Shown: positions 1 to 64,000 of the stretch, in pieces | Position numbering within the stretch: position 1 is the stretch's first letter | Layout of the letters: every line of letters begins with the position of its first letter | DNA from: Aphrocallistes beatrix | Taxonomy: Eukaryota > Porifera > Hexactinellida > Sceptrulophora > Aphrocallistidae | Direction of reading: 5' to 3' | DNA: 64,000 nt | Assembly (NCBI GenBank): GCA_963281255.1 | Contig: OY725503.1 | Location: 3,844,001 to 3,908,000 of the forward strand | Notes under the pieces: generated by a model | Databases searched by the model: none | Told to the model about the DNA's origin: nothing | What the model saw: only the letters and a program-made list of their open reading frames with translations | Position numbers and translations under genes: made by a program

Positions 1-126
1 GCCTCTCGCGCATTGCGAGAAAGTCTCCTGGATATGGAGAAAACCTTCAGGAAGAACGTATGCCATACCCTCGCCTATATAGATGAGGATGACGTCACTA
101 AGACAACTTTCAGTGAATCTCTATGA
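1..126 (+). CDS. 3' end of an unidentified protein-coding gene (partial)
   Basis: Frame 1 is open from the first base of the window to a TGA at 124-126. It encodes about 41 residues ending in ...TFSESL. The segment is mixed hydrophilic (RESLLDMEKTFRKN, then an acidic IDEDD) and its codon use looks like neighbouring coding exons. The G+C content is higher than in the AT-rich sequence that follows, which supports a terminal exon. I do not recognise the family, and the start lies outside the window. It could be chance, since 41 codons is a short stretch. Confidence 0.42.
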   Translation, partial: ASRALRESLLDMEKTFRKNVCHTLAYIDEDDVTKTTFSESL

Positions 127-279
127 GTTTATTTACATCTACAAAACTTTGCTAAAAATCCCATACTATATATTTAAACGTATTGCTATGCCCCATATTA
201 TATCTCTACCTTTCTAAGAATAACTCTGCATAGGAATTCCATATACACAGCCGTCTTTGTGTGGATTTTGATTTCTAAT

Positions 280-2590
280 ATGCGTAGAATGATCCGTAGT
301 GAAGGGATGTTAGAGTCAGAAGCCAACCTCACTGATGTGTCAGCGATATCGACCCGAGAGTCCGGATCTCCAAGCTCGAGGCTGGAGTCTCTCCTGCATA
401 AGTGTAAACACACGCTCGGTACTGATCAGCAGGAACCTGACACCTATTACCCGTTGACTCCTCGTGAAGGGGATGCGATGGAAGAATGGAAGATGATTAA
501 CCAGGAATTGCTAGCTCACGGCCTTCCTTCAGTATCTCTACCCAGTCAAGAGCAGGAATCTCATCAATTAGGTATGTCGTACTTGGTGCTTATACTACTA
601 ATAATATTGATTAGTTGAATCTATGCTATAGGAGGTAGCCATATGGTCCCTGGTAACACAATGGAAGACATTGCCTTTGTGATGAAGAAACTATTACAAG
701 AAACCATGGATCAGAAAGCTGAGCTCCAAACACAGCAAGAGATTACAGATAATATAGAACTTTACCTCAGCACACAGAAACATGAAATTGGGATGCTGCG
801 AGAAGGAATGGTGACTAAAGACGAAATTATCGAACAGTTGAACAGAAGATGTGCTATGCTAAATAATACCAATGCAAAACTTAAAGAAGAGTTAGAAAAT
901 CCGCATTTAGGAGAGTTTCGGGATATTTTGACAGAAAATAAAAACTCTGAACAAGAGTTGAAGAATGCTCATCAGTGTATCCAGACGTTAGAGTCAGAAA
1001 TCACACTTCTGAAAGCTACTCACCCTGATGCGAGATCTAGAGAGACCAATCCATTTCTTCAATCAGATGTGTGTTCACGCACATTCGATCAAGAAGACTT
1101 CCATTTGCTGTCCGGACAGAATCTTGATCATGCTTCTCAATTATTCGATTTGACAGAAAGTCAAGTGATCAGGAAAGATAATTCTAGTGAAATCCTGAAG
1201 CAAATAGGTAATTTAAAACTGTCCTAATTCCTTGTCAGATGTGTCAATACTCTCGTGGTCTTATTGTCTAATCTAGCAGACACAATAATCCACTTCTGAC
1301 ACCGTAATCAGTTTTATCCATCAACATTTGTGCTATACTATAATAATAGTCTGCGTGATGACTGTTTTTCATAGAAAAGGTCATTGATAATTAAATTTAG
1401 GTTATGTCAGTGCCTCCGATTTGGGTGGCTTAGATGTACAGTTGAGAATGAGGTGAGGACTCCATGTTTTGGGCGTTTAATTAATTGAAAATATTTTTCT
1501 TCTTATATTTCCGATGAACTTATGTAAACGGGGGCTTAAAAAGAATAATGTTGTTTGATCTTCAATAGCTTTTTGTTCTCATTAATAGCATTCTAACAAT
1601 CAATTAGTTGAATTCTTTAGAAATGGACAAGTGAGTAGTAAGTGCTAATTAGGATTGAAACGTAATTTTTTTTGTTGGAATGTGACTTGGTTCTGTGTAT
1701 TCCATTGATATTTGATGATATACTATTGGAAGTTGTTTTTAGACCTTTCCCTGTTTCTAGGCAGTTTCATAAAGTTACTGTGCGATGAGTTGAGTGTTGA
1801 TACAATCGCCGAGTTATATCTCGCAATCCGAAGTATGAACGAATCGAAACAAGAATCAGAATCCGTCATCATTCCCGTGTTTGAAGAATGTGTTCAAATT
1901 ATGAACAATCCATCTCTCCCGCACAGATTCCGGCCTCAGTCGTATGAACGAGTGACGCTCAAAGGGTTCGTTGAGTTGATCGAAATCTGGACAGATGAAC
2001 TGGCGAGTGTCAGCATCCTCCAGGAAGTTTTGAAGCAGCTGACTTCGTTTGCTAAGGAGAGTTGTGTGCAGCAGGGAAGTGACTGTCTAGCTCTTTGGAA
2101 TTTACCACAGGCGAAAGAGAGTGAAGAGTGGAACATTAGAGAAATGGCTGAGTTTATTAAGCTAATGTTTCTCACGCCTGGGAGTGAGAAGCTTCTATCT
2201 CTCGAAGTTTTACAAGGCTTGTTCAGTCACTTTTCGAAACTGTTTAAGATCCACGAACCTATCAATATGTTGACACTGATGAACGATTTCCAAACTCGAT
2301 TGGAAGAAATGGATAATGTGCTTCGCGTTTGTAAAGTTGCGATTGGCTTGAAAGAAAATGCTTCAAATTCCGCTCTCACCAATTCCATAGAAAGCGTTGG
2401 CATCTCTGGCAACACACACATATTACCAGTATCCGCCTATGATCAGGTGGAATTGTTGGAGAGGGTTAAGTTTTACGAGAATTTTTTCTTTCATTTTGAA
2501 TGGATTATTTCAAAACTATTCAAACTTTTGAGTGTTAAAAAACTGAGCGAGATTATTCCTCGCATAGAGGTACTAACGACAGATGTTTGA
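280..2590 (+). CDS. CEP70: Centrosomal protein of 70 kDa (CEP70) homologue
   Basis: Three exons: 280-571, 632-1207 and 1761-2590, joined in phase 1 by GT-AG introns of 60 and 553 bp, giving about 565 aa (human CEP70 is about 600 aa). CEP70 is a coiled-coil centrosome/basal-body protein that binds gamma-tubulin and helps organise microtubules and cilia. Recognition rests on several blocks in the same order as in vertebrate CEP70: an N-terminal EEWKMINQELLAHGL, a long coiled coil in exon 2, a GFVELIEIWTDEL block, then VLQGLFSHFSKLF followed by MNDFQTRLEEMDN, and a C-terminal SEIIPRIEVL. The start is the first ATG of the frame; a GTG lies upstream at 259. Two further in-frame ATGs follow closely, so the exact N-terminus is uncertain. 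A ciliary dynein lies at the far end of the window, consistent with a ciliated animal. Confidence 0.85.
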
Positions 2591-4336
2591 GAACCCGAGC
2601 CACTTCATGTATACCCCTACTGACTGGTAAGATCTATAACCACACTTCCTTACTTCGTTATTTATTACTTTCATTTTTAAAAATTATTTTTCCTATTATT
2701 TATGTTTATATTCAATTTAGAAATAATATTTGTATTAGATTAAACATCCTATTTGTCATGGAAATGACTCGTTTTTTCCAAATTCCATAGATGAATCGTG
2801 AGTTTATTGATTGACCATTCCTTTCCCTTTAAAAATATTCACCCTTACTCATTGATCAATATATTTAAATGTTGATGCTTCCCATTGGCATGGCCTATTT
2901 TTTCGCATTTATAACTGTGTAAAAAGGTTATTTTGCGCAAATTTTGTTAAAATTATCGAGTAAATACAATATGCATCAATGACCCGACAAAGCTATCAAA
3001 TCATGAAAACAACTTGAATCTTGTAATCATATTAATCAACCAACTCTAGTCTATTGATTAAACTTAAACCAACACGAAGGAGTGATTCGTATAGATTAAA
3101 TGACTCTGCGTTTATACACGTGCTAATTAATATAAATTTTATTATGAATTCTCGCATCTATTTGATAACTTATTCGAAGACTAATTGGAGCCGTGTCAAA
3201 TCCTATTTGATATAACATCCTCAAAGTATGTATGTATCTTCCATACGTAGCCATATCACATAAAGCCACCCTAGGACAAATGTTTCGCACCCTTGTAATA
3301 TGTATGATCTCTAAAGTATGATTGTTTTCACTTCATTCTTTGTGTGTAATTATTCATATGTTCAATACGTTAATGACTCCATTCAAACACTCGACTTTAG
3401 TACTATGTTAATATACATAGAAATGAATAGAATTTGATGAGTTTCTCTTAATTAAGAATGGACATACTTAACTATCAGTATAGCTTCCCCTCTTCTACTC
3501 TCTATGTTTTCTTGATTGCTCTCAAATCCTTGAAAGTGAACATCTTACTCTATGTTTTCTACATAGATTATCACAAATTATGTTTAATGTTCCAGGGTCT
3601 TTTTAGGAATTAATATTTTAATGCTTATTCAGCTAATGTTGACTTCTAAAATTTCCTTATTAATAGATATCTAAGTTGATGTGCTATAACATCAACCTTG
3701 ACTTATACATGGTTTTCACGTAATTAATGCTCTGACTAAAAAATATCAAATGACATTCTCGTCTGTAAAGTGACATATTAATGGCAATATGCAGAACTTA
3801 TCTGAGCATATATATGTATGGGCATTGTATAGTCTGTGAAGCTTGAAAGAGTAGCGCTATTTAGATCTTCAATCCCTTTTTGATATAATGTTTAGTTCGA
3901 ATGGCTATGTTTTCTGCGAGAGGACATATTCTGTCAATCTTTTACACTTGACAATTTATTAATTGCGTTAATTGAACCATTTAGGTCTTGTTGTTGATTG
4001 CGAATTCCATTTTGAAGCCATCCTTAAAGTTGTCATTAATTAACCATTCAATTCAAGTCAACTTTAACATATTGAGCAATAAAGACATAGAACTTTAAGT
4101 ATTATAAAACTGTTTGTAATTATAACAAGGCTCAGTTAGGGCTTTGCCAGATAACAATTTAATTAACAACTCTGATCATTACCGGTAAAGCATTATGAAC
4201 TGTTGATCCAAAGTAAAGATTATTTTCCCCTAATGCAGTAGCGTGAAATTAATAAGACTTGAATGTTCTTTAGAAACTCTCTTATCGATTAATGACTATG
4301 CTCGACTCTATTAGCTTGAGTGACTGACAAATTCGT
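2591..4336. other. Intergenic, AT-rich, no gene seen
   Basis: About 1.75 kb of AT-rich sequence between CEP70 and the TDRKH-like gene. Six-frame reading shows only short, low-complexity open frames without domain-like composition. No inverted repeat, tRNA or tandem array was found. The promoter of the downstream gene presumably lies at its right end, but no clear TATA box was found there. Confidence 0.6.
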
Positions 4337-6215
4337 ATGCAGAAGTGGCTTCGCATCACCTTGTATTCGGTAGCAGCTATTCTACCGCTAGGATTACTTG
4401 TCATCATTACAAAACGCTTTTTCACACCAAATTCCTCCAAACAGCGAAGCTTATCATACAATTCAACAAACAATAGACCCGTTTCTAACACATCTTCTCG
4501 GATTTCGCCTCAAGTTGTTCACAATTACACACCAAGCATTGTTGAACTAACGATAGATCAATCAAAGATTGGATTTATTATAGGAAGGGGAGGTGAGAGA
4601 ATAAAGCGCATCCAGAATGAAGCAGATGTCCGTATCAGGTTTCGTGATCAGGTCACAGCTACTCCTTCTCTCTCCTCGGATAACATTGGCCAGTCCAGTG
4701 ACAGGATTGTTGTCATATCAGGCCGTCCTGAATGCGCTCAACTCGCTAAAAACATGATTGAAAAAATGTTACAGGAAAAAATTCGCGATGAGCAAGCGAT
4801 GGAAGTTCGGTTGTTGATCCCGGATTGGATCTGCGGTCGGGTGATTGGGCAGAGAGGCCAGAGTATCAAGAGTTTGCAAAAACTTTCTGGTGCTAAGATA
4901 AATATAGAAAATGTCCCTGAAAACGTCCGTAGGGGGGAGTCGCGTGGGTGCATAATAATTGGCACCCCGGAGCAGATAAGGCTAGCGAACGAATTGATCG
5001 AGAATATAGTACAGGGTGAGACGTTGGCACGCACTCAGAGACGCCAAAACCCGCGCAATCAGTTTAGAAACCAGCGCAATTCAAGTTCTGAATATCTAAC
5101 CAGTCCGACGACTAAAAACCAGCCTTCTAGAATGCATTACGGGGCTATCCACGACCTGAGAAGAGATTCGGAACAGATTGTCCCTCCTAAAGTGACCCTA
5201 CTGTCTCGAGAAGAAAGTGTTTATTTGGTTTATTTCAGCCAGCAAGTTCAATCTTATCTCCAACCGTTACCAATTGACCAGGACTACTTCACAGCCTTCG
5301 TTTCAACTGTCAATCGTAGTGGCTGTGTTTGGATACAGTTGTTGGATGGTGTGGAAACGGAACTCAATGAGTTTATTGAAATAATGAATGCCCATTATTC
5401 AACTTTAGTTTCAAATGTGAAAGAAGATGAAATCGAGAAGAAAGATTTATCTGAAGAATTCCTGGACACTCACTTGAAGATCGGAATTGAGGGAGAAGAT
5501 TTAATGAGAGAGTCAGATAGTGAATCAGGTAGTAAATGATTTTGTATCCGTTTTATCCACCGAATTTAATTTATTTATAATTTATTTTTAACTAGATTCA
5601 AGCAAACCCGAAAAATCTGAAACATTTGATACAGCACAGTATGAGTCTGACACTGCTACATCCTTGCCACAATCTCCTATTGATCCAATACTCACAAAAA
5701 CGGAGAATCTTGTTGAACACGCAATACCACAGAACAATACCACCTTTAAAACTGGAATGTTGGTAGCCGCAGCTCATTCAGCCGACGACAAATTCTATCG
5801 AGGTATCATATGTCGGATTGACATAACTGAATGTGAAGCACATGTGTACTTTCTGGATTTCGGTGATGACGAATTTTGCAAATTAACGCGCTTACATCCA
5901 CTAAAACAGGAGTTTTTAACTCTACCATTTCAAGCAGTTCTCTGTCAATTAGCGAATATTGAGGTTAATTCAAAAGGTTTAAGCGATAGAGCATTTTCAC
6001 GCCTCCAGGATTTAACTTATTGTGCTCAATGGAAACGAATTTTCGTTCACGCATCAAACAGTGATCAGAACAAGAGCTTGGCTACGAATTGCATTCGCCA
6101 ATGCCCCAAGATAAACCTTATTGACACAAATGGGCCTAAGGATGTCGATATAAATGCCACATTGATCGAGGAACAGTTAGTTAATAAAGCAGAGTATCAG
6201 CATAGTTTTACTTAA
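4337..6215 (+). CDS. TDRKH: Tudor and KH domain protein (TDRKH/PAPI-like)
   Basis: Two exons, 4337-5528 and 5596-6215, phase-1 intron of 67 bp, 603 aa (human TDRKH is 561 aa). The family sits on the mitochondrial outer membrane and binds methylated Piwi proteins to support piRNA 3'-end trimming. The protein shows an N-terminal membrane anchor (residues about 5-28). Next come two KH domains with GxxG loops (GRGG near 83, GQRG near 172), and an extended Tudor domain. Its N-terminal half is around 310-420 (SGCVWIQLL) and its core around 449-515, including the YFLDFGDDE aromatic-cage segment and LPFQAVLCQLANI. Domain order matches vertebrate TDRKH exactly. The C-terminal 90 residues are not recognisable. 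Its presence implies a piRNA pathway in this animal, which fits the many transposon remnants nearby. Confidence 0.9.
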
Positions 6216-7755
6216 TTGTAGGAATTTAGCAGCAATTGAGTGTTGATTTTTATTACAAGTATTAAGTTTGAGTTTACTCTCTAATTAGGCATTCGATGTG
6301 GGTGAGTGTGGGACTGAAGGCAATTTAGTTTTTTTTAGCCTTTTTGAATTCGTAATTTCGTATATTCATATTCTCGAATAGTAATTCTCATCTGATGAGG
6401 AATTATTATTTTAGATAAAGGAGATTTTTCAATATATTTATTAATCTGTACTTTGACAATTGAAAGAGACATGCACCATAGACCATTATTCAAAGGATAT
6501 GGAAAAAAGTGTTTTTTTAGGATGATTTATTCGTGTATATATGGAATTTTTAGAAAATACATAATTTTTAGACCATACAGGTATCAAAAATTCAACCTGA
6601 ATTATCCGACACAAATGCTAATTTTACTAATAATCGAACCTTATGATTCAGACATGACTGTGGCAGACATCAAATTTTGCTGGAAAAAAGGAATATTCGA
6701 GATAAATATCGACAGTTACCACAGCATGATCAATTAACACCACGTTCAAAAAAATTAGGTTTAATTTGTCCTGAAATTTTTTTGGCAATGTTTATTGTCT
6801 AGTATTTAGTCTTCCTTCTCAATTAATCCATTTTTTTCAAATTTAGACAATTGTTTGTTAAATCCGATTCGATTACCAAAATCACAGTTTTATTAGAATC
6901 GACACATCTCATTTTTGTTAATTTAATTATTTGTTGGTTCGAATCAAATCGAATCTGTAGTATCTGCCTTTTCTAACCAATGACTTCAGCTTACTTCAGC
7001 AATTGTTTAATTAATTAACAATTATAGGTAATCTAATCAAACCCATTACATATTCCATTCAATTATATTAGAATTTCAATACTCATTATCGCTGACCTGT
7101 TGTTTTGACGATTTATTCTCTGTTTAACTGTTAACGAGTTATTGCGAGCGTTTAGCATATGCTTAGGAGTCATTTAGCACTTTATACTAATTGAATTGGT
7201 CCTTTCTAATTTCCATATGCACTCTCTATTCAACTTTCGAATCTTCATTTTCTTTCCATTATTGGTATTCTATCACACGCTTATGGTATTAAGCAGGATT
7301 TAATTTGAAAATGATTGCTTTTCAGATAAACTGAGTATTCGCGGCGATGAGTATTAAATTTTTAAGAGAATCTCAATCCATTTCAAGGCCTCTTTTAAGT
7401 TTTCCCGTTATAATACTAACCTTTGTGTTTTCTCATATCTTACAGTTTTCCAATATTTTAATTTTGAAATTTGTTCCTATTCGAAGTCTAGACTCTAGCG
7501 GAAATGTTTGTGTAATTATTGATTGCTAAGGGTTCTCAGTACTCTGATTATCAATCAACCCTGTATTAATATAATCCTTAATTTTTTTTGGATTTTAATT
7601 GTAGTACCCTTTTTGCTGTACAAAGAATTACATTGAATTTACATAACAAATCAGGACGATGCAGCGACTTACATCAAACAATTACTAGAACTAAAAAATG
7701 TATATTTGCGATCTGCTAAGCGTTGCGAGTGCTTTATTAGCTCTGATCTTGTACG
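6216..7755. other. Intergenic, AT-rich, no gene seen
   Basis: About 1.5 kb of very AT-rich sequence between two convergent genes. A 94-codon open frame at 6453-6737 has skewed Ile/Tyr/Phe composition, no domain signature and no upstream promoter-like sequence; I read it as chance. No repeats with clear ends were found. Confidence 0.6.
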
Positions 7756-8532
7756 TTAGGAGGAAGTGTTGGAGTGAACCGCGTTAGCTATCGGTACTTG
7801 GTAGAGAGTGGGACCTTGCAGGTTTGTTAGGTTGACAAATGGGCTCATTTGAGGCAATGCTGCTCCAATCATCTGTCCAGGTGCACAGAAACTTGGGAAG
7901 TTGATTAGGGCCGAGTTTGGTATGAGTTGGGGAATCGGCGGATGATATTGATTGAATGGAGAAATCATTACTTTTCCTGGGTCGTTGCGAAGCTTTTCGC
8001 GCTTTCTCCACTTGGCTCTTCTGTTTTGAAACCAAACCTAATAAACATTTAGCTTAATCCGAGTTTTATAAAGGTGTTATTTATGCATATTAATTTTACT
8101 CAATGATGCAGTTACTTTTGCTTTTGACTATTTATCCGGTATAAGAATAATTCAAAATAATCTTACCTGCACCCGGGCCTCACTCAGATCAACACGGAAT
8201 GCCAGATCTTCTCGCGTGAAGACATCTGGGTAGTGAGTATGTTGAAATGTGCGTTCCAATTCTGTGAGTTGCATGTTGGTGAATGTCGTCCTGTATCTTC
8301 TTTTCTTCTTCCCATTCACATCTTCATCGAGTGAATCGCATTGTAGATCCCTTTTATCGCTGTCGTCATCTGAAAGGCTAGCGTCAGATTCGTAGCATAC
8401 CTGAGGGTCGAGCTTCGCAGTTTCTTCTGTCAAATCGTTTGAGACCGATGAATACTTGTCTACGTTTGAATTTTCACCTCCTAGCCCTAATAGCGCGGTG
8501 ATTGTATATCCACAATTTTTTGTATTATCCAT
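7756..8532 (-). CDS. Aristaless/ARX-type paired-like homeodomain transcription factor
   Basis: Two exons on the minus strand, 8532-8167 and 8037-7756, phase-0 intron of 129 bp, 215 aa. The homeodomain (about residues 76-137) has the aristaless-class core [36 protein letters not shown], with Gln at position 50. The intron splits the homeodomain between VQ and VWF, the usual place in this class. An eh1-like motif YTITALL lies at residues 9-15, suggesting Groucho-type co-repressor binding. An acidic stretch ([11 protein letters not shown]) precedes the homeodomain. The C-terminal 75 residues are Pro/Asn-rich and I see no OAR motif, whereas vertebrate ARX is about 560 aa and ends with one. It could be ARX, ALX or a lineage-specific paired-like gene. 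The intergenic regions on both sides are among the longest in the window, as is common for developmental regulators. Confidence 0.9.
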
Positions 8533-10363
8533 TTTATGTTTAAATCAGATTCGATCTAGTATTGGCCACTCTATTCTCTATGTTCGATTTCAATATTTAT
8601 AGATGTGCTGTTGGATGAATACGCTATATTCAATTGGCCGAGAATCTTGTCAAGGCCTTAGCACTCAATGTTTTCAGTTGTAGCAAAAGCCTTGTTGTAG
8701 CAAAAGCCTTACAAAACATTTCATTTCTCTCGACTTTATATATTTCATACTCCCGGGGGCTGGAATTACAGATTGTTGTTGAGTGTTTCACCTCATTATC
8801 TCATCCTCCTTTAAATGCATTTTTAATTTGAAATTTATTGCAGTTACTTTACCTTATTTCTTTACTTATAGCGCTCCTAAACGAAATTGCTTTTTACATA
8901 GAACTGCAAAATTTAGCCTATTATTCCTCAATTTTTATCTAGTAGATAACTCGTAAGTTTGAAACAATTTGTTCAATTCAATTGATTTTAAATCACGGTT
9001 CAATTGGGGTTTAGAAAAATTATCTATGCTTGTTGTCTATATCTTCTCTTGTGAATATCTGCGGAATTTGAACACATTATTTTATCAACAGGAATTATAT
9101 TTCAATTAGTTTTATCCTTCTGTAGGAACTTGTGAATCCCTCTCTTGGAACATACAAAATATTAACAACCTTAACTAACACTATGTATAAAACTTTTATA
9201 GATGTTATATCTATAATAATATAAAATAAAGTCACATTTGCACATAATTTTGCAAATTGATTTGACATCAATACTATAATTTGTTTTTAATCGCCTACTT
9301 GAAACTGAAACACGTTGATATGTCTAATCCTTTCATCTTTAATGTAACTCAATTAGTAATAATATTTCATGAATTAACCGATGTTATTTCACGAACATTG
9401 AAGTAATTATGATGACTTGGTCTCGAGAATAAATTTTAGTAAGTAGATCCAATTAACTTCAATTGATTTAATTAGACATTAATGACTACAAATTTATTTG
9501 GAGTGGGAGCGCTTAATGTTATTTGGTTGTCAACACAACCATTCATCTTTATCAATTATAATTATTTAATTGAAATGACATAGCATTATCGAATCGGTCA
9601 ACCTTGAATGTTAGAATAGGATCATTCAAATGCTTTATAGATTCAGAGCGTTAATAGAGGTGTTAGTAACTCATCTACTTCTTATAGTACCCTTTAAGAG
9701 GCTCTAATTTACTTGGAGTATCAGATAAGTGTCGATCTTGCAAAGGTTTTCTAACTTAGTTTACTAAATTACTGATCCTGTTAAAGAGCTGCTAACTATG
9801 CTCTCATACAATTAGTCAGGAATTGCTCCTAAATCGAGTCATGCTCATTACTATTTGAACCTGAACCTTCCTTATAACAATTTGACATTTTGTAAGGACT
9901 TGTTGATCAAGCATAATCAATACCTATTTTCACTGCTTATTTGGTATTGAAATTTTATTACTTCCATTCTATCTATGTTGTCTCTATGTTGTCTCTATGT
10001 TAAGGATCTTTTTATATTGAACTACTTGTGATTCGTTGTAAATGCGTATTTTCTGAGAATATTTATCGACCAATTAACCTTTTTATTCCAACATAATGTA
10101 AATTTATCATTTAACAAGGAAGGATATGCGTTGTAATGAGGAAGCATTCTTAATCGTTCCATACATTATTTACGCAATGTTCTACTTAAGCAGTAATGCT
10201 ATCTTGTAATTATTAACCATAACAAGGTCTCGTTGAATCGACACAGCAAAAAATATTTTTCATATTTATTTTTAACACATCACGACATTCTCACTAATCG
10301 AGCTTAAATTGACTAATTAAATTATGATTTACGAGATATTTTTTGAAAAAAAATTAGCTAGCA
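8533..10363. other. Intergenic region between divergent genes
   Basis: About 1.8 kb of AT-rich sequence shared by the divergently transcribed homeobox and Kelch-like genes. It presumably holds both promoters. The only local structure seen is a short imperfect run of the unit CTATGTTGTCT near 9975-10002. Open frames are short and unconvincing. Confidence 0.55.
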
Positions 10364-12191
10364 ATGCAATCACGGCATAATAGCATTGTCTCATCACCAG
10401 ATGGCGAATTTTCTGATGCAGCCCACTCATCCTTGCTAAAAAACGGTCTGTATACCTTCTTTCAAAAGAATATGTATACAGATGTTACAATCCGTATACA
10501 GGGCGTTGAGTATAAGGCACACCGTGTCGTTCTAGCATCCTGTTCCCCTTACTTCAACGCTATGTTCACCTCTACCCTTGGAGAACCTAAAAGTGATTTG
10601 ATTGAGATCAAAGGCACAAGTACGAGAGCTTTTATAGAACTATTGGAATACATGTACACTGGAAATATTGACATAAACGAGGAGAACATTGAAGAACTTT
10701 TAGAAACTTGTTGCCTTTTTCAAGTTGTTTCTGTGAAAAATGCCTGTCAATGTTACCTCAAGTCTCAACTTGTCTCTGAGAATTGTATTGGAATCCGTTA
10801 TATCGCTGAGAGATTTAGCTGCGCAGAATTATTGGGCAGTGCCAATGATTTTATTGTAGAAAATTTTAATGAGGTGATGGATCAAAACGAGTTTTTAGAA
10901 GTACCACATTTCGAACTGATTGCTTTGATCAAGCAAGAAGAACTCAATGTTAAGGATGAAGTCGAAGTGATGGACTGTTGCCTGAAATGGTATTGTCACA
11001 AAAAAGATGAGCGACTATCCTTTATGAAACAAATATTCGAATTTGTGAAACTCCCATTAATCCCATTTGACAATGTTAAACGCTTAATGGAGAATTTTCC
11101 CAAGATTGTTCAAGAATGTTCAAGCATGTTTGAAGATTTGCAACTTTACCATGCGAATCCTGAGCAATTTGGAGCTCGCGATTCATTCCAATTCATTCCT
11201 CGGAAATCTACCTGTCTCCATTCAGTATTGTATCTCGTGGGTGGGGAAATGAATCCGGGTAGAACTACTGTGAACACCGTACAGAAGTATGACATGTTCA
11301 GAAGGAATTGGGTAGAGTGTCCACCTATGCAAGTAGCCAGGAGAGGAGCCGGTGTTGTGCTGGTACAAGGATGTATGTACGTGTTTGGAGGTTCGGATGG
11401 TTACGAAGCTCTATCTACATTCGAATGCTTCGATCCGATTAAGAATATTTGGATAATGCTCCCCCCAATGCACGAGGTAAAACTTGAATTTTTTGTTCAA
11501 TTATCACGTTTTTAACTTTTATTTTTAGGCGCGCAGTAGTATTGGAACCTCTGCCATCGGAAGATCGATTTACGCGGTAGGAGGCTATGATGGAGTTAGC
11601 GCATGTCTTTACAGTGTAGAACGTTTTGACCTTGATACACAACAGTGGGAGTACTGTGAAGGAATGTCCTCGAGACGTTCCATGATGGCTGTCTCCGTTC
11701 TGAATGATTCCCTCTACGCGATTGGCGGCTATGATGGCATTGGGGATCTCGGTCAGTGGTTCAGTATTAACTACGAATTACTGAGTATTTTTTTTCATTA
11801 CTATTTTAATGTTCAAGGTTCTTGTGAAGTGTATTGCCCTACAGCCCGTGTCTGGCACGGTATATCCGCTATGCAGCACAAGCGCTCCATGGCCGGAGCA
11901 GTGTGTATCAACAACAGAATGTACGTGGCAGGAGGGTGTGAACAAGCGCAATCTCTGAACATTGTGGAGATGTACAATCCTGATACGGATCAATGGTACA
12001 CAACCATCCCCATGCTATGCATGCGAAGCGGTTTCGGACTAACTGTTTTAGGCGATCAGATATTCGCAGTAGGCGGCTACAATGGCGCCGAGTGTCTGAA
12101 CTCCATGGAGGCTTTTAATGCTAAGAACGGGACCTGGAAGCTCGTAGCAGATATGCCTATAACCAGGAGACGCTTTGGATGTTGTTCTTAA
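10364..12191 (+). CDS. Kelch-like BTB-BACK-Kelch protein
   Basis: Three exons, 10364-11476, 11529-11751 and 11818-12191, 569 aa. KLHL proteins are substrate adaptors for CUL3 ubiquitin ligases: the BTB domain binds CUL3 and the Kelch propeller binds the substrate. Visible here are a BTB domain (about 35-140, with YTDVTI and AHRVVLASCSPYFNAMF), a BACK domain (about 145-260, ENCIGIRYIAERFSC), and six Kelch blades marked by VLYLVGG, CMYVFGG, SIYAVGG, SLYAIGG, RMYVAGG and QIFAVGG. Length is typical (570-600 aa). The second intron is 66 bp, a multiple of three with no stop, so retention would add 22 residues between blades; splicing is preferred because it restores normal blade spacing. I cannot assign it to one vertebrate KLHL subfamily. 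Confidence 0.93.
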
Positions 12192-13348
12192 CATTTTATA
12201 TGGGGCATGTATTTTGATTAACACTGAATGGTTTGTTCCTTCATAATTTATATTTTCACTTAATTCAGTAATATTTTGCGTTTGTGTTTGGTGTATTCCT
12301 TACATTTATACTCCTCGCTTACACTTGCTTTGCTCGCCGGTTAACCACCTTTTCTTGCAGCATATAATCACTCTATATCTTCACTTGAATCTGCGATGGT
12401 TTGGAGATACATGTTAAAATATCGCATGCATGCTAGATCATGCAATTGCATTTTCTGATCCCCGTAGTATATCTAACTGTCCTCTCACTGATTAATCATG
12501 CTTTTCTTTATCAATTAATTGATAAGTACTGTATGTCTATCCCCACTTATATTTCTGTAACCAGATCAAGGTATTCAACTCACAACGAACAAATTGGTTA
12601 TTATGATGTTATTCGTAGCTTCTTAATACAAAAGAACTAGTGTGGAATTCCTTAATTCATTTATAATAGAATAATTAACTAATTTTGAATTAATTGATGT
12701 AAAGTGATCTCGGCTTGCTGTTAATGCACTCTTAGCCAGGATGTACACACTTTACCATTGCACTTTTATGTCCTACTTTAGTGGGATTATTTTTGAATTG
12801 AAATTGAATTTGTTTCCTACATTTGAATTGTGTGTGAAGTCTTTAAAAATTCATTAGTTTAATTGATATATAATTCTACTACGTATTGCTTGGTTGGCGC
12901 TAGTTGGATTCAATCATTTTGTTGCGTTGTTATATTATAACACTGTGACTTGGTAACGAGATGACTTTTTGTTTGTTTATCATTGCTAATTAAGCTAAAA
13001 GGAGCCAATTCTGTGATTGTATTGTAATGTAATTTGTTCCTCTTTAAACTTATAGTTGAAGTAATTAGCAGTTTACATTAGAATAATTGAGATGATTTTC
13101 CCAATGTAAACAATGATTCAAACATCGATTTAGTCTATACGTAATGAGATTAAAGATTTCTCTATTAGAGAGGTTTCGAAATGGCCTCAAAGCTCTATGT
13201 ACTGAAATCTTTGGGATCAGAAAGTTTAATCCTTATACTATCAAGGTGTTATTTAGTGAGTGGTTACATTCGAATAGCAGCCATTAAATTTTATTTTAAT
13301 TACAAATCATTTGTCCTAAACGTGTACAATTATGCAATCTCATATATA
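12192..13348. other. Intergenic, AT-rich, no gene seen
   Basis: 3' flank of the Kelch-like gene and about 1.1 kb of AT-rich spacer up to the nested transposon block. Short open frames at 12440-12640 and 13181-13366 have no recognisable features. No terminal repeats were seen before 13349. Confidence 0.55.
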
Positions 13349-13492
13349 CCGTATATACTTGAATAGTTGCCGGCTCTCGAATAATCCCTCCACTAAAAAA
13401 AAAGGGTGCATCATTTTTTTGCTATCCTTAAATTTAGTTTTATTGTCAATTCTTCCCTTCTACCATTTCTTGATTCACTCATGTGGTTACAC

Positions 13493-13970
13493 CAGGGTTG
13501 CCGTGGGAATGGGAATCTGTGGGTTTTCCCATGGGTATTCCCATATGGGATGGGAATGGGAATGACTTTAAGCCTATGGGTATTCCCACATGGTTCTGTG
13601 GGTTTTTGTGGGTTTTCTGTGGGTTTTCTTGGGGCATGCCTAATTTCCGGGACGGGACGGAACCTAATTTCCGGAACGGGACGAGTCAAGATGCCTAATC
13701 TCCGGGACGGGACAGAAAAGGTATCTAATTTCCGAGACGGGACGGGTTAAGATGCCTAATTTCCGGGAGGGGACGGGTGAAGATACCTAATTCCCGGGAC
13801 GGGATGCCGTCCCGTCCCGGAAATTAGGCAAGCCCGTTTTCTTGTGGGTTTCTGTGTTTTTTTTGTGAGGTTTCCTGTGGGTTCTGTGGGTTTCTGTGGG
13901 TATTCCCACAGAAATCCTGTGGGAATGGGATGGGGATGGGTATTGAAATTCCATTCCCACGGCAACCCTG
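13493..13970. mobile_element. hAT-like non-autonomous element inserted in the outer MITE
   Basis: The 478-bp element starts CAGGGTTGCCGTGGGAATGG and ends with its inverted copy (CCATTCCCACGGCAACCCTG). It is flanked by 8-bp near-identical duplications, GGTTACAC at 13485-13492 and GGTTATAC at 13971-13978. A CAG...CTG terminus with an 8-bp target duplication is diagnostic of the hAT superfamily. Subterminal arms are G-rich direct and inverted repeats of GTGGGAAT/ATTCCCA and GTGGGTTTT. It encodes nothing. The centre is occupied by a different foldback element (13632-13834). Confidence 0.85.
13632..13834. mobile_element. GGGC-foldback element with internal tandem repeats, copy 1
   Basis: About 203 bp lying inside the hAT-like element. 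The left end reads GGGCATGCCTAATTTCCGGG and the right end is its inverted copy with A/T variation at one position. Between them are five or six head-to-tail units of about 32 bp built on the core CCTAATTTCCGGGACGGGAC, the last in opposite orientation so the whole folds back. It is flanked by GTTTTCTTG on both sides (13623-13631 and 13835-13843), a 9-bp duplication, though the surroundings are themselves repetitive. A close relative sits at 54046-54259. Confidence 0.8.
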
Positions 13971-14124
13971 GGTTATACTCATTGAATAGTCTTATATTTA
14001 GTCTTTATTAATTTTTCATCAGGTGGTGAAATTAATAATCGCTCCGGCTATTATTCGAGGATTTACGGTACTTACTAACCCTCTATTTTCCTCATAGCAC
14101 ACTTTTGAAATATTTTCATTCAAC

Positions 14125-15273
14125 ATGATATCCTGTATCGTCGTTTTCATTTATTCCTTTTTCATTTGTTCTCTTTTCCCGATTTCACATTCCATTCCAT
14201 TCGATTCTTTCGACAATGCTGTGAATAAGTGTCCGTGCAATTATGCAGATTCTTGTGACATTGTCCCAAGGCCGAAAGATAAGAAACTAGTCGTAGGATT
14301 CATGACAGAACTGGGATACAATTTTTACCGCTACTACCAATGGTATAGATTAACAACGTTAGTACTCCCTTTGGATGATCATGAATTTCTACAAGATCTA
14401 GTGTGTTTCGCACATCAGAATAAAGTTTCAGTTCTCCTGCGTGTTGATCCAACCCTCGAAGTCGTGCTTAACAACTCCCTCCACAACCAATGGGCTGATG
14501 ACGTCATTAAAAAGGTGCAGAAATTATACCTCGATGGGATTAATTTCGATTTTCAAGGCCCACTTGATTTCGACCACTCCTCGTTCTACACAAACCTTGT
14601 CAACTACACTTGTAGCAGTTTGCTAGTGGCGAATAAGCAGTATCAGTGCACCCTCAACATGCCCTGGTCTGGAGACTGTATTGACGGCCGATGCTATGAC
14701 GTGTATGAAATCGCCAAGTTCGTGGCTTATATTATAGTATTGTCATTCAGTGTTCAGGATGAAGATGTAGGCCCGGGGTGTTATGCACGTGCGAATAGCC
14801 CGTTTTATCGCGGGCTGGGAGCAGTTGTGGTTTATGCTGAAGCTGGGGTTGGCTTGGATCAGATTGTCGTTGCGATGCCGTGGTTTGGTTACATGTACCA
14901 GTGTGTGTCTGTAGAGAATGATACGCTTTGTGCAATTAAAAAGAGAGATAATAAACCCTTTTGCAGCGATTTCGTTGGGAAGAAGTTGTTTTACAAAGAA
15001 TTTGCAAAGCTTTTAAATGATCCGAATTCTCATGCTGTTCCCCACTGGAATTCCAGTTACCGCTCCCCGTACATCATGATTGAGGATGGGAAATCAACTC
15101 AACAGGGTTGGTTTGATAATGCAAAGAGTCTTTCGCTTAAGATTATAGCAGTTAAGGGGATGGACCTTGGAGGTGTTGGTGTCTATCATATGGATTGTCT
15201 GAATTACACTCATAATGTGCAGGTTAATGATATGTGGGGGACCCTGGATCTCATCAATGGAGATCCTCAGTAA
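14125..15273 (+). CDS. Di-N-acetylchitobiase-like GH18 protein, probable pseudoenzyme
   Basis: Intronless, 382 aa, matching human CTBS (385 aa) over its length. Lysosomal chitobiase splits the reducing-end GlcNAc from N-glycan core chitobiose during glycoprotein breakdown. A signal peptide (about 1-24) is followed by CPCNYADSC, the family's Cys-rich start, and there are several N-glycosylation sequons. The GH18 catalytic motif (DGxxxDxE type) reads DGINFDFQ at residues 137-144. The catalytic acid Glu is Gln (codon CAA at 14554-14556). The following barrel-strand motif, usually MSYD, reads LSFSVQD. Later blocks are well kept (MPWFGYMYQC, GWFDNAKSLSLK). I infer a secreted or lysosomal protein that binds but does not cleave chitobiose. 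Confidence 0.88.
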   Translation: MISCIVVFIYSFFICSLFPISHSIPFDSFDNAVNKCPCNYADSCDIVPRPKDKKLVVGFMTELGYNFYRYYQWYRLTTLVLPLDDHEFLQDLVCFAHQNKVSVLLRVDPTLEVVLNNSLHNQWADDVIKKVQKLYLDGINFDFQGPLDFDHSSFYTNLVNYTCSSLLVANKQYQCTLNMPWSGDCIDGRCYDVYEIAKFVAYIIVLSFSVQDEDVGPGCYARANSPFYRGLGAVVVYAEAGVGLDQIVVAMPWFGYMYQCVSVENDTLCAIKKRDNKPFCSDFVGKKLFYKEFAKLLNDPNSHAVPHWNSSYRSPYIMIEDGKSTQQGWFDNAKSLSLKIIAVKGMDLGGVGVYHMDCLNYTHNVQVNDMWGTLDLINGDPQ

Positions 15274-15427
15274 TTATGTATTCTTAATTTTCTCGTTTTT
15301 ATTATTTTTCGTTTGTGTATATATTATACTTTATGTCCTTGAGAACAAATTTTATCAGCTTTTGTAACGATTGCCCAATTATTAACCTTTGAACCTGTGC
15401 TAATATTATTCTCAGCATGGTTTAAGA

Positions 15428-15591
15428 CAGTGGTTCCCAACCTGGGGTCCATGGACCCCTTAGTAATCCACAGAAGATATCAGGGGTCAACAGGATTCGA
15501 AATTTTGTGTTACGGTTAATAGGAGGGGGTCCACAGAATATAGGAACATTTTCATAGGGGGTCCACAGCCCAAAAAGGTTGAAAACCGCTG
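15428..15591. mobile_element. hAT MITE with perfect 8-bp target duplication
   Basis: 164 bp starting CAGTGGTTCCCAACC and ending with the inverted GGTTGAAAACCGCTG. It is flanked by the identical 8-mer GTTTAAGA at 15420-15427 and 15592-15599. Termini and duplication length are those of hAT elements; the start resembles the CAGTGGTTC termini common in animal hAT families. Internal palindromic GGGGTCCA/TGGACCCC segments are present. No coding capacity. Confidence 0.92.
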
Positions 15592-15599
15592 GTTTAAGA

Positions 15600-16405
15600 A
15601 AATGAATGTTTATTAGTTCACACTAGCTATTTTTAAAATGTATACACATGATGTGAGTCAATGTTTGTTCTGAAATTATTAAAGAACATAATTTATTTTG
15701 AAATCAGGGAAATCAAGATTTTTTTAGTCGAAATCTCCTTGAGAATGAAGACAATAAATTTCAGACACTTATCAGTTAATTCAAACCGGATTTAGTGACA
15801 TTTGACCTGTAAACTGAGTCAATCGTTATTAGATATCTTGCGTTGTATTGACAATACTTTTCATCGAATATGTGATATCCATGAGTTCACGTCTCACAAA
15901 TACTTTATTATCAAATTACACATTACACTATGCGAGATATCAAGTATCTAGGCTTGCATATCTGCCATCATTTTAGTGAAAGCACTTTGCACCTGGTAAC
16001 TAAACCTCCACCAATACCTGGAAATACTTTGTTAGGCATTGTACCTTTCATGCTCATTTTTACTTAAATTGTGATTCTCTGATACATTCTCTGCCAATAG
16101 TCCCGTTACTATATCTTACAAACTGCATAATTTCTGAAAATACTTGCGTACTCCCCTTACTTAATCATAGTTAAGACTTTTTAACGATGTATCAGGATGT
16201 AAGATTTCAGTAGAGTGATATTTGCCTAATCCCAATTTCTTTTACAACTTCTTTTAAACTTTTAACTATGGAGTTAAATGCACCTGAAAATACTAAATAA
16301 CAATTGCTCCTAGGCGAATATCACTCGGTTTCATTACCCCTTTTAAACTTTCAAATATACTAGCTTGAAGTTTCTCGTTATTTACCAGCAGTCAACAAGG
16401 AGAAG
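15600..16405. other. Intergenic, no gene seen
   Basis: About 0.8 kb of AT-rich spacer between the hAT MITE and the tetraspanin gene. No convincing open frame, RNA gene or further inverted-repeat element was found. Confidence 0.55.
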
Positions 16406-17221
16406 ATGGGAAAGAAGGCTCTGTGTAGTAAAATATGTCTAGTCGCCATACTCATACTCATCAATATATTCGCAGTCCTGCTAAGTCTTATCTTAATCGC
16501 CGCCGGCATCGCGATTGTTGTCGTTTCCACTCAGAATAACATCAACATCCAACAGTTGGTGGCCCTAATCACTACCATATTCACGCTTGGTGTTCTTTTC
16601 CTACTCATTTCCATCCTAGGGCTAATCTCAAGCATATCTTCTATCCCTTCCAAGCATGCTTTCCGTGTATTCTCTACTTGCTTCCTCACGGTCTATATGG
16701 TGGTGTTGCTGGTCTTGATATTGGTACAAATTGGCGTTGTAATCGCTGGGATATTCCTTCGACAACAAGTTGCCTCGCAGTCCACAATTGAAGGGATTTT
16801 CACAGGTTTTATCGGGTTGTATAATACCCAGCCAGCGATTATGTCAATAATTGACGGTTGGCAGCAGGGATTCAGTTGTTGTGGGTATAATAACCTTTCG
16901 AACTGGTTTGTTAATGGGAGTAATTTTACTCAACCAAACCTCCCCATGTCATGTTGCAGTGCTAATGCTACCATGATGGGTAGGATGTGTATGTCTGGCA
17001 TAGCATTCCCCTCCGGATGTAGCCAAGCATTGATTGGTCTCGTTTCAGAATACCTTGGTGCTGTGATTGGGGTGTTTGCAGCTATTGCATTTTTCCAGGT
17101 CGCCATTCTAGTTTTTAACCTCGTTCTAATCTGCTGCATTTGGTTAGACAAGCCTTCTGCTGCCTATCGCTTCAGAGAAGGGAGTATTTTCGCCGCAGAA
17201 TCCTACATGATGAATAAATAA
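16406..17221 (+). CDS. Tetraspanin family membrane protein
   Basis: Intronless, 271 aa. Four hydrophobic segments (about residues 8-38, 50-75, 86-113 and 210-240) flank a short first loop and a large second extracellular loop. The large loop carries the hallmark CCG motif (FSCCGYNN, near residue 158) and further paired cysteines (PMSCCS, GCSQ), plus N-glycosylation sites. Both tails are short, as expected. Tetraspanins organise membrane microdomains with integrins and receptors. It is intronless, unlike the two spliced tetraspanins at 57120-59523, and diverged from them, so it is not part of the same recent duplication. Confidence 0.88.
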   Translation: MGKKALCSKICLVAILILINIFAVLLSLILIAAGIAIVVVSTQNNINIQQLVALITTIFTLGVLFLLISILGLISSISSIPSKHAFRVFSTCFLTVYMVVLLVLILVQIGVVIAGIFLRQQVASQSTIEGIFTGFIGLYNTQPAIMSIIDGWQQGFSCCGYNNLSNWFVNGSNFTQPNLPMSCCSANATMMGRMCMSGIAFPSGCSQALIGLVSEYLGAVIGVFAAIAFFQVAILVFNLVLICCIWLDKPSAAYRFREGSIFAAESYMMNK

Positions 17222-18054
17222 CAACACCCCCGCGGAATCTGTACTAACGCTGTATCTTTTAGAATGTATGTAGTGCGTATATGAATATTTCAAGAGCTAG
17301 CTGAGATTTTTAGTATTGTATTGTATATTTAACCTGTTTTTTTCCAATCATCCTATGTATATACGTATATATATATGTGTGTGTGTGTGACTTTTAACAA
17401 TGCTATTTCCAATCTCAAATTATATTTATCGACATCCTCGCTGAGGTTATTTTGCTTGAGCTAAGATTCTACCTACGAATCATTATTTGATAAAAACAAC
17501 CTTATGTTTTATTTACGACATAGATTGACGCTAAGTATAAATCTATAATACGTTATAGATAAGTTAATTAATAGACTCTACTCAGCTTTTACATATATTG
17601 AATGCATCAGTAATTTTATAATCATCAGTATTACCTGTGCGAAGTTATTTTTAGCAACTGATACTAAATGCTTTCCTACTTAGTAATATGTTTGTATAAT
17701 CCAACAAATTATGCAATGTCCATAATACTTGTAGAGGTGTTTTGATGCTTCAATATGAGTCTGATTTTTTCCAGTAAAATTATGTTGATTATCCAACTAG
17801 TAATAAATGTTAGTGAATTCCTAAATTTCCCTACAATAATAAAGGATATTAACAAGCAAAGTCATTCATATTACACCAGCGAATGGAGTTTACCTGTATG
17901 GATGTGTGAATGCAAAATACTAGTATTATGATATGATTTTTATGATAAAAGCATTGTAACCCAATGTCCTTTCTACATACATTTTGTACGTAACGTTATA
18001 TCGCACATTAGAGGTGACTTTGAAATTCCTGGCACATCTATATTAATTTTATTA
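17222..18054. other. Intergenic with an AT/GT microsatellite
   Basis: AT-rich spacer. A compound dinucleotide run of TA then TG repeats lies at about 17354-17389. No gene-like open frame; the open frame at 17973-18239 (-) overlaps the MITE at 18055-18195 and is judged spurious. Confidence 0.55.
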
Positions 18055-18195
18055 CGGTGGAATTGGCTTATTAGCAACCAATTTTCAGGTCCCTGGTATA
18101 GATTTTGTATTAATTCTGTTCCCTTATTAGCAACTTCGCATATTAGCAACCATTTTATGAGCAAAACTCGAGTTGCTAATAAGCGAATTCCACTG
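18055..18195. mobile_element. TA-flanked MITE (pogo/Tigger-like ends)
   Basis: 141 bp with inverted ends: left CGGTGGAATTGGCTTATTAG, right (reverse complement) CAGTGGAATTCGCTTATTAG. It is flanked by TA at 18053-18054 and 18196-18197. The ends and TA duplication suit a pogo/Tigger-type non-autonomous element. Internal ATTAGCAAC motifs repeat in both orientations. It sits about 240 bp upstream of the DDX46 start. A decayed relative is at about 24465-24605. Confidence 0.75.
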
Positions 18196-18438
18196 TAAAT
18201 TGATACGCTACAAAAGCTTCCGTAAGATGCCATCAACATTTAAAACACGTAGAAGATTATGGAGAGAAAAAAGCAAAAGCATTTCTCTTGCGAATCTAGA
18301 ACTATTAATTGCTAGTTCAATGGCTCAGTATTTCAAAGCTGATTTTTATCGAAAATTATTCGTCCGAAAATGTTTTTTCTTTATATCTATATTGATAATA
18401 TTTCAAATTTTAAAGTTGATAAATTATTAGAAAACTTA

Positions 18439-21400
18439 ATGGGCCGAGATAGGGACAAGAAAAGAAAGGAAGAAGGTAAAAAAGTTGACAAAAAGGCACA
18501 CAAAAGTAGGGATAGAGTCGATAGTGGTAAGGTTAGTAAGAAATCCAGTGGTGATGGAAGACATAAGCGATCACGCTCTCCTTCTCCCAAACCAAGGAGA
18601 AAGTCCCCGTCTCCTATAAGATCTAAAAGGAGATCTCGCTCTAGGTCTCCCAGATTAAGACGACGCTCTCCAAAGCGCTCCCCTTCGCCTAGGTCTCAAA
18701 GGGTTTCACCATCTCGGTCTAAGAGGCGATCTCCTTCTCCAAGGCCTAAGAGGCGTTCCCCTTCTCCAACACTTAGATCAAAGAGGCGATCTCCTTCTCC
18801 AACACTTAGATCAAAGAGGCGGTCGCCCCCTCCTCCTAGACACAAGAGGAGGTCCAGATCACCTAGAAGTAGCAGGAAATCTCCGTCCCCCACTCGAAAG
18901 AAACATCGCAGGTCTAGATCTATCGATCATGAGAGCAGAAATGGTAAGCCAATTTATCCTAGCCCTACTTTACTATGGGTTTTTACATAACGTTATTTAA
19001 CATTATTGAAATAGGTAAAAATAATTTTGAACCGAATGGCCCCATCAAACAGAAGGTGAATGAAAATGCTGTAGATTTCTCTACAGAGCAATCTGTGCTT
19101 GATGAAGAAATGAAGAAAAGGAGAGAGCGAATCGAAGCGTGGAGGCTCCTGCGGAAAGTAGATGGAGCTCCCGAGGAGGTACAGGAACAGCCTGAGTCCA
19201 AAAAGCCGCGAAAAGAATGGACATTGGATGATGATGAGGATGATGGAATGTCCAGCGATTCAGAAACCGAAGGAGTAACTGGAGATAAGTCTGAAGATGT
19301 TCCTGAGAAGGGTGATGATGTGGATCCATTGGATGAGTTTATGGAGGGCATAAAATCAGAAGTTACAAATATGAGCAATGTTGAGATTAAGAGTGGGATT
19401 GTAGGTAAGGAAGGAGGAGACGAAGAGAGTAAACAGGGTTTTATTGTTATTTCCGGTGAGAAAAAACGCGATTTGGATCTAGCTAGTAAGAAAGGTGAGG
19501 TCATGACTGAGTTGGGGGATAGTTTTGGATTAGATGAAGGTATCGGAGTTGAAGAAAGTTTCGCGAGTTTAACAGCTATAAATCGTAAGAAAGAATTAAC
19601 TACAGTTGATCATTCCACAATCGAGTATGCTAGTTTTCGCAAGAATTTTTATGTCGAGGTACCAGAATTGATGCGAATGACAGAAGAAGATGTTGAGTTA
19701 ATGAGGCAAGATTTGGACTCGATTCAAGTTGTCGGAAAAGATTGTCCTAAGCCAATTAAAAGATGGAATCAGTGTGGGATCTCTTCTAAGGTAAGTCTCA
19801 AACGCAAATCTTTGTTCAATGAAGTTAATGAATATTCGTAGGTAGCAGATATTTTGAAGAAACACAAATACGAAGACCCAACTCCGATTCAAGCACAATC
19901 TCTGCCTACCATAATGAGTGGCAGGGACATCATCGGAATAGCACGAACAGGAAGTGGGAAAACGCTTGCGTTTATCCTACCCATGCTGAGGCATGTGTTG
20001 GATCAACCTCCGCTGGAAATGTTTGACGGTCCCATCGCATTGCTTTTGACTCCTACGAGAGAGTTAGCTATACAGACTCATAACGAGATAAAGAAATTCT
20101 CGAAATCTTTAAAATTATCGTCTACTTGTGTCTATGGGGGTGCTGGGATTAAGGAGCAGATTGCAGACTTGAAAAGAGGGAGTGAAATTGTTGTATGCAC
20201 TCCAGGTACTGCTTACACATATCTCTATTTGTCACTAATTAATGATGCAATACATTGCGTGTTTAATACAAAATCACAGTTGTTTATCAGAATTATGAAT
20301 GTATCCTAATAAATATTTTTCTGCCAATCAATTTCCCTAAATACTAAGGTTTAAGTTTTCTGTCTGGATCAAATTCAAAATGGATCAAATTCAAATTATT
20401 CTTTTTACTCTTACTAATAAGGAAATATCACAATTGATATCTACGTAGAGCCATTATATTACGTTGATCCAAAAAGGATTTTTTATGATACAACACTAAT
20501 TTATTAATTTTTTTAAATCTAGGACGCATGATAGAACTTCTGACTGCTAACAACGGTAAGGTGACTAATCTTAGAAGAGTGACGTATGTTGTTCTTGATG
20601 AAGCAGATCGAATGTTTGATTTTGGATTTGAACCCCAGGTAATGAGAATAATCAACAACACTAGACCTGACCGGCAAACCGTAATGTTCTCAGCAACTTT
20701 TCCTCGCTCCATGGAAATTCTAGCCAGAAAGATTCTTGTTAAACCTATTCAGGTTCAAGTAGGCGGTCGTAGCATTGTTTGTAAAGATGTGGAACAGAAT
20801 GTTGTGATCATTGAGGACGATAAAAAGTTTTTTAAACTCTTAGAACTGCTTGGAAATTATCTTGAATCTGGCTCCTGTCTAGTTTTTGTAGACAAGCAAG
20901 AGATTGCGGACATGATTTTACGCGATCTCTGGAAAGCATCTTACTCTTGTCTCTCTCTGCATGGTGGCATGGACCAATACGATCGCATATCAACAATCTC
21001 CGATTTCAAGTCAGGAAATATAAATGTCCTCGTCGCAACGTCGGTTGCAGCTCGAGGTCTAGACGTACGTCATCTTTATCTCGTCGTGAACTACGACTGT
21101 CCCAATCACTATGAGGATTATGTGCATCGCTGTGGTCGCACTGGGCGAGCTGGGAACAAGGGGATAGCCTACACCTTTATAAGCCCCGAACAAAAAAATT
21201 ATTTTGGATTGTTAGTACGCGCTTTTAAACTCTCTGAAAATGAGGTCCCAGAAGAATTGCAGGAGTTGTACGATAAGTATGTTGAGGAGTTGAAGGCTGA
21301 AGGCAAAAAGATCCCATCCCTTGATCGAACAGATGGGTTCAATAGCAAGCGCTGTAACGGCTTTAAATTCGATGAGAATGAAGAAGCAAAGAGAGATGAA

Positions 21401-22165
21401 ATGCGGAGAGTACAGAAATCTATTCACGGTGTAGACTCGGATGATGAAGACATTGACACTGCACTGGATCACTACGGAACTAAATTAGATAACGCTTTCA
21501 GGACTAAACCTCGAATTCGCGATGCAACCATTAATCCCCATGTCCCTCTAGCCGGCCCCCAGGTAAACAAAGACACCGGAAACATTGCTGCCGTTAAGAA
21601 AGCGCAATTGATTGCACAAAGGTATGACAGTTTGAAAAAGTTATCCAGCAATCCGGCAGAAAATCAGCATCAAAAAGCCGCCAATGAGATTCTATCGACA
21701 GGCACGCTCAAATCTTCAGTCACGGCGAAGGATCTTGCGAGCCATAGAGCCGCGAGTATTAACATGCGAATAGGCGCCGGAACAGATGCCATGTCCAAGG
21801 CAATCCTACCCCCAGGCTCCAAAGTCGGGTTAGATGAGAAGGATCCAAACAGAGCTAACGCTGTGTTTGAGGATGAAGTTGAGATTAATGATTTCCCCCA
21901 GCAAGCTCGTTTCCGCATCACACACAGAGACACACTGGACCAGATAACAGAGGATACTGAATGCGGGATCACTGTGAGGGGTTCTTTCATCCCTGAGAAC
22001 CAAAAGGCTCGGCCTGATGAGAAGCGACTGTACTTAGCCATGGAAGCACACACTGAACAAGCGATTGAGTTGGCAAAGAATGAAGTAAAGAGAGTATTAA
22101 GGGAGGAGCTGCAAAAAATCGCACTTCGGCCAGTGCCCAAAACTGGTCGCTACAAAGTTCTCTAG
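18439..22165 (+). CDS. DDX46: DEAD-box splicing helicase DDX46/PRP5
   Basis: Four exons, 18439-18943, 19015-19790, 19842-20205 and 20523-22165, 1095 aa (human 1031). PRP5/DDX46 is the ATPase that remodels U2 snRNP to let it engage the branch point. The start ATGGGCCGAGAT gives [10 protein letters not shown], matching the usual MGRE start. Residues 20-165 are an Arg/Ser-rich domain with repeated RRSPSP units. The acidic [10 protein letters not shown] segment is the DPLD motif that contacts SF3B1. Helicase motifs follow: Q motif [55 protein letters not shown] and [10 protein letters not shown]. The C-terminal extension (residues about 800-1095) is also conserved. An intron splits CTPG/RMIE. The RS units at 18720-18850 look recently duplicated. 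Confidence 0.95.
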
Positions 22166-22529
22166 AATTTGAATTATTCTCATTTCATTGCTTACAATTT
22201 GTTCAAGAAGACTCTTTCTTATTCACAATTATAATAGCTTGATGGTATAAAATTAGATTAGCATGCCAGTTAATTATTGATCGATCTAATTAACTATAGA
22301 AGTTATTTCAGTTATTTCTAGATAGCAGTTTATATGAATGATCACGGCAATAGTTCAATCAGGTGTTACTTGCTTTGATCTATCAATTCAATCGTGAAGT
22401 AGAAGTCATCATATCTACTTATGGGTAAGTTCTCTCTCAGCTGGATTTTGCTGTTTCTAACCCGATAATAAATCCGTAATTGTCCAATTGTTCCATCAAA
22501 GTATCATATTCCCTGACGAAATCATGTAT
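22166..22529. other. Intergenic, no gene seen
   Basis: 3' flank of DDX46 leading into the duplicated bZIP-like locus. Nothing gene-like was found. Confidence 0.5.
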
Positions 22530-22960
22530 CTGTAGTATCGAAGTAAATATGCATTTTATTGCAAACATGGCATTGAAAGTAAAAAAACAAATAATGACAG
22601 CGTATTTACTATACAAGACACAGGAGGCATTAACTTAAAAGGCTTATTTATATTTCTAGTTTAAATATTATTAAATAGCGGCCAACTCGTTTGCTGTATT
22701 CCGTTATAATGTCACAATTCTAATTGGTCGTGGTGAACTTTTTATTGACACCAAATGATGAGGCGATTGAAATATTTTTTACTCCTCACCGGCAATGATT
22801 CAACTATAACTCAGTATTTTTATAATGGTAATAAGTGTAGATATTTTATGTACACGGCGTAACCCGGTTGTGTGGGTTGAAACATACGATGTTCTAACTA
22901 GTAAGTGAGTCTGAAAGTCCAAACCTTGAACGACAACATAAAAAGTATTTGAAGAGTAAT
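22530..22960 (-). pseudogene. Truncated tandem copy of the bZIP-like locus at 22970-23970
   Basis: 22530-22738 is similar to 22970-23164, covering the 3' UTR and last codons of the bZIP-like gene at 23086-23511. 22761-22960 is similar to about 23783-23970, the region upstream of that gene. The intervening 620 bp or so, including nearly all of the reading frame and the TATA box, is absent. The surviving C-terminal codons carry a one-base deletion (CACGA versus CAACGA) and an in-frame stop, so this is a dead copy. The two copies are in direct head-to-tail order, pointing to tandem duplication followed by an internal deletion. Confidence 0.78.
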
Positions 22961-23085
22961 GTTAAAGGATCTGTAGTATTGAAGTATTGTTTTAATTGTA
23001 AGCATTGAGATTAAAGCAAATAATCACAGCATATTGTATAAGGCACAGGAGGCATTAACTTAAAAGGCTTATTTATATTTCGAGT

Positions 23086-23511
23086 CTAAATATTATTAAA
23101 TAGCGGCCAACTCGTTTGCTGTCTTCCGTTATATTGTCGCCATCCTAATTGATCGTTGGTGAACGGAGTTGCACTCATAGAGCTATACATGACTATCTCT
23201 CTGATAAGGTCTTCTCTTTCCTTTTCTAGTTGAGATCTTTTCTCTTTCAGTCTGTGACAGGCCGTGTTGTATCTTTTTTGCACCCGCCTCCTTCTTTTCA
23301 TGAAATCCGAATAAATAGTAGGGTCATTTTTGAATGTTTTTCGGATCTCCCTCAATGGCATATCATTAATTTCTTCATCTTCATAACGCGAATCTGGAGG
23401 GCCATTTTGAGATGATGATGGATTAAAAGGGTTTGGATCTTTCATTAATTCATCAAGGCTTACTCCTTCTCCACTAATATAGCTAAACTCCTTTTCAGTA
23501 TTGCACTCCAT
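23086..23511 (-). CDS. Small Maf-like divergent bZIP protein (bZIP-like 1)
   Basis: Intronless, 141 aa. A segment MPLREIRKTF precedes a basic region RRRRVQKRYNTACHRLKEKR and a short coiled coil (SQLEKEREDLIREI). The arrangement of a conserved RE-I/L block about 20 residues before an R-rich basic region, with Tyr four residues before the Cys, resembles the extended homology region plus basic region of Maf proteins. The otherwise invariant bZIP Asn (seven residues before Cys) is Gln here. The zipper has only about two heptads. I infer a DNA-binding regulator or a dimerisation partner. A TATAAATAG box lies 40-48 bp upstream of the ATG (23551-23559, minus strand). First of five such genes in 11.6 kb. 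Confidence 0.7.
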   Translation of the reverse strand: MECNTEKEFSYISGEGVSLDELMKDPNPFNPSSSQNGPPDSRYEDEEINDMPLREIRKTFKNDPTIYSDFMKRRRRVQKRYNTACHRLKEKRSQLEKEREDLIREIVMYSSMSATPFTNDQLGWRQYNGRQQTSWPLFNNI

Positions 23512-23550
23512 ATTCTGGAATTTGTATCTTCATTCGATACTCGTACGATA

Positions 23551-23559
23551 CTATTTATA
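23551..23559 (-). promoter_or_regulatory. TATA box of bZIP-like 1
   Basis: TATAAATAG on the minus strand, 40-48 bp before the ATG at 23511. A TSS about 30 bp downstream would leave a very short 5' UTR. The same box recurs before all five bZIP-like genes. Confidence 0.6.
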
Positions 23560-23970
23560 CTAAAAAGTTTCAATCTATTCTAATCATTAAAAGGGCCAGT
23601 TATCCAAGTATTTTATTGAATCATATTTTGGATTTTTAGGTTGTCTTGGAAATGACAGCGGTTTTTTACAGCTTTTTTATTTTTAGATTTGAATTCCCTA
23701 ATCTGAGCCACTAATAATTGGGAATCGTCTTGAGTCAAAGTCGTCAATTTTTAACAACTTGTATTGACGTAAAGTAAATGTCGAGGCGAACAAAATATTT
23801 CATTCTTTAGCAAAATCAATTTTTACTACTCACTGTTCCAATGATTTAGCTATCTCAGTTTTTTAAGATGGTAATACTAATGTTGAAATTTTATATACAC
23901 GACCTAACCTGTTGTGAGGGTTGAAATCTTAAACCTCATACTTACAATATAAAAAGTATTTGAAGAGTAT

Positions 23971-24464
23971 CGCTGGCTACTAATTAGGTTACGGTCAATT
24001 ATTACACTTCCTTGTTACATCGTACGCCCAATGATCATTGACCCAAAGACAGCACATGACCCCACAATGGCTACATAAAACTTTAAACGAACACAATTTG
24101 TTATTCGTGTATCAAATGTCAACAGCTAATCCTCTTATCCTAACTTGTTTATCTGTAAAAGTGATTACGATTTGTTTACAGAGATTAACTGATACAGTGC
24201 TTCTTTTGAAGCTAAACATGCTTATATTTTATGACGTCTTAGGATTGTGTCTAGAGATAGCGTAACTTATAATTTTTAATTGATAGTCCTGATAAGTGGG
24301 TAGAGGTATTTCCACATATAATTGGGATACACAGTAATTATGTTGTTATCTACTTGTGTAATGTAATTAGATATAGATTTGGTTTCGTTCAATTAGTATG
24401 GGGTGACGAGATTAAATTGATATCATCAGCGAAGTAATGTAATAGAGCAAAAACTCAAAATGCA
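23971..24464. other. Spacer, no gene seen
   Basis: AT-rich spacer beyond the duplicated upstream segment of bZIP-like 1. A 75-codon plus-strand open frame at 24038-24265 has no domain-like features and is not supported. Confidence 0.5.
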
Positions 24465-24605
24465 GAGTTCGCGTATTAGCAACTCCCCTATTAACATAAT
24501 ATTGTTCTATTAGCAACCAATTTTCAGATGCAGATTTTGTCAATTCTCTTCCCCTATTAATAACTTAGCAAAACCAGAGTTGCTAATAAGCTAATTCCAC
24601 TATAG
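24465..24605. mobile_element. Decayed relative of the 18055-18195 MITE
   Basis: It shares the internal order ATTAGCAAC, ATTAGCAACCAATTTTCAG, GATTTTGT and the right end GAGTTGCTAATAAG...ATTCCACTAT with the element at 18055-18195. The right end is intact; the left terminal repeat is degraded. No coding capacity. Confidence 0.65.
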
Positions 24606-24835
24606 ACTTTCTTTTGTCGACGACACGATCGAAGTTTCTTTCTCTCCTGCTTCAGAAATTAGAGACCGGACATTATGATATGCAGTAATAGTAATAAATA
24701 ACTTATAATAGAACAATGCAGTAATTTTTATACAATTAGTAACAAATATAGTTCCGCATTAATTATTTGCCGCTGCTGTCGCTTTTGCTTGGCCGATCTG
24801 TTATGATATGTCCTATTGGAGAATATTATAGTTTA

Positions 24836-25102
24836 TTATTTACTGGGATCCATTTTTTGCTGCTTATTAATCTCTCTACATTTTTCTTTCCATTCCTTGA
24901 GTTCTTTTAACAGGTCATCTTTTTGTTCCTGTAGAGTTTTCTTTTTCTTGTTTAGCCTGCAAATTTGAGTAGTTAGCCTCTTCTGTTCTCTTCTCCTTTC
25001 TTCGATGGGGTAATTTGAAGAATACATTTTTTTAATTCTTTTTGGTGACAATTTTAGCCAGGTTTGTCTTTTTTCTATACATTGTTTGCTCAATCTACCC
25101 AT
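24836..25102 (-). CDS. Small divergent bZIP-like protein (bZIP-like 2)
   Basis: Intronless, 88 aa. The basic region is ERRREQKRLTTQICRLNKKKK, running directly into a short zipper (LQEQKDDLLKELKEW). The family Cys-Arg pair is kept, but the invariant Asn position is Lys. There is no transactivation domain beyond about 35 N-terminal residues rich in Lys/Arg. TATAAATAG lies at 25173-25181 on the minus strand, 71-79 bp before the ATG. Closest in its basic region to bZIP-like 3 (RREQKRLTT versus RKEQKRLIT). It could act as a homodimer or as a dominant-negative partner of a full bZIP; function unknown. Confidence 0.6.
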   Translation of the reverse strand: MGRLSKQCIEKRQTWLKLSPKRIKKMYSSNYPIEERRREQKRLTTQICRLNKKKKTLQEQKDDLLKELKEWKEKCREINKQQKMDPSK

Positions 25103-25172
25103 CTTGAATTCGAATTTCAGCTTTTATGGATATAACCGACAGATCACTAAATGAATTAGTTCCTATTTATTT

Positions 25173-25181
25173 CTATTTATA
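25173..25181 (-). promoter_or_regulatory. TATA box of bZIP-like 2
   Basis: TATAAATAG on the minus strand, 71-79 bp before the start codon at 25102. Identical to the box before bZIP-like 1. Confidence 0.55.
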
Positions 25182-25693
25182 CGAATCGGTTTAAGTAATT
25201 CTTAGATTGCGCTCTTGGGGGGGGGGGAATTCTGGATACATTAAAACTGCTACATACCTCTATTTTATAAAAAAAAGAAAAGATGGGTAATTTTTGACCA
25301 TGGCAAGTTGATTTTATTTTATTCATTAAAGGCTACACTTTCCTAGCAAGTTTAAAGGTATTTTCCAGGATGTGATCACATAATTATTGTTGACCTGATA
25401 GGATGTAGCCTAAAGTTCATAAATTTTGAAGCATTTTGACCTCTCACAGTGTAGTCGATTTAAACAGTAATCTTTTCGAATCTCAAATATCCCTAAGTTT
25501 GTGTCAGTATAAAACCAGAAATTGACTCAAATGCAGTAATTTATTTTGGTGATGTTCTTATATACAGAATAATAAATTCCTAAAAATTTATTCTTATTTT
25601 TGAAAAGTGTGCGAAGAAGGTAATGGAGTGAAATAGGATTTCAATGCTTTTAAACAGAACTTCGATAGCTGAAGCAATTGTAAATCACTAATG
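25182..25693. other. Spacer with a poly-G run
   Basis: About 0.5 kb of AT-rich spacer. A run of ten or eleven consecutive G lies at about 25218-25228, unusual in this AT-rich setting. No gene-like open frame. Confidence 0.5.
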
Positions 25694-26358
25694 CAGAGGC
25701 GTAGCCAGGGTGCAGCACAAGGCTGTGCCCACTAAAATTTCACAAATTAGCATTGGGTGCCGCAACCCTCTCACGGAATAGACTGGAAATGCCGCACAAC
25801 ATAAATGTCTAAATTTACATTATGAAGTTAAAGTTAGTTAACATCATCCTTCACGATCAATTGATTAAACGCCTTATTTAATTGTACTTATTGATATTTC
25901 AGTTTATTACTAAACAAATTCTAACGAGTTAAAGACTAGAATCGATATTAATTATTTTATTGTACATGGAATTTTGATTCTATTAATAAAGAACGCGGCC
26001 AGTTAGAGAAACATCGATTCGAATTTTTGCGACAAAGAGTGAGAGTGAAATATTATGCCATAATAAAGAGTAATAAGTACAAAACAAAAATAATAAACAA
26101 ATAAATGACAACATTGATCTCTATTCGCAGCACAAGCAGCAGCAGCGCCTCCATTTCTACAGCAATACTTTTAGAATTACAGTGAGGATAATTATAATTA
26201 TAATACAAATTAGTTGTTGACTGTACGAGGTCAAATGCGTAGCGCGGCAAAGACAAGCAAATAGTGTGGAATGGATGTAACAAATACGTGAGAATGGTGC
26301 GGCACAATTATTGCATTGAAGCCTTGCCCGCGTGCGCCGCGCCCTCGCTACGCTTCTG
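25694..26358. mobile_element. Inverted-repeat element whose right end supplies coding sequence to bZIP-like 3
   Basis: The left end reads CAGAGGCGTAGCCAGGGTGC. The reverse complement of the right end reads CAGAAGCGTAGCGAGGGCGC. The inverted similarity continues imperfectly for about 85 bp, including TGCCGCA and TCTCACG blocks in both arms. Total about 665 bp, no transposase frame. GC-rich ends in an AT-rich region support an insertion. I could not fix the target duplication, so the superfamily is open. The right arm overlaps the 3' end of the gene at 26308-26637. Confidence 0.6.
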
Positions 26359-26637
26359 TATGCTATTGCTTTTATAAATACTCTCAGGTTTTATTGCGTA
26401 TTTATTTATCTCTTCGATTAGCGACTTCTTCTCATTCTCCAGGTCTTTTTTCTCCTTCTCTAGCCTTTGTATATCCTTCTTGTTTTTCCTACAGTTTTTA
26501 GTGATGAGTCTCTTCTGTTCCTTTCTTCTTTCACCTATCAACACTTCATATTCATCGGGGAATCTGAATCTAAAATATTCTGGTTTGCGCCTTAGTAGAT
26601 CTGTTCTTTTTTTCTCCTGATATGGATTTAACTTCAT
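26308..26637 (-). CDS. Small divergent bZIP-like protein (bZIP-like 3)
   Basis: Intronless, 109 aa. The basic region is ERRKEQKRLITKNCRKNKK, followed by a clear leucine zipper with Leu every seven residues (RLEKEKKDLENEKKSLIEEI). Cys-Arg is kept; the invariant Asn is Lys. The N-terminal 40 residues (RRKPEYFRFRFPDEYEVL) are not recognised. The last 16 residues or so (from residue 94) and the stop codon lie within the right arm of the transposon at 25694-26358. The original C-terminus was therefore replaced by element sequence rich in Ala/Gly. A TATAAATAAG box lies at 26681-26690, 44-53 bp upstream. Confidence 0.65.
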   Translation of the reverse strand: MKLNPYQEKKRTDLLRRKPEYFRFRFPDEYEVLIGERRKEQKRLITKNCRKNKKDIQRLEKEKKDLENEKKSLIEEINKYAIKPESIYKSNSIQKRSEGAAHAGKASMQ

Positions 26638-26680
26638 TATATGCTCGATCTAATTATCTTACTAAATCATATATACGGTA

Positions 26681-26690
26681 CTTATTTATA
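26681..26690 (-). promoter_or_regulatory. TATA box of bZIP-like 3
   Basis: TATAAATAAG on the minus strand, 44-53 bp before the start codon at 26637, in the same place as for the sister genes. Confidence 0.55.
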
Positions 26691-27258
26691 GTCTCGACTG
26701 TGATACATATCAGAAAGTTCATACTGCTTCTTTACTTTCAAGTCATATGAATAAAAAATTTCTTGTCAAAAAATTACTTATCGAGTTCTCAAAATAGTTT
26801 CTGCCATTTCATTGCACCTTTCCTGATCCAGTATTTGTAATTTTGATCGAGTAACCATTTTCAGTCGAATTTGTCCCCTGATAATTAATGTATTGTAGTC
26901 ATTCTATTCGTAGCATGTGGACATTTTTGACACATCTAATGGACCAATTAGTCCTTTATTCTAAGGATGTTTATCAGGCACTAATTTAGCATATATGTGT
27001 ATTGATATTTTGTACCGGGATTGTAAATTTTTATAAATTGAGGTCAAAGAAATACTGACCCTGGTTTGCACAGTCCATCCTTTAATATACAGAGCCGTAG
27101 GCATGAGAATCATGTTGAGAGACTCCCATTGTATCAAATAATATATTTCTATTTGTTCAATGGTATCGATTGTCGGCTTTAATCTCAGTTCCTACTCCAA
27201 CAGGAATAGGTCATTGTATCCCCCGGGGCTGCTCCTTCTGGAAGAGTGTGATTCAGTG
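26691..27258. other. Spacer, no gene seen
   Basis: AT-rich spacer upstream of bZIP-like 3 up to the GC-rich element at 27259. No supported gene. Confidence 0.5.
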
Positions 27259-27657
27259 CATAGGCGCCAAGTGTGGGTACCTGGGGGGGAGCGCCCCCTC
27301 CTCCAGGTCTGGAGGCTGGGGGGGCGCCCCCCCCCGGTTTGGAGCCTGTGGGGGGCCCTGGTGCCGGGCAGTGGAGCAGTAGATGAAGCTGTGGTATGGC
27401 AGGACTTCACACAAACTTATAGGTTACAACTAAACCCTAAATGATGTTAATTGAGTGTAGATATATATATATCCCAATTACATTTTTATTCCACTATAGT
27501 CCGAGATGCAATACCGGTGGAAGAAGTGTGTAGACCTTAAAGGGGATTAGATTGAAAAATAGCCCACACATGGTCCCATCCCACAAGGATATCATACTTA
27601 GCCTACGAACTTTTCAGTCGACCCTCGTATTTTATTTTCCAAAACTTGGCGCCTATG
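27259..27657. mobile_element. GC-rich inverted-repeat element
   Basis: A perfect 14-bp inverted repeat, CATAGGCGCCAAGT at 27259-27272 and its complement at 27644-27657, bounds about 400 bp. The left third is extremely GC-rich with C-runs and G-runs (GGGGGGGAGCGCCCCCTCC type), sharply unlike the flanks, while the right part is AT-rich. I read it as a non-autonomous DNA element. Open frames across the GC-rich part are by-products of low stop density. No target duplication was identified. Confidence 0.55.
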
Positions 27658-29135
27658 TATATGTATCAGTGTGATGACTTAGCTTGATGTTATAATCGCA
27701 TGACGAGGACACGTGATTATACATCTGAATTATTGACTATTAATTGTAGACGGATGCTTTGTTAGTTGATGCTTAAACTCATTCGTAACATTACTTAGAA
27801 TATTATTTTGCGGATACACAGCAAATTTTTTCATTTGAATTTTTAATCTGTGGTAAATATTCTACTTTTGAATTTGTCAAAACGTGTGTACGTTTACGCT
27901 TGTCCTAATTGCTTCCTTTTGACCAGATTTGATTTCTGTCATAGCCATATGAATATTCAAATTAGAAATGTATCAAAATGCATTGTCTAATGGTGACATG
28001 GAGACCACCATGATGACATGAGACCAGCTGGTCAATGTAGACCATTGTGAATCGATTAATAACTAATCCCATATCTATTCTTTATAATCAGCTGATATGT
28101 AATCATCTGAAAGCATTCTTAATGAATTAGTGTACTGTTATCATTCATTAAGGCATCGATTCGAATCCATTGTCTCAGGGGGATTAAATCCAATTTGTAT
28201 CCAGATATATATTCAAGAGAGTTATCTACATATATCTAATTCAAAATATCATACACGAAATGGAAGTCCGTATGTGCTTGCATCTACCCCCCCAGTAGCG
28301 AATCCAGAAATTCATATGGGAGCGTCACTAGGGGGAGAGGTAGGTTTAGGAATCCTCTCCTCTTTTACCCTTCATTTGTGCCCTAAACTGACAAAACTGA
28401 CTTTTCTCCCCTCAAACTGATGGATCAACATAGACCATGTCTGTAATCTGACAACTATCAACAAAGTGGTATATTAATAAAATGATATGACCCTGTTGCT
28501 CTTTATGTGTAGTCTATTGTTTTATTTATTTCTGAAACGTATTCTTTGAGCTTTATTATCTGAAAGTCGGCAATAATTGTCAAAATCAAAATTTATTTTG
28601 TAAATAATGTCTCTTAACAAATATTATTTAGCAAGGATATGATGTTGTTTAATTTTAAGCTGCCGAGCCGAAATATTAGATGCGGGAGTTATTCCCGGTT
28701 TTAGTATGCTTTATTGTTAGTACTTTGTAATAACTATTTGTCACTTCCATTGGCTCATTGACTACGTACACATCGCATGGACATTGTTCAATTCATTTCC
28801 TTTCAGGGTACTTCCCACGTGCCACTTGATTGTACCATACCTCATTAATTCCCAGACAAAAAAGTGCTGATGCAATTTTCAAGGTGTATCACTGTCGAGG
28901 CTACGCTAAATGCTTTAGTTTATTTGGGTGTATATACTACTTGAAATATGCTTATTAATGGACACACAATTAATTAAATTTCTGACGATTCTATATCATA
29001 ATGTATACATCATAATTTAAGTTATTTAATCAGGTTGATACTGCATTGGTTGAAGCTGCTGTGTTGAGAATTCTGCAGGCCGCTTTTATGAATATAGTAT
29101 TTGTATTGTATTCTATTCTATTGTGTACTAACTAG
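27658..29135. other. Spacer, no gene seen
   Basis: About 1.5 kb of AT-rich spacer. The sequence around 28290-28340 (CAGTAGCGAATCCAGAAATT) looks like the edge of a degenerate repeat, but a matching second end was not found. The 96-codon frame at 28130-28420 spans it and is not supported. Confidence 0.5.
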
Positions 29136-29453
29136 TTAATCTATCATTAATAACTTCTCCAATTTTATGATTTCTACTTCGAGTGTTTCTTTCTCTTCTA
29201 AAAGTTTGGTTTTTTCCTCTTTTAATTGATTTTCTTCTTCTTTTTGCCTTGCGCGAAACTTTTCAACATTAATTCTGACTTGTTCTCTTCGTCTCAACAT
29301 TTTAAAATATTTTTTCTCGATTTCATTATATTGAAGTAGAAAATTGTCAAAGTCTTGTGATGTCATTTTTACTAGAGTCTCTGCTGTCTTTTTATCTGTT
29401 TTACAAGTCTTCAATGCAGATAATACAATTGACACATTCTCCCTAGTTGCCAT
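29136..29453 (-). CDS. Small divergent bZIP-like protein (bZIP-like 4)
   Basis: Intronless, 105 aa. An N-terminal 45-residue segment (SIVLSALKTCKTDKKTAETL), absent from the sisters, is followed by a basic region RRREQVRINVEKFRARQK. The zipper has four Leu at seven-residue spacing (QLKEEKTKLLEEKETLEVEI then KLEKLL). The canonical Asn is Val and the Cys is Phe, so DNA contacts must differ or be lost. A CAA-repeat tract lies immediately upstream of the ATG on the coding strand, and TATAAATAA lies at 29500-29508. The zipper is the longest of the five. Confidence 0.62.
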   Translation of the reverse strand: MATRENVSIVLSALKTCKTDKKTAETLVKMTSQDFDNFLLQYNEIEKKYFKMLRRREQVRINVEKFRARQKEEENQLKEEKTKLLEEKETLEVEIIKLEKLLMID

Positions 29454-29456
29454 TTT

Positions 29457-29485
29457 TGTTGTTGTTATTGTTGTTGTTGTTGTTT
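29457..29485 (-). repeat. CAA-repeat in the 5' leader of bZIP-like 4
   Basis: About 29 bp of GTT units on the plus strand, that is CAA/AAC on the coding strand, directly before the start codon. With the TATA box at 29500 this would make up much of a very short 5' UTR. Confidence 0.6.
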
Positions 29486-29499
29486 TCCTGTTGTCCTGT

Positions 29500-29508
29500 T
29501 TATTTATA
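29500..29508 (-). promoter_or_regulatory. TATA box of bZIP-like 4
   Basis: TATAAATAA on the minus strand, 47-55 bp before the start codon at 29453. Confidence 0.55.
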
Positions 29509-30164
29509 CTTTATTACTAATAATATGTTCACGCCCAATTCTTTACAACATGGAAAATCTCCCTAACTAAACGAGACAATTTTATTCTTTTAACCTGAAA
29601 GTCCAAACATGGATTACAATAAGTTAATTTTAATATGTCCATGAATCACTTTGCGTAAACTTTAGTTTATTTAATTTGAATACTATACAGGTGTAAGCAT
29701 GTAGGGATTGACCCTTTTAGTTTCACATATCATATGTTAGTTAAAATAATCCCAATATTTTGATAAATTAAGTAGATGAGTATATGAGTTCATCTCACTA
29801 AGCAAGAAATAGTGGGCAGAGCGATCCACCCTCTTCTCTAATTACCTATGTCGATCTTCAGCAGATTAAGTGCAACTTGTAGTGAGTTTATCTTACACTA
29901 CTTACAATCAGTATCAAATCAATCCCAAAATATATTTTAAATATTTTTTGTAATAAGGTACTTTTACAGTATAAAATGATTTTAAAATTAATAATTCTTG
30001 TACTAATAATGCTAATTTTACATACGTATTCTACTAGCATTATTTAGAGATGTGTTGAAGCTTTCATTTAATATCTTGTTTCATTAATGTGGACACAATA
30101 AGTGTTAAAATAGTTTCGATTTACTTAAAATTGTTAAATACACCTGTATTTTCCAAACGTCATA
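29509..30164. other. Divergent intergenic region
   Basis: About 0.65 kb between bZIP-like 4 (-) and LETM1 (+), AT-rich, holding the LETM1 promoter region. No gene or clear box for LETM1 seen. Confidence 0.5.
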
Positions 30165-33100
30165 ATGCTTTGGTTTAATAGCAGAATGTCTAGACTCATT
30201 TGGGGCAGGTATCGAGACAAATATTTGGAAATAGCACATACTCTATGGAATGGAAGGAACGCAAGTAGGTTGTACTCTAAATCGTCCAAAATTCCAACTC
30301 CCACCCCCCGATTACAAAGCTTAGTTCAAGTGAAGAGGAACCAAGTTTCCTTTTTTATCCCTGTAACCTGGGCGAGAAGCATACAGACTGAGCATCAGCC
30401 CACTAGCAGCATGCCTCCATTTCAACCTGGCAAGGGCGATATTTCTAAAAATCTAGCGCAAACGCCGCACCTATCAAACAAAGATGGATTGAGAGATCAG
30501 AATACTAGACTGTCCGAAACAAAGATAATACACACGCTTACGAATCCGGTGGCATCAGCTGATGCCAAGACGAAAGTAGTTGGCAAAAAGGAGGCATCGA
30601 AACCTAATCTTTGGACTCGAGTAAAAAATGAAACCCTTCATTACTATCATGGGTTTAAATTGTTTTTCTACGAAGTTAAGATTTCGTCTAAACTCTTTGT
30701 GAAAATTCTTAAAGGCCAGACGCTAACTCGCAGAGAAAGGAGGCAGTTTGAGCGAACGGTTGCAGATATTTTCAGATTAGTCCCTTTTTCAATATTTTTG
30801 ATTGTTCCGTTTATGGAATTTCTATTGCCCGTTGCCGTGAAGATTTTTCCAGGTTTGTTACCTTCAACATTTCAAACTATAAAGACGAAAGAAGAGAAAA
30901 GGAGAGCTGAATTGAAAATCAAATTGGAAATGTCGAAATTTCTGAGGAAAACAATGGCAGGTATATATTTCTATCTTCGATTACTTGTTGGTACAAGCAT
31001 CAGGGTAGGATAAAATGTTACCAAATTTTAATGGTTACACTCAACTTCTAATTATATATTTTCTGGTTTTTTTACAATGTGATATTGCATAACCGTAACT
31101 AGGTAACTATCACTCGCTTGTGCAATAGACCAATTTCAATTTACTAAGTAGGGGTTTGAACCATCTTTTTAATAATATGCCCTATTTACTACCTTTTCCA
31201 AAATGATGAATACAGTAAATTTTTTAAAAATTGCGTTTTTTTTTTTTTAGAAATAAGTGATGAGTCACATGAAAGGGAAGGGCCTAGTATCCAAGAGTTT
31301 GTAGAGTTTTTTGAAGCAATTCGAGAAAGAGGAGAGAGTGCGAATGTAGACGATGTTATTCGATTTTCACAGCTTTTTAGAGATGAATACACACTTGATA
31401 ACATGACACATGGTCAACTACAGGTATATATATATATTACCTAACATTTGTTAGAATTAATAGCTGACAATGTTGATGTCTAAATATTACTGTCCTTGAC
31501 TATCAGGGTCTCTAATTATTAACTTCGAGAACCAGAAGTTGCGGTTTGTACCCTCAGAATCCTAGGTGAACCGTTGGAAATACCTCTAGTTCACTTTCGA
31601 AAATGGTTTACTCAATGGATATAGCATAGACACAAACAACCCTCGGATTTATTAAATAAGAGATTTTGGTTTCTATCATCCAAGCTACGCCTTTCTAATA
31701 ATCCCATGGAAAAAGTAGCAACAATTTGGCTAGAAATGCTATTTTGAAAGAATAAAAAGTCAAGAAATTTTCAGTTTATTGACTTACTATTTAAATGGTT
31801 TCTAAAATTAATGGTTGAATAAAAATAGAGTAAATGTATAAGAAATACATTATGGTCCATTAACAATGGATATTTGAGTCGGGCAAAAATCAACATCCAA
31901 AAAGGATGGCAGCGGTGGGATTCGAACCCACGCCTCCGAAGAGAATGGTGCCTTAAACCATCGCCTTAGACCGCTCGGCCACGCTACCGATAAATTAAAA
32001 TTTACACATATCCCCTGAACTACTAAAACGCGATACTTGAAATATGTATCTGCGTATTTTTTGTATTGAAACTATGTATGTATAAAGAAGAAGATTGTGA
32101 GTATGCTTGCGTACTTTTTACTGACTTAGATATATTTCAGCCGAAATGGCAAGTCATCGCGGAATTTTTATATTTTTTGTTATTATTCGTGGTTGAAACT
32201 GTATTTAAAATTGAAATCAGAGTTCTATATTTTAGCATCTTCATATTTTACACCATCATAATATCCGATACTGACTCATCCACTAACTTTTCAATGTAAT
32301 TATCTAATACTATGCTTAGGCATTATGCAAACTCTTGACGCTCAACTCAGTTGGTACAAATGCGCTGCTACGTCTCCAACTCAACATGTGTCTAAGGAAA
32401 CTAAAAGCAGATGATAAACTAATAAAGAACGAGGGTATTGACAACATGACTGTGTCCGAGTTGCAGTCTGCCTGTCAGGCCCGTGGAATGAGAGCTGTGG
32501 GAATAAGCGAGAAGAAACTCAAAGATCAACTAATGTTGTGGCTAAACTTGCATTTAGACAAACAGGTAGACTTATAAGCTTTGTAAGTACTATGGATGCG
32601 TCATTTCTTGTTTGATTGTGTTGTTTCCAAGGTTCCCCCTTCGCTTTTACTGCTTACCCAAGCATTAAGTCTAAGGTCCCAGGTCCCCAATCCTGAGGGG
32701 CTGGGGAAAGCTCTTTCAGCACTCCCTGAAGAACTAATAGATCACTTAGAAGCGGAAGTTGCTAAAACTCCCAAATCTAAGCTGGAATCACTTAGAAATG
32801 AACAGGCCAAGATTGAAGAGGAGAAAGTTGAGGAGGAAACAGAAGATAAAGTGAAATTGGAGAAACAACAGGCTAGCCCCAAGCCTGGAGAAGAAGGTAA
32901 ATGTACTAATATCTATTAAAAATTCTATTTATCCATTCTTCCACTATACTTGTGTAGTTCCCCAAGATGTCCTTGAAAAGGTTACAAGCGTTGAAACGAA
33001 ACTAAAAGCTACACCGTTGGAAAGTGACAGCAGTTTATCAAAGGAAGATGTGAAAACCTTGTCAGAAGCGGTGGATAAGCTTGAAGATATGAGAGAGAGT

Positions 33101-33647
33101 ATTGCTGATATCAAAACTGAAATGGCACAGTCAGAAGAGCATCCGACAGAGAAATATATCGATGGTGCTGAAGTGGTAGAGCCACAGATTGTGTCGAAGG
33201 CTGAAAAGAGACTCACGAAAAAGGTAAAGTGCAATTCTTTTCTTTCACAAATACAGTCTGTGCAGTACAAACATGTGTCAGTATTGTATTCAGTAGAAAT
33301 ACTGTTACATTATATCCAAGGTTAACTCTATCATTGGGAAGCTCGAGGAACAAATCAATCAGTTGGAGAGCACAGCTCTGACTTCAGAGCACATTAGCAC
33401 ATCAGACCTAACTGATACTCTGCTAGCGCTGAAAGTTAGTCTCAGCCCAGCAAAGATTGAAGCAGTCATTAAAGCGATCGACACTGATTCAGATGGATTC
33501 ATTCTGAAAGATAATCTGCAGAAAATCTTTCAACTCATCGCATCTGAAGAGACTGACATCAGTACAGAGCATGTCAAGCAGATTACTGAGCTAATTGACC
33601 GTGAGGATCTCAGTGTTAAAATTACAGGGTCTGATGATCACGTTTGA
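30165..33647 (+). CDS. LETM1: Mitochondrial LETM1 (inner-membrane cation/proton exchange protein)
   Basis: Six exons, 30165-30960, 31251-31423, 32320-32565, 32632-32896, 32958-33223 and 33321-33647, 690 aa (human 739). LETM1 maintains mitochondrial K+/H+ and Ca2+ homeostasis. The N-terminus is basic and Ser/Arg-rich, as in a targeting peptide. The single inner-membrane segment is at about 208-235 ([19 protein letters not shown]). The ribosome-binding-like domain follows ([60 protein letters not shown]). After it come coiled coils with AEKRLTKK and a C-terminal EF-hand ([13 protein letters not shown]). Intron 2 (31424-32319) is the longest and carries a tRNA gene on the opposite strand. Confidence 0.95.
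31907..31988 (-). tRNA. tRNA-Leu (anticodon AAG)
   Basis: 82 nt including the discriminator A, without intron. The minus strand begins GGTAGCGTGGCCGAGCGGTC, contains the B box GGTTCGAATCC, and closes a seven-pair acceptor stem with GCTGCC. The long variable arm (TCTCTTCGGAG) is the class II type of tRNA-Leu. The anticodon loop TTAAGGC on stem ATGGT/ACCAT gives anticodon AAG (read as IAG), decoding CTN Leu codons. The gene lies in LETM1 intron 2, antisense to it. Confidence 0.95.
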
Positions 33648-34393
33648 AATCTTCCGCTTATTCTATATAGTTCTTGCACACACAGTGTTTTAACCTAGTT
33701 TCAACCCTTCCTAAGTAATAGTTAATAATCGTACTCATATCACTCATTTCAGTTTTTGAGTCAATACTGACTGTCCTGCTATCTCAGTGAGATTTGAAGA
33801 ATATAGATAGAGTTTATCATTTACAAATCACATCTGCTTTCTGTATTTAGATGTGTTATTGTATTAGTAGTTTCCGTTTGCATATTAAATATTGTTATAT
33901 TTCATTTTCACTGTTCAATAAAGGGATATCTTTATTGGCAAAATATTATTTTAATTTAAAATTGATTACTTTTTATTACAATAACGACTTCAAAATTATT
34001 GCTGTAAGAAAAACAAAATTTCCAATTTTTAGGGAGTAATTTCATCTCGATACATGAGTTAATCTACGGAATTAATATCCAAGCGAGACTAATTCGTTAC
34101 CAGTCTGTACCTTCTCACAATTATTTGGATTACATCATCTGTAATCTTGTCAGTAATCTTTAACTTGTTATTGCGATTAGCTACCCCAGCTTAGCGTGTT
34201 GTTGCGTGATGTGATGGAACGAGTGCATCTCTTGCTATCCAGTGCAGATCGAGTCTTGTTTTCCAAAAGAGAGATGTTATAATGGTGACGTGTCTGCTAT
34301 GCATTCGCATTGAATGTGAATTTGTGTTTATTTGCATTTTCCCCCAATTGGAGTATGTCCCGAATGTAATATCCAGGCGCCAATATGTACGAC
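33648..34393. other. Intergenic, no gene seen
   Basis: 3' flank of LETM1 and spacer to bZIP-like 5. AT-rich on the left, closer to even composition at 34130-34380. No supported open frame or RNA gene. Confidence 0.5.
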
Positions 34394-34402
34394 TATAAAA
34401 AG
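34394..34402 (+). promoter_or_regulatory. TATA box of bZIP-like 5
   Basis: TATAAAAAG, 38-46 bp before the ATG at 34440. A four-codon upstream ATG frame at 34410 would lie close to the expected TSS. Confidence 0.6.
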
Positions 34403-34439
34403 AGTTAAAATGAACTACGATTAACTTCGAGTTTTAAGG

Positions 34440-34712
34440 ATGTCTCACATGAAATTACCGTATCAATTTATAATTAGTCACAAACCTGCTTCCGAAGTAG
34501 GCAAACGCCTCAAAACATTGGGGTATTCTGAAGATGAAATTCGCCAAGCGCGAATTATACGACGAAAATACAAACTAAAAATGTATATTAAAGACTACCG
34601 TAAAAAACACAGGGAGGACATTCTCCAAATGAAACAAAAACATCTACAGCTCGAAAAAATAAAAACAGAATTGCTAAATGAAATAGCATTTTACAAAGAA
34701 AAGATTAAATAA
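34440..34712 (+). CDS. Small divergent bZIP-like protein (bZIP-like 5)
   Basis: Intronless, 90 aa, the only member on the plus strand. A 35-residue N-terminus (GYSEDEIRQARI) leads to a basic region RRKYKLKMYIKDYRKKHRED and a short coiled coil (LQMKQKHLQLEKIKTELLNEI). It keeps Tyr at the Maf-type position (as in bZIP-like 1), but the canonical Asn is Leu and the Cys is Tyr. The separation from the other members by LETM1 suggests that the family spread by local duplication and inversion. Function unknown; a DNA-binding or dimerising regulator is the best guess. Confidence 0.58.
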   Translation: MSHMKLPYQFIISHKPASEVGKRLKTLGYSEDEIRQARIIRRKYKLKMYIKDYRKKHREDILQMKQKHLQLEKIKTELLNEIAFYKEKIK

Positions 34713-35044
34713 ACAGCATCCTCTGTACATATTTTTACATTTGTTTACCTTAGAAATTATTCTAGTCTTGTCTCGACTAGATTTTATTGATAAATTTTGT
34801 TAGTTTGCTTAAAATAGATTTGTTCTCACGGATCTGCTTCCACGCATCTACACCGCACAACTCAGCCATTATTTGTTTGCTAGTTTTATTATTTACCTAT
34901 ACTCACATTGCTGTCACATTAACTTTTAGTTTAAAATGTAAACATAGCCTTGAGTATGTATTAAAAATAATAGCTTAAAAAACACTACATTTCTTAGTTT
35001 TTATTATTCGGAATTTTATATACGTATTTGACACCTATGCTAGA
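34713..35044. other. Short intergenic region
   Basis: AT-rich 330 bp holding the 3' end of bZIP-like 5 and the promoter of the ECD gene. Nothing else seen. Confidence 0.5.
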
Positions 35045-36992
35045 ATGGATGGAGATTGCATTAGCTATTCAATTTACCTGCCCGAGATACCATTAGCTGA
35101 CTCCACCGAAAAATATAAATATTTGGAGGCGAAATTATGCGGAATATATACATTTCTTTGTGAGCAAACAAATTTTGCTAATCACTTTTGGAATTATGAG
35201 AGGTTCAATTTGGTTGTCGGCTCCCATCCAGGATTGCTGGAGTTGAAAGGTAGTACTCAGGTTAAGGATAACATTGAGGATGAATGGTACATTACATTCT
35301 TATTGTACGAAATATCGCGAAATTTCACAGACGTAATCATTCAATTAGTTGATCGGGATGGCGATTTCTTACTAATCGAGGCTGCAGATCACCTGCCCCA
35401 CTGGTTACAGCCAAATACTGCTACTAACCGTGTTTTTATCCATTCTTCAAAGTTGCATATAATTCCTCTACCACAAACCCCAAGTGATATTCCGCATCTC
35501 CCAGTAGGAGATATACCTCTCATTCATTCAGTACAGTTGATTTGGAATCAGAAAATTAACACCATTTGTAACGAAGAGATACAACAGTGTATTGTTACAA
35601 GGTTTATGCGAGCAAGTGAATCGAGTAAAGTGACACATTTCGCAAACTGTCAACTACCACTCAATGCGGCTAAAGTATTGTCAGTAAGACCCGAGTTGTT
35701 AGCACATTCAGTACATGCAGTATATGAGAGAAACTCAAACGAGAAACAAGCATTAAAATTCGATATATTTTCTCCTGACGATTTTATTACTATTCGCCTC
35801 GAGTTTTCAAGGTTTTTATTCGCCAAACTTAAGAATTGTCGTTTTTCATTTCAAGAAAAGTGTCCCAATGCACCTTCAACTTCCACCCCAGGATCCCAGT
35901 CCTACATCTTAGGCGCCAAAATAACCACAGGTCTTGAAATACTCGCTTCTGAAAAGTGTGGTTGCAAAATTCCTTCTCAATCTGGACCATCAATCGGTGA
36001 GGATAAATTAGTGAGAAAGGGGAGCGGATATTTTATCAAGAATGTAGATGATTACTTTCCCACATCCAGAATAGTTGAGGATATTTTAAAGCATTCTAAT
36101 TTAACTAAACATGATATTCTAGAAACTTCCAACCAGCTACCTCCTCCTAGTGACGAAGGTTGGCTAAAAGTGAATGAGAATGAATTGGATGGATTACTGA
36201 ACCAAGCCGATACATTGTCTGGTCTCAGTTCTGAATATCCAAATGACATTTTCGATTTGGATGATGGTGATGGTGATGGTGCTCAGTTTCATTCAAAGTC
36301 GTATTTTGATCCTGAAGGAATCCAATTGCAACACAGTAAGTTCATCGGACTGAAACAACCCGAATTTCTAATGAAGTGCCATAGTTTGTCCTTGATACAC
36401 ATAACTTGTTTGATATCAATTGCATATTTTATTCAAAATTAATTACTGATTTTAAAATAGGATGCAAGGCTGAGTCTTGGGGACAATTCATATGTCATGA
36501 CATTGTATACTATTACTATAGGATTATGCCATAAAATGCTGTCCTTGTTTCTACAATTTATCCCTTCTCAATTACATCGCTGACATGCTTGGCTCATCCC
36601 TATTTTGGATGACCTTTCTTTCTAAGATATTGGAATGGGAGGAGATTTTATAATTAATTAATTAAATGGACTTACAAGTATTTTAAAAGGGGATATATGT
36701 AATGTGTTTTCTCTGTCTAGATTATGTAACTGTTAACAAAGAGCTTTATGGCACTGAAAATCAGTCTACTAATGAGTCTACAGACGAAGAAATAGAGAAT
36801 GGTTTGGATAATGAACTGAAGACTACAGAAAATCCAGGGGAGTTTACAGAAGAACACAAAGAATTGGATTTGGACTTAAATATGGTTGCGAATACGTTAT
36901 TATCACATGCTGAACAGAATGGACAAGCTAGTTCTGTATCTGCAATTCTAGAATCTCTTGGGTTAAGTGCATGTATAAGCAAATATTCATAG
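35045..36992 (+). CDS. ECD: Ecdysoneless/SGT1 homologue
   Basis: Two exons, 35045-36335 and 36721-36992, phase-1 intron of 385 bp, 520 aa (human 644). ECD works with the R2TP chaperone complex and the spliceosome (PRPF8 maturation), and in cell-cycle control. The signature block NIEDEWYITFLLYEISRNF, DRDGDFLLIEAADHLPHWL, TNRVF is fully kept, as are the LPPPSDEGWLKVNENELD segment and the C-terminal DLDLNMVANTLLSH. The acidic middle is short compared with the vertebrate protein. A further small exon inside the 385-bp intron cannot be excluded. Confidence 0.92.
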
Positions 36993-37414
36993 ATATTGTT
37001 TTTCTAATATGATAAACTGTTTCAAATATTCTAAAGGGTGCAGCTACTTCTAAAACGATTGATCTGCCAATTTCGTATACGTATATAGTAGATTAACCTT
37101 ATCTAACGATAACATGTCGATTGAACTATTTTGGTGGAATTTAAGTGTGGGTATTGAGCTTCTGTTTTAGAACTTCAAAATCGAGTTGAATCCTTCTTGC
37201 TCAGCACTTATTTGTTCCAACGTCAAATGCAATGTACATTTTTTCTGATCACTCTCGTTGCTACCCTATCTTGATATCTAGCCATATAAAAACCAACATG
37301 ATTCCAACTCAATTAAAATCAATTATTTAATTCAAGTTTAGTTATTGACACAAATTGCATTCTTATAGTTGAACTAAACTAATTTAATAATTCTAGCAAA
37401 TAATTTAATACTAA
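36993..37414. other. Intergenic region, no gene seen
   Basis: 420 bp of AT-rich spacer between ECD and the receptor phosphatase gene; presumably the promoter of the latter. No feature recognised. Confidence 0.5.
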
Positions 37415-40400
37415 ATGTTTGCATTTCTATTAATTACGCTCATCACAACTAACTGTCTCTACCATTGTGATTCATCTTCCCTTCGTTTCATCACTCGACC
37501 TCAAGACGTCTACACATACAACAGTTATGATGCTCGGTTTTATTGTGAAGCAGAAGGAGCTACGTATTATACATGGTTAAAGAAGTGGAAAACACCTACA
37601 GTCAGTAGATGGCAACCTAGTGGTAATATTTTTTATATGTAAACGAATGATGTTACGTACTTTAAATAAACTTATTTTAATTCGTAGAAATAATGTAGAA
37701 AAATTGCTAGATTTAGTCTATCTCCAAAAGGGCTAGAAACCGCTTATCTAATTTAATATTTAAAATCTTCTAGGTGGAACATTATTGTACAGATCTGTTA
37801 AAATAAAAGATGATAGAGCATCAATCATTTGTCAAGCTAACAACGACTCGTCAACAATTCAATCCATTGCTGTTCTTTATGTTTATCCTAAAGTTAATGC
37901 TACTCACCCTATCATAACGGATGAACCTGAAGACGTTACGGCAAATATTGGCACAGATGTCAGTTTTAAATGTACTTCTTTCGGTAAGTCATTTCAAACT
38001 CTAATAATTGTTCAGAAAATATACATTATTGATAGATTTATTTATCTAAATTAGGTATATTGGGAGATATTCGCTGGTTATTAGATGGCATAACACTTAT
38101 AACTTTGCCTAATTTCAGAGACATTTCCACGATCTCCAATGGTACCCACAACACGTCTACCCTCACGCTCTATAATGTAACTTCTCAGGAAGAAGGGGTT
38201 TATGTTTGCGAGGCTTTCGGAACTGAGAAAGCTAATAAAGGGTTTGATTATAGTAATGCGACTCTAACCATCGTTGGACCACCCATCATTGTAGACTCCC
38301 CTTTCGAGATAAACTATATAAATGATGGAGCTTCCCTTCACCTCGAGTGTCATTTTATGGGATCCCCTACCCCTAGTGTGACATGGTACGATGACAGTGA
38401 TAATGTGGTTAATGAGGGCTCTGTTTGGGAGTTAGAAAAGGTTGGAGCTGAGTTGGAAGGAGGGTATGTGTGTTTTGGTAATAACTCTTTGGGTGAAATC
38501 TTTACAAACAAATTCAGAGTGATAATACGCTTCAAACCAAAGATATACAGTACACAGACTGCTTTGAAGACTCTTCCTGTTGGAAGCAAACTTGAATTGT
38601 TCTGTAATGCCACAGGTGAGCTACGACATATTTAAAGCATAATGCTGATACCAATGTACTTTTATCATTAATCAATCCCACTTTGTTTTCTTAGGTCAGC
38701 CTTCACTTTCTATCTTTTGGCGCAAAGATAATATTCTTCTCAACGATACAGATCATATACGCATAGAGAATGGCACCCTGACTATTGAGCAGTTAAACAT
38801 GTCAGATGCTGGTACATACACCTGTATTGTTCAAAACTCAGTGGGTGTTACTAGCTCACTTGTCTCGCACCTCACAATAAGTCATCCACGCCCCTTAAAA
38901 CCGATCATAATCAGTGTGAATGATATTTTTTATGACAGAGCAACTTTAAAATGGAGTCAAGTTCCGTATGGTGATCCGGTTTTCAGTTATGATATAGTAG
39001 TTAAGGATTTTAATAATGAATACATTTACCCAAACCAGTCTATCCCTTTAACCGCTCTAACTACAATTAATGATAACTCATTCAAGCATATTATAAAAGG
39101 ATTGGTACCCTTCACTATCTACACTATTTCTATTCAAGCTCAGAACAATGCTGGTAAAAGTAGATTTTCAGAATTCGATCTATTCAGAACAAGTCCTTTT
39201 ATTCCTTCACCACCTACCATTTATTTACGAAATATAGCACCTTTTAGTGTGGAGATTGATTTTCGCATCCTAGACCAAAGGGATTTAAACGGTCCTTATG
39301 AAGGTGTGAACTTTACTGTCAGCTCTTTACAAAATGATTTCTCTAATACAACAGCAATTTTCAAGTCTGGAGCAAATCTAATAATCTCTCACACTCAATA
39401 CGGTCTTCTCCCATTCCATCGATATACCATCACTGCTAACAGCTATAACGGTGAATACTACAGTAACCGAACATCAGAAAAAAAGTTCACTACATCAGAA
39501 GATTCACCCAACTCGCCGCCTACTAATTTATACGTCAACTGCACATCACCTAGCATTTGTACTTTATCATGGAAAGCTCCTATACATTCCAATGGTATTA
39601 TTACATCTTACACACTCAAGCTTACTATAAACGATGCCAACCTGAGTGGGCCACATTTTGATCCTGTATCGGTCACAAGTGAATCCTACGTCGCAAAAGA
39701 TCTAAAGCCTTACTCTGTGTATTCTTGGAAGATATTTGCTTCTACAAAAGTAGGCCGCGGTCCTTCCATCATTCACAGATTCAAAACGTCCGAAGGGGTC
39801 CCTAGTAGCAGTCCTAAACTAGACGTGCGCACTGTTAACTCAACAGCGATCGCATTAGCATGGCAACCATTAACTGCATTGGAATTGAATGGTGTGTTTC
39901 ATTACTATCAAATAATCTACACTTACGTTGGTAGTTCAGGTCTGGTTGAGAAGGCACAAATAACGCAGGCTAATAAAATAGAACTCAACGATTTAACACC
40001 CTATACGAACTATGGATTTAGGATAAGAGTGAATGCTGGATTTGGTTACGGCCCTTCAAGCCTCATTCCCATATACAAAATTACCGCACCAGCCCTCCCT
40101 GAAGCAGTTGTAGGAAATCTAACTGCCACTTCTCACTCGCCAAGTTCGATACTTCTTCAATGGAATCCAGTACCTGAAGCTCTCATACACGCATCAACCG
40201 CGAATTACAAAGTAGAGATGAAGACAGGCGTGGAATGGAGCAGGATACAGCAGGTAATTTATCCAGCTAACCGGTACTTGATCAGTGGGCTACTGCCCTA
40301 CACTTTATACACTTTCAGAGTGCAGCTTTTTAATGAGATAGGATTTGCTCCGTTTTCAGAAGTTAGTACCACAACCCTGCAAACTGATCCAGGTGCACCA

Positions 40401-43400
40401 TCCATTACTGGATCCATTGGCAATGGAGATCCTCTGCGAATCAATCTAATCATCACTCCGACAAACTTAACTACTAATGTTATTCAGTACTTTGTAAAGG
40501 CTAACTCACTGGGAAATGCGACAGTGGAAACTTATTCGGTGTCCCCAAGCACTCATGATACAACTTACTTTTCCTACAATGCGACCAGATATATCAATTT
40601 CTACCAGTTTAGAGTTTTCGCAAAAACTAACATTGGAAATAGTAGTTCAGCCATTTTATTAATAGAAACTGGAGGGACAATGCCTAGTGAATCTCCAGAT
40701 GGTTTAGTCGCTCTCCCGCAATCATCTACCAGTGTTTATTTATCTTGGAATGAGATTCCTAGACAGTTTTTGAACGGACATTTAATCGGCTATCAGATAA
40801 GATACCGTTCCATTTCTCAAACAGAATGGACCTACTTGAACATGACACAATCAGATTACCGTCATGTAGTGAATCTTGAGATTTTCACCACGTATTCATT
40901 CCAAGTCGCTGGTGTTACTGTTGATTCTGGATCTTATTCACTATCTGCCTCGGAGCGTACTCTCCCAGACAGACCTGGAGTTGTGAAGAATGTGCGTCTA
41001 ATCAGGTCTGAATTCAAACTGTTAGAAATCGAATGGGACCAACCTGACAATCCGAATGGGATCATTTCAAGTTATCGAGTACGAGTGATTGAGGTGTACG
41101 CCAATATCTTTACTTCCTACTTGGTTAGGCAGAACAGAATTACGATAAATAAACTCAGTCCGTATACCAAATATACGATTTTAATAGCAGCAACGAATCA
41201 GATCTTGACAGGAAATTTTAGTTTACACTTCGATGCGATGACGGCTGAAGACACACCATCAAAACCCTATTTCTCACACGTCATCCGTAAAAGCAGACAA
41301 TTAACTGTATTCTGGCACTCTCCACAAGACCCGAATGGAATTATTCTAGATTATAAATTATCCTGTATCCGTCAATATTCGCGAATTATAAATAAAAGAA
41401 TGATCAAAGTATTGCACGAAACTGATGTACACACTTATTCCGCGACCTGCGAAGGACTTATTCCACACAGCGAATACAGGATCAAAATCTCTGCCAGAAA
41501 CTCTTTCGACTCAAATTGGAATTCCATGTTGACACAAACAGATTTCTTACCTCCTCTTCTCTCAAATATTACGTCATCACCTCAACTTGTAAACAACAAT
41601 AATAAACACTTATTCACTCTTCCGAAATATTCAGAGATACTTGGAAACATATCTTTTTATCTAGTCGTAGCGATAATATTCGATCCCATTTTAACAAGTG
41701 CGGATAATCTTACTACCAACTATTCGCTAACTGACCTGCAAGCGTATTCATCTATTTTTGACACCTCCCAACCTTACCCTTATATAGCTGCCAACCTCAC
41801 ACCCAGCGAGTATAGCGAATTCGAGCTTGGAGATGGAGAGATATATAGTGGCTTCGAGAATGTTGCATTGGCAAAAGGCTATGGTTACGCATTATACGTA
41901 CTGGCATGTGTGAAATCGATTAATGAGAAGGCCTACCTAGTTACAAGCAGTTCATTATCCCAGCCTATTATTATTTTAAGAGATACACCACTCTCAAATA
42001 ACTCTTTGGCTGTAATAGCCTCGATAGTTGGCTCCTCCACTGTATTCCTATGTATTCTCATAGGTCTGCTCTTTATATTAGTTTTCGTGTTCTGTGTTCG
42101 AGTTAGGTCTAAAAACTCTAAAGACTTGAACATTCCTTATACACGTTGCAACATTGAGTTGAATACAGTGCCATGGTCTGCTAATCTAGACTTCAAGACA
42201 ATCCCCAAAGGGAGCGATCCTATCACCTACTACCGTAGTGTGATCAATGACCCTCATTTGGATGCTAGGCCCCCTGTGCCAGCTTACATGCTACCCAAAA
42301 TCCTAGAAAATTTGCTGGAAAATGAGAAACAACGCCTCAGTGAAGAGTACACACATCTAACGCCAATAGACACCTCCACAACTAATACCGCTACCAATGA
42401 AGTCAATTCTAAGAAGAATCGCTATTTGAACATTCTGCCTTACGACCATAATAGAATCATGCTTAACAAGCCTGTCTCTGATTATATTAACGCAAGTTTC
42501 ATTGATAGCGCTGATAAGAAAAACGCCTACATAGCTACACAAGGCCCCACTGAAGTAACGTTGGAAGATTTCTGGCAGATGGTCTATGACCAGCATGTAG
42601 AGTGTCTAGTGATGATAACTAAGCTCGAAGAAAACGATGTTGAAAAGTGCATTCAGTATTGGCCTACTGATGGGACTAACTACTATGGGAAACAAGAGGT
42701 AACGCTTAACTCCACTGTGTTTTATTGTGACTACATAATACGAGAGCTCACGCTGAGTAGGATCGACTCGAAAGAGTCACGAGTCGTTTATCAATTCCAG
42801 TTCACATCATGGCCAGACCATAAAGTGCCCTCACACGCCTTTCCAATGTTAAACTTTATACAACGAGTCCGTCAAACCTTGCAAGCAAAACATGTCAGCA
42901 CGAATCATCCGCTACTAGTCCACTGCAGTGCCGGCGTAGGGAGGACAGGGACGTTTATCGTGCTTGATTCAATGATAAAACGAATGTTGAATGGAAAGGA
43001 AATTGACGTGTTTGGACAGGTTTCGTACTTACGAACTCAGAGAATGTTTATGGTTCAAGGGAAGGACCAATATCTGTTCATTTTCAAAGTTCTCGCGGAA
43101 TATTTCACCTCGCAGAAGACTATCATTCAACTCTCTGACATAGAACACATCTACTCATCTCTATCAATGCTCATTCCAGATACTCAAATAACGGGTCTTG
43201 ATTCTGAGTTTTTAAATCTTGAAATTGAATATGATGAAGAAAATTTCACGGCAGCAAATGCCAGTATTAACCAACAGAAAAATAGACAGACTCAGTTGGT
43301 CCCACTCGAAATTTCACGCGTTGTTCTGCCTATTCAGAACGAACAGTTCGGTTCTGACTATATTAACGCTAGTTTTATTGATGGTTATATGCATAAGCAG

Positions 43401-44210
43401 CAATTTATCGCCACGCAAACGCCATTTGGGGAAACAATTAGTGATTTTTGGCGAATGATCTGGCATTACAATTCTAACATAATCGTAATGCTAAACCCTG
43501 CATACAACGAACCCGATCCTTGCTACTTCCCTGAGAAATTACAGATGTATGATATCTATCAAATTGAGAAAACTTCTGAACGTTCCAACACAGATTATAT
43601 CTATCAACAATTTACAATGACGAATCTTAATTCAGGGGAAGTGAGGAATATAAGCCATTTCCAGCATTCATCTTTCTCAGGAGGAAGTGACTGCATATCA
43701 GCTAAAGCGCTGTTGTTACTCTGTCAAGAAATTGGCTATATTTATCGGTCTCTGATCCCTAATTGTATTGGCCCGATAACCGTGCATTGTAGAAACGGTA
43801 GTGGCACTACTGGCATGTTAATCGCTGTGATGAATTTAATGGAGGAATTGAAAGAATCGAAAAATATGAATATTTTCCAAACTGTGTATTATCTACGCTT
43901 ACAGCGGCCGTATATGGTAGAAACTGTGGAACAGTATCGAACTGTGTACGAAGCTATTTTGCAGCAAGCTATCACTCATATTGATTTAAACGCAAGCAAG
44001 TTGAAAGCGAGAGGTGTGAAAACTTCATTTTCTAATGAAATAACCCCGTCAACGAGTCCAGTCAAAATGTCAACATTCGCAAAGGTAGGCGGCTCGATCA
44101 GTTCATGGAGCAGTCTTCAGAACCGTCTTAGTTACACTAACTACCGTAGCAGTCAGATGTCTGCCACTTCCGCTTTCTCTAACCCTGATGAAGTGCTAGA
44201 AATATCTTAG
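37415..44210 (+). CDS. LAR-like receptor protein tyrosine phosphatase
   Basis: Four exons, 37415-37622, 37774-37983, 38055-38615 and 38695-44210, all introns phase 1, about 2164 aa. The last exon is 5.5 kb and holds nearly everything. Order: signal peptide (1-20), four Ig-like domains (Cys pairs such as FYCEAE/IICQAN and LFCNATG/YTCIVQN), about nine FN3 domains (about 390-1330), a transmembrane helix (about 1429-1455), and two phosphatase domains. D1 has KNRYLNILPYD, WPD and HCSAGVGRTG (about 1739), so it is active. In D2 the loop is HCRNGSGTTG, with the catalytic Arg lost and no WPD, so it is a pseudophosphatase. Type IIa receptors (LAR, PTPRD/S) control adhesion and axon guidance through the extracellular domains. 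Here the Ig/FN3 count is 4+9 rather than the usual 3+4 to 3+9. Confidence 0.9.
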
Positions 44211-44778
44211 TGATTATCACCTTATTTCGTGAATACGCGCTTTTACCCCTCAGCTCTATTCACCTTATATCAGCTCATAAATCAAAACGGGTTCACTTCA
44301 AGTTTAAATATTATGCTCAGTATTTGTATATGCAACTTTCCATTGTGTGAAGTAGTTTATTTCCTTAGTTAATTATTAGCCTTCTACCTTGATTAAGTTC
44401 TTTAATTTTAATTCGTACTAATATGACCAAATTTGGTCATCAACAATATAGTCGTTACTTGGAAACAGAAATAAAATGACACTATTTGAAGATGACCTAC
44501 GTGGTTAAACCTGAAAAGCGCTTACGAATTTCTAGAACCCATTTTATTTAGTTTATTTGGAGAATCGATGATTCTGCAAGTCAGTAGGTTTTGTTATACA
44601 TTTACCTTCAAACTAGGCTTCCATTCATAAGATGCAATATACTTTTGTTCCAATTAATAAGGTTTGAATGTACCTTTCGAGTTTACCAAATAATGATTGG
44701 TAAATTAACTGGAAATTATACTAGTCTTCTCCTTTTACTAAATTTGCTTGTTAGACCATATAAAAGTAATTGAAAAGG
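44211..44778. other. Intergenic region, no gene seen
   Basis: About 570 bp of AT-rich spacer between the receptor phosphatase and the p67phox-like gene. No feature recognised. Confidence 0.5.
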
Positions 44779-46403
44779 ATGGCTACTCAAATCGAGATGC
44801 TGGAGAGCTGGAATCTCGGTTGCAAGGCTATAGAATCCAAAGAATACCCCAAAGCCTTGAAGTACTTCGATAACATTATAGAGAACAGTATTACGCCACC
44901 TGCGAACATTTACTATAACAAGAGCATCGTGCATTTCATCTTGGATCAGTTTCCCGATGCGTTAGCTGATCTGGATGTAGCTTTGAGTAAGAACGAGCAT
45001 ATGGCCATTGGGTATTTCCAGAGAGGTATCGTGAATGCAAAAATGCGGAATATAGAAGATGCAATGAAGGACTTTAACAAAACGATGGAGAAAATGCGTG
45101 GCAATCTCTTTATCGATTATAAACAACTTGGTATGTGCTTGAAAATTTGGCTAACTTACTCTTCAGTAAATCAATGAAATGTTTTATTTAGGAATGAATT
45201 ATAAGCTATCACAGATTGAAGTTAAGATCAACTTAGCTTACTGCATTAATGCTAAGGGCAGAGGCCGCGATGCTTTAAACGAACTTCAAAGCGCCGCAGA
45301 ATTGAACATTCCGATGAAAGTTAAAGTGATCGAGGGTCGTGTTGATCAGTTTAAAACGACTGGAAAAGTATCGCTGCTAATGTTACCCTCGGAAGCTTGT
45401 AGCTTCAAACCTCCTCAGAGCAAGGTAGCTGCTGCGGGGCAGAAAAAAGATTTCTTACAGAAGGATAAGGCCAAGGTGTATGTGGAAGGAGAGGACCGAT
45501 ATGTAGTAGAAGATTCTCCACAAGTGCAAGGTTACTAAACACGAATAGATCTTACTAAATCACAGTAGAGTTGTAAAAAATATTCAAGGTATGGGAATTT
45601 ACTTTTTAGAATACGCGCTAGTAGAAAATAAAATCCACTCTGAGCTAACACTATAGGATACGGGTCCATTTATCCATAGTTAAGTAGGTCTAATCATGTT
45701 AAAGTTTAATCAATTTTTAATGTGAATATATAAAGGTGTCACAACTGCTCCTAATGTCAAGCGTCCACCTAAACCAGCTGCTCCTGCTCCCATTCTGGGA
45801 CAACAGGGTGCCAGCCGCAGGGCCCCACCCCCCATCAAGAAACCTCCCCTTCCTTCCCAAAAGCCGGACCGGCCTCCTCCCCCACCTCTCCGAAAACAAG
45901 ACTCCAAATTCACTCACTTGATCGTAAAAGTACACTACACATTCACTGTGGCTCTGTACATTGACCCCAATGCGATGATGTTAGACTTGTTCAGGGAGGA
46001 AGTAGCTAAGAAACTGTGTGTGAAGCCATACACCATCACTCTCTGGTACAAGCCAGACGGAAAGCTGGTGTGCATCTACGATGAACCAACTCTCAAGCAT
46101 GCTATGTCCAATCCCAAGGATGGCTATAGGTTGACTGTATGGGCTTTTGAAGAAAAAGGTAGTGCAGTTAGTTATCATAAATTTGACATTCCTAGATCAA
46201 ATTGATCTCTTATTTTGTGTTTAGGAGTTGAAGGTAAAGACTGCATCTCACTCTATAAGTACAAGGCTATAGAAGAAGGAGACTTGTCATTCAATGCTGG
46301 ACAAATCATCTCGATTCAGAGTCAAATTAACGAGCATTGGCTTGAGGGAACTATCGGCGAGCTGACAGGAATGTTTCCTCGATCTTATGTCAAGATTGAC
46401 TAA
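44779..46403 (+). CDS. NADPH oxidase activator (p67phox/NOXA1-like)
   Basis: Four exons, 44779-45130, 45192-45530, 45736-46158 and 46225-46403, all phase-1 introns, 430 aa. The family binds Rac-GTP and activates gp91phox-type NADPH oxidases to produce superoxide. Architecture: TPR domain (about 1-150, with AIGYFQRG and RGNLFIDYKQLG), an activation-like segment, a Pro-rich linker (about 232-290, RPPPPPLRKQ), a PB1 domain (LIVKVHYTFTVALY, about 295-372) and one C-terminal SH3 (LYKYKAIEEGDLSF, EHWLEGTIGELTGMFP). There is only one SH3, whereas human p67phox has two, so it resembles NOXA1. The exon-2 donor at 45531 avoids a stop two codons later. NCF2 versus NOXA1 cannot be settled from the sequence alone. 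Confidence 0.88.
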
Positions 46404-46673
46404 TAGATTAACTATGCAGAATTCTTTTTTGGATTGTTACGAGTTTGTGAATAGGTGTGAAAATTTATTCTTAGATTCTGATAAGTTGTAAAATTATTCA
46501 ATTACCCACATAATGTAGATATATGTATGACTATTAATAGCTGAGAAACTAATGGCCACATAATTGTGTGAAATGGTTCAATATTAAAAGATTATATTAT
46601 GCACATTGGAGAATATAACCCCAGCTATCAATGATATTCTAATTATCAGTATTGCGAGTTCAATAAGGGTGAA

Positions 46674-47442
46674 ATGTCAGTGGTCAACGAGTTCATACAG
46701 AGCCTGACTCACTACAGACAGGAAGATGACAATATGTGTGCTCAGCACTGCCTCAACGCACTCGTTCAAAATCCTCATTTCGACCCGGTAACGCTGGCAG
46801 AGATTGCAATGCAGCTAGATCGGCAAGAGAAAGAGCAGTATCTGGAAGCGGGGATGGATAGTCCGGAATATCTCGCAGCTATGCAGGTTTTTAACTAACT
46901 AGCGATATTATTTCAAAAGTTAATTATATCAAAAATGTGAATTTATCAGAATCCAATTCTAGGCAGACTCGCAGAACATGGATGACTCCGGGTTTTTCTC
47001 AATCCAGGTGATCACCAAAGCCTTGGGAACCTTCAACCTGAACCTGCTACCCATATCCAGCAAAGACGCGGGGAACGCTTTCTCACAGCCCGAGAAAGAA
47101 CGTGCATTTATCTGCCATTTCCAACATCACTGGTTTACTATAAGGAAGTTCGGGGAGCAATGGGTTAACCTTAACTCTTACCTCAAACGCCCCTCCCTAC
47201 ACTCAGACACCTACCTCTCCATATACCTCACTCAGCTGGTGCAAGAAGGTTACTCGATATTCGTGGTTAAAGGCGAACTGCCCTACTGCATTGGTGATCA
47301 GCTGGCTACTGCTTATGGCCTGCACTCCATTAGTGATGATGGAGGCGAAATTCAACACTCAGTGGATAGAGAAGAAATGCGACAGATCGAAGAGGCAATT
47401 CTACAGAGCATGCAAACGAGCAGTCAGCATTCCTCGAAATAA
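46674..47442 (+). CDS. ATXN3: Ataxin-3-type Josephin deubiquitinase
   Basis: Two exons, 46674-46886 and 46963-47442, phase-0 intron of 76 bp, 230 aa. Ataxin-3 trims ubiquitin chains in proteasome and p97/VCP quality control. The Josephin catalytic triad is visible: Cys22 (MCAQHCLNAL), His127 (HHWFTIRK) and Asn142 (WVNLNSYL), with NMDDSGFFSIQVI between and EGYSIFVVKGELP after. One UIM-like helix (REEMRQIEEAILQSMQ) ends the protein. There is no poly-Gln tract and the middle region with extra UIMs is missing (human about 360 aa), so it is somewhere between ATXN3 and a Josephin-only ATXN3-like protein. Confidence 0.92.
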
Positions 47443-47649
47443 TTCAACTTGTTCATACATTGCATATAGTCGTGCTGAATTAGTTGTTGAAACAGGTGTT
47501 GAATATTCTATTTGTTTAATGGCTCTTGTAGAATAGTTATTTACAGCTTTAATTAATTCTGAATATAATCATGAATGCTTGAAACAGATTGATATAATAC
47601 AACTTCATTCAAATATAACTAATCAAGAAATAGAACACTCTCTCAATTT

Positions 47650-48569
47650 TTATTTTGAAGGAAAATATACCTTCCAATGCTTATGAGCTCCTTTACTGAA
47701 CATCACATCGAAAGGAAGCCAGAACACTCCATCACTCCCGAACACATCCCCCTCATACTTAACTCCTTCCAAAGACAGTTCCTTTTTACTTGGATTCTTC
47801 TCAGAAAATGTGCCATGGACCACCCCAATTGAATGCTCATATTCTTTATACGTGAAACTTTTAGTTGCATGAGGGTCGAGGACTAGCACGTAATGAGTGT
47901 GCGTAAACAAAGTGTCAGGTTTAGTGTTAATTTTCGCGTATCCTACTAAAGTATATGCGTAGATTAAGTCATCAATCATAATAGGAAGCGCCTCGTTTTT
48001 GAAATGTGTCAGGATTCTCTCAGGCAGTTTGTCGATTTCATTTTTATCACCCCAAATATTTTCCACACGCCCTTTGACACCAAACTGGGACAGATATGTG
48101 TGAGCATAGTCAGGATCAATCCATTGTTTCGGTTTTTTGATACCGAGAGATTTCTGAATATCTTTTATGGAAGGAATGCACTCAGGGAGTCCAAGGGTAT
48201 CTTCTAGCTAAAAGCATTCATACAGTAATCATAATAAAATTATAATCAATTACAATTAGGATATCTGACCTTCATGTCATCCATTTTGCGTACAATACTG
48301 TCCTCTGTTTTCCCTCCTTGACTGTTCTCAGCTCGGCTTGTTTTGATTCCACTCAATACTGTCTGTAACGCTCTATAGGCACACCCCCACCCCTCGTCAT
48401 CCTCATCACAGCAACCATAGTGGTAGAAATCCGTCTCCAAAGCTTGAGTGTACTCTACCAACTCAAACAGTGGACTCTCTCTTGAGGAGAGAGACTTGAA
48501 ATATTCTGTCATTAACTTCACTAGCCCCCTCACTGGCTCGATTCTTGATAGTATTTTTACATCCGCCAT
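47650..48569 (-). CDS. UFM1-specific protease (UFSP1/UFSP2-type, peptidase C78)
   Basis: Two exons, 48569-48270 and 48207-47650, phase-0 intron of 62 bp, 285 aa. C78 proteases process the ubiquitin-like UFM1 precursor and remove UFM1 from targets, mainly at the ER. The catalytic Cys is C63 in [22 protein letters not shown]. The Asp/His pair is the DPH near 211-213 ([10 protein letters not shown]). The internal [12 protein letters not shown] and [14 protein letters not shown] blocks match the family. There is no N-terminal extension as in UFSP2 (about 470 aa), so the layout is UFSP1-like. A C-terminal tail of about 60 residues beyond DPH ([20 protein letters not shown]) is longer than in UFSP1. 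Tail-to-tail with ATXN3 about 200 bp away. Confidence 0.85.
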
Positions 48570-48841
48570 TGTTAAAAACTAAATAATTGCGATTGTTCAC
48601 ACCTAGCAAATCATATTTATAACTTCTTAACACTCTTGTATCTAGACATTGCACGTATATTTCCCATCATAGGCATCCATATATAATTATTATGAACCAT
48701 TAAACACATAAATAATACTTAATAGATTTAAAGTGTTAGAGTCTGCAAATAACAAATTTGCCTCAAATATTTACTCTCAGAAGTGTGAATAATAGGTTTA
48801 ATTCTGAAATACGCCATCAACATATCGGGATATGTGTAAGA

Positions 48842-51800
48842 TTATTTTATAGAATTGGAGAGGAATTGGTAGATAAAAAGACATTTCTTTTTGGCAATTT
48901 GAAGTTCTTCTCTGCTTTGGCTCTGTGATTGCGATTTTGCTCGTATTTTATAAGACGATCTAAGTAGGACAGAGCCGAATATGTGTGAGATTGCGGTGAT
49001 GTCCAATTTGTTGTGTGTTATATCCTTTAGCAAGTGTTGGAGGAAGCGAATGATGTAGCGGAATGCTGCCTTGTGTGCCTCTGGAAATTCTTTAAATAGA
49101 ACCTAATTAAAATCATATTTTAGAACAGCGATGACATAGATCCTTAAATCTATTTTGTAGGTTGAACATGTGTGAAAATTGAAATATTTCGACTGTGCTA
49201 CTCTACCTGTTTGCAGATGATAAAGCTAGAGCTAGCTTCTAAGCATTTGGGTTGTAAGTGGAATGGTATGACAGGATTCTCCAGAGCTGCTAGGAATGAG
49301 ATGAGACACGCGGCTACGGAGTGGACACTCCCCGAGAGGGGATTTCCGGTGTCCAAGTTCTCTCTGATGCTGTCCATTTCCCATTTCAGGCCCCGTTCCT
49401 AGAATTTTTAAGTTCGGAATAAATCTAAAAACTTCTAGGCGAATACGATCTATCATATTCTTAAATATAATTACCTGGAAGAGGTTTTCTGTTTTATCTC
49501 CACGCTCTTTCAAGTACTCGACCATAGCCACTAGTTCCTGTGGCAACTCAACCTTATCATCTTCTATTAAAGACTGTCGACATCTCGTGGTGCTCTGTTT
49601 TATGGTTATAGGCTCTCCTATGTCTATGAGATCACCGGTGGGCACTTGTACTTGGAAGAAAGGGACTCGTAAATGACTTAAGTATTCGAGAGATGAGCCG
49701 AAACATGAAGCGATATAGGTCCCTATTTAGATTGAAAATGTAAATTTCTGTAGGTCTTTTTACACCCTTAAAAAATAAACCTTGTATTGTGATGAAAAAA
49801 TCTTTGCCCCCTTCAAGGTGTAGAATGAGTATATCTTCTAACTTTTTGTTTTTATTGAAAGTCCAAGCCAAGTCCTCTTCAATCTCGATGGTAAACTGAA
49901 TTTCGATGCTCTCCTTTGGGTTTATCACACTCATCTCGGGACTGATTGTGAGCCAAGATTTGCATATTTCCGTCTCGTCTATTTTCGGTATGAACGAGAG
50001 AGACACTGTGTTTTGTCCCACGTTTTTAACTGTAATGCCTTTTGTTACTGGCTTTGCAAAGTGGATTTCGTGAAATTTAGGCGACTAAAATAGTTCAAAA
50101 TTCAAATTGAATGTTACTATCGGCTAAAGCTAAAATAACTATGTGCTCACCAGTTCATTAATCTCTACTTGTGGTAAATATTCATTTTCTTCTTTGTCTA
50201 ATAACCAGCAAATGTCTTCAAATACCTTTCTCTCCTTTTCATCATCGATTACTTTAATTCCAACCTATGAGTAGACAGGTTTAACAATTTATATTTATGA
50301 GGAATAGCTTTATTGTCCGTTAGATGGCGACTAACACCATTTCAGATGATGCCACTCCCCACCTAGCTCACCCTATAAACGTGTTAATATCAGGGACGCC
50401 TGGAGTAGGAAAGTCTACACACGCGGCAGAACTTTCAACACGATTGGGGCTCAAGTATATCAACATTAACGAAATAGCAAATGAACGGAATTTGTATGAA
50501 GGTTGGGATTCAGAATTGGAGAGCAAAATACTGGACGAAGAGACACTTTTAGAAGAAATCACTGCTGATATCAAGAAAGGAGGCTGTGTTGTAGATTACC
50601 ATAGTTGTGATCTATTCCCTAAATCCTGGTTCCACGGAGTTTTTGTGCTAAGAACTGACAATACGATTCTATACGACCGTCTGGCGAAGAGAGGATATAA
50701 CGAAGTGAAGATGAAAAATAATATTGAATGCGAAATATTTCAGGAGTTACTAGAGGAAGCAAGGGAACACTTCGGACTGGAAAAGGTGACTGAGCTATTT
50801 AGTAATCACCCTGATGACATTGACAAGAATCTAGATGTCATGACTGGGGTGGTGAAAGGGCTCGCATTACAGAAGTTAGATTGAATACTTTTAGTTTTTG
50901 ATAGTTACGAGTGCTTTCTATATACTTTCAGTCCATACTTTTATTTCCAAAGTTTTTTTTTGCATCCTCTTAAAAAAATTGATATGATTGCATTAGATAA
51001 AACGTATGCTGAATATGAGAGAGAAAATTGGTATGAAAATCAAAAGATATCGTTTGCTACTCTTAGTCATTTTAATTATATCAGCTCTGCCGACAATAAA
51101 CTATTTCCTAACATCAAATGCAAACAACCGTTTAACTTCACGTCATGCGGTGCTCGTAACAGGTGCCGCAGGGTTCGTGGGGTCGCATTTAAGCGCGGAA
51201 TTGTTGAAGAAAGGCAGTGTAGTGTATGGAATGGATAACCTGTCCACTGGACAGAAAATGAATGTGCAGTGGTTACAATCCATGGAGAACTTCTATTTCA
51301 TTGAACAAGATGTAGTGGATATGAAAATGTACAATTTTATCAGATTGGACCAAATATACCATCTCGCTTCCCCAGCTTCTCCGAAGGCCTACTTCAAGAA
51401 CCCAATTCGTACGTCAATGATATTAAAACACGAGTTTTAGCATTAGTAAGACTGAGCAATTTCTTTCATAGAAACCTACCGTGCTAATACAATCGGTACT
51501 AACAACATGATAGACTTAGCTCGAAAGCACAACGCTCGTATTCTCTTCGCTTCAACATCAGAAGTGTACGGAGACGCACAAATGCATCCGCAGCCAGAGA
51601 GCTATTGGGGGAACGTGAATACATTCGGACCGAGAGCTTGCTACGATGAGTCTAAACGCATGGGAGAGACGATATGCTACATGGCACAAGAGGAGTATGG
51701 AGTCGATGCTAAGATTGCGAGGATATTTAATACATACGGACCACGGATGCACCCGAATGATGGTAGAGTTGTCACGAACTTCATTCTGCAAGGACTTAAT

Positions 51801-54800
51801 GGTAGGATACATTGCATTAAAGTAAATCATTGAAATATACATATACTATATAGGGTAGTATTGAAAAATGTTACTTTTTTTCTGTGAAAATTTGCGTTGC
51901 TGATCATTATTTAATTGATTGTAAATTCTCCTAATTATTATAACTCATAGGGAAACCGATTTCCATATATGGTAATGGCACGAATACAAGATCTTTCCTC
52001 TACATCTCGGACCTGGTAATAGGACTGATGCGACTGATGGAAAGCGATGTGAACTATCCCATCAACATCGGTCATCCTAGTGAAGAGCATAGTATGTCGG
52101 AAGTCGCGAATCTCATACAAAGATTGCTAGAAGAACTTGAGATCAAGAGAACAGAAATTATATACACATCAGCACGGAAAGATGATCCCATCAGACGAAG
52201 ACCAGACATATCCAAAGCGGAGGAGGTACTAGACTGGAGACCGACAGTTAGCTTTGAAGAGGGATTGAGAAAAACTATTAATTATTATAGGAGGAACTAT
52301 TTCTGAACATATTTATAATGTTCCATCCAATATTTCAATCTTTAAATTCTGACACATTTTGTATAATTAATCGTTCCAATTCACTTCGACTATATTATGG
52401 AATTTTATATGGTATTTTAAAAGAATTAGAATTGAATACCTCGAAGTAAGCGGACACAGGTTTATGGTCGCTGATCTTAATGTGAGGATGGCTCCTGTAC
52501 TCTAGCAGTCCGATGTGAGACCCTCTCCACAGGATGCGGTCACACCAAGCAGGAGGTCTGTGCTTCTCACTGGAATCCCATTCATCCGTGCCTGGATTGT
52601 ACTTGTATGTAGGCTTGAAAGAAAGAGGAGCCTCGAAAAAATCCTATAAAAATCGCATTTAAATCATATATAAATAATACAATACGAAAGAATACTCTAA
52701 CTCACACTAAATACTCTATCTTTCTCAATTTCGATACGGAGCTGGTCATATTCGAACAGAGCTTCAAATTGTTCTTTCGCAATCAAATCTTTTAAAGTTT
52801 CAACAGTAACATCAGGAGTATTAATCAATCTAAGTTAATACACGAACGTAAAAACAAGTAAAAACAGATCACATAAATATTATAAATTTACCTGTAATTA
52901 AGATCTCCCAGCCAGACTATGATATCATGACCTACTATCCCCTTTGGCCTCATCAGATTAGTGAAATAGGTTTTAGCTAGAATATCATTGAAGTCTTGGT
53001 TACGTCTCTCTACTTCTGTAGTATGTGCTGCCAGGTGCGAATTGACGAAACAAATCTCTGTGTGATGAATTCTGAAGCGAATACTAACACCACCTTTATT
53101 CCCCTATATGGTCACGCACTGAAAACAGGCTGTACTGTAACTAAGTGTTAGGTTAGGACGGTGCACTTACGATTATGCCGAGAACGCCAGTTGCTACGCT
53201 ATCTGAGTCCACTTCAGAAATGCGCTGTGCTAGACTGCCCTTACAGTACACGAGCAGGTACACACCCACCATTCGCACTGCTCGCACGCACTTGTACGTG
53301 CCCACAACGCGTAGACACACCTCGATCGCTTCCTTCCACTCTTCTTCCATCTTATTACCGCCACTCGTCATAATGGCCTCTGCACTCAAGTCCAGTTCCT
53401 ATCATATAACAATGTTCTTTTACCATATATGGTCATGCCATCGTTATAATTTCAGGTCTTTAACCATGATGTATTTCAAAATGTGAAATTTTCTACTAAC
53501 CTGGAATCCAATGACGTACAAATCCGGTATCTTGTTATTCTCGGGAATAGCTCCTAGCCAATTCCTCAGATGAGGAGGTGTTGATCTTCCATTAACATTG
53601 AAGGTAGTCACGAATACAAAGTAGGACTCCTGGTATGTGAACTCATCGTGTCTGGCCCGCATCTTTGCGTAGACAACCTGGTGTGGAAGCGAGTGTAACT
53701 CTAACACGTATCGAGTGTAAAGGTCTGTTTTTAGTATGTTTTCATTTATCCACTTCAACCACGCAGCAGTATCGGGCGTATATCCCCCTCTGGTCCACTG
53801 GGGGACAAGGGGCTCGCTCTTACTACGATCATGGACCTCCTGCGTACAAAATTGAATTACCCTCAACTTGTGCATCGCAATATTAAAATATAAAAAATTT
53901 AATATTAAGAATTCGAAAATTTCACATGAAAATATTTATAAAAAGATATCTATACTTGTGCGTTAAGTTCTAACGTGGTTCTTAATTTATCCAATTACCC
54001 CGATTCAAAGAATTTTGCGATTCAAGGATAATCTCACTTATGAATGGGCATGCCTAATTTCCGGGACGGGACGGAACCATCAGGTACCTAATTTCCGGGA
54101 CGGGACGAGTCAAGATGCCTAATCTCCGGGACGGGACAGAAAAGGTACCTAATTTCCGGGACGGGGCGGGTTAAGATACCTAATTTCCGGGACGGGGCGG
54201 GTTAAGATACCTAATTTCCGGGACGGGATCCCGTCCCGTCCCGGAAATTAGGCATGCCCATCTCACTTATGAATTGATAGTCTAACTGACTCTTTCTCTA
54301 AGGCTTGCAGTCATCCTCCTCCTATCCTGGTCCGCTAGCTGAAGTGGTCCTTTACTGATAACTTTCTGTGGTTCCGGGTGAGGGTGTGTCGGCAACCAGC
54401 TGTCTTGAATTGAGCGGATTGCATATCCAATTGATTGAAACTAGATTCAAAAAGACGAGTAACTTCTTGTTAAAATTCCTAAAATTCGTTAGTGTTGTTT
54501 CAGTTGTACCTTCCCTTTTCCTTTCTGCTTCGTCTGGCTATCGTTAGCTCGCTTTCCAATTGTTTGCGTAACATCACAATCTTCAAACTGTACAGTTCCT
54601 TCTTCTACGTACTGGCTGTCTTCTATCTGATTGCCTACGGCTCCTTCGCTGTCAAAATTATCCGCAGAAGCGGACTTGTTTAACTGCTTCAATTCCAGAT
54701 GTATGCCCTTCTCATTCTCCATTGGATTCACGTAGAATCTGCTTTTTACCTTTAGTAAAAACAGGTTTATTACTGTTAACCATATGATGGACAGTTTCAG

Positions 54801-56467
54801 AAACATTGAATTTATACTCTCGAAGAGAACATTTTGTTTCGATGTAGAGCCTATCAATTATTCCCGATTCTATTACATCATCTCAAGTGTCTCCGAAGTT
54901 CTAATCGACTAAGATCAGGGCCCTCCTGTCTAGATCTATAAAGAAATTCGCTTACCACTTTGTGATGCGGACTTGTATGATGGTTGGAGCTAGTGGAGGA
55001 AGATAATGAGCTGGTCATTCTCAAATCGGAATCCGATTGGGAACTCCGTTCATTTATAGCTGATACTTCATGCGTTCCCCCTCCGTTACAATGAAGTGAA
55101 TGAGGTGATAGGACAGATCCAACGTCTGTGTAGAATGTGGTGAAACTAGAAGTGAGTCCTTTATCATCAACGGACTAGAAGAGGTAGTTGATTAAATCGC
55201 ACACTTGGTTACAATGCACACTAAATTCACCTTTTTCTTGATTTTCTTAAATTGATCCTTAGGAATTTTTGTAAGATTGGTATCACTCCTACTCTTTGCT
55301 CTCCTTCTATCAAGGGATGGACTGAGGCGAGTGCTTCTGGGCATTTTCAAGAGAGCATTTGGATCCTCTAAGAATTCAAGTTCTGTTTTAGTGAGGTCTA
55401 AATGGGTCCCCCTTCTTGGAGACCCATTTTTGTCTTTGAGAGAACTCTTCAGATCCATAAAAGGCCCATGAGGAGGTGAAGACGAATTTTCCAGTTCAAT
55501 TAATGGCGTAGAGATACTGCCTTCGCCTGAGCTTGAATCCAATACTGAATTCTAGAAAAAAATTTGTAAATTATATACTCTCTTAATGATAGAAAAGCTT
55601 ATGCGGAGTTCGTCACTACTCTCATACCCTTGCTACTTCATGGGGGAAGGTATCAGCGATGAGTTTGGTGTAGTGAGTGAGCCAGTCGAATGTCTGTGTG
55701 CGCCCACGAGAGTTGTGAATAGCAATTTTTACTTTCTGCAATACCTCCATCAGCGATACACTGAATGGAACGAGAAGCGAGAGAACTGGAACAGAACCAA
55801 CTGGAAGTAAATAATTTAATAAATAATAGTGATTCGTTATATAGTGACAGAGTAGGAGTTTGAGTGGAAGTTAAGATGCTGAGCTGTTGAAAGCATTAAC
55901 TGTTCAGACACATACTTACTTGTAATATATATTCCAACTTCGCTCTCTTCCACCATCGATGCTCTTTTCCTGTCGCGTGCTTGCTGCTGCATATCTACAT
56001 CCGGTTTGATGGGTATAATTTGCTCTAGCACTAGCAGCTCCGCCCCTGTGCCTGCTCTCTGTAGTTGCTCTTCAGATGTACCGGGACAGAACAGGAATAG
56101 AGCATTCTCGGATCCTGAGTTTATGAGAGCCAGTGCTTTCATTTTTCCCATCTCTATAGAGTGAAGGGCAAAATATAAGAAGTGCGAGACTATCTTGTGA
56201 TTAATCGGGAAAGTCTTTACGAGTGTATATAACAAAATCGTGAGATTAATAGAACTTTCATTCATGGTCTAGAATGTCCATGTTTTTCTTTTACTCACCA
56301 TCTTGTAGTACGTGCATGCATCTTATACTTTGGATACAAACTTCAGGCCTTCTAACAATTTTCTTGACGTCTTGTGTGAACTTATCTTCTCCGATACTAG
56401 GATGTGGTTTGATTCCCAATGAGACCAGGCTAGCTAAAGGTGCTTGCTCTTCGACGATATTGCTCAT
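48842..56467 (-). CDS. Inositol polyphosphate 5-phosphatase INPP5B/OCRL
   Basis: Seventeen exons on the minus strand: 56467-56299, 56153-55920, 55800-55628, 55551-55231, 55174-54956, 54749-54510, 54440-54291, 53839-53501, 53398-53171, 53103-52892, 52829-52706, 52643-52440, 50264-50151, 50084-49781, 49722-49475, 49398-49207, 49102-48842; about 1243 aa, frame kept throughout. The enzyme removes the 5-phosphate of PI(4,5)P2 and PI4P-derived lipids in endosomes, Golgi and cilia. Domains: PH-like N-terminus ([15 protein letters not shown]), a Ser-rich linker, 5-phosphatase ([50 protein letters not shown]), ASH ([16 protein letters not shown]) and a RhoGAP-like end ([13 protein letters not shown]). 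Linker exon 7 has a weak GTCAGT donor and is the least certain. The 2175-bp intron 50265-52439 contains AK6 and UXS1 on the other strand. Confidence 0.9.
50324..50884 (+). CDS. AK6: Adenylate kinase isoenzyme 6 / Fap7
   Basis: Intronless, 186 aa (human AK6 is 172 aa). Fap7/AK6 is a nuclear NMP kinase-like ATPase that helps the last steps of 40S ribosome maturation. Visible: Walker A GTPGVGKS at 24-31, then [21 protein letters not shown], the LID-like [20 protein letters not shown], and NIECEIFQ, all in the right order. The start ATGGCGACT adds about 13 residues before the core compared with human. It lies entirely within an intron of the INPP5B/OCRL gene, on the opposite strand, 59 bp past one exon border. 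Confidence 0.95.
   Translation: MATNTISDDATPHLAHPINVLISGTPGVGKSTHAAELSTRLGLKYININEIANERNLYEGWDSELESKILDEETLLEEITADIKKGGCVVDYHSCDLFPKSWFHGVFVLRTDNTILYDRLAKRGYNEVKMKNNIECEIFQELLEEAREHFGLEKVTELFSNHPDDIDKNLDVMTGVVKGLALQKLD
51006..52306 (+). CDS. UXS1: UDP-glucuronic acid decarboxylase 1 (UDP-xylose synthase)
   Basis: Three exons, 51006-51408, 51472-51801 and 51951-52306, phase-1 introns, 362 aa (human 420). UXS1 is a type II Golgi enzyme that makes UDP-xylose, the donor that starts proteoglycan chains. A hydrophobic anchor (about 17-38) is followed by the Rossmann motif [19 protein letters not shown], the Thr/Ser-Tyr-Lys centre ([19 protein letters not shown]), [20 protein letters not shown] and the C-terminal [17 protein letters not shown]. 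In-frame ATGs at 51015 and 51033 are alternative starts. Nested with AK6 in the phosphatase intron on the opposite strand, 134 bp from the flanking exon. Confidence 0.95.
54046..54259. mobile_element. GGGC-foldback element with internal tandem repeats, copy 2
   Basis: 214 bp with perfect ends: GGGCATGCCTAATTTCCGGG on the left and its exact complement on the right. It is flanked by a perfect 15-bp direct repeat, ATCTCACTTATGAAT, at 54031-54045 and 54260-54274. The body is a head-to-tail series of units of about 32 bp (core CCTAATTTCCGGGACGGGAC, spacer GGTTAAGATA), with the last unit inverted. Same family and same unit order as 13632-13834. It sits in intron 7 of the INPP5B/OCRL gene. It has no coding capacity; the superfamily is not clear. 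Confidence 0.88.
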
Positions 56468-57119
56468 AATAAAAAGTTAGATAGAACTAGAAAACAATCA
56501 ACAAAAAAATAAATATTTTATTTTCTCGATATAGTATATAGTTTAGTTGTAAGTCAATTTCGGCAGATTAATAAAAACAGCTGTGTGAGTGAATAGTTCT
56601 ACCCTAGCGATGGAATCCTTGTCAAGTATAGCGACTTATAAAAAGTATTAATTATAAGGTTTTCTACATCGATTCATAAATGGTTAGTTCAAACTTGTTT
56701 CACGAATCGACAAATTATGAATGTGAACTCTTACATCAAAGTTACATTTTCGTCAATAATTTTTTTCCAGATAAACCCGAAAATTTGATTTTTTTGCCGA
56801 AAGATAATACGTATTACACAATTTGAATTGAACGATGTTGATCTATACAGTAATGTCAAGTTTTTACTAATCTAAAGGGAGCCTCGCATAATTATAAAGC
56901 CAGTATTACATATGACTATAGATGCATATCATCGTTTTAATTATCCAGCTAGATTAGCTAGATTATCATTACTCAAATTAAATGGCTTATTTAAATGGTT
57001 TTAGAGGGAGAAATGGTAGAAATATTGCTTAGTCTGTCCAATGAATTAATAAATACCTCGGGACGGGAAATACTTATATGTTTTTAGATTGTACTAGATA
57101 ACACAGCTGTCAATTTCGA
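56468..57119. other. Divergent promoter region
   Basis: About 650 bp of AT-rich sequence between the divergent INPP5B/OCRL (-) and tetraspanin (+) genes; presumably both promoters. No clear TATA box or repeat. Confidence 0.5.
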
Positions 57120-58080
57120 ATGGGTTCCGTCTTGTTCATCATTCTCAAATATACTTTCTACGTCTGCAACCTGATCATCTTAATGATGGGCGGCCTACTG
57201 CTGCTGCTTGGGATTTACGCTAGAGCTCTCACACCCACCATACCAGACCCAATAATTTCGCTGCTGAACCCAGGCAATCTCATCATTGCTTTTAGTGTGT
57301 TAAATATATTATTTGCTCTTATCGGAACTTTAGGTAAGTGAATAGGGAAGTTTTGTGTCTACTGTTTATTACTAATTTCATAATATTTATTGAAAGGTTC
57401 TGTGAGAGAAAATTCTATGTTATTGGGAATCTACAGTGGAACGATCGTGCTTTTGATTATACTCGAAATTGGACTCATTCTATTCGTTTATTTGGGAAAA
57501 GGAACATTTGAGGATCTGATTAATGGTGCAATTTTGAAACTGATCGAGAACTACAGAACTTTCTCAGACTTGAGGGTGGCTGTGGACTTGGTACAGAATT
57601 CATTGTCTTGTTGCGGGTCTAGAAACAAAGATGATTGGGATAGAAATAGATATTTCAATTGTAATTTTACAGGTAATGTGTTTGGATTTCATCCTCAAAC
57701 TAATTGCATATGACAAACTCTCTTTAGGTATCTCAGCGTGTGGAGTTCCAACATCCTGTTGTCTAATGGAATTACAAATTAATTCTCAATGTGGTTATCT
57801 GGCTCGAAATTTAAATTTCCCATCCCGTGCTGCGAATATCCATAGCAGAGGATGTATCGAAGGGTTTGGGAGCTTACTAACTGATAATTTCAACGTTTTA
57901 GTCGGCTCTCTCAGTGGTGTGTTTCTCCTGGAGATTGCTGTGATCTGTTTCTCCCTCTGGCTGATAGCGGAGGTGAAGAAGAAAAGAAATCGCGTATCCT
58001 TTTCCAATGAAGAAGTTCTTATAAACCATAATACAGATCACACTGAGACTGACTGGGATATCGTTGCAGTAGACCTATAA
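57120..58080 (+). CDS. Tetraspanin, tandem pair member A
   Basis: Three exons, 57120-57333, 57397-57672 and 57728-58080, phase-1 introns, 280 aa. Four membrane segments: TM1 (LIILMMGGLLLLLGIY), TM2 (LIIAFSVLNILFALIG), TM3 (GTIVLLIILEIGLILFVYL) and TM4 (SGVFLLEIAVICFSLWLIA). The large loop has SLSCCGSRNKDDW, then CGVPTSCC and a GC before TM4, a canonical pattern. The C-tail is acidic. Neighbour of a close paralogue 300 bp downstream, same orientation; both share the SDLR.x.DLVQ..L.CCG and YFNC blocks, so they arose by tandem duplication. Confidence 0.9.
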
Positions 58081-58155
58081 ATTTATAATATTTCATTTTT
58101 AACTATTTATTTTTTCTGTATTTTTATATCACTTAGTTCTTTTTTAGTTTTTCTA

Positions 58156-58334
58156 TGAAAGATTACGTACTCAAGGTAAGGTAATGCTGAAAATCTCATT
58201 TCAAATTCGTAATCTACTTGAAATTTTTGAAACTTAGTGATTCAAATAATGTATTACGAATTTGAAATTCAGCATTCCTTACACGGTGAGTACATAATCT
58301 TTCATGGTGGTCGAATATCTTTGTCCGGGTACTG
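58156..58334. mobile_element. Inverted-repeat MITE fragment between tandem tetraspanins
   Basis: 58156-58204 and 58256-58304 are imperfect inverted repeats of about 50 bp (TGAAAGATTACGTACTCA against TGAAAGATTATGTACTCA, then AATGCTGAA and TTCAAATTCGTAAT in both). The right side continues to CCGGGTACTG, followed by TA at 58335-58336; this would be a TA-flanked end CAGTACCCGG. The matching left end is missing, so the element looks 5'-truncated. Confidence 0.6.
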
Positions 58335-58384
58335 TATATATATTTAATTTTAATATAACTCTTTATTATAACTAGTAATTAGCC

Positions 58385-59523
58385 ATGGAGCTCCTCTTCT
58401 ATACTTTCAAGTTTCTCAGTTGGCTACTCAACTTCATCCTTATGATTATTGGAGGTGCCATTCTCGGTATAGGGATATATGCACTGATAGAGACGCGTAA
58501 GTAATTTCTGTATTAACTAAAGCCAGACTTGATCATTATAATTATAATTCTTGTTTATGACAGGTCGATTTGGAAGTGTGATAAGCTCATCTCCCATCGT
58601 CACAGAACCTGCGGTCATGTTTATAATCCTTGGTTCCATAATGCTTTTTTTGAGCATTCTTGGCCTGATCGGGACTCTGAGAGAGATCCGCATATTTCTC
58701 TTTGTGTATGCTGTGATCATCAGTCTTGTGCTGTTAGCAGAGCTTGGAATGGTCGGATATTTGGTGTATAGCTTCACTCAGAATAGAGACACATTCAATT
58801 CTGAAATTGGGAGTAGTCTATCTGTGTATATTGAGAGATATCGGGATGACTCAGATCTGAGAGCTCTGTTAGACTTGGTCCAGACTGGGTTAGGCTGTTG
58901 TGGGATCAATGATCCAAGCGATTGGGACGATAACAGGTACGTATTTAAACTTTTTAATGATATATCAACTAAAGATATTTTATATTAACAAATCTCATTT
59001 AAATTTCATCGAATTTCCAGATACTTCAACTGCACTGCTCCTGGAATAGAGGCATGTGGTGTCCCTCTTTCATGTTGTCTAACCGAGCTGCAAATAAATA
59101 CACAGTGTGGGTATCAGGTTAGAAAGCCAGATCAGACCGCAAGACTAACAAATATTAATAATATCGGCTGTATAGAGAAGTTTACTAGCTTCATTGTTAA
59201 CAATGCCATCCTGCTTGGATCAGTTGCAGGTGCCCTCTTGCTGGTCCAAATATTTGCAATCGTACTAGCTTTAAGTCTTGCTTTTGATATCCCAACCGTC
59301 CGAAAGGTAAGCAATCTTTCATACAGAATAGAAATAATATTCTACCTCACTTGTCTCTTGTATTTTTTTTGTGTTTGTTTATAGAAACGGAAGGACAAGA
59401 AGAAAAAACGAGAGAGGCAATACCGTTGAAACATTTCATTGGAACTCTAATGACTTATTATACTTAGCATTTTATCACTTCGACACTTCTATCATTTTAT
59501 ACAAATATTCTATTTATTTATAA
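58385..59523 (+). CDS. Tetraspanin, tandem pair member B
   Basis: Exons 58385-58496, 58564-58936, 59021-59306 and 59386-59523, about 300 aa. Four membrane segments: TM1 LNFILMIIGGAILGIGIY, TM2 MFIILGSIMLFLSILGLIG, TM3 FLFVYAVIISLVLLAELGMVGYLVY, TM4 AILLGSVAGALLLVQIFAIVLALSL. The large loop has GLGCCGINDPSDW, YFNC, CGVPLSCC and GC before TM4. One intron, between DDNR and YFNC, is in phase 2 rather than phase 1 as in member A. The last exon is uncertain: splicing at 59307/59386 gives KRKDKRKNERG and a hydrophobic tail to TAA at 59521. Reading through the donor would give a different short tail. Confidence 0.82.
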
Positions 59524-59619
59524 TGCTCTTTCTTAAACTATCATTTGGTATAAAAGTCAGATAATTTTACTTGTCGATTAACTGAAAGATTTTATTTCGT
59601 TTTCTAATGCTGTTTTAAG

Positions 59620-60446
59620 ATGTTTAGAACTTTTTGCGAAACATTTTTTAAAAATTTACGTCCGCACATCCGATATGTTGCTACATACAAACAAGGCTAT
59701 TCTCCCACTCCAGACACAAGGGAATATTTTTACTATGTAAATCACCAAGGTCAGGTAATTATATCACCAACGCACATACAACTATGATTATAATAAAACG
59801 TGTTTTGATCTCATTAACATTTTGTAGCTATTTCTAGATGATGTGAGAGTGAAGAATTTTATTACAGCTTTTAAAGGTGTATTTATATTATGATTTTTAA
59901 GTTCTATATAAAACGAACGCTTAAAATATACTGATAATTATAGATGAAAAGTTCCTCTCTCTTCTCTTCTCTCGGTTGAAAGCGAATTCCACATTTCGCT
60001 GGCAAAAGGAGTTCCGCTTCCTCTATATTTGCGCTGGAGAGAATAACTACATCCGCTGCGATGATCTTCCCATAGTCTACACCCAACTCTACACACAAAC
60101 CGCTAACGAACCCCTTTCACTCGTGGATCTACAAGATCTCTCACAGTTCAGTCCGAGTGAGAAGTACTTCCTTGCTTATGGCAGTTATAAGGGACGATTG
60201 AGAGTGAACTTTGACCCGAGTTCGTTATGCATGCACCCTGGGAATGGCCGTCTTTACCACACGGGGCCCCAGAGAGCTGGCGGAGTAGGATTAGTTAAGT
60301 CTGCCTTGGCTGATGAGTTGAGCCGATTCTTCGTTTATAAAGGAGATTCCAAGTCTCCTACACACTTCCAATTCACTCCTGATCAAATGGTTTCTCTTAC
60401 GCAAGAAGTTATACCTAGAATTTCTGATTTCAGTTCTTCTGTTTGA
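59620..60446 (+). CDS. UPF0598 (C8orf82) homologue
   Basis: Three exons, 59620-59754, 59828-59876 and 59944-60446, 228 aa (human 216). The family is conserved in animals and has no well-established function; human C8orf82 is reported in mitochondria and the basic N-terminus here fits that. Matching blocks: TREYFYYVNHQGQLFLDD, VKNFITAFK, FRFLYICAGENNYIRCDDLPIVYTQL and NGRLYHTGPQRAGGVGLVKSALADELS. The middle exon is only 49 bp. Confidence 0.92.
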
Positions 60447-60788
60447 GACATTATTCTTCATTTTTTTCTGAAAATAAAAGTACGTAATTGTAAAATCAAA
60501 GTTGCTTCGTTTCCCAGTTAATTCAACAAATTGAAATTTGACACTACATTTTATTCGATCTGCCGAGATATTATTGGCATCCTCACTCTTTTACACTTTG
60601 TTGTGCAATGAGAGATGGAATGCAATATTCCAAACAAACAGCAACTGAAACTGAAGCCAGAGAATAGTTCCAATCGAATAGGTCGATACACACACTTATA
60701 TAACTTCGTGTTTACAGTTTACAGTTTACAATATTCTATTCACTTGATTTCTATTTGTTTCACAAAGGCTAGTTTAGTGCGATAGAAC
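60447..60788. other. Intergenic region before the dynein gene
   Basis: About 340 bp, AT-rich, presumably holding the dynein promoter. A perfect trimer of TTTACAG-like units (GTTTACAGTTTACAGTTTAC) lies at about 60709-60728. Nothing else seen. Confidence 0.5.
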
Positions 60789-63700
60789 ATGGCGCAACCT
60801 GAGGATAGCGCCGCAACGAATGGAGTCCCCAATGGTACGGAAAAACTCCATCGTCCCTCAGTCATACTGGAGAATCAGGTCCTCACGGATGAAGATACCC
60901 CTAGCGACCCTCTAACTACTTCTGCACGCTTGGGGAAGACTCCGAATACTCGTAAACACACCAAACGTGGTCAAGTCAAGAAGGCTAGGATGTCCAATGC
61001 TCAAGAAATGGTGCGCGAAAAAATGGTGAGTTGCAGATAAATTGCAAATTTGATGAATTGATTGCATTACGATTTTGCATTTCAGAGAAAGGAACAGGAG
61101 TATCGAGAAGAGAAACTAAGTCAGCTGGATAATAGGCACAATTTTGTCCTTGAAAATGTTGCTACTCGCCTCGATTTGCCATTTGATGAAGTGGTGGAGA
61201 GTATCCTAAATGGAGATCAGGTAAAATTCCATGAATTATTTGCATTGAACGATGTTTCTGGAGATTTTTATACGTTTTCTCAGATTGAAATGATGACCAA
61301 GTTCTTTCAGCCTGGTGGTTCAAAACTGATGTTTTTCTACGATCCAAATGTGCCTGAAAGCAAGGAAGATTTTGGGGAAGGTTAGCTATGATAATGCAAT
61401 ACGTAACTTGATACAATACAACATTTAAATTAATTAAAATCGATTTTATCGAGACTCTTATTAGGTGCTTTTTGCCCCATGCCTGATCATCTGAACCGTC
61501 ATGTTGTCATCCAGGGAAAAGGTGCAGTCCCCAATGCACCTAAAATTTACATTTCTGACGGTACCGCACACGCATATACCGGTTCCTGTATCTTCTTTCT
61601 CCGATTAAACCCGGCAAAGCCAATCAGTGCTGCTAACATAGCACAAGAGCTTCTATTCGGCAGTTTGCTATCTGAGAAGGAAGCTATGCTCGGAGCGATT
61701 GAGAATTTGCTGAGTCAGACTTTTATTCCCGCGATTGAGCAGCAGAACTTCGGGAGTGCCGTCCCGGGGCAGGTTGAGGACCGAAACGGGAATGGAAACG
61801 GAACTGGAGACACGATAAAGCAAGAATTCCTGGGTAAATCTAAAAAAAAAATGTAAATTCTAACTGCTATTAACCACATCCATTTAAGATTTTTTTGTCG
61901 CAAATGAATTCCTCACAAAGTGGGATATAAGTTGTACTGCCTGGATATTTGAGGATAGTTATACCGGTTTTCGCGGTTTATACGAAAATTCATACTTTCC
62001 TGCATATTTTAGCTTCTTTTTTTATGGCATTATCCTCTCTGATTTTAGCTCGTCTCAACAGCTTCACTGGAGCTCTTCAGAACGCTAAAGCCAGCTTGAA
62101 CATGTCAGTGAAGTTGAAGTTAGACTGTGGTGGTACAGACCTGAGTAAGCTGAAGAGTCTAGAGGATTACCTCGAGCTAGCCTCGAACAGTGAAGATCTA
62201 GCTAAGCTAGAAACTGCATTCTCGAACTGGTTATCTTCCATCGAGCAGATTCTTACTGAATCTCGGCAGATGAGGAAAGAAGCAGATAATATCGGGCCGA
62301 GAGCTGAGCTAGACCACTGGAAACAGAGATTGGCCATGTTTGACTCTCTCACTGATCAGATTAGAATGCCACAAAGCAAGGCGCTTATCGCAGTTATGGT
62401 GGCTGCAAAGTCAAAACTAATAAAAGTATGGTTGTTAGGGATTTTATGCCATATTTCCATCTTCCATAAGTTAATCAACTTCTATCATAGGAGTGGCAAC
62501 GTACTGATAAGATGATCACAGATATGACGAATGAAGCTAAGGACAGTGTGCGATTTCTATACACGTTAGAGAAATACTATGAACCATTGTACAAGAACAG
62601 TCCGGTGAGTTCCCATCTTGTTGAGGTGTAAATGTGTTCATCCAATTTTACGAATGTTGTATTTACAAGACTGCAATGATCGACTGCTTGCCTGGTCTCA
62701 TTAACGCTATCCGTATGATAAACTCACACTCACGTTGGTTCAACACGCCGCGTAGAATTACGTCACTCTTCGTCAAGACAACCAACCAAATGGTAACTTC
62801 CTGTCGAGAGTATATCACTGAGAATGGGCACAAAGATGTAAGAACTTAGATAGTTGTATTCTATAAAGCATTTCAAGGTGTGACGATCTCAATTTGTTAT
62901 TAGATGTGGGATCTGGAGAACTCAGTAGCCGAGTCCCGTCTTCATGAGTGTATAAAGCTGAATGACGAGTATCAAAAGGCTTTCCATCTGACTAAAAAAA
63001 AGCTTGAAGAGCTCCCTGATGAAAAACCTTTTGATTTATCAGAGATGTATATATTTGGAAAATTCAACAACTTCTGTATAAGGTACTGCTTAATGTGAAT
63101 TCAATGTCCAAACTCTACTGAAAAATTGGGGGAGACACCTGTTTATATCCCAACAATGTGAGATTAAAGTACAGCAATTTGCGGGATTTCTTTCTATCCG
63201 CCATTAGGTTGAAACATATCTTGGATGTTTTCACAATCCTGAACACATACTCCACCTTGTCCCTCTCTAACATTGAGGGGCTGGAGCAACTGAACTCCAG
63301 GTTCCAACTAGCTGCTAACACGATCATGAAGAAGCCGTACGATGTGCTGGAGTATAGGAAAAAAGAATTTGCTGAAGATTACGATGAATTCAAAAGACAA
63401 GTTAAAGATGTCCAGGTTTGTTTCTTCTATTTTACCTTAATAAAGTATAGAGCATTTCTCCATAAGCTTGTTACATTGAATTGCATTTTGACTTGAAAAA
63501 TATGGAATATTTCCACGAAAATTACATTTGCACCTATTCCAGGTCCAAATTCAAAATCTGCTCGATACATTCTGTTCAGAGGTCCAGTCCACTGAGGGTA
63601 TCATACAGGTCCTGGGGAGATTCGCACGTCTCCAACTGCCTGAAATGAAGCTGAAGGAGAAATTTGAATACACTATATCTCTGTACCAAAAAGATCTAGA

Positions 63701-64000
63701 TAGGATACAGGAGCAGTACAATTCAAACAGGTACAAATGTATATAAAAGCGATTAGGAGCACCAGTGATTTTGCTCAAAATATTAAACTTCTCCAACTGT
63801 AGACATTCTCCCCCACTTGCTCGTGACATGCCGCCCATTGCCGGCAAGGTCCACTGGGTCAGGCACCTGTACCGATGGATAACCCGTCCCATCGAGCTGC
63901 TGTTCCAGCTAGCTCCCGACTGCATGAAGTCCCCAGCTGGCCGTAAGGTCACCTCTCAATACAACAAGCTCGCACAGGTGTTCGTAGCTTATGAAGTGAT
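60789..64000 (+). CDS. Axonemal outer-arm dynein heavy chain, DNAH5/DNAH8 class (5' part)
   Basis: N-terminal stem of a dynein heavy chain running off the window. Exons: 60789-61025, 61086-61220, 61284-61380, 61465-61833, 62049-62425, 62491-62604, 62670-62837, 62904-63082, 63208-63415, 63543-63730, 63803-64000+. About 755 residues are visible, of perhaps 4600. The DNAH5/8 class powers ciliary beating as the outer-arm gamma-type chain. Blocks matching human DNAH5: RHNFVLENVA, SDGTAHAYTGSCIFFLR, DNIGPRAELDHWKQRL, AAKSKLIKEW, TNEAKDSVRFLYTLEKYYEPLY, INAIRMI, ITSLFVKTTNQM, FDLSEMYIFGKFN and HSPPLARDMPPIAGKVHWVRHLY. The N-terminal 80 residues are basic and not conserved. The 63-bp intron 61221-61283 is in frame and stop-free; splicing restores GDQ-IEMMTKF, matching the human spacing. 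Confidence 0.93.

What the first reader, a model, noticed from the sequence alone, without database searches (positions are those of the whole stretch)
23086..34712. A cluster of five tiny bZIP-like genes, all missing the invariant Asn
Seen: five intronless genes (23086-23511-, 24836-25102-, 26308-26637-, 29136-29453-, 34440-34712+) encode proteins of 88-141 aa, each with a basic region of bZIP spacing followed by two to four Leu heptads. Known: bZIP DNA contacts use N-x7-R/K, with the Asn seven residues before the family Cys/Ser. Seen: that Asn is Gln, Lys, Lys, Val and Leu. Two members keep the Maf-type Tyr. Inference: a lineage-specific family, either reading a different site or working as dimer-poisoning partners. 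This is the best candidate here for an undescribed system.
Basis: partly seen in the sequence, partly recalled or inferred. Interest (0 to 1): 0.78.

Follow-up and report, generated by a model that had tools for sequence, protein, structure and literature searches.

The report
Tiny Maf-like genes lacking key asparagine
The five tiny genes belong to a large family of small, single-exon, Maf-like proteins spread over this animal's genome, and every small member that could be read has lost a residue that DNA-binding proteins of this class very rarely lose, which suggests that the animal has re-tooled an ancient gene switch.

Summary
The five ORFs are real family members. A profile built only from relatives elsewhere in the genome picks exactly these five of 363 window ORFs. 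They are outlying members of a genome-wide, tandemly duplicated family of small single-exon proteins derived from Maf: 110 Maf/CNC-like places, up to 98 of them small Maf-like (53 read, 45 not). The family profile matches MafB/MafG over the extended homology region (EHR) and bZIP (E about 1e-15). None of the 52 distinct small members read, the five included, keeps the base-reading Asn. The genome's 4 larger Mafs, 8 CNC-like and 6 of 6 other bZIPs with that column keep it. The rest of the Maf contact pattern and the charge are mostly kept, and 47 of 52 keep the zipper register. dN/dS is 0.04-0.64 in 28 of 29 measurable pairs. A TATA box lies upstream of 44 of 51 ATGs, all five window genes included, against 10% of random positions. 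Best reading: Maf-derived factors that still bind DNA with altered half-site recognition. Genes 1-3, with shifted register, may instead poison partners. Oomycetes are a parallel; eight searches aimed at it found no animal case.

The parts
23086..23511 (-). gene 1 (141 aa): degenerate Maf-like bZIP, Asn position Lys (or Gln), zipper register 16, extra N- and C-terminal tails
   Evidence: joins genes 2 and 3 with support 89/91
23553..23559 (-). TATA box TATAAAT, 48 nt before the ATG of gene 1
24836..25102 (-). gene 2 (88 aa): Asn position Lys, zipper register 16
25175..25181 (-). TATA box TATAAAT, 79 nt before the ATG of gene 2
26308..26637 (-). gene 3 (109 aa): Asn position Lys, zipper register 17; predicted two shorter helices then one long helix
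26684..26690 (-). TATA box TATAAAT, 53 nt before the ATG of gene 3 (a second TATATAT at 26669-26675)
29136..29453 (-). gene 4 (105 aa): Asn position Val, canonical register 18, four Leu heptads
29502..29508 (-). TATA box TATAAAT, 55 nt before the ATG of gene 4
34394..34400 (+). TATA box TATAAAA, 46 nt before the ATG of gene 5
34440..34712 (+). gene 5 (90 aa): Asn position Leu, Maf Tyr kept, canonical register 18, EHR-like helices before the basic helix

Best explanation
The five genes are outlying members of a large, tandemly duplicated family of single-exon, TATA-driven genes that arose from a Maf transcription factor in this animal's ancestry. The proteins are an EHR plus a basic region plus a short zipper with little else, as in small Mafs. 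Shown here by sequence: Maf ancestry, absence of Asn in every small member read, retention of most of the other Maf DNA-contact pattern, purifying selection in relatives, TATA boxes of their own. Inferred: the proteins dimerise and bind DNA; Arg-Arg, Lys, Tyr and the distal Arg still clamp the half-site, while replacement of Asn together with the neighbouring Ala and Cys/Ser positions changes which bases are read, differently in each subfamily; lacking an activation domain they act as homodimers (repressors) or as partners of the genome's Asn-bearing CNC-like and larger Maf proteins. The TATA box, missing introns and short leaders suggest sharply induced expression. Window genes 4 and 5 fit this directly; genes 1-3, whose basic region and zipper are out of canonical phase, may instead sequester partners.
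For: Maf ancestry: a profile of 36 relatives hits MafB 1.2e-15, MafG 4e-15 and Nrf2 8e-13 among PDB sequences, aligned to MafB without a gap through the basic region and zipper. Asn position: 0 of 52 small Maf-like (47 outside the window, 5 in it), against 4 of 4 larger Mafs, 8 of 8 CNC-like and 6 of 6 other bZIPs that have the column. Kept contacts among the 52: Arg at -5 in 51, Arg at -4 in 49 (Lys in 3), Lys at -1 in 42, Tyr at +3 in 43, Arg at +8 in 45; Ala at +4 only in 6; net charge of the basic region 9.0 against 8.75 in the larger Mafs; register 18 in 47, ties counted as 18. In MafG, Asn61 hydrogen-bonds dC12, Arg57 reads dG13* and Tyr64 lies by dC12 (PMC9756947, passages read), so the family keeps the Arg57 and Tyr64 equivalents and loses Asn61. 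dN/dS 0.04-0.64 in 28 of 29 pairs with measurable dS (15 of the 29 come from one cluster and 3 are between larger Mafs; pairs under 45% identity were not tested); lowest in the basic region, 0.25 pooled over 8 pairs. TATA box in 44 of 51 against 10.1% of 6600 random positions. AlphaFold: gene 5 pLDDT 91.9, short helices 8-11 and 17-26, then helix 31-89.
Against: No DNA-binding, dimerisation or expression data. Asn is among the most conserved bZIP residues, and its loss might abolish specific binding. Genes 1-3 have a shifted register. One pair has dN/dS 1.01. The regional dN/dS differences are modest and the 8 pairs are not all independent. Genes 2 and 3 have no AATAAA/ATTAAA within 300 nt downstream. 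Foldseek against PDB gave nothing useful for the gene 5 model (44 matches, none with E <= 0.001). 46 of 118 listed places could not be read. No other species was available, so lineage specificity is untested.
Confidence: 0.58

Rival explanations
1. Dimer-poisoning partners: the proteins pair through their zippers with the Asn-bearing Maf, CNC-like or other bZIPs and prevent specific DNA binding, like rice inhibitors of EmBP-1 or HBZ with many of its partners.
For: Asn absent in all 52; tiny proteins with little outside EHR and bZIP; register shifted by 1-2 residues in window genes 1, 2 and 3, which would put basic helix and zipper out of phase. Precedents: HBZ heterodimers often fail to bind DNA (PMC6623464, passages); substitution and heterodimer inhibition in rice (Nantel and Quatrano 1996, seen only as cited in PMC11214833, passages).
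Against: A poison needs no intact basic region, yet this is the part with the lowest dN/dS (0.25); the family keeps Arg-Arg, Lys, Tyr and Arg, full positive charge and, in 47 of 52, exact register. With small Mafs, HBZ still binds the MARE.
Confidence: 0.25
2. Diversification with no tight function per gene: a birth-and-death family under weak constraint whose members bind DNA loosely and are partly redundant.
For: Very diverged copies (19-53% identity to the first row of A1), recent tandem copies, one pair with dN/dS 1.01, a truncated zipper at C7:840162, one match with a stop inside (C6:1602466, not read).
Against: 28 of 29 measurable pairs have dN/dS of 0.64 or less; 108 of 109 genome matches have no stop inside; TATA boxes and A at -3 are enriched.
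Confidence: 0.1
3. The ORFs are exons of larger genes, pseudogenes or retrocopies.
For: Small size; no transcript data; no poly(A) signal within 300 nt after genes 2 and 3.
Against: TATA boxes of their own at -46 to -79 in all five; A at -3 of the ATG in 32 of 51 family genes and a poly(A) signal within 250 nt in 40 of 51 (controls 34% and 42%); purifying selection in relatives; in 7 of 10 compared pairs the homology reaches 86-308 nt upstream of the ATG, unlike retrocopies; in the other 3 it does not.
Confidence: 0.04

Closest known systems
Small Maf proteins (MafF, MafG, MafK)
   Same: Size, EHR plus basic plus zipper, Arg-Arg...Lys...Tyr...Arg contact pattern; profile match E = 4e-15 to MafG.
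   Different: Asn absent in 52 of 52, Ala at +4 kept in 6 of 52; dozens of genes rather than a few; no binding data.
Novel bZIP classes of oomycetes (Phytophthora C-R, V-R, R-R classes; Pibzp1)
   Same: Expanded bZIPs in which the conserved Asn is replaced (Cys, Arg, Val and others), predicted intact helices, mostly transcribed (PMC4046829: passages including the abstract, and section 6).
   Different: Those were compared with the PF00170 model and are in oomycetes; here the family is Maf-derived with an EHR, in an animal, with Met and Ser as commonest replacements and no Cys among the 52.
HBZ of HTLV-1 and mammalian CHOP
   Same: Natural bZIPs with aberrant basic regions that act through heterodimers (HBZ: passages; CHOP recalled, from no call).
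   Different: The HBZ basic region lacks the consensus motifs, whereas here most of the Maf pattern outside the Asn/Ala/Cys positions is kept.
CNC proteins (Nrf2, NF-E2, Skn-1)
   Same: Related ancillary helices before the basic region (PMC9756947, passages); profile matches Nrf2 at 8e-13.
   Different: The 8 CNC-like genes of this genome that were read keep Asn and Ala-Ala or Ser-Ala, and fall apart from the Maf-like group in the tree.

Membership tests
bZIP superfamily | Asn-x7-Arg/Lys in the basic region | tested here: not met
   Arg at +8 in 45 of 52 but Asn in 0 of 52; window genes Lys/Gln, Lys, Lys, Val, Leu
bZIP superfamily | Leu heptads in register with the basic region (18 residues from Asn position to first d Leu) | tested here: met
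   47 of 52, ties counted as 18; window genes 4 and 5 yes, genes 1-3 no (16, 16, 17)
Maf (PF03131) | Pfam bZIP_Maf above the gathering score | tested here: not met
   Window genes: best 20.5 bits against 22. Elsewhere in the genome it is met by most: 93 of 109 matches are over the cut-off, 4 of them only with their neighbours in the frame
Maf (PF03131) | Extended homology region before the basic region | tested here: met
   Family profile aligns to MafB from EHR through zipper; predicted helices before the basic helix in genes 5 and 3; weak by sequence in genes 1-4
Maf (PF03131) | Tyr three residues after the Asn position | tested here: met
   43 of 52 family rows; in the window clear only in gene 5
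Maf (PF03131) | Binding to MARE half-sites | not testable with these tools
   needs EMSA or SELEX
Oomycete Asn-substituted bZIP classes | Asn replaced in an otherwise intact bZIP | tested here: met
Oomycete Asn-substituted bZIP classes | Shared ancestry with the oomycete classes | not tested
   No oomycete sequence was compared; the Maf-type EHR and best PDB matches to MafB/MafG point to separate origin
Dominant-negative bZIPs (HBZ, CHOP type) | Degenerate basic region without the consensus contacts | tested here: not met
   Charge 9.0 against 8.75 and contact Args kept in the family; genes 1-3 have a shifted register

The most novel reading that the evidence does not exclude
An animal has dispensed with the near-invariant bZIP Asn across an entire family of up to 98 Maf-derived genes and replaced the base-reading triplet (Asn, Ala, Cys/Ser) by subfamily-specific sets (for example Met-Arg-Ser, Met-Asn-Gln, Ser-Thr-Ser/Cys, Val-Gly-Phe, Lys-Thr-Cys; rows), giving a set of differing half-site readers on one TATA-type promoter: a bZIP counterpart of the zinc-finger expansions.
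Probability: 0.35. Interest if true: 0.86.

Novelty: new variant of a known kind. Interest (0 to 1): 0.68.

Why it matters
In a survey of 896 bZIPs from 49 eukaryote genomes only three kinds of departure from the basic-region Asn and Arg were noted: Gly for Asn in Giardia, Cys for Asn in oomycetes and, for the Arg, Lys in a few plants (PMC4736632, section 7). A whole animal family without the Asn, but with most of the rest of the Maf DNA clamp kept, would suggest that bZIP recognition can move away from TGA half-sites within animals, and offers dozens of natural variants for working out a bZIP recognition code. It also warns that standard Pfam cut-offs can miss such genes: none of the five here passes.

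Tried and rejected
Foldseek of the gene 5 model against PDB gave no usable match, as a near-single helix offers little; VIA-align was not tried. A k-mer search upstream of 42 non-redundant genes found TATA-type words as the only strong signal; AGTGAAAC (6 genes against 0.8 expected) does not survive correction for 8754 words, and TRE, CRE, MARE half-site and ARE cores are not clearly enriched (4, 0, 4 and 17 of 42 against 2.3, 0.9, 8.3 and 15.1 expected). Animal genes are plain by my reading of the ORFs (Ig/FN3/receptor phosphatase, paired-type homeobox). No innexin match (but no control rang), one hedgehog-type signal domain and 19 homeodomain matches, with long single-exon frames, would suit a sponge, perhaps a glass sponge; this is inference only. 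Ten paper searches were run: eight aimed at bZIP or Maf expansions or at the Asn (one search used a term that matched nothing), one at the species and one at Maf structures. No listing or passage seen reports an Asn-less bZIP family in an animal; most listed papers were not opened, and the library holds open-licence papers only. The Oopsacas paper says it focused on bHLH and homeobox factors, and the word bZIP does not occur in its main text (passages); the Aphrocallistes paper has the word bZIP twice, once for an upregulated gene and once in the methods, with no such expansion in the passages seen.

Rows dropped before counts: one protein-identical copy (C15:2615755) from the 53 small Maf-like read; C9:3010305 (match to the EHR part only) and five conventional bZIPs from the genome count of 110; C2:978282, which lacks the Asn column, from the 7 other bZIPs; one row without ATG from the 52 in the TATA and start-codon counts. 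L022 (C1:270782, E = 0.145, one stop inside) was not taken as a member. Sorting into Maf-like and CNC-like was by eye on sequence and could lean on the Asn itself; the tree, whose root is arbitrary, puts 14 of 18 Asn rows (CNC-like and others) on one side with support 93/81 and the 4 Asn-bearing C18 Mafs inside the other side. In the register count ties were given to 18, which favours the canonical value. The 'other ORF' control for the TATA box (2 of 33) may include internal exons. The count of 98 is an upper estimate.
Full report
What was checked. The five ORFs are present exactly as described. Pfam sees them only below its cut-offs. The window is G000:C17:3844001-3908000 of a 100.5 Mb genome in 28 contigs. 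Its other genes are those of an animal: by my reading of the ORFs (names recalled, not searched) a DEAD-box helicase of the DDX46/PRP5 type, a LETM1-like gene, an ecdysoneless-like gene, a paired-type homeobox gene, tetraspanins and a long Ig/FN3 receptor phosphatase.

A genome-wide family. A bZIP_Maf search of the whole genome gave 109 matches at E <= 1, nearly all in open frames of about 95-195 aa, 93 of them over the Pfam cut-off. With seven further places from protein searches, three of them window genes 1-3, and after removing six rows (five conventional bZIPs and one partial match), 110 Maf/CNC-like places remain; 72 lie in clusters linked at 50 kb, against a random mean of 11.8 and a maximum of 28 in 500 simulations. 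Of the 72 read, 53 (52 distinct proteins, 5 from the window) are small Maf-like, 4 are larger Mafs (255-365 aa, one cluster on C18), 8 are CNC-like and 7 are other bZIPs. A profile of 36 small members, none from the window, matches MafB at 1.2e-15, MafG at 4e-15 and Nrf2 at 8e-13, with EHR and basic region aligned to MafB. The same profile picks out the five window ORFs, and only these, from 363.

The missing Asn. At the Asn column the 52 small members have Met 20, Ser 11, Val 7, Lys 6, Arg 3, Leu 2, Ile 1, Gln 1 and Gly 1: no Asn. The 4 larger Mafs, 8 CNC-like and 6 of 6 other bZIPs with the column have Asn. Meanwhile Arg -5 (51 of 52), Arg -4 (49), Lys -1 (42), Tyr +3 (43) and Arg +8 (45) are kept; Ala +4 (6 of 52) and the Cys/Ser position are diversified; charge is unchanged (9.0 against 8.75). 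In the Nrf2-MafG-DNA structure Asn61 binds dC12 directly, Arg57 reads dG13* and Tyr64 sits beside dC12 (PMC9756947, passages). The family thus keeps the clamp and changes the reading residues. In the tree the four Asn-bearing Mafs lie inside the Maf-like side and the Asn label needs two changes, so one or few losses followed by diversification are likely; few columns, long branches and an arbitrary root limit this.

Are they functional genes? Among pairs of at least 45% identity, 29 have a measurable dS; dN/dS is 0.04-0.64 in 28 and 1.01 in one (C1:12.16 Mb). Fifteen of the 29 come from one cluster and three are between larger Mafs. Pooled over eight pairs dN/dS is lowest in the basic region (0.25), then zipper 0.33, EHR 0.36, N-tail 0.38 and C-tail 0.50. 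A TATA box (TATAWAW) lies between -120 and -25 of the ATG in 44 of 51 genes, against 10.1% of 6600 random positions and 2 of 33 other ORFs of 150 aa or more. All five window genes have one, at -46 to -79. The ATG has A at -3 in 32 of 51 (control 34%), and a poly(A) signal follows within 250 nt in 40 of 51 (control 42%); of the window genes, 1, 4 and 5 have such a signal within 300 nt, 2 and 3 do not. In 7 of 10 compared pairs homology reaches 86-308 nt upstream of the ATG, so spread was by DNA duplication rather than by retrocopying, at least there. The selection evidence is from relatives; the window genes themselves are too diverged for a dN/dS estimate.

The window genes. Genes 1-3 group with C7:840162 (support 89/91); gene 4 pairs weakly with C13:2834835 (80/80, flagged as long branches meeting); gene 5 is unplaced. 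Genes 4 and 5 keep the canonical spacing of 18 from the Asn position to the first zipper Leu; genes 1-3 have 16, 16 and 17, three of only five exceptions among 52. AlphaFold gives gene 5 a pLDDT of 91.9 with short helices before one long helix, and gene 3 a pLDDT of 87.5 with helices 5-16 and 19-25 before helix 27-82; both agree with an EHR-like module before a bZIP helix. The models are monomers without DNA, and Foldseek of the gene 5 model found nothing useful.

Mechanism. Shown: Maf descent, absence of Asn in all small members read, kept clamp, selection in relatives, TATA boxes. Inferred: dimerisation, DNA binding with altered half-sites, inducible expression, lack of activation domain. 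For genes 1-3, sequestering of partners is as likely as altered DNA reading, because a shift of 1-2 residues turns the basic helix relative to the zipper (established bZIP geometry, recalled).

Compared with what is known. In oomycetes, bZIP classes with the Asn replaced by Cys, Arg, Val and others expanded likewise (PMC4046829: passages including the abstract, and section 6); a survey of 896 eukaryote bZIPs, with 18 animals sampled, found almost no departures (PMC4736632: passages, sections 7 and 15). The present family differs by its Maf origin, EHR, animal host, replacement residues and common TATA box. It looks like a set of small Mafs but should not be filed as canonical Maf, since the bZIP signature Asn was tested and is absent. 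No print record of such an animal family was seen in the eight searches aimed at it (listed under Tried and rejected).

Noticed in passing
L049:1654-2037 and L049:3125-3424 (C8:20689 and C8:22157): Two neighbouring members share zipper and C-tail without a single difference while their EHRs differ almost to saturation at silent sites: partial gene conversion or half-gene shuffling.
   Followed up: partly
C18:38730-54220 (L034, L035): Cluster of four larger Mafs (255-365 aa, open frames without introns, Asn kept), the likely nearest canonical relatives of the family.
   Followed up: partly
C13:20492, C13:27296, C13:3925756, C11:1015782, C9:146617, C1:443058, C1:444753, C1:451697: A second set of small CNC-like bZIPs (139-179 aa), 7 of 8 with a TATAWAW in -120 to -25, that all keep Asn; possible partners of the Asn-less family.
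   Followed up: partly
genome-wide, 60 clusters: Family clusters are somewhat enriched near contig ends: 12 of 60 within 200 kb against 4.8 expected (p 0.002), 17 against 9.6 within 400 kb, 25 against 14.3 within 600 kb; some contig lengths were estimated.
   Followed up: partly
C7:840162 (L010:1471-1674): Closest relative of window genes 2 and 3 has a truncated zipper (68 aa): pseudogene, unrecognised intron or short protein.
   Followed up: no
window 38649-44210: A single open frame of 1853 codons that reads as FN3 repeats and a tandem receptor phosphatase: unusually intron-poor for an animal (names by eye).
   Followed up: no
upstream of 6 of 42 family genes: AGTGAAAC in 6 genes against 0.8 expected; not significant after correction.
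   Followed up: no
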